A DNA stretch of 46,911 bases from NCBI GenBank assembly GCA_025060325.1, contig JANXBW010000009.1, positions 1 to 46,911 of the forward strand. Direction: 5' to 3'. The position numbers and the translations under genes are program-made. How positions within the stretch are numbered: position 1 is the first letter of the stretch; every line of letters begins with the position of its first letter. Origin of the DNA: Thermoguttaceae bacterium. GTDB lineage: Bacteria > Planctomycetota > Planctomycetia > Pirellulales > Thermoguttaceae. Of the stretch, positions 1 through 46,911 are shown one piece after another. The notes under the pieces were generated by a model. That model did no database searches and was not told where the DNA came from. It saw nothing but the letters and a program-made list of their open reading frames with translations.

Positions 1-729
1 GCTTGCAAGATGTTTTCCCGCTGGCTGTGGCGACAAGGCAGGCTCCCTGACGACCCACTTGCCGGACTTAGCCGCTGGAATTCAGAAGTCGATAGAAAGG
101 TTATCCGTCGGGCGTTTTCGGAAGCAGAGCTCGGGCGGCTGATTGAAACTGCGGAGGCAAGCCAGAAGTCCTTCCGGGGGCTTAGCGGCCCCGACCGGGC
201 AGCGCTTTACATTTTAGCTAGCGCTACGGGCCTAAGAGCCAAGGAACTCGCGGCTTTAACTCTAAGCGACTTATCCCTGGAAACTGCTCCGCCTACTGTG
301 CGCGTCCGGGCAGCGTACGCGAAAAACCGGCGCGAAGACGTACTTCCGCTACCCCTTCAGGCAGCCGAGTACCTTCGGCGCTGGCTAGCTAACCGGCCGA
401 CAATTCCCCTTCCCTCGGCTCGACTCTGGCCTGGATCATGGCCGCAAAAAGCCGCAAGGATGTTGCAAATTGACCTGAACGCGGCTGGAATTAGTCCGGT
501 AACCCCTGCCGGCCGGCTGGATTTTCACGCCTTGCGGGCAACTTACGCGACCGCACTAGCCCGGGCAGGGGTGAACCTCCAAACGGCGCAGGCTCTTCTC
601 CGGCATTCTGACCCCAAGCTCACGGCTAAAACCTATACGCGGTTGGGCATAACCGACCTCGGTGCCGCCGTTGCTTTCCTGCGGCTAACTGGAGAAAAGG
701 CCGAGGCCAGAAGCCAAGAACAAAAATAA
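1..729 (+). CDS. Tyrosine recombinase/integrase, 5'-truncated by the window edge
   Basis: Catalytic domain of a tyrosine site-specific recombinase (phage integrase family), which cuts and rejoins DNA through a covalent Tyr intermediate. Counting from the first Met (base 10), the catalytic set is visible: Arg76 in ATGLRAKEL, Lys105 in YAKNRR, His173 and Arg176 in HALRATY, His199 in LLRHSDP and nucleophile Tyr209 in KTYTRLG. The frame stays open to base 1, so the Met at base 10 is probably internal and the N-terminal SAM-like DNA-binding domain lies outside the window. The gene reads toward a tRNA-Lys gene whose 3' end faces it 206 bp away, the normal arrangement for an integrase at the tRNA-proximal end of an integrated element. 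The function is secure; whether the element is still mobile cannot be seen. Confidence 0.9.
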   Translation, partial: ACKMFSRWLWRQGRLPDDPLAGLSRWNSEVDRKVIRRAFSEAELGRLIETAEASQKSFRGLSGPDRAALYILASATGLRAKELAALTLSDLSLETAPPTVRVRAAYAKNRREDVLPLPLQAAEYLRRWLANRPTIPLPSARLWPGSWPQKAARMLQIDLNAAGISPVTPAGRLDFHALRATYATALARAGVNLQTAQALLRHSDPKLTAKTYTRLGITDLGAAVAFLRLTGEKAEARSQEQK

Positions 730-825
730 CTCCCCCTTTGGCCAGGCTTTTCTTCCCTGCCCTTTTGTTGACGCTTGGTTTTTGGTTGCACTTATGGTTG
801 CACTACTTTCTGGCACAAATTGGCA

Positions 826-848
826 CAATGTTGCATTTTGCGACATTG
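826..848. repeat. Inverted repeat between integrase and tRNA
   Basis: Nine-base arms CAATGTTGC and GCGACATTG (8 of 9 complementary) surround ATTTT. Just before it are short direct repeats: two copies of GGTTGCACT 12 bases apart (784-804) and two copies of TGGCACAA 10 bases apart. Repeats of this size beside an integrase often serve as arm- or core-type binding sites for the recombinase or its excisionase; that role is inferred from position only. Confidence 0.4.
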
Positions 849-935
849 TTACTTTCTTTATGTGGGATTCCGGAAAATCGTCAGAAGTACTAGGAAAACC
901 AAGGACTTACGGGGATTTTTGGGGGCTTGGGAAGG

Positions 936-1008
<73 letters not shown>

Positions 1009-1035
1009 GCATTTAGGCCAGCGTCGATAGCGGGT

Positions 1036-1169
1036 CTTAAATAGCTTCACACGGGAGAGATAGCGCAAGTACCTGAACTTGATCTCGCCAAGTAAAAAGG
1101 TTGGGCTTTCTTTACGGCTTATGCTAGCAAGCTGCCTAGCCCTACACTTGCGTTGTGGAGCTATTTAAG
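1036..1169. repeat. 134-bp element with inverted ends, copy 1
   Basis: The element starts with CTTAAATAGCTTCAC and ends with GTGGAGCTATTTAAG, a 15-bp inverted repeat with a single G/T mispair. Inside, CGCAAGT (1064-1070) can pair with ACTTGCG (1146-1152), and CAAGT-ACCTGA-ACTTG forms a small hairpin. A second copy lies at 1287-1421 in the same orientation. It could be a MITE-like element or a duplicated structured RNA; it has no coding capacity. Confidence 0.7.
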
Positions 1170-1286
1170 TTCCTCCGGTATGCCCACTCCCGTGGCCGGC
1201 AAAGTTCACCCGGTCTTTACAACGCCGTCCGGCGCCGCGACATTGAAATCCCCCGGCCGGGTCCCCGGTCCCAGCAAAATACGGCG

Positions 1287-1421
1287 CTAAATAGCTCCAG
1301 ACGGCGGGGATGGCGCAAGTACCTGAACTTGATCTTCCCAAATAATGAGGCCTCTGCCCCCCCTTTCTGAGTTGCACCAGCCAGCCGCCTAGCGCCACAC
1401 TTCCCTGGTGGAGCTATTCAG
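1287..1421. repeat. 134-bp element with inverted ends, copy 2
   Basis: It begins CTAAATAGCTCCAG and ends CTGGTGGAGCTATTCAG, so the inverted ends are kept. The block GGCGCAAGTACCTGAACTTG (1312-1331) is nearly identical to copy 1 at almost the same offset from the left end (24 versus 25 bases), and the element length is 135 versus 134. The middle is diverged. The 117 bp between the copies are unrelated to the element. Confidence 0.7.
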
Positions 1422-1702
1422 GCACGCGTCTTAGGTGCCGCTCCGGGGAAGTACATTTGGGGAGCAATGCCCAACCGAGCGCCCCTCGACCCCGGGCTGG
1501 GAGGGTACGTCGGCCGTCAGAAACTTATCAACCTGACGCCTCCGAGCTTCACGATCCGTGAACCCGTCCCCCAAAGTCGGTCCCCGATGGCGGTTTCCGG
1601 CCCGGGCTCCAAGCACCCACGGCGTCGGTGGGTACCGAATGCTCAAAGCCCAGGCTTCCGTCGCGTTGCCCCGAAGGCTTCTCAGGTCCGAGGGTGCTGC
1701 GT

Positions 1703-1750
1703 TAGATCCCGAAGGCACTCAGTTGGCAAAAGATTTGCCAGCGGGATCTA
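1703..1750. other. Nested perfect hairpin in gene-free DNA
   Basis: The outer arms TAGATCCCG (1703-1711) and CGGGATCTA (1742-1750) are fully complementary. Within them TGGCAAA-AGA-TTTGCCA (1724-1740) forms a second perfect 7-bp stem. No T-run follows on either side, so it is not a simple terminator; it could be part of a structured RNA. Confidence 0.5.
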
Positions 1751-2382
1751 CCGGGACCCTTCGCCAAAGCCCAAAGGTTTAGCCTCAACAAGGCCGCCAG
1801 TGCTGATCGGTGCGGCCAATCCATCCCCAAGCAAATGGAGGCGCTGTTCGAAAGGGCCTTCACCGGGGCTTTTTAAGCGGCAGGCAGGCTCGGTCCGCCT
1901 TAACCGACTTTTAGGGCGCGAGTCCAACGGAACCCAAAGCCCGAGCTGTTTCTCCCGATCGGGAGGTCACACCCCGCCGCCGGCCCAAACCGGCCAGGGT
2001 CTTGGAATTATAGCAGAGCTGGCCGAATGTGGTACCGGCCGCCTGGGAGACCGGTTGCTCGGAACTAAGCCGCTTCGAACGGCGTCTTGGGGCGCCTAAT
2101 AGCAGCAGTGTCCCCCGATGGCCAGGGGGCCGGCTCGAAGGGAAAAATGTCAGCAAAACGCCGAGGCTCATTCGGCCGAAGGCCACCAGTCAGTCCTGCC
2201 TATCTTTATCTTTCTTCCGGGGAATTTGAGTCGGCACTCTTGCGATGCACAGGGTCACTTTTTGCTCAAGCTGTGTCTCCCCCGTTTAATCGAACAGGTT
2301 AAAGAAGCCTGCTCGAGAAGCTCGGTCGAAAGCCACGGCGTTTCGCGTGGGCGTTCGCGCTAACGTGGCGACGCGGGCTCAA

Positions 2383-2415
2383 GCGGCCGCAAGGGGAAGC
2401 GAAGCTTCCGGCCGC
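2383..2415. other. Second nested hairpin
   Basis: GGAAGC-GAA-GCTTCC (2395-2409) is enclosed by GCGGCC (2383-2388) and GGCCGC (2410-2415), giving two stacked 6-bp stems with a six-base bulge on one side. There is no adjacent T-run. Its function is unknown. Confidence 0.45.
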
Positions 2416-3227
2416 GTAGGGTGAATGGGTCCGGAGGGGACCTTCGAAGAGATTCCCGCTACAGTGGGGCACTTCCTCGGGTATCGCCTGTGGGTTCTTG
2501 GAACAGTTTCTCAAAAACCTTCATCCAGAAGCGGTGCGGGCGGTAGCTGCTGTCGGTGAGCTCCTTGCTGGTTCTCTTTAGGCGTAGAGGATTGCCCTCC
2601 TACCCGTCCCCCCAGAACAAATGCCTTGGTAGGCGAGCACTTCCAATGGTGGGGTACTCCGCCAAAGCCTCCAACTCTGCGGGTGGAGGCAGGGGCCTCG
2701 GGGGATCCTGGCGACAGGCTTGGGGTAGGTCACCCGGTCGCCGACGCGCTAATCGTCCGCGGTCTTGGGCAGAGGTCATAGGAACCGGACGACGTTCCCT
2801 TGGTGCCGATTGTACTGGCTGCTATTAAGCAATGGCACATTCCCGCCTAATGGGTTGGCGGTTCTTTTCTTGGCCTGCCGTCAACGCGGTTTGGTAGACA
2901 ATCTCCCTAGTCAGCAAGTGTGCCAAATTGGTTTAGAGGCTGAGGGTGGACCCACGCGTACCCCCCTCGCCGAGCATGCGCGGGCTGGGTTGCGCAGAAA
3001 CTACTTCATCCACACTGGCCAACACTTGGCGGTGGTTGTTCGCAGCAAGGGAGATTCTTAAAATGTAGGCTTTGCGGCGGTCTTAGGCTAGGGGAGGCTT
3101 GTCCCGCCGTGTGCGCCAGTCAAGGAGTTTGCACTTACTTAGAAAGTTGGCCGGGTACGTGCTTTTTGCTTTGTCCGCACCGATCGCTAAGGAATACTTC
3201 GTTGACATCGGCTTTGTTGACCGATTT

Positions 3228-4190
3228 GTGAGAGATTGCCGGTCGGTCTTCTTGGCCGCCGCGAGGGTGCTCATTGTTTTTCTTGTCCTCCATGCGTCCG
3301 GCGGTTGTAACCCGGTTGGCAAAGGAGATCCGAGCCAGCGGCGGTATCCCTTGCGTGTTTTGTGCACGACGGGGATGATCGCCGATGCAGTAAGGGCGGT
3401 GGGTGGGCCGCAGGTGGAGGTGGAGCAGCTTTTGCCGCCGGGCGTCGACCCACATCTTTATCGGCCGAGTGCTCGAGACAAATGGCGGATTAATGCGGCA
3501 GATGTGGTGTTTTTCAATGGGCTTCGGTTGGAAGGTCGACTTGAGCCATTGCTTGTGCGTCGGTCACGGTGGATGCCCGTTTTTGCGGTGACGGACGTCC
3601 TGCGTCGCGATTGTCCCGAGCGGCTTCGACCACTGGATGACAATTCGGGTATCCTTGATCCGCATGTTTGGCTTGAGCTTGAGCTGTGGATTCGTTGCGT
3701 GGATTTTATCGCGGAGTGTTTGGCAAGCGTCGACCCGGCGCATGCCGCAAGTTATCGACAGAGGGCTCAGCTGTACCAGGCGGAACTTCGTCAACTTGAC
3801 GAGTATGCTCGATCACGGCTGAGAGCGATTCCTGAGGAGCGCCGGATGCTCGTGACGACACACGATGCATTTGGTTACTTTGCTCGAAGGTACGGATTGA
3901 GTGTGGCGACCTTGCAAGGTCTAAGCACCGTGGACGAAATCGACCTCGTGACGATGAACCTGTTGATTGAGGAACTTGTAGCACGGCGAGTGCCGGCCGT
4001 GTTTGTGGAAAACAGTGTTTCGCCGCGGGCGCTTGAGGCGGTGGTGGCCGGCTGTCGGGCAAGGGGGCACCAACTGAAGATTGGTGGGATGCTCTACGCC
4101 GATTGTCTTGGTCTGCCGGGCTCTCCCGGGGAAACTTTCCTCGGTGCGTTTCGACACAATGTGGATACAATTGCTGAGGCACTTCGCTAA
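3228..4190 (+). CDS. Metal ABC transporter substrate-binding lipoprotein (TroA/ZnuA/YtgA family)
   Basis: Captures a divalent metal ion outside the cytoplasmic membrane and delivers it to the permease encoded two genes downstream. From the GTG at 3228 the protein opens with an Arg-containing n-region, a hydrophobic stretch (FLAAARVLIVFLVL) and the lipobox-like ASGGC with Cys at residue 27, which is why this start is preferred over the TTG at 3099; the frame is open further upstream. Candidate metal ligands are His76 (GVDPHLY), His146 (DPHVW), His212 (TTHDAFGYF) and Asp292 (LYADCLG), the His-His-His-Asp pattern of TroA-like proteins. About 320 residues, normal for the family. Iron, manganese and zinc cannot be told apart from sequence. 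The ATPase gene follows after 117 bp. Confidence 0.88.
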   Translation: MRDCRSVFLAAARVLIVFLVLHASGGCNPVGKGDPSQRRYPLRVLCTTGMIADAVRAVGGPQVEVEQLLPPGVDPHLYRPSARDKWRINAADVVFFNGLRLEGRLEPLLVRRSRWMPVFAVTDVLRRDCPERLRPLDDNSGILDPHVWLELELWIRCVDFIAECLASVDPAHAASYRQRAQLYQAELRQLDEYARSRLRAIPEERRMLVTTHDAFGYFARRYGLSVATLQGLSTVDEIDLVTMNLLIEELVARRVPAVFVENSVSPRALEAVVAGCRARGHQLKIGGMLYADCLGLPGSPGETFLGAFRHNVDTIAEALR

Positions 4191-4208
4191 GGCGCGGTGC
4201 GAGGGCCG

Positions 4209-4223
4209 AGGCGAACTTCGCCT
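4209..4223. promoter_or_regulatory. Perfect palindrome, possible repressor operator
   Basis: AGGCGAA-C-TTCGCCT is a perfect 7-bp inverted repeat around one base, in the gap between the binding-protein and ATPase genes. Eleven bases further on, CCTCGT-CTAAC-ACGAGG (4234-4250) forms a second stem. Neither is followed by a T-run. An operator for the repressor domain encoded downstream, or a processing/attenuation hairpin, are both possible; this is inference from position. Confidence 0.4.
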
Positions 4224-4307
4224 TGCGCGGAGGCCTCGTCTAACACGAGGATAGCCGAGGGTCTTACAAGGTTGGCCAGCTAGCAGTGTGACAATCCGGA
4301 AAATAAG

Positions 4308-5075
4308 ATGTCCGCCGACATTGCAGTTGAAATACACGATCTGACAGTGGTTTACCACCGCAAGCCGGTGCTTTGGGATGTTGACGTCTCTGTGCCGGAA
4401 GGTAGGCTTGTGGGGATCGTCGGGCCTAATGGTGCCGGCAAGAGCACGCTGATTAAGGCCGCCCTTGGGCTTGTACCGTTGGTCAGTGGGCAAGTGTGGT
4501 TTTATGGTCGACCGCTTCGCGAAAGTCGTCACCTGGTAGGGTACGTTCCCCAGCGAGAGGCAATCGACTGGGACTTTCCGGTAACCGTGATGGATGTGGT
4601 GCTCATGGGAACGTACGGCCGGTTGGGGTGGGTTCGTCGCCCGGGAAAGGCGGAGCGTAAACTGGCGGAGGACTGCCTTCGCGCAGTGGGCATGGAGCAG
4701 TTTGCCGATCGCCAAATTCGTCAACTGTCAGGAGGTCAACAGCAGCGGGTTTTCCTTGCCCGGGCTCTTGCCCAGCAAGCCAAGATCTATTTTTTGGATG
4801 AGCCTTTTGTAGGCGTGGATGCGGCGACGGAGCGGGCGATTGTGACACTTCTTCAGCAGCTTCGAGAGGAGGGGAAGACGGTACTTGTTGTCCATCACGA
4901 TTTGCAAACAGTGAGGGAATATTTCGATTTTGTCATTTTGCTCAATATGCGCCTGATCGCAGCGGGAGAAACGGCACAGGTGTTTACACCAGAGAATCTC
5001 CGCAAAGCGTATGGTGGACGACTGACGCTCCTTACTGAGGTCGCCGAGGCCGTTCATCGAGGCGGTATCCCTTAG
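4308..5075 (+). CDS. Metal ABC transporter ATP-binding protein
   Basis: Cytoplasmic ATPase that powers metal uptake with the binding lipoprotein upstream and the permease downstream. All nucleotide-binding motifs are intact in this 255-residue protein: Walker [10 protein letters not shown] (39-47), Q-loop Gln82, signature LSGGQQQR (140-147), Walker B IYFLDEP with Asp164-Glu165, and the switch His197 in VVHHDL. The order, length and motifs match the ZnuC/MntA/YtgB group. The permease gene starts 15 bp after its stop, so the two are almost certainly co-transcribed. Confidence 0.94.
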
Positions 5076-5090
5076 TGGTGAAAAAAAGCG

Positions 5091-6389
5091 ATGAGCTACG
5101 TAACGGTCCTCGTGTTGTTGACAACTATGCTTCTCGGAGCCACCAGTGGGCTACTTGGCTGTTTTGCTGTTTTGCGGGGGCGGGCACTCCTCGGGGATGT
5201 GCTGGCTCATGCGGCGCTACCGGGAATTTGCCTTGCGTTCCTCCTCGTTAGGGAGCGGCACTTGGGGGCGCTTTTAGGTGGGGCGATAGTGGCTGGGCTT
5301 TTTGCCATTTTGGTGTTAGGGCTTCTTCGTCGCTTTGTCCGCACAAAAGAAGATGCCGCCTTGGGAATCGTGCTGACAGTCTTTTTTGGGCTAGGGATTG
5401 TGCTTTTGTCGGTCATCCAAAGGTTGCCGGCGGGCGGAGAGCGGGCGGGTTTGTCGCATTACCTTTTCGGGCAGGCGGCAGCCGTCAGTCAGGCCGATCT
5501 GTTTCTCATTTCCGGCGTGGGAGTTGTGGCCGGGCTGACGGTCTTCCTACTTTACAAGGAACTTCTTGTCGTTAGCTTCGACCCTGGTTTTGCCGGGGTA
5601 CAGGGGTGGCCGGTTGCGGCGGTTGATTTACTGCTCTTTAGCCTTATCGCTGTGGTCACGATGATCGGACTGCCGGTGGTGGGTGTGGTGTTGATGGCGG
5701 CCCTATTGATTATCCCGCCAGCGGCGGCCAGGTTTTGGACGGATCGGCTGGGGCAAATGCTTGTTTTGGCCGCGGCGTTTGGGGCACTCGCCGGGGCAGC
5801 GGGGACAATTTTTTCGGCAGGCTTTTTGTCTCCGGGCCGAACAGGATCACATGCCGGTCTTCCCACCGGCCCGATGATTATCCTCACGGGGACGGTAATC
5901 TTTTTGGCGTCGATGCTCTGTGCGCCGCAAAAAGGCCTCCTTTGGCGAGCCGTGCGGTTGATAGGACTTCGTGTACGGACTGCTGAAGAGCATCTCTTGC
6001 GGGAACTATACGAATGTATCGAAGCAGGACTTCCCGACGCAGCCCCGGTAGCGATCGTCACATTGAAGGAGCGACTGAGGTGGTCGGGTGCTGGACTTTG
6101 GACAGTGATCGGCTTAGCTGCAATGCGGGGATTCGTGCGGGCTGAGGATGGGCAACTCCGCTTGACTCCAAAGGGTTTTGAGAAAGCGCGGCAGGTGGTC
6201 CGGGCTCACCGGTTGTGGGAACTATTTCTGATCGAGCAAGCTGGTATTGCTCCCGATCATGTCCACAGGGATGCAGATCAGATGGAGCATCTCCTGCGAC
6301 CGGAGGTCGTAACGGAACTTGAGGAAAAGCTCCAGACTGCCCGGCGCATGGCAGAAGATGCCAAAAAGCTCCCCGCCTCGCCACATTAG
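5091..6389 (+). CDS. Metal ABC permease fused to a DtxR/MntR-type repressor domain (YtgCR-like)
   Basis: Residues 1 to about 290 are a hydrophobic ABC-3 family metal permease with about eight membrane segments and the typical LPVVGVVLMAALLIIPPAAA stretch, ending in CAPQKGLLWRAVR. Residues 297-432 are a soluble DtxR-family domain: a winged helix (about 315-368, ending LTPKGFEKA), then the metal-binding and dimerisation helices HRLWE (373-377) and VHRDADQMEH (391-400). His373, Glu377, His392, Asp396, Glu399 and His400 keep exactly the spacing of DtxR His79, Glu83, His98, Cys102, Glu105 and His106. Asp at the Cys102 position is more MntR-like than iron-type. Chlamydial YtgCR has the same fusion and is reported to be cleaved to free the repressor. 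No second permease gene follows, so the channel may be a homodimer. Confidence 0.92.
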   Translation: MSYVTVLVLLTTMLLGATSGLLGCFAVLRGRALLGDVLAHAALPGICLAFLLVRERHLGALLGGAIVAGLFAILVLGLLRRFVRTKEDAALGIVLTVFFGLGIVLLSVIQRLPAGGERAGLSHYLFGQAAAVSQADLFLISGVGVVAGLTVFLLYKELLVVSFDPGFAGVQGWPVAAVDLLLFSLIAVVTMIGLPVVGVVLMAALLIIPPAAARFWTDRLGQMLVLAAAFGALAGAAGTIFSAGFLSPGRTGSHAGLPTGPMIILTGTVIFLASMLCAPQKGLLWRAVRLIGLRVRTAEEHLLRELYECIEAGLPDAAPVAIVTLKERLRWSGAGLWTVIGLAAMRGFVRAEDGQLRLTPKGFEKARQVVRAHRLWELFLIEQAGIAPDHVHRDADQMEHLLRPEVVTELEEKLQTARRMAEDAKKLPASPH

Positions 6390-6622
6390 TGGAGAGAGTT
6401 GGCCAATAGTTTTGCAAAGTAAGCCCACATGCTACCCTAAGACCTTCCGGCGGGCGTGAGCAGCTCTGCAGTTGTGTACGTGAAGAGGATTCTTTAACCG
6501 CCCATCCTCTTTTTCGCCGGAATGTGGGTGCCCACCGACCTCAAAAAGATCCACACGCCCGGCAAGAGGTTCTGTCCGGTTTTGATTCTGATGTTATTGA
6601 TTGACGGGATTTACTGGTGGCT

Positions 6623-7060
6623 CTATGAGCTTGACTTTAGTTCAATTTTTACGGGAGCCATGCCCGGCTTGACCTCAATCGTGATGCCTGAGGTCTTTGG
6701 ATTGCCGTACTTCTCCGGTAACAGCGACTTGCGCGGTGCGGCTTCGGTACCTTCCGCGGGGGCAAGCTCTGCCTCGCCTGCCCCGCCACCAGCTTCGACT
6801 TTGGAGACGGCCACGCCGTTCGGTCCGGGCACAGCCTCAATTCGGAAGTTGCCGGATGAATCGGTGGTAGCCGTTACCGGCGAAGCACCCTGGGGTCCCG
6901 TAAACATTACAGTAGCCCCCGGCACCGGCGATCCGTCTAGAAGGACTTGGCCCGTAACGGTGACCGTAGATCGCCCACTGCCGCCGCCGCAGCCCAATAC
7001 AACGAATGCCAGATACGCAGACAATCCTATCACACAGATCCAAATGCGTGTACTGCTCAT
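6623..7060 (-). CDS. Small lipoprotein with carboxypeptidase-regulatory-like fold (pair 3)
   Basis: About 145 residues. The start MSSTRIW at 7060 gives a clean lipoprotein signal (hydrophobic stretch then FVVLGC). The rest resembles the carboxypeptidase-regulatory-like beta-sandwich: VTGQVLLDGSPVPGATVMF and then a DSSGNFRIEAV strand. The C-terminus LLPEKYGNPKTSGITIEVKP ending in VKIEL shares a pattern with the two other lipoproteins of this cluster. It lies 115 bp downstream of a DUF1559 gene on the same strand, so an envelope partner role is likely but unproven. The biochemical function is unknown. Confidence 0.8.
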   Translation of the reverse strand: MSSTRIWICVIGLSAYLAFVVLGCGGGSGRSTVTVTGQVLLDGSPVPGATVMFTGPQGASPVTATTDSSGNFRIEAVPGPNGVAVSKVEAGGGAGEAELAPAEGTEAAPRKSLLPEKYGNPKTSGITIEVKPGMAPVKIELKSSS

Positions 7061-7175
7061 TGACCCCTCCCTCGGCAAAAAACTGGTGCAGGGCTAAAAC
7101 CCGCACCGTTGCACCCAATCGTACAGCTGGTTGCCTATTTGGCCTGAAAAAGGCTGAGTGAGCCAGTGTGACTCG

Positions 7176-8168
7176 TCAGAAGGCGCTCGGTGCCCGGCCG
7201 TCACGGCGGTCTCCGATATACTGGTAGGTCCAGTGATCAATGGTTTGGGAGATGAACCGGACGGAGCCGTCCCCGAACAAAAAGTTGGCACCACCCGGGT
7301 GTTGCGACTTGAAGCCCACCTCAGTATTCCAAGTGCATCGGGCTGCGCAGGCGGTCTTGCCAGCTGCCTGCGCGGAAGCGACATCCGGGTAGCAAGAGTC
7401 GTAGTTAATGGGGATTTGAGTGAACGCCCCCCATTTGTTCGAATGGCTCCAACCGGCCCGCACGTGGTTGGAGCAGTCCACTCGGACTTCGCCTACGAAG
7501 ATTGTATTTGACGTCCCATCAGGAACGTCGGCTATTCTGCAAACAAAGTTCCAGCCATTTCGCGTAAATGGCCCTGCAGGATTGTTGGAGTCGGAGTTCG
7601 TATTCGAGTAACTTCGCCACATGGAGTATTCCGGACACGAGCAATTGGGATTGTCCGAAATCGAGTAGGTCGGCCCCATAGACGGATAATAGTTGGACAC
7701 CTGCACTTGGTTGGGGACCGAGCCTAGCTTTCGGTTGCTATTGTCGGTTGGGCAAAGGTAAACAGGGATCGTAATCGACAACAAGAGAGTATTGCCATCC
7801 TGGAAGGGAGTACTTACCCGCAAATTGTCCGTACAGTTGCGAAAATCAAATAATTGGAACACTTGTTGTTGTTCCAAGAAGGGCAACAACCGCACATGCA
7901 TCGAACCCCGGTTGTTTACAGGACCTAAGCCGTAATCAGTGCCGCCGTGGAAGACCGCACCCGGCGGGAACGATCCGTTGACGTCATGGTACGCATGAAG
8001 AGCAATCCCAATCTGCTTGAGGTTGTTAGTACACTGTGAGCGCCTGGCTGCCTCCCTGGCGGCCTGCACCGCTGGCAGAAGCAACGCTATCAAAATGCCA
8101 ATGATTGCGATGACGACCAGAAGCTCAACCAAAGTAAAGCCGCTGCGACGTAAATGAGCCCTTCGCAT
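7176..8168 (-). CDS. DUF1559 (SBP_bac_10) protein with prepilin-type N-terminus (pair 3)
   Basis: The start at 8168 is fixed by AGGAGG seven bases upstream and by the sequence itself: MRRAHLRRSG followed by [20 protein letters not shown], a type IV prepilin leader cut after Gly, then the planctomycete hallmark [22 protein letters not shown]. The remaining ~270 residues are the DUF1559 domain, with the typical closing motif HPGGANFLFGDGSVRFI. Such proteins are predicted to be processed by prepilin peptidase and held at the cell surface or in pseudopilus-like assemblies; no molecular function is established. The lipoprotein of pair 3 follows, and the lipoprotein of pair 2 lies upstream. Confidence 0.93.
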   Translation of the reverse strand: MRRAHLRRSGFTLVELLVVIAIIGILIALLLPAVQAAREAARRSQCTNNLKQIGIALHAYHDVNGSFPPGAVFHGGTDYGLGPVNNRGSMHVRLLPFLEQQQVFQLFDFRNCTDNLRVSTPFQDGNTLLLSITIPVYLCPTDNSNRKLGSVPNQVQVSNYYPSMGPTYSISDNPNCSCPEYSMWRSYSNTNSDSNNPAGPFTRNGWNFVCRIADVPDGTSNTIFVGEVRVDCSNHVRAGWSHSNKWGAFTQIPINYDSCYPDVASAQAAGKTACAARCTWNTEVGFKSQHPGGANFLFGDGSVRFISQTIDHWTYQYIGDRRDGRAPSAF

Positions 8169-8413
8169 GTCAAGACCTCCTCGTGACAAGACTGTTTGGA
8201 CACCCCAGTTCTCCGAACAGAGCCGCCTCCGGAAAGACGGCCCTTGGTACTCCCGAAATATAATGCTATTCCGGGGCCCCGCCGACAGCAAGGAGACGAC
8301 GGGATTTTTCCGAAAAATTCGGCCGGAAGCTGGCCCGCTTGCAACCACTAGGTCATGGCCCCGGTTACCGGATTGCCCTACCCGCCACCTCAACTAACCC
8401 GCCAAAGCGCGCC

Positions 8414-8815
8414 TTAAGGAGCTAACTCGATTGTGGCCGTATTCGGGCCGGGCTTTATTTCCACCCGGAGTTTGCTTGCGCCTTGGTCGTAACATTCAGG
8501 GGGGACGTTGGGGTCCTGCCCGGATCCGGCAGCGGGGTTATCCGGGTCACCCACTGTTTTAGGGGCCAGGAAAACCACGTAGGTCCCCACCTCTGCGTTT
8601 TCCACCCTGAAAGACCCATCCGGGGCAAGCTCCGCGGCTAGGGCTTTGCCAGTTTTTTGATTGATCAAGTTTACCCGGGCATTGGAGAAAGGTTGGCCTT
8701 TAAGCGTTAACTTCCCTTCCAAGCTGCCGACTGGGGGGCCTTGGGTGCACCCGGCCAACGTGAGTGCCAGTACCGTAACGAGCACTCCGACAGTAACTGC
8801 GCGAAGGACTGACAT
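8414..8815 (-). CDS. Small lipoprotein with carboxypeptidase-regulatory-like fold (pair 2)
   Basis: 133 residues. It has a GGGAGG ribosome-binding site, a signal VLVTVLALTLAGC with lipidated Cys at residue 23, and a short beta-sandwich domain (GSLEGKLTLKGQPFSNARV, then PDGSFRVENAEVGTYVVFL). The C-terminal block VPPECYDQGASKLRVEIKPG ending in ATIEL matches those of the two sibling lipoproteins, with Cys in place of Lys. It starts 57 bp after the stop of the pair 2 DUF1559 gene, so the two are probably co-transcribed. It is likely anchored in the membrane facing the periplasm; its function is unknown. Confidence 0.82.
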   Translation of the reverse strand: MSVLRAVTVGVLVTVLALTLAGCTQGPPVGSLEGKLTLKGQPFSNARVNLINQKTGKALAAELAPDGSFRVENAEVGTYVVFLAPKTVGDPDNPAAGSGQDPNVPPECYDQGASKLRVEIKPGPNTATIELAP

Positions 8816-8872
8816 AAGTCACCTCCCGGCCGACAAGTTCTCTTTAGTGTCCGACTTTTCCGAGCCTGTTCC

Positions 8873-9901
8873 TTACGGCACATTGACAGGGAGACCGTCG
8901 TAACGAACGGCTAGCCTGCTTAAGGTTTCGTATTCGATCGTGTCGCTGATGAACCGCACGGAACCGTCGACTAGCACCACGTTGAGGCCGCCCGGGTGCT
9001 GCGAGTTGATAATCGTGTTGTTGGCATATGGTCGATTGGCACCGGCCGGAGCGTTGTTCCGCCCAAGAGGTGCCACTTGGAGGTTAGGCTGGTAGCGGAT
9101 GCATGTAACCCCGGTGACCCACAGGTCGCTGCAACTTACCCGTGGCGGCTGGGGGTTACGGGCACCATACCAACCACCGTAGTAGTTAGCAGTGATGTTG
9201 TCATTACCCACAAGTCCCGACTGTTCAATAACAAGGAACGTGTTCGACGTGCCATCGGTGGCATCGGAGAATCGCCAGGGTTCATTTGGCGTCAACATCC
9301 CGTTGTCGCACACCCGGCCGCCATAAATGTCGCAGCTGTAAACGCCCCGGTTAGGATCGGGACCCGGGCAGGGCATCGCTCCCATGCAGCCAACGTAGTG
9401 AATGTTCAGCGCATAATCTCGGTTATTTCCATTTGGCGGGTTATCGAAAGGCAGGATGGTGCTCGATGGGCATTGATAAATCGGCACCATATATCGGCGC
9501 AACACTTGGCAGGAACCGGTGAAGCCAGGGATCCCCGCGCCTGGACCGCCGGCACCGAAAAGGTCCGACGTTCCGTCATTAAATCTTAGCTGTTGGAAGA
9601 CTGCTCCCTGCTCGATCCAGGGAAGGATAGCTGTCCTCCAGTTGGTGCCGTTGGACGGCCACACCCGCGCCGCGTTAACACTCCACGTGCCCATCGGCAG
9701 CACTTTGTATGTGTTTTCGTAGTTGTGCATCGCTAAGCCGATCTGCTTCAGATTGTTTGTACACTGCGAGCGGCGTGCTGCCTCGCGGGCGGCTTGAACA
9801 GCCGGCAAAAGTAGCGCGATCAATATGCCTATAATCGCGATGACCACAAGTAATTCGACGAGCGTAAATCCGTGAGAGCGGGGGATCTTGCGATACGTCA
9901 T
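8873..9901 (-). CDS. DUF1559 (SBP_bac_10) protein with prepilin-type N-terminus (pair 2)
   Basis: The start at 9901 (MTYRKIPRSHG) has AAGGAGAG upstream. The prepilin leader [20 protein letters not shown] and the segment [22 protein letters not shown] are almost identical to those of its two paralogues in this window, while the following ~280 residues diverge and contain Cys-rich loops (CPGPDPNRGVYSCDIYGGRVC). It ends with the family motif [20 protein letters not shown]. The domain is diagnostic of planctomycetes, and the leader implies processing by prepilin peptidase. Its partner lipoprotein follows 57 bp later. Confidence 0.93.
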   Translation of the reverse strand: MTYRKIPRSHGFTLVELLVVIAIIGILIALLLPAVQAAREAARRSQCTNNLKQIGLAMHNYENTYKVLPMGTWSVNAARVWPSNGTNWRTAILPWIEQGAVFQQLRFNDGTSDLFGAGGPGAGIPGFTGSCQVLRRYMVPIYQCPSSTILPFDNPPNGNNRDYALNIHYVGCMGAMPCPGPDPNRGVYSCDIYGGRVCDNGMLTPNEPWRFSDATDGTSNTFLVIEQSGLVGNDNITANYYGGWYGARNPQPPRVSCSDLWVTGVTCIRYQPNLQVAPLGRNNAPAGANRPYANNTIINSQHPGGLNVVLVDGSVRFISDTIEYETLSRLAVRYDGLPVNVP

Positions 9902-10952
9902 GATCGTCTCTCCTTGCTCTTTTGGTCTGATCCCGTTTATCTGTACCGAAATACATATAGGCAATTTGTTCACACGCCGCGGTGAGGATCAGGCAATTCG
10001 TTCGCGGCTTGTTGAGTTTGGTGGGCGGGGATTAGGGCAATCCACGGTTTTTTCGCGGTCACCGATATCGGCAGGTTCATCGCCGAAGCTGGGTGAGCCA
10101 AGTGGGGATCAAAAATCGTCTGCCCGCTTAATGAAATACCTGCGTAGACCGATGTACTTATATCCCTGGGAAACGTTCCAGTCAATTTCCGATTTGCGCA
10201 AAAAAATGACGATTTTGCGACGTGGAACCCCTTTGGGAATGGAAGCCCTGGGAGGTTAGTGTCCTTGGATTACGCTCGCATCGGTTCGGAGGCCCGCACG
10301 GGGACGTGTTTCGCTAAGCGTCCTGAAGAGGGGCAGGCAGGCCGCACTTATTCCGGGCCGCGTTAAAAAGTTCCGAAAAAAGTTGGCGCAAGGTTTCTCG
10401 AGGATTCGGCCGTGTCGTATCCTTTTCCTTCCGGGCGAGCAACCGGAGAGTTTGCCCCCCGAGATGGCCTTTCTATCTTTAGCGGAGCCGTCGGAAAGGT
10501 TCTAAAGGCCACTGTTTCTTTAAAAAGCCCGGGCCCTTAGGCGGCAGATAGGTGAAGGGGCAAGTACGGGGTGACCCACTAGGCGAGTGCCAAGGGTGAA
10601 GGCACACCTCCGCGAGGGACATGACGTTTCACATGACGCCAGGTAGATTGACTGGGGGAGAGATCTGCCCCTTAAAGAGGGGTGGCGAGCAAGTTCTACG
10701 AGGGAGCGGATGAGCGCGCGATCTGCTAATCAGTTGCGCGAAGGCTCCAAAAAAAAGGGAGGCTTCCCGTTTGTTAGTCGGGAAAGCCCCCAGCTGACTT
10801 TGGCCCAGGAAAACCGGCTTTTAGTGCGGTTCTAACAATTCACCCTGCGTCTCTTTTGGCCCTAAAGGCAAGCATGGCCTTTTACGGTGGCGGAGACGAC
10901 CTCGCAAGGACCGACCATCAGTCGGGCGAAATTCCCTTGTCAGAGGCCTGGA
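9902..10952. other. Gene-free stretch between DUF1559 pairs 1 and 2
   Basis: About 1.05 kb without a credible gene. The right third holds a rho-independent terminator for the minus-strand pair 1 transcript (10749-10791). The left end must hold the pair 2 promoter; TTGCCT and GATAAA can be found 17 bases apart on the minus strand upstream of 9901, but the match is weak. The middle (10260-10740) shows nothing I recognise. Confidence 0.5.
10749..10791 (-). terminator. Rho-independent terminator after DUF1559 pair 1
   Basis: On the minus strand, GGGGGCTTTCCCG pairs with CGGGAAGCCTCCC across a nine-base loop and is followed by eight T. It lies about 160 bp past the stop of the pair 1 lipoprotein gene and separates pair 1 from pair 2. 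Confidence 0.85.
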
Positions 10953-11423
10953 CTAGTTGGAAAGGTCGATATTGAAGGTGGTATCCTTTGCCTCCATTTT
11001 GAGTCGCAAAGGTGATCTAGCGGCATCGGCGTACTTTTCGGGCAGTTCGCTCTTCGCCACGGGTGCTTGGGCTCCTTCTTCCGGAGGCGTGTATTCTCCT
11101 CCCGCCTGGGTCGCTTGCGCGGCGGGTTGAGAATACTTTGTCACTCCTACGGAATATTCACCCGGCGCGAGCTTGGCGGAATAGCGGCCTTGAGCGTCGG
11201 TTTTCGCTGCCTCAGCACGCGCGCCCTGTTGCGGGTCGATGGGGCTAAAGATCACGTTTGCTCCCTCGACGGGTTTCCCCTGATAGGTGACAACGCCGCT
11301 AACTGAATAAGTGGCAGGCCCGCCTCCGCTTGGCTGGCAACCGGGACTAACGGCCAGCACCACGCCGAAGGCTACCACCAAAGCCAACCCAGACCAGACG
11401 AGCTTGGAGCAAGTACTCAACAT
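10953..11423 (-). CDS. Small lipoprotein with carboxypeptidase-regulatory-like fold (pair 1)
   Basis: About 156 residues from the ATG at 11423; an ATG 15 bases upstream (11438) is possible but has no better ribosome-binding site. The signal LALVVAFGVVLAVSPGC supplies a lipidation Cys. The body has YSVSGVVTYQGKPVEGANVIF and AQGRYSAKLAPGEYSVGV strands, the same short beta-sandwich as the two siblings, then a Gln/Ala/Gly-rich stretch and the closing ELPEKYADAARSPLRLKME pattern. It follows the pair 1 DUF1559 gene by 381 bp, a much larger gap than in the other pairs, and is followed by a strong terminator. Confidence 0.8.
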   Translation of the reverse strand: MLSTCSKLVWSGLALVVAFGVVLAVSPGCQPSGGGPATYSVSGVVTYQGKPVEGANVIFSPIDPQQGARAEAAKTDAQGRYSAKLAPGEYSVGVTKYSQPAAQATQAGGEYTPPEEGAQAPVAKSELPEKYADAARSPLRLKMEAKDTTFNIDLSN

Positions 11424-11804
11424 CGTGTATGTCCCCATCCCAATTGTCTACATGTTTTCATCAACCGCCTCTAACGGCCCTCGGGTCCGACAAACCTTGG
11501 TGACCGTGGCCAACTTGTTCCACCGGGCCAGGTGGTTAGAGGGCCCGCTTGTCACTTTCGCGCGTCCCCAACCGACAAACCTGCCGCGGAAGCGACATCG
11601 GGCCCCGCCCGCCGCTGCACAAGCAGCTTTCTCCGGGCCTTCCAAAATTACGAAGCCCATCCGTGGGACAGGGTAGAATCCGGAAGGTTGTGCTCTGCAA
11701 CGGTCTCCGTGTTCCAAACGCCTGGCTGCCAGCAAGCAGCAACTAAATCACTGCTTTCCGAGATATCGCCGGATGTACAACAGCCGACAACTCGTAAACA
11801 CGCT
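11424..11804. other. Gap between DUF1559 gene and lipoprotein of pair 1
   Basis: 381 bp with no gene. A plus-strand frame of 409 codons (11532-12761) runs through it, but this is the antisense shadow of the DUF1559 gene. I see no terminator, so read-through from the DUF1559 gene to the lipoprotein gene is possible. Confidence 0.45.
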
Positions 11805-12923
11805 TCACGGAGACACAGCAACGGCCTCTCCACCCGCCTTGGAGCCCAACGCGCCCCAAACACCGTAAACGCTCGGCCCGGTGCTGGGCTGTTGAACGGC
11901 CAAGTTGCCCGCATCGATCGAGTCGCTGATAAACCGCACCGACCCGTCAGCCAAAAGCACGTTGACGCCACCCGGGTGCCGGCTCGAAGGCGGAATCACA
12001 AGACTGTTCTGGTCGCGCCAAGTGGTGGTGTCCTCAGCGCAGGCCGGAGAATTCGGCGGAAGCACTGTGTTGAAGGCTACGATCGTGGGCTGGCCGTCCG
12101 TCCACCGCCGCCCAAACGGGCAAATTACCCGAGCCCCAGAGACAAAGTACTTTCCGTCGCTTGCAGCGCGGCAAACAATCGGGGAAGCGGTAAGGCCACT
12201 AACGCCGACAGCTTGTCCCTGAACGTGCTCAATCTGGCGGGCTTGCACCGTAAGAGCATTCCCGGAGCTGTCATAATTGTCGGGCAAGCGCGCGTTGCAA
12301 ATGCGCTCGCTCATGGCCACGGTGTTGCTGGTGCCGTCCAAAATATCCGGGATCCGGACAGTCCGCTGATACGGGAACAATCCGCGGACATCCGTAGCAT
12401 CGCGGACAGTGGCCACTTGATCCCCGATCGAGAAGGCGTACGAGTTGTAAGGGCCCCGGTTATCTGGGTACCCGTTATCGGACGGGCACAACAGCACGTT
12501 TGGGGAGTCATCCCAGACGGGCCAACTTTCCCAACCTGCGGGGCCACCCGGAGAGATGGAATTTCCTGGCTCCCCAGCCCGGATTGCCTCAAACATAGGT
12601 GCCTGCTCGAGATAGGGCAGCAACGGGATGAATCCGCTAAGCCGGTTGCAGTTTCCGTTTCTCCGCGAACCATAGCTCGTGGTTACAGTCGTGCAGGCAC
12701 CACTCCCGCCCTTTCGTGCAGGAAACGTCTGATAACTATCGTGGTAGTTGTGGAGTGCTAGGCCGAGCTGCTTAAGGTTGTTCGTGCACTGGGAGCGGCG
12801 AGCTGCTTCCCGGGCAGCTTGCACTGCCGGTAATAACAACGCGATTAAGATTCCGATAATAGCGATAACGACAAGTAACTCCACGAGTGTAAACGCACTT
12901 CTCTTGCTCTTCGTACCGCTCAT
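11805..12923 (-). CDS. DUF1559 (SBP_bac_10) protein with prepilin-type N-terminus (pair 1)
   Basis: The start at 12923 ([10 protein letters not shown]) has GGAGG upstream. Here the residue before the conserved [20 protein letters not shown] is Ala rather than the usual Gly, so processing by prepilin peptidase may be less efficient; the Glu at position 5 of the mature part is kept. [22 protein letters not shown] follows. About 370 residues in all, ending with the family motif [20 protein letters not shown] and an extra ~40-residue tail. It is the first of three DUF1559-lipoprotein pairs read leftwards. A perfect hairpin lies about 100 bp upstream (13025-13042). Confidence 0.93.
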
Positions 12924-14010
12924 AACTGACCCTCCTATTTTGCCGAAACCACGCGACACCACAGGATGAACAAGCTGGGAGACTGACAGCGTCCGCGAAT
13001 TGCCCCTGCTTTGCACCCCCACCTATTCCCCGACGGGGGAATTACCTATGGACCGGTCACAAAAAAGTACATGAACCCCGTTTGGCCCTCTTGCGCAGCA
13101 GGCGCTCACCAGGCTGGCCTCTCCCAGTTGGCTGGAATCAAGGGAGGAAACGCCTGAACGGAGCGGCCCGAGCTTTACTAACGGTACCCCCAACTACTGC
13201 TTGGTATGGTCCATGGGAAGGCTCCCCCCAAGGCAATCCCCCCTTCAGTATTTGCCACTCTCTTGGCTTTGTCAAGCGCCTTGTGACGAGATTTCGGCGA
13301 GGATGAAGATATGCATTTGGAATAGTCGCCGCTGTGCCGAGCGGACTGCTCTGTGACCCGCCGGTTCGAAGTTTTTTGGGGTGGCACACGTCGGCAAGGC
13401 CTTGCGGATCACTTTGCCTGGCCACACTGTTCCGGCGAAGGCCGGTGTTGATGCCTCACCTGATTGACCCCAAATCCTGAGCGCCTCGGTGCGTTTCTTG
13501 TTTAGGCCGCCACTAAGCGATTGTCACCTTAGGATGAGACAGCGGAGATGGGCTTCGTGAGGCGAGTCTTCTGCGCTCTGGTGGGACTAGCCGACAGGTT
13601 GGCCCAAATTTGGTGGCGTGGAGAGCGATTCTTGCCCACAAAGTAGCCGTTACGCACTAGCAGACAAACCCTGCCATGCAAACCCGATTTTTCCCAAAGT
13701 TGTTTGGACTAAGCCAGGCTTTGGTCTTGCTGGCTGGCGTCACTTGCCTGGGTAATGAGTCATTGTGTTACGGGTTTACAGTGAAGCGCTCGACGTTTGT
13801 TTAAAACGGCGGCCGGCATGCGTAGGCTCCCGATTACCTGATAATATCCGGCCGCCAAGAAACTCGGATGCCGATTTTTTGATTGATAGGCTTCTCTAGG
13901 CTGGCCCCCAAAGGTGAAGCACCCGAGCGGAACGTTGCTTTACCTAAGAAATGCCCGCCGTTGTGCGGGAGTTCAGGTGGAACCTTGCCAAGCCCGATAT
14001 GTCAGCCGGA
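12924..14010. other. Gene-free stretch between topA and the DUF1559 cluster
   Basis: About 1.1 kb. ATTCCCC-GACG-GGGGAAT (13025-13042) is a perfect hairpin upstream of the DUF1559 gene, in the promoter or leader region. GGCGGCCGG (13808-13816) and CCGGCCGCC (13848-13856) form a 9-bp stem with a 31-base loop and, on the minus strand, GTTTTAAAC after it; it lies about 155 bp past topA and could end that transcript. Otherwise nothing recognised. Confidence 0.5.
13808..13856 (-). terminator. Possible topA terminator or 3' hairpin
   Basis: A nine-base perfect stem with a long 31-base loop downstream of topA. The T-tract after it on the minus strand is short and interrupted (GTTTTAAAC), so termination is uncertain. 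Confidence 0.35.
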
Positions 14011-16653
14011 TTAAGTCGAGCGGCGAGCACGTCGCTTGCGGCGACCAGTTGCCCCCGCTTGTTGGGCTGCTCGTTGACGAAGTAGTTCCTCGGCTTGTTC
14101 GGCAGTCAGGGCATCCACCGACAGGTCCTTGGGAAGGGTAGCATTGGTTTTGCCGTCGGTGACATAGGGCCCATAACGGCCGTCCATCACCCGAATGACC
14201 CGTTCACCATTTTCACCCAGTGTAAAGACCCTCAGAGGCTCTGGAGAGCGCCGTGTGCGACGGGACGTTTTGGGTTGGGCCAGAAGCTCGAGGGCTTGCT
14301 CGAGGGTAATCGTTTTCGGGGAAAGCTCCGGCGGAAGCGACCGAGTTTCCGAGTCGCACTGGACATATGGCCCATATCGACCTATGTTTACAAAAACTTC
14401 CTTGCCGTTGTCCGGATGGACACCAACCTTTTTGGGAAAACTAAGCCACTCGAGCGCTTGTTCCAGGGTCACATCTTCGCGCTTGGTGCCGCGTGGCAAG
14501 TAGACTTGTCGAACCTTCTGGCCATCGCGCCGATTACCTAGCTGAACATAAGGTCCAAATCGGCCCGTCTTGACGTAGATGGGTCGGTTGGTTTGTGGAC
14601 AAAAGCCGATTGGCTTATCTTCCTCGGCAGCCTTCCGCAAGAGTTCTAAAGCTTTTTCGACCGTAAGTTCATCAGGCAGGAGCTCAGGCGGCAAGGGGGC
14701 TCGGCGATCTCCCTGCTCCAAATAAGGGCCGTACTTGCCCAGCCGAACGTAAATGGGCGCAGCCTCCGGGCCTTCCCCCTTCGGTTGGCCGATCAAGATC
14801 CGATTGACTTGGTCCGCCCGGATTTCCCCGATCTTTTTCTCAAGAAGCTCTTTAAGGCCCCGGTTTTCGTTCCCAAAGTAAAATTTGCGGAGATAATCCA
14901 CGGGGTTGGCCTCGCCCCGGCTGATCGCGTCCAATTCCTCCTCCATTTGGGCGGTGAATTGATAGTCCACAAGCTCGGGGAAATGGTCTTTAAGTAAGTT
15001 GGTCACTGCCATACCGAGCCAAGTAGGGGCCAGGGCATTGCCTCGTTTGGTCACATAGTTCCGAGAAAGAATTGTGTCGAGAATGGTGGCATAGGTGCTC
15101 GGCCGACCGATCCCCATGTCTTCTAAAGTTCGGATGAGAGTTGCCTCCGTATATCGCGGGGGCGGCTGAGTGGTATGGCCTTTAGGTTCAAGAAGTTGAC
15201 AAACTACCTCTTCTTCAGGAACAAGCGGGGGTATGACGACCTCTCGATCGGCTAGCTCGGCTTCCGGATCATCACTTCCTTCGACATAAGCGCGAAGATA
15301 ACCGGGAAATGTTATAGTCTTTCCCGATGCATGAAAGCGGGCTGGCCCCATGGCGATTTGAACTGTAACCCGTTTGCCTTCTGCATCGCGCATTTGGGAA
15401 GCGATCGTCCGCTTCCAAATAAGTTCATAAAGCTTCCATTCGTCGGGTGGCAGCACGCCGCGAAGCTCCTCGGGTGAGCGGAAAGGATGGCCGGCCGGGC
15501 GGATGGCTTCGTGAGCTTCTTGGGCGTTGCGGACTCGGGTACGGTAAACCCGCGGTTCTGGAGGCAGATATTCTTCCCCGAATAAGGCGGCAATCGTTTC
15601 CCGAGCTGCCTCAAGGGCCACGGGTGCCAAGTGAGTGGAGTCGGTTCGCATGTACGTGATGTACCCATTCTCGTAAAGAGACTGGGCAAGCTGCATCGTA
15701 TAGCGGGCGGTAAAGCCAAACTTTCGGTTCGCCTCTTGCTGGAGGGTGCTTGTAATAAAAGGTGGCGCCGGCCGGGCGACATAGGGTTTTTCCTCAACCT
15801 CGGCCACCCGAGCGGGATAGCGCAGCAGCTCATCTGCCCACCGTTTAGCTGCCGCTTCGTCCAGAATGGCCAGGTCGGGGTCTTTCGGCTGACCTGTGGT
15901 CGGATCGAAGTCGCGGCCTTCAGGGAGACGTTTCCCCTCAAGAAGGATCAGCTTCGCTTCGAACTGGCCGTCGTTTTGCTTCTGGAAAAGGCCGGTTAAA
16001 TCCCAGTAGCGAGCCGGGCGAAAAGCCATGCGTTGTTGTTCGCGCTCGACAACCAAGCGTAAGGCGACGCTTTGGACTCGTCCGGCGGACAAACCGGCGC
16101 GAATTTTCCGCCATAAGAGGGGCGACAAGCCGTAGCCAAATAGCCGGTCGAGAATCCGCCTGGCTTCTTGCGCACGAACCAAGTCCTCGTTGATATCCCG
16201 CGGCGACTGAAGGGCCTTTTGGATAGCCTCTTTGGTAATTTCGTGAAAAACAAGCCGGTGGACGGGAAGCTGTTTTCGCTCAATTTCCGGTTTGAGCACC
16301 TCACAAAGGTGCCAGCTGATTGCTTCACCCTCCCGGTCTTCGTCTGTAGCCAAGTAGAGGCGCGCAGCATCCTTTACTGCCCGACGCAACTTAGTCACGT
16401 GTTTCTGCTTTTCCTTTGGTATCACGTAGAGAGGTTTAAAGTCCTCCTCCACATTGACCCCTAATTCCGCCCAACCAGATTTACGGTAGTCAGGGGGGAC
16501 GTCCTTCGCGCCCTCCGGCAGGTCGCGGACATGCCCCATGCTGGCTTCCACGAAAAACTCCGGTCCCAAAAAGCCGCTGATTGTCCGGGCTTTCGTGGGT
16601 GACTCCACGATGACTAGTGATCTACCGGAATCTTGGCGTTTCGCCTTGGCCAT
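14011..16653 (-). CDS. topA: DNA topoisomerase I (type IA)
   Basis: Relaxes negative supercoils through a transient 5'-phosphotyrosine link. The 880-residue protein has the Toprim domain (Glu17 in VIVESPTKA; acidic triad region DEDREGE at 104-110), the central toroidal fold (GLSAGRVQSVAL near 190) and the catalytic Tyr334 with Arg336 in YITYMRTDST. The C-terminal third carries four GRYGPYV/GKYGPYL-type repeats (about residues 625 to 850) instead of Cys4 zinc ribbons, and ends in a basic RRKRRARR tail likely to bind DNA. The start has GGGGAG just upstream. It is monocistronic; the 5' side holds a 32-bp tandem repeat. Confidence 0.97.
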   Translation of the reverse strand: MAKAKRQDSGRSLVIVESPTKARTISGFLGPEFFVEASMGHVRDLPEGAKDVPPDYRKSGWAELGVNVEEDFKPLYVIPKEKQKHVTKLRRAVKDAARLYLATDEDREGEAISWHLCEVLKPEIERKQLPVHRLVFHEITKEAIQKALQSPRDINEDLVRAQEARRILDRLFGYGLSPLLWRKIRAGLSAGRVQSVALRLVVEREQQRMAFRPARYWDLTGLFQKQNDGQFEAKLILLEGKRLPEGRDFDPTTGQPKDPDLAILDEAAAKRWADELLRYPARVAEVEEKPYVARPAPPFITSTLQQEANRKFGFTARYTMQLAQSLYENGYITYMRTDSTHLAPVALEAARETIAALFGEEYLPPEPRVYRTRVRNAQEAHEAIRPAGHPFRSPEELRGVLPPDEWKLYELIWKRTIASQMRDAEGKRVTVQIAMGPARFHASGKTITFPGYLRAYVEGSDDPEAELADREVVIPPLVPEEEVVCQLLEPKGHTTQPPPRYTEATLIRTLEDMGIGRPSTYATILDTILSRNYVTKRGNALAPTWLGMAVTNLLKDHFPELVDYQFTAQMEEELDAISRGEANPVDYLRKFYFGNENRGLKELLEKKIGEIRADQVNRILIGQPKGEGPEAAPIYVRLGKYGPYLEQGDRRAPLPPELLPDELTVEKALELLRKAAEEDKPIGFCPQTNRPIYVKTGRFGPYVQLGNRRDGQKVRQVYLPRGTKREDVTLEQALEWLSFPKKVGVHPDNGKEVFVNIGRYGPYVQCDSETRSLPPELSPKTITLEQALELLAQPKTSRRTRRSPEPLRVFTLGENGERVIRVMDGRYGPYVTDGKTNATLPKDLSVDALTAEQAEELLRQRAAQQAGATGRRKRRARRST

Positions 16654-16769
16654 GGCTCCCCGCTTTGTACTTAAACTCTTGGTTCTTGTAAGCTATGTCC
16701 TTGAGTCGAATCTCGTTTCTAGCCGTCTGAGGTAGCAAATTCGATTAGTGCGATTCCTCCGGGTGCGTA

Positions 16770-16833
16770 CAGGCAAGGAGCGGTTGAACCAAAAGCCACC
16801 ACAGTCAAGGAACGGTTGAACCTAAAGCCACCT
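16770..16833. repeat. Two-copy 32-bp tandem repeat upstream of topA
   Basis: Two adjacent 32-base units (16770-16801 and 16802-16833) sharing the cores GGTTGAACC and AAAGCCACC, with four differences. It lies about 120-180 bp upstream of the topA start. It could be a binding-site pair or a recent slippage duplication. Confidence 0.75.
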
Positions 16834-17665
16834 CCGTAACGCGAGAGGATTTTTAGGCTAACTTCAACTTAAGCTCCGGATGGTCTGCGGAGGGCCGGAA
16901 AGCTCCCAGACCACCCCTGCGGTTTACCTGGAACGGCCTCTGCCGCCAACCTGAATCGCTTTGGAACATTATCGCCTCCGGGTAATGGCGGCAAGGTGCT
17001 TCCCCGAGCCGACACAATTCCGCCTCAATCCTTTCAGCTTTTCCATCTTGCGTAAAATACTCGCTCCGTGCCGGGCTCCGGTGCGGCAAAATCGAACTTA
17101 TTCGGCAAAAGTATCTAAAAGGGGCGTCGTCCCCCGGATCCTTGTAGCCAGAGGCGCCTTGGACACTTTCTAACACGTTTGCCGGCTGCTTTGCCCTATT
17201 TCGGGGCGTAGCCGCTCGTAACAATAGGCAGCCCCCTGGGATTTCCAGCGGTTCGCTAGGGTCGGATTTCCTGCCTTCGGACTCCTCAGCACATTCAGAT
17301 CGATACGGCTCTCAGGCGGCCCGGTCCTGGCTGGCTTTGTCTTGGAAATTCTCCACGGTGGGCACGCGTACCGGCCTACGTGGTGCCAGCTGAACCAGGT
17401 TTTGCCCTCTCCCTGGTCTTTCCCGGACGGCGGCTGTGGGAGGATAATCTCCAGCATGGACCTTACAGATGTCCTAAAAGGAAAAGTTGCCTACCGCCAA
17501 CCCGACCTGAGCGGCGACGAAGCGTCCAGCGGTGTAGTTGTCCGGAATGCTCGTCCTGCCGCCGTGGGAATAACTGGCGCGAACTGGTAAAGCGGCCGCC
17601 GCGGAGAGCACACTTGGCGGCATCCTCTGCCGGCTGCCTATCCTTCGGGACACCTTGCCACTGTT

Positions 17666-17742
17666 CCCCTATCTGTAGGGGGATAGATAATGAGGTCCGG
17701 CAGTTCCTGCGAGCCGCGAATAGTCCCCTTATCTGTGAGGGG
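17666..17742. repeat. Pair of matching hairpins with ATCTGT loops
   Basis: CCCCT-ATCTGT-AGGGG (17666-17681) and CCCCT-TATCTGTG-AGGGG (17725-17742) share stem and loop, 59 bases apart, and both are followed by GAT within two bases. They end 73 bp before the start of the SurA/PpiD-like gene. They may act in its leader RNA or as protein-binding sites. Confidence 0.65.
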
Positions 17743-17815
17743 ATCGATTCATCCGGGTATCGCCTCCGAGGTTGGGCCGAGGCGCAGCAGTATTGTGCTT
17801 AGGAGCGATTGATCG

Positions 17816-20230
17816 ATGCGAAGTCCGTTTGCTTTTTTCCGGCGCCATCAGAAGGTGTTACTGGCCGGGCTAGGCGTCATGGCCATGTTCGGCTTCGTAA
17901 TCTTGCCGGTCTTCGTCGAAGCTCTTCAGGTCACTCGGGCCCGGAATATTGTGGTCGCGACGTGCCGGTACGGAACCATCCGCGAATCGACTTTGGCGGA
18001 ATTGATGCGCCAGCGAGGCGTGACTCTCCGGTTTCTTAACCTCGTGGGCGAGATGCTGGCCCAAGCCGGGGAACGGCCGATGGAGCTGGAGCAACTGCTC
18101 GTCCAGATTGGTCCGGCCACCGAAGATTCCGTCGTCAACAGGTGGCTTCTTGCCCGTTTTGGGCAGGAATTGGGACTGTCCGTCGACCCCAAAATGGTCA
18201 ACGAGTTCATCGCTGATGTCACGCGAGGCAAGATTCCCGGCTCAGCATTGGAAGAAATGTTAGACCGGCAGGGGATTTCCGTCAGCTATCTATTCCAGGT
18301 ATTGGCTGAGGAGCTCCTCGCGCTGCGGGTTCGCGATTTGATGTTCACAAGTTTCGGCGGATTTACGCCGGCCCAGCACTGGGACTATTTCCAGCGGCTT
18401 AATCGCCGGGCGCAGGTGGAGACGGTGGCCCTGCCGGTGGAGCGATTTGTCGATCAGGTAACGGTGGAACCGTCCGAGGCCGAGCTTCGGCAATTCTTCG
18501 AGCAGCATCGTTATCAGGTGGCTGACCCCGACCTGCCTACTCCCGGATTTTTGGAACCGAAACGAATCACGTTGGAGTATCTGAAGGCCCCGTTTGACCA
18601 GTTTGTGGAGAAGAGTCGGCAGCAGGTCACGGATAAGGACATCGAGGAGTATTACGAAAAGAATAAAGACCGCCTCTATCGGCGGGAACCTCTGCCCGGC
18701 ACGCCCCCGGCCGAGCAAGGAAAAAAGCCTGACTCACAAGCCCCCACGGAAGGGCAGCAACCACCCCAGCCCCCTGGGAGCTCACCACAATCGGCTGCCC
18801 CAGCGCCTTCCTCTTCGGCACAGCCGACCCAGGCCGAGCCACAGCCTCAAGCATCGGAGTCCCCCTCCGATGCTGGCATGACAAGTCCCCCGGCTGAAGC
18901 CACGCCAGGTATTTCCCCGGCCCCAACGGAGGTTTCGCCGCCCGGCAGAATTCCGTCTCCCCCCGGCGGGACAGATGCCGAGGTTAAGGGCCAGGCTCCG
19001 GCCGAGGGCAAAGCCGGCCCAAGTCCAGGGGAAGACAAGGCCCCGGGGCAAAACGATGGTCCCTCGCCCAGCGGTTCCGGGCAAACTCCAGGGGGTTCGG
19101 AAAGTGCCATCCAGGAGCCGGGGGATGGGGATGGAGGCGAGCAACAGCCAGCCCAGCCCGCAAGTGCCGAGGGGCCGAAAGAGCCTACCGCGCAGTCGCA
19201 GCCACCGGCCGAAAGTCAATCAGCCGCGGCGGGCGGGACGTCGCAGCCTGAGTACATCCCTTTAGAAAAGGTCCGCGAAGAAATTCGCACGACCTTGGCC
19301 CGGCAAAAGGCTCGGCAAGAGATGGAGCAATTGCTCAACAAGTTTCAGGCTCAGCTTAGCAGGTATCGGGAGGAGAAGATTCTTTACGAATTGGAGGTGA
19401 AACAGCGCGGCGGGAGTCGGCGGCCAGAACCGGCGCCGCCCAACTTAGAGGCGATCGCGCGGGACAACGGCTTGGAATACAAGCGCTATGGGCCGATTAC
19501 AAACTTCGAGTTTGCTCAGTTGGAAATAGCCCAAGCCACCACCGCTTTGGGAGGCTCGGTGTTAGAAATGCTCTTTGAGCGACTTCCGCTCCATCGGCCC
19601 GCAATCGCCACTGACTTCCAGGGCAACCAGTATTTGGTTTGGAAGATTGAGCAAACTGAGTCGCGCATACCCTCCCTAGACGACCCGGGGATGAGGGAAA
19701 AGGTTCTGCGGACATGGAAGTTCATCCAGGCGAGACAGCTCGCTCGGGCGGAAGCGGAGAAGCTGGCCGCGGAGGCCCGCCAAGCCAAAAAGCCACTGGC
19801 CGAGGTCTTTGCCAGCCGGCAGGACATTAAGGTCGAGCAATCTGAACCGTTTACATGGCTAACGTCGACACTACCGCTTGTTTTCTGGATGCAAGACCGG
19901 CCGAGGATTAGTCAAGTCAAAGGCGTGGATCGCCCCGGGGAGGAATTCATGCGGACAGTGTTCCGCATGCGGCCGGGGGACGTGGGCACGGCCATGAATC
20001 ATCCTCAAACGGTTGCGTACGTTATTCGGGTGGTGGAGATCCAGCCGCCGGAAGATATCCTGTGGCAGCAATTTACAACTGAGCCGGGACGTCTGTACCT
20101 GATGGCCGCCCAGGACGACATTGTCCAGGGGTATGGCAGGCTGGTAGCACATGTCCGCGAGAAGTCTAACTTTCGATGGTCCCCCGAATGGCAGCGCCGC
20201 CGGGCGGAGCGCCCACTTGAATATGAATAA
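17816..20230 (+). CDS. Membrane-anchored SurA/PpiD-like protein with Pro/Gln-rich insert
   Basis: 804 residues, with AGGAG ten bases before the ATG. Residues 14-36 are one membrane anchor (VLLAGLGVMAMFGFVILPVF), so most of the chain should be periplasmic. Residues about 45-290 resemble the SurA/PpiD N-terminal chaperone region. Residues about 293-480 are a low-complexity Pro/Ala/Gln/Ser/Gly-rich insert, likely disordered. A Lys/Glu/Arg-rich helical part and a second folded region (about 540-800) follow. I do not see a convincing parvulin active site, so isomerase activity is doubtful. A role in folding or escorting exported proteins is an inference from the architecture. Confidence 0.75.
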   Translation: MRSPFAFFRRHQKVLLAGLGVMAMFGFVILPVFVEALQVTRARNIVVATCRYGTIRESTLAELMRQRGVTLRFLNLVGEMLAQAGERPMELEQLLVQIGPATEDSVVNRWLLARFGQELGLSVDPKMVNEFIADVTRGKIPGSALEEMLDRQGISVSYLFQVLAEELLALRVRDLMFTSFGGFTPAQHWDYFQRLNRRAQVETVALPVERFVDQVTVEPSEAELRQFFEQHRYQVADPDLPTPGFLEPKRITLEYLKAPFDQFVEKSRQQVTDKDIEEYYEKNKDRLYRREPLPGTPPAEQGKKPDSQAPTEGQQPPQPPGSSPQSAAPAPSSSAQPTQAEPQPQASESPSDAGMTSPPAEATPGISPAPTEVSPPGRIPSPPGGTDAEVKGQAPAEGKAGPSPGEDKAPGQNDGPSPSGSGQTPGGSESAIQEPGDGDGGEQQPAQPASAEGPKEPTAQSQPPAESQSAAAGGTSQPEYIPLEKVREEIRTTLARQKARQEMEQLLNKFQAQLSRYREEKILYELEVKQRGGSRRPEPAPPNLEAIARDNGLEYKRYGPITNFEFAQLEIAQATTALGGSVLEMLFERLPLHRPAIATDFQGNQYLVWKIEQTESRIPSLDDPGMREKVLRTWKFIQARQLARAEAEKLAAEARQAKKPLAEVFASRQDIKVEQSEPFTWLTSTLPLVFWMQDRPRISQVKGVDRPGEEFMRTVFRMRPGDVGTAMNHPQTVAYVIRVVEIQPPEDILWQQFTTEPGRLYLMAAQDDIVQGYGRLVAHVREKSNFRWSPEWQRRRAERPLEYE

Positions 20231-20497
20231 GAAGGCAATCGGCTGGGGGCCGCCAACGTCAACGGGGATGATTGCCCACTTGACGCCTAGTGCTTGCGAG
20301 GGTTACCCCTAAGATCGCCTGCGGCCGGCCATTTAGTGGCAGATCCGGGCGCCAAGGAAGCGGGCTAACACTTAGAAACAAACCGCATCGGGTTGGCTTG
20401 CGGTTGGCAGGTGCGTGGCTTTGGCGTTGGGTGTATCCCGCAGGGGCGGCGGCTTTCGGCTCGGGGAAAGCAGCTAAATTCACGGGCGGATGAGTTG

Positions 20498-21874
20498 ATG
20501 GGCGGCAGGAGCCGAAGGACCACTCCACTTTTCCTGCTTTCGCGGCGGCAATTCGCCGCTGGCTTCGCAAGTCTTGCTTCTTCCGTTTTGATTAATGCCT
20601 CGTGGGGGAAGAGCCTTGCGGGGCCGGTACCTCCGCCCCGGATGAAAATTGATCCGGCCCGCCTCAGGGCGGAAGGTATCCACAGCATTGAAGGTCCGCG
20701 GCTAACACTTTACACCGATCTGACCCCGACGGCGGCTATTAAGGAGCTTCCCCGACTTTTCGAACAAGCTTTTCCTCAGTGGTGTTCATATTTTCAGGTA
20801 AGGGCGGAAGACTATCCGGAGTGGAAGTGTATAGCTGTGCTTCTCGGTGATGGCGAGCGAATTCGCCGGGCCGGGCTTTTGCCGGCGGAACTTCCGCCCT
20901 TCCGGTTCGGCTTTGCCCGGGGGACGGAAATCTGGTTTGTCAATCCACCCAGTGATTACTACCGTCGGCATCTGTTGTTGCATGAGGGCGTTCATGCCTT
21001 CATGAACACAATCCTCGGAAGTTGTGGACCAACTTGGTACATGGAGGGTGTGGCCGAGCTTTTGGCTACGCACCGGTGGGAATCGGGAAAACTGGAGCTT
21101 GGGTACTTCCCCCGGTATCCGGAAGAACTTTCCCTATGGGGCCGCATCCGCATGGTCCGAGAGGACCTTAAGGCGGGTATCTTTTTGACTCTGGAGGAGA
21201 TCCTCGGACTTCGTCCACGGGATAATGAGTCGTTGGAACTTTATGGGTGGTGTTGGGCGGCGGCCAATTTTCTCGATCGCCACCCGCGTTATCAGCAGGC
21301 TTTTCGGCTCTTGCCGCAGCGAGTCCGCTGGCCGGACTTCAATTCGCAGTTTCGGCAATCCATCGGCCGCTATTGGCACTGGGCCGAGGAGGAATGGGCC
21401 GTGTTTGTCCACACTTTGGAATTTGGCCACGACGTGTCGCGGGAGGCGATCGATTTAACCCCAGGCCAACCTCTGGCCCCTGCAGGGCAAGAAATTACAG
21501 TGGCGGCAGATCGTGGCTGGCAAAACACGGGAATCCTTGTGGAGAAGGGCACCCAATACGAACTTGTCGCTCAGGGACGGTATCAACTGGGACAGGAACC
21601 GGTCATCTGGTGGTGCGAGCCGGGCGGCGTCACCATTCGTTATTACCGTGGTAAGCCGCTGGGGATACTTCTGGCGGCAGTGTGGGCCGGGCGTCAATCG
21701 GGCAAGCCGATTCGCTCCCCGTTCCTTGAGCCAGTTGTCGTGGGCCTTAGGACAAATTTCATTCCTGCCGAAACAGGCACTCTTTTCTTGCGTGTGAATG
21801 ACTCGCCCGCGGAACTTGCTGACAATCGGGGGGTGTTAACGGTAAGAATCCGCCCCACCTTGGTGGGTTCGTGA
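20498..21874 (+). CDS. Tat-exported HExxH peptidase-like protein with LecA-like C-terminus
   Basis: About 458 residues. The start at 20498 puts a twin-arginine signal (SRRQFAAGF, residues 15-23) near the N-terminus, followed by a hydrophobic stretch; the frame is open upstream to 20393. HEGVH (162-166) is a zinc-metallopeptidase HExxH motif, with a likely third ligand Glu183 in WYMEGVAELL, a gluzincin-like layout. The last ~120 residues (WQNTGILVEKGTQYELVAQG ... GTLFLRVNDSP) resemble the galactose-binding lectin family of Pseudomonas PA-IL. A folded metalloprotein acting outside the cytoplasm, perhaps held to glycans, is suggested; the substrate is unknown. Confidence 0.75.
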   Translation: MGGRSRRTTPLFLLSRRQFAAGFASLASSVLINASWGKSLAGPVPPPRMKIDPARLRAEGIHSIEGPRLTLYTDLTPTAAIKELPRLFEQAFPQWCSYFQVRAEDYPEWKCIAVLLGDGERIRRAGLLPAELPPFRFGFARGTEIWFVNPPSDYYRRHLLLHEGVHAFMNTILGSCGPTWYMEGVAELLATHRWESGKLELGYFPRYPEELSLWGRIRMVREDLKAGIFLTLEEILGLRPRDNESLELYGWCWAAANFLDRHPRYQQAFRLLPQRVRWPDFNSQFRQSIGRYWHWAEEEWAVFVHTLEFGHDVSREAIDLTPGQPLAPAGQEITVAADRGWQNTGILVEKGTQYELVAQGRYQLGQEPVIWWCEPGGVTIRYYRGKPLGILLAAVWAGRQSGKPIRSPFLEPVVVGLRTNFIPAETGTLFLRVNDSPAELADNRGVLTVRIRPTLVGS

Positions 21875-22364
21875 AGGACGGGAATGCCGCCAAGCGGCGG
21901 GAACTTCTGCCGGCGTAGCCGATGATGGCTTAGTCCAGGCCTTTCAGTTCACGTCGTCCCTCCTTCCTTCTTGAGACGAACTGCTTTTTGGGCGAGTGTC
22001 TTGCGGGGGAAAAAGCGGCGAAGATAATTAACTGCCGAGGGTTTCGGAGCCTCTGGCCGGTGCATGGATTTCACTAAAGCTATTGCCAAGGGCTGTCCAC
22101 CTTTCGGGCGTTGACGTAGAAGTCATTGCCAACGGGGAGGCCAGACTGCAAGGCCAGGGCTACGGTCGACTGTCGTGGCGACTGAGATAAGCTGGCCTGG
22201 CGGCGGTTGAGATCCTGCGACGGTAGCTCCTTTGGCAACAACGCCCAACATAGTTGACGAAAACGCTTGCCGTTTCCAGTTGCGGGGTGGCTAGTGGCGA
22301 AAATGGTCGGCGGGAAGCGCACCCGTCCAAACCGGTCCACAAGGTCCATGAGGAAGGAGGGAAG
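21875..22364. other. Gap before the TIM-barrel gene
   Basis: 490 bp. CCCACC-TT-GGTGGG sits on the last codons of the previous gene, and GCCGC-CAA-GCGGC lies just after its stop; neither has a T-run. The right end carries the strong AGGAAGGAGGG ribosome-binding site of the next gene. No gene or clear promoter seen. Confidence 0.45.
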
Positions 22365-23219
22365 ATGATGGAAAAATGGCCGATTGGAGTCTTCACTAGC
22401 ATCGATGCGGGTCTAGGAGTGAAGCTGGAGGTTGCCCACGAGCTGGGCATTCCCACTATTCAGCTCCACGCACCCCGCCCTGAGACGCGTACGCGGGACA
22501 ACGCCAAGAAATTTTTGGATCGACTGGGAGAGCTGGGCATAACACTGACGGCGGTTTTCGGGGGTTTCGAGGGTGAATCCTACGCGGACATTCCCACAGT
22601 TGCCCGCACGGTCGGATTGGTTCCCCCTGCCACTCGGGCCGAGCGGACCCGGGAGATGAAGGAAATCGCGGATTTCGCTCGAGTGCTCGGCTGCGATGTG
22701 GTGGCCCTGCACGTGGGCTTTATCCCTCATGACCGCGATGACCCGCTTTATCGCGATGTAGTCAAGGTGACCCAGGAAATTTGCGATCACTGCGCGAAGA
22801 ACAACCAGCGGCTGCATCTGGAGACAGGTCAAGAGACGGCCGATACACTGCTCCAGTTCATTCGCGACGTTGAGCGTCCCAATCTGTTTGTCAACTTTGA
22901 CCCGGCCAACATGATCCTCTACGGTTCGGGGGAGCCGATTGCAGCGCTGCGGAAGGTGGGAAGCTATGTGCGGAGCGTCCACTGCAAGGATGCCAAGTGG
23001 GCAGCTCGCCCCGGTGAAGAGTGGGGCCAAGAGGTGCCTTTAGGTCAGGGCGATGTAAACATCGAGCTTTTCCTTAGGACGTTGGCCGAGCTAGGCTACG
23101 ACGGACCGCTCACAATCGAGCGGGAAATCCCCCATGAGCCGGAACGGCAAAAGCGCGAGATTGGCTACGCCGCTAGGCTCCTCACCGAGCTAAAAAAGAA
23201 GATCTTTGGCCAGGAGTAA
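22365..23219 (+). CDS. Sugar phosphate isomerase/epimerase family TIM-barrel protein
   Basis: A 284-residue (beta/alpha)8 barrel of the xylose isomerase-like/AP endonuclease family 2 group, acting on an unknown sugar or inositol-type substrate in the cytoplasm. The start at 22365 follows AGGAAGGAGGG; the frame upstream of it is unsupported. Typical metal-site residues are visible: His116 (ALHVGF), Glu153 (LHLETG), Asp179 (VNFDPANM), His206 (VHCKDAKW) and a late Glu in LTIEREIPHE. The family has many specificities that sequence alone does not separate. The gene stands alone and is followed by a terminator-like hairpin. Confidence 0.88.
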   Translation: MMEKWPIGVFTSIDAGLGVKLEVAHELGIPTIQLHAPRPETRTRDNAKKFLDRLGELGITLTAVFGGFEGESYADIPTVARTVGLVPPATRAERTREMKEIADFARVLGCDVVALHVGFIPHDRDDPLYRDVVKVTQEICDHCAKNNQRLHLETGQETADTLLQFIRDVERPNLFVNFDPANMILYGSGEPIAALRKVGSYVRSVHCKDAKWAARPGEEWGQEVPLGQGDVNIELFLRTLAELGYDGPLTIEREIPHEPERQKREIGYAARLLTELKKKIFGQE

Positions 23220-23286
23220 GCGTGCCGGCTTGGCGGGCTGCTTTTCACTCGGCTCGCCGTGCCGGGTCTGTCCGGGGATAGGCTCC

Positions 23287-23330
23287 AGGTTCGCACGGGT
23301 AGGCCGAAGCCTCCCGCCGAGACCTTTTTT
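23287..23330 (+). terminator. Rho-independent terminator after the TIM-barrel gene
   Basis: A bulged stem made of AGGT/ACCT, GC/GC, GGG/CCC and AGGC/GCCT around a CGAA loop, followed directly by a T-run. It lies 68 bp past the stop codon. The bulges weaken the call. Confidence 0.6.
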
Positions 23331-23354
23331 CCGGCTACATGTGAGGTTCCGGGC

Positions 23355-23390
23355 CCTGATTCCTTAAGGCGACCTGATTCCTCGAGGCGA
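23355..23390. repeat. Two-copy 18-bp tandem repeat
   Basis: CCTGATTCCTTAAGGCGA is followed directly by CCTGATTCCTCGAGGCGA, with two differences. Each unit carries a six-base palindrome (CTTAAG, CTCGAG) at the same place. Confidence 0.7.
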
Positions 23391-23678
23391 TCTTTAGGCG
23401 GGGTGGATTTTGCCTGAGGGTTGCTCTGCCTGAGTGGGGTGCAAAAGGAAAGGCAGGGACCGAGGAGAGCCCAAAGACGCCCCGAAGCGATCCCCCGTGT
23501 GGAATCCCCCGCCGCCCCGGAAACTGGTAGGGCTTTTAAGCTGCCAACGATAGGTGCCCAACTTTGAATGACAAGAGGGTGGGGGCCCGCAGCTTCGCAT
23601 TCTCGAATATCCGGTACTGTCCCGGGCCTTGCGTGTGGCGATAAACGCGCCTTGATGAGCCGAAAAGCCCGCTCGCGC

Positions 23679-23712
23679 AGTTAAGCGGAAATTCTTGGAG
23701 TTAAGCGGAAAT
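23679..23712. repeat. Two copies of AGTTAAGCGGAAAT, 20-bp period
   Basis: Identical 14-base blocks at 23679-23692 and 23699-23712, about 110 bp past the end of the histidine kinase gene. Function unknown. Confidence 0.6.
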
Positions 23713-23823
23713 GAGGTGTGTAGGTTCGGGAGTGTGAAGGCCCGGGGGGAACCAAAGCAGAGGTTTAACCCAATTGAAGGCCGGCTGCGTCCTCCCCGTG
23801 AGGAACTCGCTTAAATACCCCGG

Positions 23824-25134
23824 TTAATGGCCGGCTTGTCCTCCAGGGGCTGAGCCTGGCCGACTTTCCGGTTCGGCTGCGGGAAGGGTGAAATAAAACC
23901 GACTCCCTTGTCCGGGTTCTGATTCCACCCAGATCTTGCCGCCGTGGGCTTCTACCAACCGCTTAGTGATGGCGAGGCCGATTCCTAGCCCGGGCCGATC
24001 CGCCACACTTCCCACCCGGTGAAACATCTGAAAAATCCGGCCATGGTGCCGAGGATCTATCCCGACTCCATTGTCGGCCACACAAAGACGGTATCCCTCA
24101 GGGACTTTCTCGGCGGAAATGTGGATCCGAGGACGATCGGGACCTCGGAACTTAATCGCATTGCTGATGAGATTTTGGAGAATCTGGATAAGCTGCGGCA
24201 TGCTTCCCCGCACCACAGGGAGCGGATCGTGGGTGATCTCCGCCTGGCTTTCCTGGATCATTACCCGAAGATTGGCCAGCACCTCTTTCAGCACTTGCTC
24301 CAAAGCCACCGGTTTAAACGGTTGAGTGATCCGCCCGGCGCGGCAAAAAGTCAGAAGGCCGACGATCAGTTGCTGCATCCGCTCCACACCTTGCATGATG
24401 AATCGCAAGTATTCCTGGGCGGTCTCGTCAAGCAGGCCTTTGGTTCGCTCTTCCAAGAGTTTGGCAAACCCGGCAATTGCCCGGAGGGGCTCCTGGAGAT
24501 CGTGAGACACGGCGGAGGCAAACTGCTCCAAGTCCGCATTGGATCGTCGTAGGTCTTCCAAAGCCGCGGTCAAATAGGCTTCCCGCTCGCGGAGGATGGC
24601 TGCCTCGGAACGAGCTGAGTCGCTTCCCAAGGGGGGTTGACTTACCGCTACTTCGGCGGATGTCCGTCGTGGCAGGCTCGCCTGGTCCCCAGCGGCAGGC
24701 CCTGGTTGAACATTGCAAGCTGCCTCTGTAACCGCCCTTGAGGGTGCGGAAGATTCATTCCCCACCCGCTCTTCTTCCAAAATGACTAGAGAAAAACCGC
24801 CTTCCTTGCCGGTAAGAGGTAACGGGGTTACCTCGAGCCGACCAACCGCTTGGCCGTTCGGAGTTGTCCAGTGGTAGGCCGGCGAGGATTCACCCCGGGC
24901 AGGATTCGAGGCAGGATCGGGGGCCGAATAACCCGGCAATATTTCTTGAAGGGGCCTACCAATCAGACTTTCTGGGCTTCTCCTCAAAAGTTGGGCCGCT
25001 TGCGGCGTCACAAAAGCGACCCGCCCTGCGCTATCGACCACAAGGATGGCGGGGCTGGTGGGCTGGTGGACTCGCGGAGGCATCGTCTCTTGACAGCACA
25101 TGCTGAGAGCAGAGTTTTCGGAATTGAAGGTCAT
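23824..25134 (-). CDS. PAS-containing sensor histidine kinase (orphan)
   Basis: 436 residues. A PAS-like sensor (about 26-122: [21 protein letters not shown]) is followed by a Pro/Ser/Ala-rich linker, a short coiled coil (180-203) and a HisKA domain with phosphoacceptor His211 in [13 protein letters not shown], of the subtype seen in bacteriophytochrome-like kinases. The ATPase domain has the N box with Asn325 (NLISNAIKF), G1 DNGVGID (354-360) and G2 GLGIGL (382-387). No membrane segment is seen, so it is probably cytoplasmic. No response regulator gene is adjacent, so the partner is unknown. The start at 25134 has a weak ribosome-binding site; ATG codons at residues 12 and 18 are alternatives. 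Confidence 0.9.
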
Positions 25135-26090
25135 TAGGGACCGCCCGCAGACAGTTACCTTGGCCGCTTTCCCCTAGAGGTCAACGGAGTCCCTTGCCAA
25201 TTGTACGAAGTTGTGCCGGGTCATGGTTGACTAAGGAAATGTAGGTCGCCCGATTTTGCGGGGGAGTCCGAAAGAACGCAACCCGCCCTCCCCGGAGCCA
25301 GTTGGGAACTTGAACTTGCCGCGGAACCGGTGGTGACGGACTTACCCCGCCTCAAGCGCGAGCATCCAGGGCGGCGTCACCAAGTGCCGGGGATACTTGC
25401 CCGGGTCGGCCGAGCATAAATGAAAATTTGCTTTACAAACAACATGGACGTAGTCGGGGGAAAACATTCGCTATGGGCTTAAGGGCTGTCCCTTTTTGCA
25501 AGCGGATGTAAACCAGCCTCTCCTCGCTTCAGCTAGGCCCTTGTCAGAAGATGGTCAACCGGTTAAAACCCAAGGGGGACTCGGTGGTGCCGGTTGGCTT
25601 GTGTGAGCATGCTAGCGCGCAAAGAGGATGGTTCGGCAGATGCGTTGGCTTTTCAAGCTTTCCGGTTTGGGCTAGACTGTACATGCTGCTTGTGTCCACT
25701 GGTAGTTTTATGTTCACTCAGCATGATTTAGTTATCTGGGAAATCTTTTGCGGACTCTTGACAAAAGACAGGGCATATTATACGATTGTCCAGCAAAGGC
25801 TCACGGAAGCGTTTTTACGTAAAGCCGTCCGCGCACGGAAAGATTAGTTCAGTTCTTAAGGCGCCTTCGAAGCTTCTGCATCCGTACAAATGTTCCGATA
25901 GCTCTGTGCCCGCTCTGGGGTCTTTTTTGGAGCAGTAGCAGGAAGTTGCGGACGGCCACTCGGGTCGTTCCGACAAAAGCAATCGGAGGGGGGCAGCATT
26001 CAGGCGGTTTGACTCCGGGATAGCTAAACGAGGCTCGGCGGCGGTGTTGGCGTTCCGTAAAGAATCTCTTTCCAAGATGAGGAGGGGATC
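25135..26090. other. Gene-free stretch upstream of lexA
   Basis: About 950 bp between divergent genes. A promoter-like TTGACA-17-TACGAT lies at 25758-25786. A 98-codon frame at 25551-25847 has no ribosome-binding site and no family signature, so I do not call it. I found no palindrome matching the known E. coli or Bacillus SOS boxes near lexA. Confidence 0.45.
25758..25786 (+). promoter_or_regulatory. Possible sigma-70 type promoter
   Basis: A perfect -35 TTGACA, a 17-base spacer and TACGAT as the -10 element (4 of 6 matches), in a locally AT-richer stretch. It would give lexA a leader of about 300 bases, or could drive a small RNA. Confidence 0.35.
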
Positions 26091-26705
26091 ATGGCAGAGG
26101 CCCTGGAAAAGTTGACGCAAAAGCAGAGGAAGATTTACGAATTCATTCGGGAGATGATTCGGACGCGTGGATACGGGCCTACGGTTCGGGAGATTGCCGA
26201 CCGATTCGGGATTCGCTCGCCCAATGGAGTGATGTGTCATCTGCGGGCACTTGAAAAGAAGGAACTGATCGCCCGGGAGCCGAATCGATCGCGGGCTATC
26301 CGCTTGTTGGCCGAGCCGACCAGTGGCCGCGGGCTACCCTTGGCGGGCAGAATTGCCGCCGGCAAACTGCACGAGGCAATCGAGCAGAAAGAGTGGGTGG
26401 ACTTTAGCAGCCTTTTTGACGACAAGAACGGCACCTTGTTTGCGCTTCAAGTCGAAGGCGACTCGATGATCGGCGATCACATTACCAGTGGGGATTATGT
26501 GATCGTTCGCAAACAGCCCAAGGCGCCCAAAGGTGCAATGGTGGTCGCCATTACCGAAGACGGTGAGGCCACGCTTAAGCGCTGGTTCCCGGAGGGCAAT
26601 CGTATCCGTCTTCAGCCAACAAACCCCAAGTTAAAGCCGATCTACGTCAAGAACGCCAAGGTGCTGGGGGTGGTGGTGGGCGTTGTTCGCAAGGTGAAAC
26701 AATAA
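26091..26705 (+). CDS. lexA: LexA repressor
   Basis: SOS-response repressor that binds operators as a dimer and cuts itself when stimulated by RecA on single-stranded DNA. 204 residues, normal length, with AGGAGGGG before the ATG. The N-terminal winged helix-turn-helix (about 8-72) contains GYGPTVREIADRFGI and SPNGVMCHLRALEKKELI. The autocleavage site is Ala90-Gly91 in GRIAAGKL, and the serine/lysine dyad is Ser125 (EGDSMIGDHI) and Lys163 (EATLKRW), matching E. coli Ser119 and Lys156. The gene stands alone; the usual neighbours (recA, imuAB/dnaE2) are not in the window. Confidence 0.97.
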   Translation: MAEALEKLTQKQRKIYEFIREMIRTRGYGPTVREIADRFGIRSPNGVMCHLRALEKKELIAREPNRSRAIRLLAEPTSGRGLPLAGRIAAGKLHEAIEQKEWVDFSSLFDDKNGTLFALQVEGDSMIGDHITSGDYVIVRKQPKAPKGAMVVAITEDGEATLKRWFPEGNRIRLQPTNPKLKPIYVKNAKVLGVVVGVVRKVKQ

Positions 26706-27133
26706 CCGGGTCGCTTCAAGACGAGCCTTCCACAAAGCCCCGTAGTTCTCATATGGCTACTGGCGGGTAACGGGTGCCGCCTATGCGAAAATGGCACCAC
26801 CCAGATTGCTGCGCACATACTCGCTGGGGTTAAATGACGGCCGAAGGAAGCTACTGGGGCTTCCGCGTCACTTGTCCAATCAGTTGCGCGTGTAAACGGG
26901 CGGATAGCTTTTTGGTCCGGATTCTCTGGGCATCGGCCGTCCGAGGTGCCTTTCGCCCACGATTGGTTTTTAGCCTACGATCGCTTATCACCGTTAGTGG
27001 CTCGTTCCGAATGCCGTTTCCCCGCGATATATTGCTTTTTTCTTTAGGCGATTGAGAAATCGCCGATCTTCCCCGCGATTGGCTACAAGCACTTCCCTCC
27101 TTGCGTCTTTCCCAAAACTTAAGGAGCTGCGCC
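26706..27133. other. Gap between lexA and the first sulfatase
   Basis: 428 bp without a gene. A perfect hairpin GGCGATT-GAGA-AATCGCC lies at 27047-27064, 70 bp before the sulfatase start, next to a T-rich tract. It could be an operator or a leader hairpin. No terminator for lexA seen. Confidence 0.45.
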
Positions 27134-28741
27134 ATGAGTTTGCCGCGAATTAGCATCCGGGCCGGGCAGATAAGAGTCGGTCGTTCCCATATGAACAAAA
27201 GCACAGTTACCTTGCGAAACCAGGTGGGTCGCCTTGCTGGAGGTTGGGTCTTTGTTTTCTTGGCTGCCGTTTGGACAATGCCGGGAAGCGCCTCAGCTCA
27301 GACGATGGCGAACGAGCTTCCCAACGTGATCATTATCTTTATGGACGATCTCGGGTACGCCGACATCGGCCCATTTGGCGCCACTGGCTACAGCACGCCG
27401 GCTCTTGATCGGATGGCCAGGGAGGGGCGGATTTTTACCGATTTTTACGTTTCTCAGGCGGTTTGCTCGGCCTCGCGGGTTAGCCTCATGACCGGCTGCT
27501 ATAACGTCCGCGTTGGGATCTTCGGCGCCCTAAATCACACTGCTACCGTTGGCATAAACGCGGAGGAAATGACCTTGGCGGAACTTTTTAAACAAAAAGG
27601 TTACGCTACGGCCATGATCGGCAAATGGCACTTGGGTCATCATCCCAAGTTTCTGCCAACGGAGCATGGGTTTGATGAGTATTTCGGCCTGCCCTACTCC
27701 AATGACATGTGGCGATTTCATCCGACGGCTAAATTCCCGCCTTTGCCGCTTTTCGAGGGCAGGAGGATTATCGATGCTGACGTAACGCCGGAAGATCAAA
27801 AGACGCTCACCCGGCGTTATACCGAGAAAGCTGTGGACTTTATCCGGCGCTCCAAAGATCGGCCGTTTTTCCTCTTCATTGCCCATGCGATGGTCCACGT
27901 GCCGCTTTTTTGCGCCGAGGAATTTGAGGGCAAAACTGGCCAAGGGCTGTTTGCGGATGTTATGTGCGAAGTGGATTGGTCCGTGGGGGAGATCCTTGAG
28001 ACGGTTCGTGCTTTAGGTTTGGAGCGGCGAACTTGGGTCATTTTCAGCTCCGACAACGGACCATGGCTAAGCTACGGCGATCACGCCGGTTCGGCTGGAC
28101 CGCTGCGGGAAGGCAAGGGAACGACCTTCGAGGGCGGTGTTCGAGTACCAACGGTTATGTGGTGGCCAGGGACAATCCCCGCGGGCACTGTTTGCCGCGA
28201 GCCCGCGATGACAATCGATCTTTTTCCAACTTTTGCACGGCGAATCGGGGCTAGCTTGCCGCCGCACAAAATCGACGGGCAAGACATCTGGCCCCTTGTC
28301 GTCGGAGAACCCGGGGCTAAAAGTCCACATAAGGCACTGTTTTTCTACTGGGACCGGGAGCTTCAAGCAGTCCGCATGGGCAAGTGGAAACTCCACTTTC
28401 CCCACACCTATCGGACTTTGGCCGGCCGGCCAGGGGGCACGGGCGGTCAACCGGTGGCTTATCAACAGGCGAAGATTGAGCTTAGTCTTTTTGACCTAGA
28501 GGCCGATGTCGGCGAGTCGACAAATGTCGCCGACCGATATCCGGAGGTGGTTCGCGAGATCCAAGAGCTAGCTGATCAGATGCGGAAGGATCTCGGCGAT
28601 AGCCTGCGAAAAATACCCGCTACGGGAGCCCGAGAACCGGGGCGGCTTCAAAAAGGAGACCCTTATTTCAATTGGGAACCGGGTGAAACGCTAGACGTCG
28701 AGCTTAAACCCTATCCGGGGCCTAAACAGGAGAACAAATGA
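27134..28741 (+). CDS. Exported sulfatase (arylsulfatase A type), CSASR active site
   Basis: Hydrolyses a sulfate ester, probably on a polysaccharide or glycan, outside the cytoplasm. The ATG at 27134 has TTAAGGAG upstream; the signal peptide (hydrophobic GWVFVFLAAVW, cut after SASA) could also start at 27191. Metal-binding Asp71-Asp72 lie in IIFMDDLGYADIG. The catalytic Cys111, to be turned into formylglycine, sits in VCSASRVSLMTG, fitting C-x-A/P-x-R. GKWHLGH and SSDNGPW are the usual later motifs. About 535 residues. No sulfatase-maturing enzyme gene is nearby, and the substrate is unknown. It differs from the two sulfatases at 39-43 kb in strand and motif. Confidence 0.9.
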   Translation: MSLPRISIRAGQIRVGRSHMNKSTVTLRNQVGRLAGGWVFVFLAAVWTMPGSASAQTMANELPNVIIIFMDDLGYADIGPFGATGYSTPALDRMAREGRIFTDFYVSQAVCSASRVSLMTGCYNVRVGIFGALNHTATVGINAEEMTLAELFKQKGYATAMIGKWHLGHHPKFLPTEHGFDEYFGLPYSNDMWRFHPTAKFPPLPLFEGRRIIDADVTPEDQKTLTRRYTEKAVDFIRRSKDRPFFLFIAHAMVHVPLFCAEEFEGKTGQGLFADVMCEVDWSVGEILETVRALGLERRTWVIFSSDNGPWLSYGDHAGSAGPLREGKGTTFEGGVRVPTVMWWPGTIPAGTVCREPAMTIDLFPTFARRIGASLPPHKIDGQDIWPLVVGEPGAKSPHKALFFYWDRELQAVRMGKWKLHFPHTYRTLAGRPGGTGGQPVAYQQAKIELSLFDLEADVGESTNVADRYPEVVREIQELADQMRKDLGDSLRKIPATGAREPGRLQKGDPYFNWEPGETLDVELKPYPGPKQENK

Positions 28742-29591
28742 GCCCGGTCGGGTAAGCCGGGAGGAGTGCCTCCGGCGAAGAGGCTTGCGGTCTTTTCGAG
28801 GCATAGCCGGGGCCGCGGTTATCACCGTCGGTTCTCTGTCCCGGCTTCAGCCGTGGGGGTCGGCCGCCTCCCCGAAGGCAGGAAGAGCTACTTGGGCGAG
28901 CCGGCAGTCGGTCCTCGCGGGAATGGGTGCATTCATGAGAGGGTTAATGAGAGAATTCCGGAGCAGCCCGTAGGACTTTTCTCCAGCTTCTTCCTCATTT
29001 TTGGGTTGCCATACTTGAGCTCACCCACCTGAGTTGGCCAGCCAGGGTCTTCTCCCTAATTCACCCAAAGCCCCCACATTGATACAAATTTGGTAGAGCA
29101 GCGGCTCAGAGGCCAGAATTGGGGGCCAACCGGGTGGAAGGGCGGCCATCGCCGTAACTGTTTGACTGAGAATTTCGACTTACAATTGGGACGCTAGGTT
29201 GGGAATCCACCAACCGGGGCCGCGGCACTTTACTCCTGCAGGCGGTACCGGGTTTTTTGTTTTTAGGGCAAAAAACGAACTTCTTTGGGGTGATGATTCT
29301 TCCAGGCATCTCCGGACGAATTTGTATTGGAGATCCGAGCCGATGAAATTCCGAAAAAACCCGACGTTTTGCTAGCCCCCCAATCCTGTGGTTGGATTTG
29401 GGGTGGGGTGTTGGGGGGAGACCTTGAGAGGGGTATCCTCTGGCCCTAATGCTTGGGCAGGCACCCCCGAGCCCTCCTAGTTGGGGTCCATCGGGCCGAC
29501 TAGGCACAAGCTCCACAGGATCACCCGCCTGTGCATCCCTAACACCATTGCAACTTTTTGCCGATTCCTCCAGCGAGCCTGCGCAACCGTT
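28742..29591. other. Gene-free stretch between sulfatase and RND transporter
   Basis: About 850 bp. A small hairpin GGTTGG/CCAACC lies at 29197-29215, directly before a strong plus-strand terminator (29214-29264). The stretch from 28742 to 29213 shows no gene; a long 3' untranslated region or a small RNA ending at that terminator is possible. A G/T-rich tract (29376-29425) follows. Confidence 0.5.
29214..29264 (+). terminator. Strong rho-independent terminator far from any stop codon
   Basis: CCGGGGCCGC pairs with GCGGTACCGG (one mismatch, one G-T pair) across an 18-base loop, followed by a G, six T, G and five T. It lies 473 bp beyond the sulfatase stop and 328 bp before the next gene. On the other strand the pattern does not work as a terminator. 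Confidence 0.75.
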
Positions 29592-32525
29592 ATGAACCGG
29601 CCTCCAGCCTACCCACGTCCGAGTTTCTTTGAGCGATACGCCCTCCTCATTGTCATTATTAGTATCTTGATGTTGCCGCTTATCTATATGGGGTCGCGCC
29701 GGGCGATCCGTTCCAATCGAAATGACGTCCGGGAATGGCTTCCCAGCGACTTTCCCCAAACGGCGGTGCACCGCTGGTTTCGCCGGCATTTTCCCCACGA
29801 GCAGTTTGTCCTAATAAGTTGGGATGGCTGCACACTGGATGATCCTCGGTTGGGGCGGATGGTCGAGCGACTACGGGATTTTGCCGCCGAGGGGCAAGAT
29901 TCGGAGGTAGGTGGAAGTGGCCAAGTGGCGGGGGCTCCACGGCAGGGGCACGGGGGCGCCGGTACCGCGAGGAGTGCCGGCGCTGCCTCCAAAAGCATAG
30001 TCTTTTTCAAAAGTGTCTTCTCTGGGCAGACACTCATCGATCAATTCCGCGAGCGCTATCCCAACATGCCGGAGGAGGAAATCCTTCGGCGGCTGGAAGG
30101 GACGCTCATCGGGTCGGACCATCGCACCACTTGTGTGGTAGCGACGTTGCTTCACGAGCTTCACGGTCCGGAATTAAAGGAGATGGTGGCCACGTTGCAT
30201 CGCGTGGCCCAAGAGGTCGGTGTGGAGCCAGCCGAGCCACCTGATGGCCGACCTTGGCTTGCCCGGGTAGCGCACCATCTATGGGGCTTTGTTTACGAGA
30301 TTGGAACCGGTAGACGGTTGGAAGCGCCGCGGGTTCTTCACCTCGGTGGGCCGCCGATTGATAACCACGCTATCGATACCGAAGGGCAGCGTACGCTTTA
30401 TCGGCTGGCGGCGTTGTCAGCACTTGTTGGTCTAGGCGTATCGATCGCCTGTTTGCGAAGTGTTCGGCTGACTCTGATAGTTTTTGCACTTGCTGTGGTG
30501 GCGGCCGGCCTAGGACTCTCGGTCGTTTACTTTACCGGCCGAAGCGTCGACGCAGTGATGCTGTCGATGCCTTCTCTTGTTTATGTGTTGGCCATTTCCG
30601 CCTCGATCCACCTGATCAACTACTACCACGATGCCGTGCGAAGCCAAGGTCTCCGCGGGGCCTGCGAGCAGGCCGTGCGCCACGGCTTTAAGCCCTGTTT
30701 CCTGGCCGCCCTCACGACCGCTTTTGGACTAGGATCGCTGGCGCTTAGCCATGTGACGCCGATCAGCAAGTTTGGGGTTTATGCTGCCATTGGCGTGATG
30801 GCCACACTGTTGCTTACCTTCTTGGTGTTGCCAGCTCTTCTTCAGCTTTTCCCCTCGCGAAAGTTGGCCTGCAAGGCCATTGCCGGCCAGGTAGTTACCC
30901 AAGAAAGTGCCATTGATCGCTGGTGGCGTTGGGCCGGGGGAAAAATCGTCCGTTATCGGACCCCGATAGCCCTTTTTTGTAGTGGCGTCATGTTGTGGGG
31001 AGCGCTAGGACTACCGAGAATTCAAACCTCGGTAAAGTTGATGAAGTTCTTCTCGCCTGATGCCCCCATTGTGCAAGACTATACCTGGCTGGAAAAGCAT
31101 CTTGGCCCACTGGTGCCAATGGAGATTATCCTTCGGATCGATAACTCGCGCTGCAAGCTGTCGTTTGTTGACAGGATGCGGCTTGTGGCGCGGATTGAGG
31201 AGGTCACGGAATCGCTTCCGCCGGTGGGCGGCGTATTGTCGGCGGCGACCTTTGCTCCGGAGCTAAGACCCGACCTCACGACGGCGTCGGCCTTCGAGCG
31301 GGTGCTGGGGATCAACCGGCGGCGGGTTCGCGATGATGTGCTAAGCAAAAGACTTGAGTCGCATCGGGAGGCTTTCCGCGATTATCTCACCTACGAAGGC
31401 GATGCCCCGATCGGTGTGCTGGCTATTTCGCCTGAGCTTTTGAGCCGGCTTCATGCCGCCGGATTGCACTCGCTGGCAGCGTTGCGTGATTTCGCTGGTC
31501 GAACCCGCCTTAGTCAACGCCTCGTTGAAACGCTTGGGTGGAATCCCACCGATGCGGATCGTCTGGAGGAAGCGGTCCGAAGTTGGTATGCCTCCCACGG
31601 AGTTGAGCTGTGGCGGATTAGTGCCCGCGTGGAGGCCCTTTCCGATCTCGACTACGGCCAATTTGTAGATGAACTTCGCGCTGCTGTTGAGCCAGTGCTG
31701 GCCGAATACCGGGCCAAGGGCATCAGTGGCATCGAGGCCGTTTACACTGGGCTTGTGCCGCTTGTTTACCAAGTCCAGCACGAGCTTTTCCGCAGTCTTT
31801 ATTACAGCCTGATAATGGCCTTTGTGCTTATTGCCGGCGTGATGATTATCCTCCTGGGGAGCGTTTGGGGTGGCCTGGTGGCGATGCTGCCCAACATCTT
31901 CCCAGGGCTAGTGGTCTTCGGTGCCATGGGCTGGTGGGGTATCCTTGTGGATGTGGGAACAATGATGACGGCCAGCGTCGCTTTGGGCGTGGCTGTGGAC
32001 GATACGATCCATTTTCTCACTTGGTTTCGCGATGGGTTGCGGCAAGGTCTTTCTCGACCAAATGCCGTAAGGTTTGCTTACGGGCGGTGTGCCCGGGCGA
32101 TGACGCAGACGTCGCTTGTAGCCGGATTGGGCCTTGCTGTGTTTGCTCTTAGTGCCTTTACCCCCACTCAACGATTCGGGAGCCTGATGCTCATCCTGCT
32201 GGCGGCGGCGCTATTTGGGGATTTGGTTTACTACCCGGCCCTCCTAACTGGTCCCCTAGGAGCTAACTTTGCCCGGAGAGGCGGCGGGTCCAATGGGGCT
32301 CCCCCGAGCAAGGGTGTCAAAGATGGCGAAGCCCGCGTGGCTCCCGCCCCATCAGTGGGGGAAGCCGTGGCTGTTTCCCAGGGGGGAAGCGTGCCTGTGG
32401 AGCTTGAGGCGCCACCAACCCATAAATCCCCGCGTGGCACGCCGGTGCTCGGCCTTTTGACCGGGGGTCATTGGGCGCGACTGCACGGACGGGTCTTCCA
32501 CCGGGCACAGGTCCCCTCTGACTAG
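29592..32525 (+). CDS. RND superfamily (MMPL-type) exporter
   Basis: 977 residues from the ATG at 29592; the frame is open upstream to 29481, but a hydrophobic first helix right after MNRPPAYPRPSFFERY favours this start. The layout is the doubled RND plan: TM1 (about 17-35), a large periplasmic loop, TM2-6 (about 300-435, including VDAVMLSMPSLVYVLAISAS), TM7 near 490, a second loop, and TM8-12 (about 765-905, with SVALGVAVDDTIHFLTWF). The first loop has a Gly/Ala-rich insert (about residues 133-160), and the C-terminus (about 910-977) is polar low complexity. Probably exports a lipid or hydrophobic compound. No adaptor or outer-membrane gene is adjacent. Confidence 0.88.
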   Translation: MNRPPAYPRPSFFERYALLIVIISILMLPLIYMGSRRAIRSNRNDVREWLPSDFPQTAVHRWFRRHFPHEQFVLISWDGCTLDDPRLGRMVERLRDFAAEGQDSEVGGSGQVAGAPRQGHGGAGTARSAGAASKSIVFFKSVFSGQTLIDQFRERYPNMPEEEILRRLEGTLIGSDHRTTCVVATLLHELHGPELKEMVATLHRVAQEVGVEPAEPPDGRPWLARVAHHLWGFVYEIGTGRRLEAPRVLHLGGPPIDNHAIDTEGQRTLYRLAALSALVGLGVSIACLRSVRLTLIVFALAVVAAGLGLSVVYFTGRSVDAVMLSMPSLVYVLAISASIHLINYYHDAVRSQGLRGACEQAVRHGFKPCFLAALTTAFGLGSLALSHVTPISKFGVYAAIGVMATLLLTFLVLPALLQLFPSRKLACKAIAGQVVTQESAIDRWWRWAGGKIVRYRTPIALFCSGVMLWGALGLPRIQTSVKLMKFFSPDAPIVQDYTWLEKHLGPLVPMEIILRIDNSRCKLSFVDRMRLVARIEEVTESLPPVGGVLSAATFAPELRPDLTTASAFERVLGINRRRVRDDVLSKRLESHREAFRDYLTYEGDAPIGVLAISPELLSRLHAAGLHSLAALRDFAGRTRLSQRLVETLGWNPTDADRLEEAVRSWYASHGVELWRISARVEALSDLDYGQFVDELRAAVEPVLAEYRAKGISGIEAVYTGLVPLVYQVQHELFRSLYYSLIMAFVLIAGVMIILLGSVWGGLVAMLPNIFPGLVVFGAMGWWGILVDVGTMMTASVALGVAVDDTIHFLTWFRDGLRQGLSRPNAVRFAYGRCARAMTQTSLVAGLGLAVFALSAFTPTQRFGSLMLILLAAALFGDLVYYPALLTGPLGANFARRGGGSNGAPPSKGVKDGEARVAPAPSVGEAVAVSQGGSVPVELEAPPTHKSPRGTPVLGLLTGGHWARLHGRVFHRAQVPSD

Positions 32526-32913
32526 GCCCGTTCCCGCCATGCTATGAAGGACCAGGGGCTGCCGGGTTAGGCAGCTTGAGGGCGCCCTTTGACTAGACGA
32601 AGGCAAGGCCCGTGCCCGGAAGAGCTTGGCTTGCGGCCAGCAAGTTAGGGCAAGCTGAGACCGGCGCCGGATTTCTAGACTTTGCGGCGGGGGGGTTATA
32701 TATTTCAGCAAATTTGCAGGGCAATCCTTGTCCACTCTTGTGGGGGGATATGCCCTCCCTGAGGCGTTTCGGCCGCATGTACCGCTTCGTTCCAGCGGCA
32801 GGCTCTCCCAAGAAAAGCTGGCTTGGCTAATCACCATCGAGGTACCGTGTGCCGGCAGTTTTCGGGCGAGGTGATTGTGCGCGCTAGAAAGCATCTGAAA
32901 GAGGGTTCCGGAG
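32526..32913. other. Gap upstream of carB
   Basis: 388 bp. GCTGCC-GGGTTA-GGCAGC (32558-32575) is a hairpin shortly past the transporter stop, followed by AGGGCGCCCTTT; it may be a weak terminator. The right part (G-run then TTATATATTTC near 32690-32706) is locally AT-rich and could hold the carB promoter. Confidence 0.45.
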
Positions 32914-35900
32914 GTGCCACGACGTAACGATCTCCACAAGATCCTGATCATCGGTTCTGGCCCAATTGTCATCGGTCAAGCTTGCGAGTTTGACTACTCC
33001 GGCAGTCAGGCGTGCAAGGCACTTCGGGAAGAGGGTTATGAGGTGGTGTTGGTCAACTCCAACCCCGCCACCATCATGACTGATCCGGAGATGGCCGACC
33101 GCACTTACATTGAGCCGCTGACCTGGGAATTTGTCGCGGAGATCATCGAGCGGGAACGGCCGGACGCCTTACTTCCCACTCTTGGCGGACAAACCGGGCT
33201 TAATCTGGCGATGGAACTTTATCGCCGGGGCGTTTTGGATGATTACAAGGTCGAAGTCATCGGGGCTCGCCCCGAAGCAATCGCCAAGGCCGAGGAGCGC
33301 GACCTTTTCCAGAAGACCGTTCAGGACCTTGGGCTAGATGTTCCCCGGGGCCGAACCGTCAAGAGCCTGGAGGAAGCTCGGGAGGTTATCGACTGGATTG
33401 GCCTGCCGTGCGTCGTCCGCCCCAGTTATTGTCTTGGCGGCACTGGCTCAAGCGTGGCCTTTAACCGCCAGGAATTCGAGGAAAAGGTCGCTCGGGGACT
33501 GGCTCTTTCCATGGTGCACCAAGTGCTTTTGGAAGAGTCGGTCCTTGGCTGGAAAGAGATCGAAATGGAGGTCATGCGCGACGGCGACGACAACGCCATC
33601 ATCATCTGCTCGATCGAAAACTTCGACCCCATGGGCGTTCATACCGGCGATTCGATTACGGTAGCGCCCATTCAGACTCTCTCTAATCCGGAATATCAGG
33701 CAATCCGTGACGCTTCGTTAGAAATTATCCGCGCTATTGGGGTGGAAGCTGGGGGCTCGAACATCCAGTTTGCCATCCATCCGGATACCGGCCGAATTGT
33801 TGTTATCGAAATGAATCCTCGTGTCAGCCGGTCTAGCGCCCTTGCTTCCAAAGCCACGGGCTTCCCCATTGCCAAGATCTCAGCCAAACTGGCGGTTGGT
33901 TATCGTCTCCACGAAATTCGCAACGATATCACCCGAAAGACACCCGCCTGCTTTGAGCCGGCTATCGACTACGTGGTAGTCAAAGTGCCGCGGTTTGCTT
34001 TCGAAAAGTTTCCCGAGGCCGATCCCCAACTGACCACCCAAATGAAAAGTGTGGGCGAAACGATGGCCATCGGCCGGACGTTCAAGGAAGCGCTCCAGAA
34101 AGCCCTGCGGGGGTTGGAAGTGGGGCGATTTGGCCTGGGGTGTGATTCCAAGGATCTATGGGGTACGCCGGAACAACCTAGTTTGGAGGAAGTGCGCCAA
34201 AAACTGGCCACGCCCAACGATAAGCGGATTTGGTACATCCGCTACGCCCTGAAGTACGGGATGTCCATCGACGAAATCTATGAGCTCAGCTACATCGATC
34301 GGTGGTTCCTCGACCAAATTAAGCAAATTGTGGAGATGGAGGACCGGCTGCGGCGTATTCCGCGGATCGAACAGTGTGACGATACGCTTCTCCGTCAAGC
34401 CAAGCAATTTGGCTTTTCCGATCGTCAACTGGCCACCATTTGGAACATGTCGGAAATGGAGGTGAGGGCCGAGCGAAAACGCCGCGGCATTGTGCCTGTT
34501 TACAAAGCCGTTGACACTTGTGCTGGCGAGTTCGAGGCCTATACCCCGTACTATTACTCCTGTTATGAGGAAGAGGACGAAGTCCCGGCTAAACGCGAGG
34601 GGGAGCGCCGGGTGATGATCCTGGGCGGCGGTCCCAACCGGATCGGGCAGGGGATCGAGTTCGACTACTGCTGCTGTCATGCGAGCTTCGCGCTTCGCGA
34701 GTTGGGCTATGCCGCAGTCATGGTCAACTGCAACCCAGAAACCGTCAGCACCGACTATGACACAAGCGACATGTTGTTCTTCGAGCCGCTGACGGCCGAA
34801 GACGTGCTTAACATTTACGAGCACATCCAGCCGGAGGGCGTAATCGTCCAATTTGGTGGGCAAACGCCGCTCAATTTGGCTCGGGCACTTGAGCGGGCAG
34901 GTGTCCGCATTTTGGGTACAAGCGTCGACACAATTGAAGACGCGGAGGACAGGGAGCGATTCGTCCACGTGTTGAACAAGGTGGGGCTGCGGCAGCCGCC
35001 TAATGCGACAGCCCGAAGTTTGGCGGAAGCTCGAGCCATCGTCAACCGCGTGGGCTTTCCGGTGCTGGTTCGGCCCAGCTTTGTGCTCGGCGGTCGGGCG
35101 ATGGAGATTTGTTATGACATGGCCCAGTTTGAGGCATTCGTGCGCGAGGCGTTCCTGGCGGCCGAGGGTCAGCCCGTGCTTATCGATCGTTTCCTGGAAG
35201 AAGCGACCGAGGTGGATGTGGACGCGGTGGCTGACGGGCAGCATGTGGTCATCGGCGGCGTGATGGAGCATATCGAAGAGGCCGGCGTTCACTCCGGTGA
35301 TTCCGCCTGCGCCTTGCCTCCCTTTAGTCTGCCGGAGGATGTGGTCGAAGAAATCCGCGAGGCAACCCGGCGGTTAGCGCTTTTCCTCAAAGTCCAGGGC
35401 CTTATGAACGTCCAGTATGCGGTGAAATGGGAGGGCGGCAAACCGGTTGTTTACGTCTTGGAGGTCAATCCCCGGGCAAGTCGCACGGTGCCGTTTGTCT
35501 CTAAGGCTACCGGTGTGCCCCTCGCCAAGGTGGCCACCAAGGTAATGCTTGGCGTGTCCCTAGCGCGGCAAGGGTTGACCAACGACCTTGTGCCGAAGCG
35601 GGTGTCGGTTAAGGAAGCTGTCTTCCCATTTGTGAAATTTGCCGGCGTGGATATTGTGCTTGGGCCGGAAATGAAATCAACCGGCGAGGTCATGGGCGTC
35701 TCGCCGAGCTTTCCGCTTGCGTTTGCGAAAAGTCAAATTGCCGCAGGAACCATCCTGCCAAGAAGTGGCACGGTCCTTATCAGCGTGGCCGATCGGCACA
35801 AACGGCAGATCATCCCCATTGCTCGCCGCCTGGCCGAGCTGGGTTATAAACTGGTCGCCACCCGGGGGACGGCTAAGTGCTTGGCCGAGGCAGGCATTGA

Positions 35901-36204
35901 GGTCATCCCGCTCAAGAAAGTTCAAGAAGGGCATCCCAACCCGCTTGATTACATTTACAACGGTGAAGTCCAGCTTATTATCAACACGCCAAGCGGCAAG
36001 GGTGCTCGGACCGACGAAGGAAAGATTCGGGCAGCGGCAGTGGCGCGGGGGGTGGCGTATGTTACGACCATTCAGGGTGCGGAAGCTGCCGTGGAAGCCA
36101 TGGCCGAGATGCGCTCCGAGCCAATGACGGTGGAAGCTGTCCAGGACCGCTTCCCCCACTTTGTGCGGACAAAAGTCCAGCGACCAGCCGGTGTGCCCAC
36201 TTAG
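32914..36204 (+). CDS. carB: Carbamoyl-phosphate synthase large subunit
   Basis: Makes carbamoyl phosphate from bicarbonate, ammonia (from glutamine via the small subunit) and two ATP, for pyrimidines and arginine. 1096 residues, with a GTG start eight bases after GAGGG. The usual duplicated plan is present: a first synthetase half opening [19 protein letters not shown], an oligomerisation region, a second half opening [19 protein letters not shown], and a C-terminal MGS-like allosteric domain (about 940-1070, [16 protein letters not shown]). It is slightly longer than the E. coli protein (1073). The small-subunit gene carA is not adjacent, so the two subunits are encoded apart here. Confidence 0.98.
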
Positions 36205-36384
36205 TGCTGCCTTGGTCCGGTTGCTGCCGGCCGGTTAGGTTCCCCCATGTGGTGGTGTCATGCCACTCCGTGGTAGGAGCCGGGCAAGTATGGCGGTCTA
36301 TCGGTTGGGGAGGCACGCAGGAGGGGCAGGAATATCGTTTACGACCCAATGTCGGTCCTTGTGTACAATTGCCCGGCTAGTTCG

Positions 36385-39195
36385 ATGAAGGGCCGATGGA
36401 AAGTTCCGGCAGGTTGGCTTGCCCTTTGGGCCATGGTATTGGCCGGGCGTGGGTCTCTTTTCGGTTTTGCTCAGACGTGGACGAATAGCTTTTTAGCAGC
36501 TCCCGAACCGCCTTCCGTTTCCGTCCCTATTGTTGTTGAAAGAGGTGGTGGACCTTGGGGGCCGCCGGCCAGTGCTGGGGCAGGCGAGGACGAACTATTT
36601 TTGCGGGGACTTCGTCACCGTGGACTTTATGAGTTGGCGGAAAGTCACTGCCGGAGGATTCTTGCCGCCAAGGGACTGGATCTTCGGAAAAAGACCGTCA
36701 TAACTGTAGAGCTTGCGTTGACTTTGGCTGATCGGGCCTGTTTGCGGCCGGAGGAACGGGAACGGCTTTTCAAAGAGGCGCAAAAACTGTTGGCCGGCCT
36801 GGAGGGGGAACTTGCGGACACCGGGCTTGGGCTTCTTGTTCGCTTCGAAGAAGCGCGGCTTTATTCAGTTTGGGCACTTGCGGAAAAGGAAGAGCGGTAT
36901 CCACACGCCAAGTCTTCCGCCGAGTGGCAAGTCGTCCACGAATTGCTTAAGCAAGCTGTCGACATTTTAGATAAACTTGTCCCTGCCGTTGAGGAAGCTA
37001 TCCGCAAGGCTGGGACGCGATCGCTCCGGTCGCCGGAAGTGTCGGGCGAGCTTTCCGTTTATCAATTGGCCGAGCTGCAGAAGGCCGCCTTGTTTGAAAA
37101 AGGGCTTTGTCTACTTGCACTTGGTGAAACTTTCCCCGATCAAAGCTTCGATCAGGTGGCCTATTTGGCCCAGGCGGAACAAATTTTTGCCCAGTTAGCC
37201 ACTTTGCCAGACGATCACCCGTGGGCGTGGCCAAGCCGGTTGGCCCAGGTGCAAGCCCTTCGCCTTTTACGCAATTTTGACGAAGCCGAGGTGCGTCTTT
37301 CTCACTGGGAGAAAAGCGATCCCCCAGGCCACCATCTCCCAGCTTTGAAGGCCGAGCGTCTCCGGTTGCTGGTTGCCAAGGGTCAAGTGGACGAAGCAAG
37401 CCAGCTTGCCTTCCGGGTGGGGACGAATGAGCTTGCTCAGTCAGCGGAGCTTGCGCTTGCGAAAATCGAGGTTCTTCTGGCGGCCTGGCGCGTTAATGAA
37501 AAGTCCACGGGTAAGGCCGACGTGGGGCGTTTTTCCGAGGAAATTCGCTTCGTGCTTAGCCATCTGGCTGCCCATCATAGTAAACGGGATCTGCGGCGTG
37601 CCCGGTCGCTTGTGGCGCGGCAGATGCCCGAGCTGGCCAAGGATGATCTGGCGATAGCCGAGCAAGCCGCCGAACACGCTTTTCTTGCCGGGCAATACGG
37701 GCAGGCTTTGGCCGCCTACGATCATACCGTCGAGCTTGCTCTTAAGTCGGGCCACACCGCTCGGGCGTGGGAGCTTGCGCTGGTTGCGGCCAACATTGCG
37801 GCAACGGGCAATCGGCCATTAGCGGCTTGTGGACGTTATCGGGCATTGGCCCTGTGGCAGCCAGAACATCCTAAGGCGGCCGAGATTCATCTCCTGGCTA
37901 TCAGTGAGGCGGCAAAGCTCTTGGGTAAATTGTCCACGGGCGCCCCCAGCAAAAGCGTAGATCGTCCACCGAGTGGCGAAACCCCTGACGCCGGAAATGG
38001 TTTTGGCCCCCTTGCCCCTTTAGTTAACGCGGAGTTTCCCGAACCGCGCTCTCCGGGGGAAGTTCTTGCTCTTTGTTTGCAACTTGTTGATGAGCATTTG
38101 GAGAATTGGCAGGGGGCTCCCTCCGCTGAGACCGTACGAATAGTGCGCGTTCAGCTTTTAAAGGAAACTGGGCAGCTGCTCCAAGCAGCAGAGGCCTTGG
38201 CGGACATTTCGCCAAACTCACCGCAGTTCCGGAAGGCGGTTGATGAATTCCGAGATCTCTTTACACTTTGCTCCGGGAAGCGCTCCGGTTTTGCCGAGAG
38301 CGTTGACTTAGCCAAGCTTGCGGCCGTGGGCGAAAAATGGTTAAGCTTCGACCCCAGCGGCCTTTCCCAGGAACACTTATCAGCTTGGTTAGAAGCGGGG
38401 CTAGTGGTTGCCCGGGTGTACCTCGCGCAAATGCCCCCTCAGTCAAATAAGGCCGAAGCGGTCCTTGCAAGGATCGTCGGCCTTGGCGAAAAGATTCCGC
38501 CGGCGGTAGGCACGGAAATTCAGTGTTTACTTTTGGCGAGCTGCTTTTGGGAGGGCCGCGGCAGCGAGGCCGTAGCCTTGGCCAAGCAACTAGCCGAGCA
38601 AAGCCCCGCGGAATTAACGGTGGTGGCCAGCCAGTTGTGGGATCGCCTGTTAGCGCAGGGTTCTTCGGGCGATGAGTTGCGCTATCGGGTTTTTCTTGAG
38701 GTCACAAATCTTTTGCGAAAACATGCCCCCGATGCGGAGCTTAAACAGAAAGCGGACCTTCTTTGGCTGAGGGCAAATGTGTACACGGGTGGGAGTGCCG
38801 AGGCCATTGCGGAAGCTCGGCGTTTGTTAGCTAACCGACCTGATGACCAGGAGGTAACCCAGCTTTTGGCCCGATTGCTCTTGGCCCAGATTGTTCGTCA
38901 ACTAGGTGCCGGTCATGGACAATTGTCGGCGGAAGGAGTCAAAGAGGCGCGGCAGTTGTGGCGCAAGATAGAATCACAGGCAACTCCTTATTCGGACCAC
39001 TGGTTCCAGGCCAAAGCAGCCCTTGCACTCCTTGCGGTGGCAGAAGGGAATCGCGCTCAAGCCGAGAAGATTGCCCGGCTAGCCCGAATGCTCGATCCCA
39101 AGGGGCAAGGCTTAAAACATCCCGCGGTAGGCGAGCTTCTCCGCTCACTTCCTTCATCGGCCGGTGCACTTGTGGAGAGACTTATCCAGCAGTGA
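36385..39195 (+). CDS. Large secreted helical-repeat (TPR-like) protein
   Basis: About 936 residues. The start at 36385 gives a compact signal peptide (MKGRWKVPAGWLALWAMVLA, cut near FGFAQT); an ATG 36 bases upstream is possible, and neither has a clear ribosome-binding site. The mature part is alpha-helical and rich in Ala, Leu and Glu, with TPR-like pairs such as AEQAAEHAFLAGQYGQALAA and repeated ALxxAxLxL patterns across most of its length. No catalytic motif was seen. Such proteins usually hold partner proteins together; a periplasmic or surface scaffold is inferred. It starts 180 bp after carB on the same strand but is unlikely to be functionally linked. Confidence 0.72.
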   Translation: MKGRWKVPAGWLALWAMVLAGRGSLFGFAQTWTNSFLAAPEPPSVSVPIVVERGGGPWGPPASAGAGEDELFLRGLRHRGLYELAESHCRRILAAKGLDLRKKTVITVELALTLADRACLRPEERERLFKEAQKLLAGLEGELADTGLGLLVRFEEARLYSVWALAEKEERYPHAKSSAEWQVVHELLKQAVDILDKLVPAVEEAIRKAGTRSLRSPEVSGELSVYQLAELQKAALFEKGLCLLALGETFPDQSFDQVAYLAQAEQIFAQLATLPDDHPWAWPSRLAQVQALRLLRNFDEAEVRLSHWEKSDPPGHHLPALKAERLRLLVAKGQVDEASQLAFRVGTNELAQSAELALAKIEVLLAAWRVNEKSTGKADVGRFSEEIRFVLSHLAAHHSKRDLRRARSLVARQMPELAKDDLAIAEQAAEHAFLAGQYGQALAAYDHTVELALKSGHTARAWELALVAANIAATGNRPLAACGRYRALALWQPEHPKAAEIHLLAISEAAKLLGKLSTGAPSKSVDRPPSGETPDAGNGFGPLAPLVNAEFPEPRSPGEVLALCLQLVDEHLENWQGAPSAETVRIVRVQLLKETGQLLQAAEALADISPNSPQFRKAVDEFRDLFTLCSGKRSGFAESVDLAKLAAVGEKWLSFDPSGLSQEHLSAWLEAGLVVARVYLAQMPPQSNKAEAVLARIVGLGEKIPPAVGTEIQCLLLASCFWEGRGSEAVALAKQLAEQSPAELTVVASQLWDRLLAQGSSGDELRYRVFLEVTNLLRKHAPDAELKQKADLLWLRANVYTGGSAEAIAEARRLLANRPDDQEVTQLLARLLLAQIVRQLGAGHGQLSAEGVKEARQLWRKIESQATPYSDHWFQAKAALALLAVAEGNRAQAEKIARLARMLDPKGQGLKHPAVGELLRSLPSSAGALVERLIQQ

Positions 39196-39670
39196 CTGGC
39201 CCGCATTGCGTCACATCTACAGAGGATCTAAAGACGACCATGCGGAAATAAAGCAAGTCTTCCTCTGCGCGCCGAGGCCATCTGCTCGGGACGCGCGGAG
39301 GCTCCGTAGACTTTGCCTATCGGGTCTAGAAAACAGACTTAATGGAAAGCACGAGCAATCTCTGACTAGTGCATGCTATCGTTGACGAAATGCGCTTCCC
39401 CGTTGGGCGTAGGCACATGAGAGAGCTTCGGGATTGAGGAAGAAGGCAAAACGGCCCGTCTGGAGCCCGTGCGGCGATTTCGGCTCCGGTGTCGTCAGCT
39501 TTTTACCCATAAAACCCATCCTCTACCCCCTGGCGGTGAAACGGGCGGAAAAAGTTGCATGCTCGCGGATTATTAGCCGGGGATGAAAGGGGACTTCTGC
39601 GGTTATGTGGATTATATGACCGCGTTACGAATGCATTTGGCTCGGAATTGTTGAGGAATTTGGAAGGCGG
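39196..39670. other. Gene-free convergent spacer
   Basis: 475 bp between the helical-repeat gene and the end of a minus-strand sulfatase. No terminator hairpin with a T-run, gene or repeat recognised. Confidence 0.5.
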
Positions 39671-41086
39671 CTAATTGGCCTGCTGCGCACGGCGGGGCCG
39701 AGCGGTCTTCGGTGCAGGTTGGACAGCGGCAGTGGTTTCACCGGTTAAGGTCCGCCACTCGCTGAGCAAGCGGCGATGCTCTTCCAGGACATTGGTCAAC
39801 TTCGGATCCGCGGCGAGGTTATAGATTTCCTCGGGGTCCTTTTCCATGTCAAAGAGAAGCTCGACGATCTTCCCTGGGGCGGCGGCTAGCCGAATGTATT
39901 TATAGCGTGGTGTACGGACCATGAAGCTGCGACCAATGGCCGGCGTATGGGCGATTTCGCTGACAACGTACTGACGCCACGGTGCCGCTGGGTCTTCGAT
40001 GATTGATCGAAGACTTTGTCCACGTACCTCTGGCGGTGGCTCAATGCCCGCATAGTCGCAGATGGTGGGGAGAACATCCACAGTGGAGACGAGGTGCTCC
40101 CGGTCAATCCGCCCGGCCGGTGTCACCCCTTTCCAGCTTATGATCAGCGGGACGGCCGCTTCGGCGTCGAAAAACATCATTTTTCCGGTCCAGCGGTGAC
40201 ACCCTAGCCCCTCTCCGTGGTCACTTGTGAAGACGACCAGGGTGTTTTCTTCCTGGCCAATTTCCCTTACAGTTTCAAGGAGCCGCCCGATTTGTCTGTC
40301 CACATCTTCCACCATGCGATAGTATGCATAGATATATCGCCGCCAGTGATTCTCATCCCAATGTGGATGTTTAGGGCGGCGCCCAAGAAGCCATTGTGGC
40401 TCGGTTTCAGGGAGCCGGAAGCTTGCCGGCAGCGGCGGCAGTTGGGCATCAGCCGGTGGTCCGTAAAGTGACCAAATCTGGTCAAGGAGCGGACTATCTT
40501 CGCCAGCGGGCAGACAGATGTCATGGGGATTGATAAACGACACGACCAAGTAGAACGGTTTTTCGCGGTTTTGTTTAAGAAAATCGATCGCTGCCTGAAG
40601 AGTCGCCTCATCTACGTCTCGAGCAAGTTTGCCTTGTCGTTTGATGCGATTGAGGACGCTGAAGCCCGGGATGCCCTCGCTGGGATAGGCCGCCGGCAGA
40701 TGCCATTTACCAGCATAGGCTGTCTCGTAACCGGCGGCGCGGAACAATTCCCCGGAAATGGGTATACCTGGGGCGATTGACATGTTGTTGTGGTCTACGC
40801 CAATCTCGTGAGGGAATCGCCCGGTATGGAGACTTGCCCGGCATGGACTGCACAGGGGATAGGAGCAGTACGACTTGGTGAAGTACACTCCGTGGCTAAC
40901 AAGGCGGTCCAAATTGGGGGTTTTCAGCCAGGGATTGCCGACCACACTAGCGGCGTCCACACGTTGCTGGTCAGTAGTTACAATCAAAACGTTGGGGCGT
41001 TTTGGGGCTTTGGCGAGAGTATTGTCCGCGGCCGTCGCCGACGAAACGAGTGTGGTCAGCACGGTGAGGACACACAAGCGCTTCAT
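39671..41086 (-). CDS. Exported sulfatase, CSPCR active site
   Basis: 471 residues. A GGAG site precedes the ATG. The signal peptide MKRLCVLTVLTTLVSSATAA is followed by the alkaline-phosphatase-like sulfatase fold: metal-binding Asp39-Gln40 in VLIVTTDQQR (Gln in the second position, as in many choline- and glycan-sulfatase-like members), catalytic Cys79 in PLCSPCRASLHTG to be modified to formylglycine, GKWHLP and FTSDHGEGLG. The C-terminal ~20 residues are Pro/Arg/Ala-rich. It lies downstream of a second sulfatase gene on the same strand (232 bp gap), so the pair may act on one sulfated glycan. Substrate unknown. Confidence 0.92.
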   Translation of the reverse strand: MKRLCVLTVLTTLVSSATAADNTLAKAPKRPNVLIVTTDQQRVDAASVVGNPWLKTPNLDRLVSHGVYFTKSYCSYPLCSPCRASLHTGRFPHEIGVDHNNMSIAPGIPISGELFRAAGYETAYAGKWHLPAAYPSEGIPGFSVLNRIKRQGKLARDVDEATLQAAIDFLKQNREKPFYLVVSFINPHDICLPAGEDSPLLDQIWSLYGPPADAQLPPLPASFRLPETEPQWLLGRRPKHPHWDENHWRRYIYAYYRMVEDVDRQIGRLLETVREIGQEENTLVVFTSDHGEGLGCHRWTGKMMFFDAEAAVPLIISWKGVTPAGRIDREHLVSTVDVLPTICDYAGIEPPPEVRGQSLRSIIEDPAAPWRQYVVSEIAHTPAIGRSFMVRTPRYKYIRLAAAPGKIVELLFDMEKDPEEIYNLAADPKLTNVLEEHRRLLSEWRTLTGETTAAVQPAPKTARPRRAQQAN

Positions 41087-41318
41087 GGTACAAGGCTCCT
41101 TACAGCGGCAAGAAAGCTTGAAGCCATCGACTTAACAGACGTTAGGCTCCGCCGGTTTATCCGGGGGCTAGGGCTTGCAGAATCTTTTGGCGTGAGTTTC
41201 GGCTTGAACTTCGAAACGGTTTTTTTTCATCTGGTGGATCAGGGGGCCGAAACAGAAGCTGCCGGCCGATGCGTTTACGCCTGTGTTGGAAGCGGCACTT
41301 ACGCCTACGACAGCCAAT

Positions 41319-42743
41319 CTATGGTGCAGCCTGAGCTTGAGCGCGGCGACGGGGCCGGTTGGCAGGCCTTCTTGGATCGGCCGCGGCAGCCGTCATCCCG
41401 TCAGCAAGCATTTGGTCAAGTTCAGCGGGACGGACCCCTTCGTACTTTTTAAACACAGCGCTTAAGGTGCGATAGGCCGCGGCCGCGTCGCCTTCTAATT
41501 GATCTACGCGTAGCGCACGAGTTTCCTCCGGATCGGACTCCAGGTCATAGAAGCGTCCGTCTTTGTAAAGCTTCCACCGTTGATTGAAGACAAATTCGCT
41601 CACCGACAAGTCCGCACTTTGTCGCGGTGAATACCAGCAGTAGATCCACTGGCGGGGTTGGCCGGGCTTGCCCCGCAACTGAGGCCAAAAGCTTCGGCCG
41701 TCTAAGGTAAGCTCCGGCGGGATGGGAACTCCGGCGGCCTCGCAGATCGTGGGCAAGATATCTGTGCTATCGACTAAATCGGTACACACCTTGCCTGCGA
41801 CAACGGTTCCTGGCCAGTTGACGATCAAAGGCACACGCATACCTGCTCGGGTGGTCAGCCCCTTGCCGCCGGCTACTTCTATGCCCCGCCACTGGGAGCG
41901 GATGCCTCGGCCTGTGCCATTGTCGGCCGTAAAGAGAAGCATTGTCTGCTCCCGCAGGCCCAAAGCATCTAAGTGATCCACCAGCTTACCGATCAATTTG
42001 TCCATGTACTGCACCATTTCGCCAAAATGGCGAGGATGGCGATTGACCTCCTCACCGAAAGCGCGGGGATCCCAATCGGGGCTATCGGGGGTGGGCTGAT
42101 ACGGAGCGTGCGTCAACGTGAGCGAGTAGTAAAGCAGAAAAGGCTTGTCTTTGTGCCGGCTGATAAAATCGCAGGCGAATTGATGCAGAAGGTCCGGCCC
42201 ATATTGCCCGTCAACATAGTCAACCTCCTTGCCCATAATTTCCAAACCGGGGTTGGCATAACGCGGAGGCCGACGGGTGTGTTGCCATAAGTAGTATTCC
42301 TGGAACCCCATTCGCCGCGGGAGGTCCACCTCCCGACCCAGTTGCCATTTGCCTACCATCGCCGTGGCGTAGCCGGCTTTCTCAAACAAGTGGGCAAAGG
42401 TGGTCACTCGTGGATCAATTTGGCCAAAACGGATGTAATTCCGGGCGTTGGACTGGCCGGTCATCAGCTGGATACGGGTGGGTGTACACAAAGGCAACGC
42501 GTAACAATGCTCAAATCGCATGCCGGTAGCAGCCAGCTGATCAAGCCGCGGCGTCCGGTAGGACTGCCCACCGTTGGCTCCGATTGTCTCAAAACCCAGA
42601 TCGTCCGCCAGGATGAGGACGATGTTCGGGCGCTTACCGGGCGGCTGCTCCTGCCCGAATGCACTGGCAAGCGCAGCGATTTCGGCAAGAAGCACTCCCC
42701 AGGCAGACAAAGCGGTGGGTAAGGCAGACCATAAACGATTCAT
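41319..42743 (-). CDS. Exported sulfatase, CTPTR active site
   Basis: 474 residues. The start at 42743 (MNRLW) follows GGGAG; the signal peptide ([20 protein letters not shown]) ends near residue 32. The motifs are [14 protein letters not shown] for the metal site, catalytic Cys86 in [19 protein letters not shown] and FTADNGTG. The C-terminal tail is Ala/Arg/Pro-rich, like its downstream neighbour's, but the two are clearly different subfamilies (Asp-Asp against Asp-Gln in the metal site). The 232-bp gap to the next sulfatase has a run of eight T (41220-41227) but no clear hairpin. Confidence 0.92.
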
Positions 42744-42866
42744 GGGCAGTCTCCCAACCGGCAAACGTTGATGAAAGCTTAAGGAGCCGAAAGTCGTGGG
42801 GAGCTTCCACTCTAAGCTGGGCGGGATTGGCGTCGGAGAACGGGCGTGTCTTCGCCACGGATCCGG

Positions 42867-43334
42867 TTAGCTAGTTTGCCCGGGTGCCGTAGGATTTCGC
42901 ACAGCGCTTGGGGCATTAAGATCGATATGCTCGGCGATCCATCGCTCAAGTTCTTCCCAATCAACCGGCGGCAGTTCAGAGAGGTCCGGCCGAAGATTGG
43001 CCGCCCCTTTGATGTACACATGCTGGATTTCGTGGGCAGGCTTATCTGTATTCCAATGAATGAGAATGCGGATGCATCGCCGCAAGGAACCGGGCACATC
43101 CAGTTCGTGGAAGCACATCAGGGCGACATTGGTCCAGCCGAGCTGCCGAGCCGCCAGTGCCGGGAATTCCGCATTTAAATCAGTGGTGGTTGTAAAAATC
43201 ACACTGGCGACATCTTCCGGCTTAATGCCGTTGCGGCGGATCATGAGGGCAAGGAGCTGCCGAGTGGCCTCAAGAATGGCCTCCCGCGTGTTGGCATCGG
43301 CGGTAGTGGCTCCGCGAACACCTCGGCACGGCAT
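42867..43334 (-). CDS. aroH: Chorismate mutase, AroH (monofunctional) type
   Basis: Converts chorismate to prephenate on the way to phenylalanine and tyrosine. 155 residues, alignable from end to end with Bacillus subtilis AroH. Active-site residues line up: Arg7 (RGVRGATT), Arg63, Cys74, Glu77 ([10 protein letters not shown]), Arg89 (RRCIRIL) and Tyr107 ([15 protein letters not shown]), one less than the Bacillus numbers after residue 63. About 25 extra residues trail the Bacillus C-terminus. The neighbours are unrelated sulfatases; other shikimate genes are absent. Confidence 0.95.
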
Positions 43335-44009
43335 GAGCGACTTGTCGCCTCGTGGTTGGGCAAGTAGTTACCTTGACTTCCTTTGATTCACGCCCGGGAA
43401 TCTTCCACTCGGAAGCCAGCAGAACGAACACCGTTCGAACGGCCAGATTGCGGAAACGAGTCAGCGATTCTTGATTGTAACGTGACAAGACCCGTGAAGG
43501 TATCAGATTTCCCGGCGCCTAATCCGGCTAAGAGATCGCCTTGGGAATTTGGCCGGAAATTACCGGGCTATGCTCAGTGTGAACTCCACCGCATGAGGGA
43601 GGCGAGAGGTTTACCACCACACTAGCGGACGGGAAACGCACCGCAACACGTGCCGCACCGGCAATAGAAAAGGCCCCCTCAACAAATTTGCTAGCTTAGT
43701 TTCCTGGGCTGGTGTCAGGTACCTAAGTTGGGGGCCGGTGGCCGGGGCTTGCCCGAATAGGGTCGGCCGGGAAACTCCCCGAAGAGCGCCGATCCGCGAC
43801 CTTAACACTTTGTGGATTGCCGGAGGACCAAGAATCGCTCCGGAGCAAGCCCGGTCCTTAAGGAAAAAACCTCCCCGGGTTCGGGGGAGGTTCTTCCCTT
43901 TGGGCACCAAGGATGGCCCCTGGTTGCCGACTTATCTGATTACGGGGTGCCCTGTAAGGGCATCGGCCGCGTAGCGCCAGGGGCTAACAGGTTGCCAGGC
44001 TTACTGACG
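43335..44009. other. Gap between pseudopilin and aroH
   Basis: 675 bp with a minus-strand terminator at 43863-43893 belonging to the pseudopilin gene. Left of it must lie the aroH promoter; I see no convincing match. No gene recognised. Confidence 0.5.
43863..43893 (-). terminator. Rho-independent terminator after the pseudopilin gene
   Basis: AACCTCCCC and GGGGAGGTT form a perfect 9-bp stem with a seven-base loop; on the minus strand it runs into six T. It lies about 117 bp past the pseudopilin stop. Confidence 0.88.
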
Positions 44010-44510
44010 TCAACGCGACCGAAAGAATTCCGGATTGTTCGGGTAGATAGCCCCGGTTGTTGGATCGTACTGCCAACCGCCGCCCGCGTCAGCTGGGGCA
44101 GTTGGCACCTGCCCGGGATTGGCCACCGCGACAACTCGATTCTTACCGTCATAGGGATTGGGGGGCAAAGCTTGTTGAATGTACGGCCCGTAGGGGTAGT
44201 TTGGTCCCGGCGGACCGATCTCCCCTTGCGCATTGGTGGCGCTCGTCAGCTGAGGTAAGTCGTTGTTGGTCAGTTGGGGCGGGCGACCAAAGTGCTGCGC
44301 TTTGTAAAGCTCAATCTGTGAACGAAGCGTGTGCAGGTTGAATTGCAGGGCGCTAGCCCGGGCGTCTTCGGTCGAGCTGGCAAATTGCGGAATAACCACC
44401 GCCGCCAAGATCGCCATGATCACCACGACGATCAACACCTCGATGAGACTTAAGGCTCGACGCACCCACCGTTTTTTGGCAGTGCGAGTAACTGATTGGC
44501 AGCGTCCCAT
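44010..44510 (-). CDS. GspG-like type II secretion/type IV pseudopilin
   Basis: 166 residues, with AAAGGG nine bases before the ATG. A basic leader (MGRCQSVTRTAKKRWVRRA) precedes a prepilin helix LSLIEVLIVVVIMAILAAVV, then PQFASSTEDARASALQFNLHTLRSQIELYKAQHFGRPP, typical of the major pseudopilin group. The residue before the cut site is Ala, not Gly, and Leu replaces Phe at +1, while Glu5 is kept. The C-terminal half is Pro/Asn/Gly-rich (PNYPYGPYIQQALPPNPYDGK). No secretion-system genes are adjacent, so it probably works with a system encoded elsewhere. Confidence 0.88.
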   Translation of the reverse strand: MGRCQSVTRTAKKRWVRRALSLIEVLIVVVIMAILAAVVIPQFASSTEDARASALQFNLHTLRSQIELYKAQHFGRPPQLTNNDLPQLTSATNAQGEIGPPGPNYPYGPYIQQALPPNPYDGKNRVVAVANPGQVPTAPADAGGGWQYDPTTGAIYPNNPEFFRSR

Positions 44511-45682
44511 ACGAAGAGACCCTTTCTCTGCTGGGGCTTGCGTTTAAAACGTTCCTACTTCTATCCGGTACGCCTTTAACCGATCATGCGGGCCGAGGGA
44601 TAGCCCGGTCATTTCCACTGAAGTGCCCCAACTTTAGGCCGGCTTGACTACCTGCGCCCGCTTATTGACTCGTGGCCCGTCGAGCCGGTCTCAATCCCGT
44701 TGACACGCGGGGTTCGTGTGCCCAGCATTTAAACCCGCGCTCTTACCGCCGGTCTGGGATAATCTCACGCCCGAGTCCAACTCCCGCTTTGCAAAGTCCT
44801 TCTTCCCTTTGGGGTCCCCGAGAACTAGTTGTGTGCTTCGTCAACAGGAAGGGCATCCCGAGCGGCGATACCCCCTCGGCACTTGAGAAGGACTTTGGTG
44901 AGTTGTCCTCAGGGATCTTCACCCAAACTCGTAGGTCACAGTTTGAGTGAAGTCAAATGATGCTCGGAGATCTCGGTAATGATGCTCGGAGATCTCGGGG
45001 GAGAACTTTCCCCGCGAATCGGGGTAATGTGCTCGCTTTCGGAGGGAAGCGCGCCCGGCGCCTTATCTGCCGGGAGACAAGTCCCCAAATAACCTAGCCG
45101 ACAACCAGGAAGCCTCTTACGGCCAAATGAAAGGCGCAAAGATCAAATGTGCTCGACCGGAATTCACCCGGAAGCAATGGGGCCGCTTGGGGGGCTTTAA
45201 GTCAGGGGGCTTTTCCTAACTAATGGGGCCGGCGAAACGGTGCAGCCTTACGGGGCACTCGGCTAATCGGGGCTCTACCGGATAGTTGCACGCCGGGCTT
45301 CTTGGACGGATTGGTCAGCCCGAACTTGTCCGGGAAGGTACTTGGGGGTAGGGACCTGCCGGCCCGCTCGGCGGTAGCAGATCTCGCCCAACAACTCGTC
45401 AAAGTTTGCGTAGTTGTCAAACTCTGCTTCTCCGCGAAGGTCGCTTATTCCGGACGCGCAAAGCCGTTCAGTCAAGCAAGCTTAACTCTTGGACCGATCC
45501 AAAAAACAAGGGGCACCGGTGTTCCTGCCCGCCCGTTGGGAGGTATGCGCCTCGGAGGAAAGTTTGAGGAATTAGCTAAAGGGGGTTGGCTAGGGAGGTC
45601 GAACCTACCTGAGAGGAACCACCCACCCCAGATCGGACACAATTTTCCGCCAGGTACCATTCCGCGCTGAAGGAGGCATGAG
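44511..45682. other. Gene-free divergent spacer before the YTV gene
   Basis: About 1.17 kb that must hold promoters for the pseudopilin (minus) and YTV-repeat (plus) genes. It contains a two-copy 22-bp tandem repeat (44956-44999). Open frames such as 45302-45670 lack a ribosome-binding site and protein-like composition. The right end has the AGGAGG site of the YTV gene. Confidence 0.5.
44956..44999. repeat. Two-copy 22-bp tandem repeat
   Basis: Two adjacent units sharing 21 of 22 bases (AATGATGCTCGGAGATCTCG core), each containing GAGATCTC, an 8-bp palindrome. Midway in a divergent intergenic region; could be paired operators. Confidence 0.7.
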
Positions 45683-46911
45683 ATGAGACTGAGCTGGAAA
45701 GTTCCGCTGCTAACCTTGCTTCTGGGATTAGCGGCGGCCCAAGCGCAGGCGAGTTGTTGCGGTGTCGCCCGGTATCCTCTGTTATTGGGACGATTCTTTG
45801 ATGCCGCCTGCTGCGAGCAAACTTGCTTTACCGTCATGCGGACATGCCGCCAGGTGGTGCTCGAGCCTCAGCAGATCACCTGCTACAAGACTGTTTGGGA
45901 GCGTGTGTGCGAGCCGCGGACCATCACCGTTACCAAGTACGTGCCTGAACTATGCCACCGCCAGGTGGAGTTCACCGTCCTGAAGCCGGTTTGGGAAACC
46001 TGTGTTAAGGAAATCCCGTACACGGTCTTCAAGCCGGTGTGGGAGACTCGGGAAAAGCAGATTTGCTACACGGTGATGAAGCCGGTTTGGGAGACTCGGG
46101 AGAAGGAGATTTGCTATACGGTCCTCAAGCCGGTGTATGAGACGCGGACCTGCCAGTACACGGTCATGAAGCCGGTGTGGGAGACCTGCGAGAAGGAAGT
46201 CTGCTACACCGTGATGAAGCCCGTGTATGAAACGCGGGAACGCGTCTGCCGCTATGTCGTCTGCAAACCGGTGTGGGAGACTCGGGAAAAGGAAATCTGC
46301 TACACCGTTTGGAAACCGGTCTACGAAACCCGCGAGCGGGAAGTGTGCGAGGTTGTCTGCAAGCCGGTCCACTACACCAAGACGGTGAAAGTTTGCACCG
46401 GTCGGTGGGAGACCGTTGTCGAAGAAAAGCCCGGTCCGGTCATCACCAAGTGCATCCAGGAGCCGGGCCAATGGGTGTGGGATCCCTGCTGCTGCCGGAT
46501 GATCTATTGCCCGGGCGAGGTCAAGCAGGTCCAGGTCCAGTGCCCGCCGGTAAAGATCTGCAAGCGGGTTTGGGTCCCCGAGGTCATCGAAAAGGAAGTC
46601 CAGTGCGTCAAGTATGTCCGGGAAGTCCAGGTTAAGAAGGTACCGTACACCGTCTGCAAGATGGTGCCTGAGCAGCGGGTCCAGAAGTGCACGTATCAAG
46701 TCTGCAAGCTGGTGCCGGAGGTGGTCGAAAAGCGGGTCCCCTACACCGTCTGCAAGATGGTGCCGGAGCAACGGGTGAAGAAGGTGACGTATCAAGTATG
46801 CCGGCTTGTGCCCGAGGTGCGTGAGCGGACCTATCAGGTGTGCAAGCTGGTGCCTGAGCAGCGTGTGCAGAAGTGCACGTACCAGGTCTGCAAGTTGGTA
46901 CCTGAGCAACG
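45683..46911 (+). CDS. Cys-rich YTV-repeat protein, 3'-truncated by the window edge
   Basis: The frame is open from the ATG at 45683 (AGGAGG six bases upstream) to the window end, 409 codons. A signal peptide (VPLLTLLLGLAAAQAQA) is followed by a Cys-rich head, then two sets of ~16-residue repeats. Set A (about 97-240) has nine units like YTVMKPVWETREKEIC. A Cys-rich spacer (about 241-320, with CCCRMIYC) separates it from set B (from about 327), units like YTVCKMVPEQRVQKCT and YQVCKLVPE, still running at the edge. This is the YTV repeat of planctomycetes, found in large wall-associated proteins of Rhodopirellula. The many Cys suggest disulfide cross-linking. It would be exported and structural. 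Confidence 0.9.
   Translation, partial: MRLSWKVPLLTLLLGLAAAQAQASCCGVARYPLLLGRFFDAACCEQTCFTVMRTCRQVVLEPQQITCYKTVWERVCEPRTITVTKYVPELCHRQVEFTVLKPVWETCVKEIPYTVFKPVWETREKQICYTVMKPVWETREKEICYTVLKPVYETRTCQYTVMKPVWETCEKEVCYTVMKPVYETRERVCRYVVCKPVWETREKEICYTVWKPVYETREREVCEVVCKPVHYTKTVKVCTGRWETVVEEKPGPVITKCIQEPGQWVWDPCCCRMIYCPGEVKQVQVQCPPVKICKRVWVPEVIEKEVQCVKYVREVQVKKVPYTVCKMVPEQRVQKCTYQVCKLVPEVVEKRVPYTVCKMVPEQRVKKVTYQVCRLVPEVRERTYQVCKLVPEQRVQKCTYQVCKLVPEQ

Follow-up and report, generated by a model that had tools for sequence, protein, structure and literature searches.

The tail fused to the permease of a metal importer in the window, the whole analyzed stretch of 46,911 nucleotides from a Thermoguttaceae bacterium contig (JANXBW010000009.1), keeps the metal-binding and dimerization surfaces of the DtxR family and has lost the DNA-reading surface, which favors a sensor acting on the importer. 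Judged from sequence, the chances are about even that this tail is a metal sensor and dimerization module feeding back on uptake by a cluster-9 importer (Mn, Zn, or Fe), and not a DNA-binding repressor. A preliminary description had read the gene as a transporter that delivers or tethers its own regulator; that part is weakened by the degenerate helix-turn-helix (HTH) of the tail in the window and its relatives, and the description as a whole is partly supported. Since the DNA-reading part of the sensor has decayed, control of the transporter is more likely than the switching off of genes.

The fusion gene (5091..6389, + strand, as are all its parts) is a single open frame of 432 amino acids. 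Its ABC-3 permease domain (residues 5-277, 5103..5921; PF00950, E = 2.6e-61) matches the manganese permease 7kyo_C with an E value of 3.1e-35. The permease is followed by a remnant winged HTH (wHTH; residues 299-357, 5985..6161) without a PF01325 match, whose helix 1, bearing His301 at a ligand position, is conserved and whose helices 2 and 3 are not; alignment to DtxR places the degenerate recognition-helix segment WSGAGLWTVIGLAAMRGF here (residues 331-348, 6081..6134). The DtxR-type metal-binding and dimerization domain (residues 359-416, 6165..6338) was identified by Fe_dep_repr_C (PF02742, E = 1e-17) and by the ligand columns. The best sequence matches of the C-terminal 146 amino acids were DtxR structures (1f5t, E = 4.4e-10), and Pfam gave no FeoA/SH3-type third domain in the fusion. 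The window gene thus combines an ABC-3 permease and PF02742 in one frame, as YtgCR-type proteins do, and its tail has the PF02742 domain and ligands of DtxR/MntR proteins without their PF01325. AlphaFold2 run on the single window sequence returned a mean pLDDT of 46.6, and the predicted structure was therefore neither searched nor used. A sequencing error joining two genes, which had been named as a possible undoing of the fusion, is very unlikely and was rejected because the same fusion recurs in many genomes.

The six metal ligands named in the preliminary description were borne out in every position and in their constant offset of 294: His373, Glu377, His392, Asp396, Glu399, and His400 align with the ligand residues 79, 83, 98, 102, 105, and 106 of DtxR. 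A further ligand position, Met10/Asp8 of DtxR/MntR, which had not been noticed before, is His301 in the window. The window tail therefore resembles DtxR, IdeR, and MntR in its metal-binding and dimerization half and its ligand positions, where His stands in for Met10 and Asp for Cys102, whereas it differs from them in being fused to a permease and in its unconserved recognition helix. Intact ligands, found in the window tail and in 11 of 14 tails of its permease type (type A; the second permease is type B), bear out this part of the earlier proposal that metal sensing is probably intact.

Across the A tails, the Glu83, Glu105, and His106 positions are kept in 11/14 and most ligands are lost in three (L043, L044, and L049); the His98 position is Asp in 12/14 and His in the window and its congener. 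Among the B tails, the residues matching His79, Glu83, His98, and His106 do not vary (16/16), unlike the one at Cys102. All 57 chlamydial tails have the positions of DtxR 79, 83, 98, 102, 105, and 106 and the His of a DPH motif invariant; at the Met10 position, the 18 tails of the Chlamydiaceae type have His and the 39 others Asn. A conserved SPH motif near the C-terminus of A-type tails (window residue 432), with its His present in 11/14, aligns with DPHGxxIP of B, chlamydial, and free proteins, and this His may be a further ligand. In the first set, a Glu at the Cys102 position of B accompanied every lost or degenerate A tail (4/4; L043, L044, L049, and L051) and 2/10 of the intact ones. Compensation between the A and B copies was not supported, as the wider set pairs many intact A tails with an acidic B.

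The earlier view of a complete DtxR/MntR-like domain holds for the metal-binding and dimerization half (PF02742) and fails for the DNA-binding half, in which PF01325 went unrecognized. The window protein gave no PF01325 match at E ≤ 1 or at E ≤ 10. PF01325 matched none of 14 A tails, one of 16 B tails (E = 0.046; probably row L053 of genome G029), none of 37 further A/B tails, and at most one of 57 chlamydial tails, for which it was not among the best 25 of 51 families, listed down to those with single members. PF02742 matched every one of these tails (14/14, 16/16, 37/37, and 57/57). As a control, PF01325 was found in 30/30 free DtxRs drawn by PF02742, the HTH being unused in the drawing; these are the better PF02742 scorers, 26 planctomycete proteins plus four from other phyla, and possibly a favorable sample. 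They were taken from 37 free loci, of which L218 was spurious and L209, L217, L222, L246, L249, and L252 gave no frame by pattern. A second control, 18/18 free DtxRs drawn by PF01325, is circular. No PF01325 match over the cut-off was listed at a permease fusion among 40 genomes.

The recognition helix was compared at matched divergence, in pairs whose metal halves are 60-70% identical. Identity in the free DtxRs was 0.57 (133 pairs, PF02742-drawn) and 0.85 (34 pairs, PF01325-drawn), versus 0.18 in the window family (12 pairs), 0.32 in other A tails (75 pairs, leaving out the three with lost ligands), and 0.31 in B (41 pairs, without L318 (3269), labeled B and probably a truncated A). Chlamydial tails of the non-Chlamydiaceae type gave 0.23 (334 pairs), and the Chlamydiaceae type, taken as tails containing the letters EYF, gave 0.61 (68 pairs), an alignment-sensitive value (0.61, 0.48, and 0.61 in three alignments) where other groups barely shifted. 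Within the six-member window family, mean pairwise identity was 21% in the recognition segment versus 66% in the metal domain, and Trp made up 0.167 of the recognition segment versus 0 in free DtxRs. Helix 1, which bears a ligand position, had a mean identity of 0.48-0.79 in the fused groups. Free planctomycete DtxR-FeoA proteins such as L063 share the ligand set and helix 1 with the window tail but differ from it in having a canonical SPGTVTSMLKTL recognition helix and a FeoA domain.

The segment is also uneven in length, with fewer than 50 residues in 9/57 chlamydial and 1/14 A tails, compared with 56-63 in the 18 free rows and 34-70 in the 30 PF02742-drawn free rows, the value of 34 probably coming from a row with a cut start (L245). 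Between the window species and its congener, the A tails are identical at 15/44 wHTH positions (dN 0.81) and 40/56 metal-half positions (dN 0.22), and the B tails at 15/44 (dN 1.15) and 40/56 (dN 0.19), with dS saturated in these segments. In close pairs, the dN/dS of the wHTH segment was below 1 wherever dS was finite; the segment is identical in the B pair L308/L312, and the chlamydial pairs L254/L259 and L230/L270 had dN ratios of 1.5-1.7, compared with 0.9-2.4 in five free pairs. The wHTH is thus no junk sequence: it is under constraint in close pairs, and in some fused pairs its rate of change does not exceed that of free DtxRs. Profile-profile alignment of fused against free domains runs through the wHTH (98.7%, 118 columns, and 99.7%), so that the winged-helix fold probably survives with another surface. 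A-type tails outside the window family show an RSWS...L...GLV-like pattern with a mean net charge of about +3, and such tails could bind nucleic acid.

In the window, the gene order is substrate-binding protein (SBP), ATPase, permease. The ZnuA/MntC-like metal-binding SBP (3099..4190, +; PF01297, E = 3.7e-71, residues 87-361) probably has its true start downstream of 3099 and matches the NCBIfam MntC/AztC models below their cut-offs; the importer ABC ATPase (4308..5075, +; PF00005, E = 8.7e-30) has MnTportMntADein as its best NCBIfam model, again below cut-off. Because the manganese and zinc models match only below cut-off, the imported metal is Mn, Zn, or Fe, with no choice among them. The earlier statement that a second permease is missing is correct within the window, where none adjoins the fusion as in YtgCR-type loci, but not for the genome. 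A PF02742 search of the window genome (95.6% complete) returned two matches over the cut-off, the window gene and a gene on contig C14 encoding 485 amino acids with ABC-3 and PF02742, which is an orphan second permease (B) with its own DtxR tail.

Among the 16 A loci read (window and relatives), B adjoins A in 13 and lies elsewhere in three (window, G001, and G025), and SBP and ATPase homologs stand upstream in all 13 adjacent loci. Thus, SBP-ATPase-A-B is the common arrangement, which is split in the window species. No homologs of the window ATPase or SBP were found near B in the fetched 15-16 kb of the window species (G000) and G001. Nor did the window genome, at 95.6% completeness, contain a free DtxR or any PF01325 match over the cut-off; it has two intact Fur-family frames, on C20 and C8, which could serve transcription. 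A third Fur-family match over the cut-off (G000:C28:20248-20541, L299) carries two in-frame stops. The promoter searches were weak tests: no palindrome by the criteria used preceded the SBP gene in G000, G001, or G002, those at the two B loci reached scores of 9 and 8, where the shuffle maxima were 9, no 11-mer was common to the A and B promoter regions in G000 or in G001, and the promoter scan gave nothing above shuffles.

The fusion was found in Planctomycetota, Chlamydiota, and one Kiritimatiellae genome, a distribution that fits an old PVC trait, in agreement with the ancestral origin suggested earlier. Outside the order of the window species, 14 of the 20 additional planctomycete stretches fetched, and one Kiritimatiellae genome, have A and B fusions side by side; the A locus of G034, at a contig edge, was left out of the pair fetching. 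PF02742 matches were present in 126/140 Chlamydiota genomes, in 124/140 within a frame of at least 393 amino acids, and in at least 90 of 148 sampled Planctomycetota genomes, fused and free proteins mixed. The 57 chlamydial tails analyzed, a part of the Chlamydiota frames, are what remained of 62 frames found after removal of two identical proteins, the spurious L243:536-928, and L284 and L238 with ambiguous letters. In the permease tree (69 rows), a starred branch (99/96) separates 18 A permeases and 14 chlamydial YtgC from B, chlamydial YtgD, and six unfused permeases of the ordinary kind. The window permease, as placed by this tree, is orthologous to YtgC, which upholds the proposed kinship with chlamydial YtgCR. 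The chlamydial YtgD genes read are without a DtxR tail, and two A genes (L051 and L052) also have none.

Two B-type genes, L053 and L054 (G029 and G039), carry an extra C-terminal tail stretch, and no A-type permease stood beside them in the fetched 15 kb. One scan of viral contigs yielded 41 stretches matching a pattern, none of which was confirmed. On plasmids, 1264 records had a permease match, two of which cover at least 80% of P0001 in one place (H3, Halomonas, and H12, Pantoea); H3 has no annotated feature at the permease match.

Orthologs of permease-repressor fusions have been reported in 11 phyla, a finding credited to Thompson 2012 in a review (PMC5599777), and the fusion is therefore not a discovery of this window. 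We found no description of a sensor on both permeases or of general HTH decay in the literature covered; Thompson 2012 and Akers 2011 lay beyond that scope, and an earlier mention is possible. YtgCR of C. trachomatis (CT069/CTL0325) resembles the window protein in its ABC-3 permease with a PF02742 tail, its side of the tree, and its intact ligands. It differs in that the wHTH segment of Chlamydiaceae-type tails is conserved in a form of its own (KYQEYFG..FPRFR type), which is absent from the window, and in that chlamydial YtgD has no tail whereas the planctomycete second permease has one. Reports of repression and cleavage were found for Chlamydia only in the sources consulted. In C. trachomatis, YtgR is reported to be a DNA-binding repressor (PMC6504234, PMC7755916), with operator-dependent repression in an E. 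coli reporter system and, in that system, ChIP recovery on its own promoter (PMC6504234), and YtgCR is reported to be cleaved (PMC5599777, PMC7755916). The C. trachomatis YtgR tail (L293, whose species we infer because its Trp content of 2.44%, its 66 Leu residues, and its WWW motif agree with PMC7755916) has no PF01325 match either, so that an absent match does not exclude DNA binding. As the Chlamydiaceae-type tails keep their wHTH segment conserved, DNA binding may be real there. A Waddlia ChIP-Seq study of ten regulators including YtgC, which in the portions available presents motifs only for Euo, HrcA, and PhoB (PMC4989314), is neutral here.

The main rival to an importer-directed sensor is a YtgCR-like repressor, in which the tail would be cut from the permease and, metal-bound, repress the operon. 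The orthology with YtgC, the intact ligands, and the alignment through the DtxR N-terminal region, where a winged-helix fold probably remains, are all consistent with this, as is the C. trachomatis precedent of cleavage and operator-dependent repression (PMC7755916, PMC6504234, PMC5599777). However, a recognition helix that is degenerate, in the window family Trp-rich, and without a PF01325 match argues against it, as do, weakly, the missing palindrome upstream of the SBP gene and the missing common 11-mer. For the window, we regard a released repressor as unlikely.

According to the preferred reading, in which the tail senses metal for the importer, the window gene would encode one of the permease subunits of a cluster-9 metal importer, namely A, on the YtgC side. 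By analogy with other cluster-9 importers, A and B would form a membrane dimer with two ATPase copies and the tail would be cytosolic, which would bring two sensor tails close to each other on the cytosolic side. A rise in cytosolic metal would load the tails and make them pair, and the paired tails would restrain the permease/ATPase cycle, thereby slowing uptake. Such feedback would be trans-inhibition, similar in logic to that reported for MetNI and ModABC, where cytosolic substrate-binding domains dimerize and uptake stops (PMC10710835), and would be built from a DtxR fold. The likeness is confined to this proposed logic: MetNI and ModABC carry the regulatory domain on the ATPase, whereas the window domain sits on the permease, and PF02742 was absent among the 25 of 27 families listed for the window ATPase.

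The retention of PF02742 while PF01325 is all but missing across the fusions, together with a recognition helix less conserved in most of them than in free DtxRs, speaks for this sensor, as do the short wHTH of some chlamydial tails, the divergence of the wHTH relative to the metal half between the window species and its congener, the ligand conservation in chlamydial and B tails, the grouping of tethered sensors, and a genome with two intact Fur-family frames and no free DtxR over the cut-off. Against it stand the DNA binding and repression reported for C. trachomatis YtgR, the constraint on the segment in close pairs, and the RSWS...L...GLV-like pattern of other A-type tails. Conservation of the segment in Chlamydiaceae-type tails is also on a par with that in PF02742-drawn free DtxRs (0.61 vs. 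0.57), and three of 14 A tails are without most ligands and two more A genes without a tail. Because the chlamydial YtgD genes read have no sensor, a mechanism in which two tails of the same transporter pair cannot hold universally. The conserved ligands and changing wHTH surface would also fit a metal-dependent scaffold, which recruits a protease or chaperone when metal-loaded or accepts cytosolic metal, with no direct gating; controlled proteolysis of metal transporters has been described (PMC10710835). No partner was identified, sequence data alone cannot separate a scaffold from direct gating, and we consider a scaffold rather improbable.

A repressor that binds DNA while still attached to the permease is highly improbable: full-length YtgC also repressed an E. 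coli reporter, though it was cleaved there (PMC5599777), but the tail shows the same HTH decay, and the orphan B would probably need its own operator, of which the weak test found none above shuffles. A vestigial tail without function is scarcely credible, given six ligand positions invariant in 57/57 chlamydial rows and a slow-evolving metal half, even though some A orthologs have lost most ligands (L043, L044, and L049) or the tail (L051 and L052).

Extended beyond the window, the sensor reading is put forward tentatively, with rather less than even confidence. The fusions of Planctomycetota, the Kiritimatiellae genome seen, and most Chlamydiota would be metal-gated importers and not transcription factors. 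The two halves of such an importer, which in Planctomycetota usually have a tail each, would bear a DtxR sensor that lacks the DNA-reading part and forms one clade with Feo tethered sensors; the YtgR repressor role would be a later or secondary specialization of Chlamydiaceae. Should relatives throughout the superphylum retain the sensor while giving up the DNA-reading helix, controlling the importer was probably its original task. The sensor reading thus offers a testable metal-feedback mechanism for cluster-9 ABC importers, and it would justify a fresh look at the workings of YtgR.

In a tree built from 67 sensor domains (81 columns, with poor internal resolution), the A, B, and chlamydial tails group with three TM-DtxR-FeoA proteins, and the branch parting these tethered sensors from free DtxRs (94/86) is not starred. 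One TM-DtxR-FeoA protein, P0002, stands before a frame with FeoB-like G motifs. This position and the joint grouping suggest that transporter-attached DtxR sensors are a recurrent design. Pfam was applied to P0002 and L248 only, and PF01325 was weak in both (E = 0.11 and 7.7e-6, respectively). An N-terminal hydrophobic segment, a DtxR-type metal domain, and FeoA are combined in L055 (4912-5943, -), which has a FeoB-like frame downstream, and in L248 (1204-2211, +) and L240 (801-1895, +); such proteins look like Feo-linked tethered sensors.

Elsewhere in the window, a phage-integrase-family gene (10-729, +; PF00589, E = 1.3e-20) lies beside a tRNA-Lys gene (934-1008, -), and the two possibly mark where an integrated element ends, upstream of the metal operon. 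On the other side of the fusion gene, three DUF1559 pseudopilin-like genes (7176-8393, 8873-9973, and 11805-13022) are interleaved with small proteins on the - strand between 6623 and 13022. CarboxypepD_reg matched two of these small proteins over the cut-off (6623-7078 and 10953-11438) and one below it (8414-8815).
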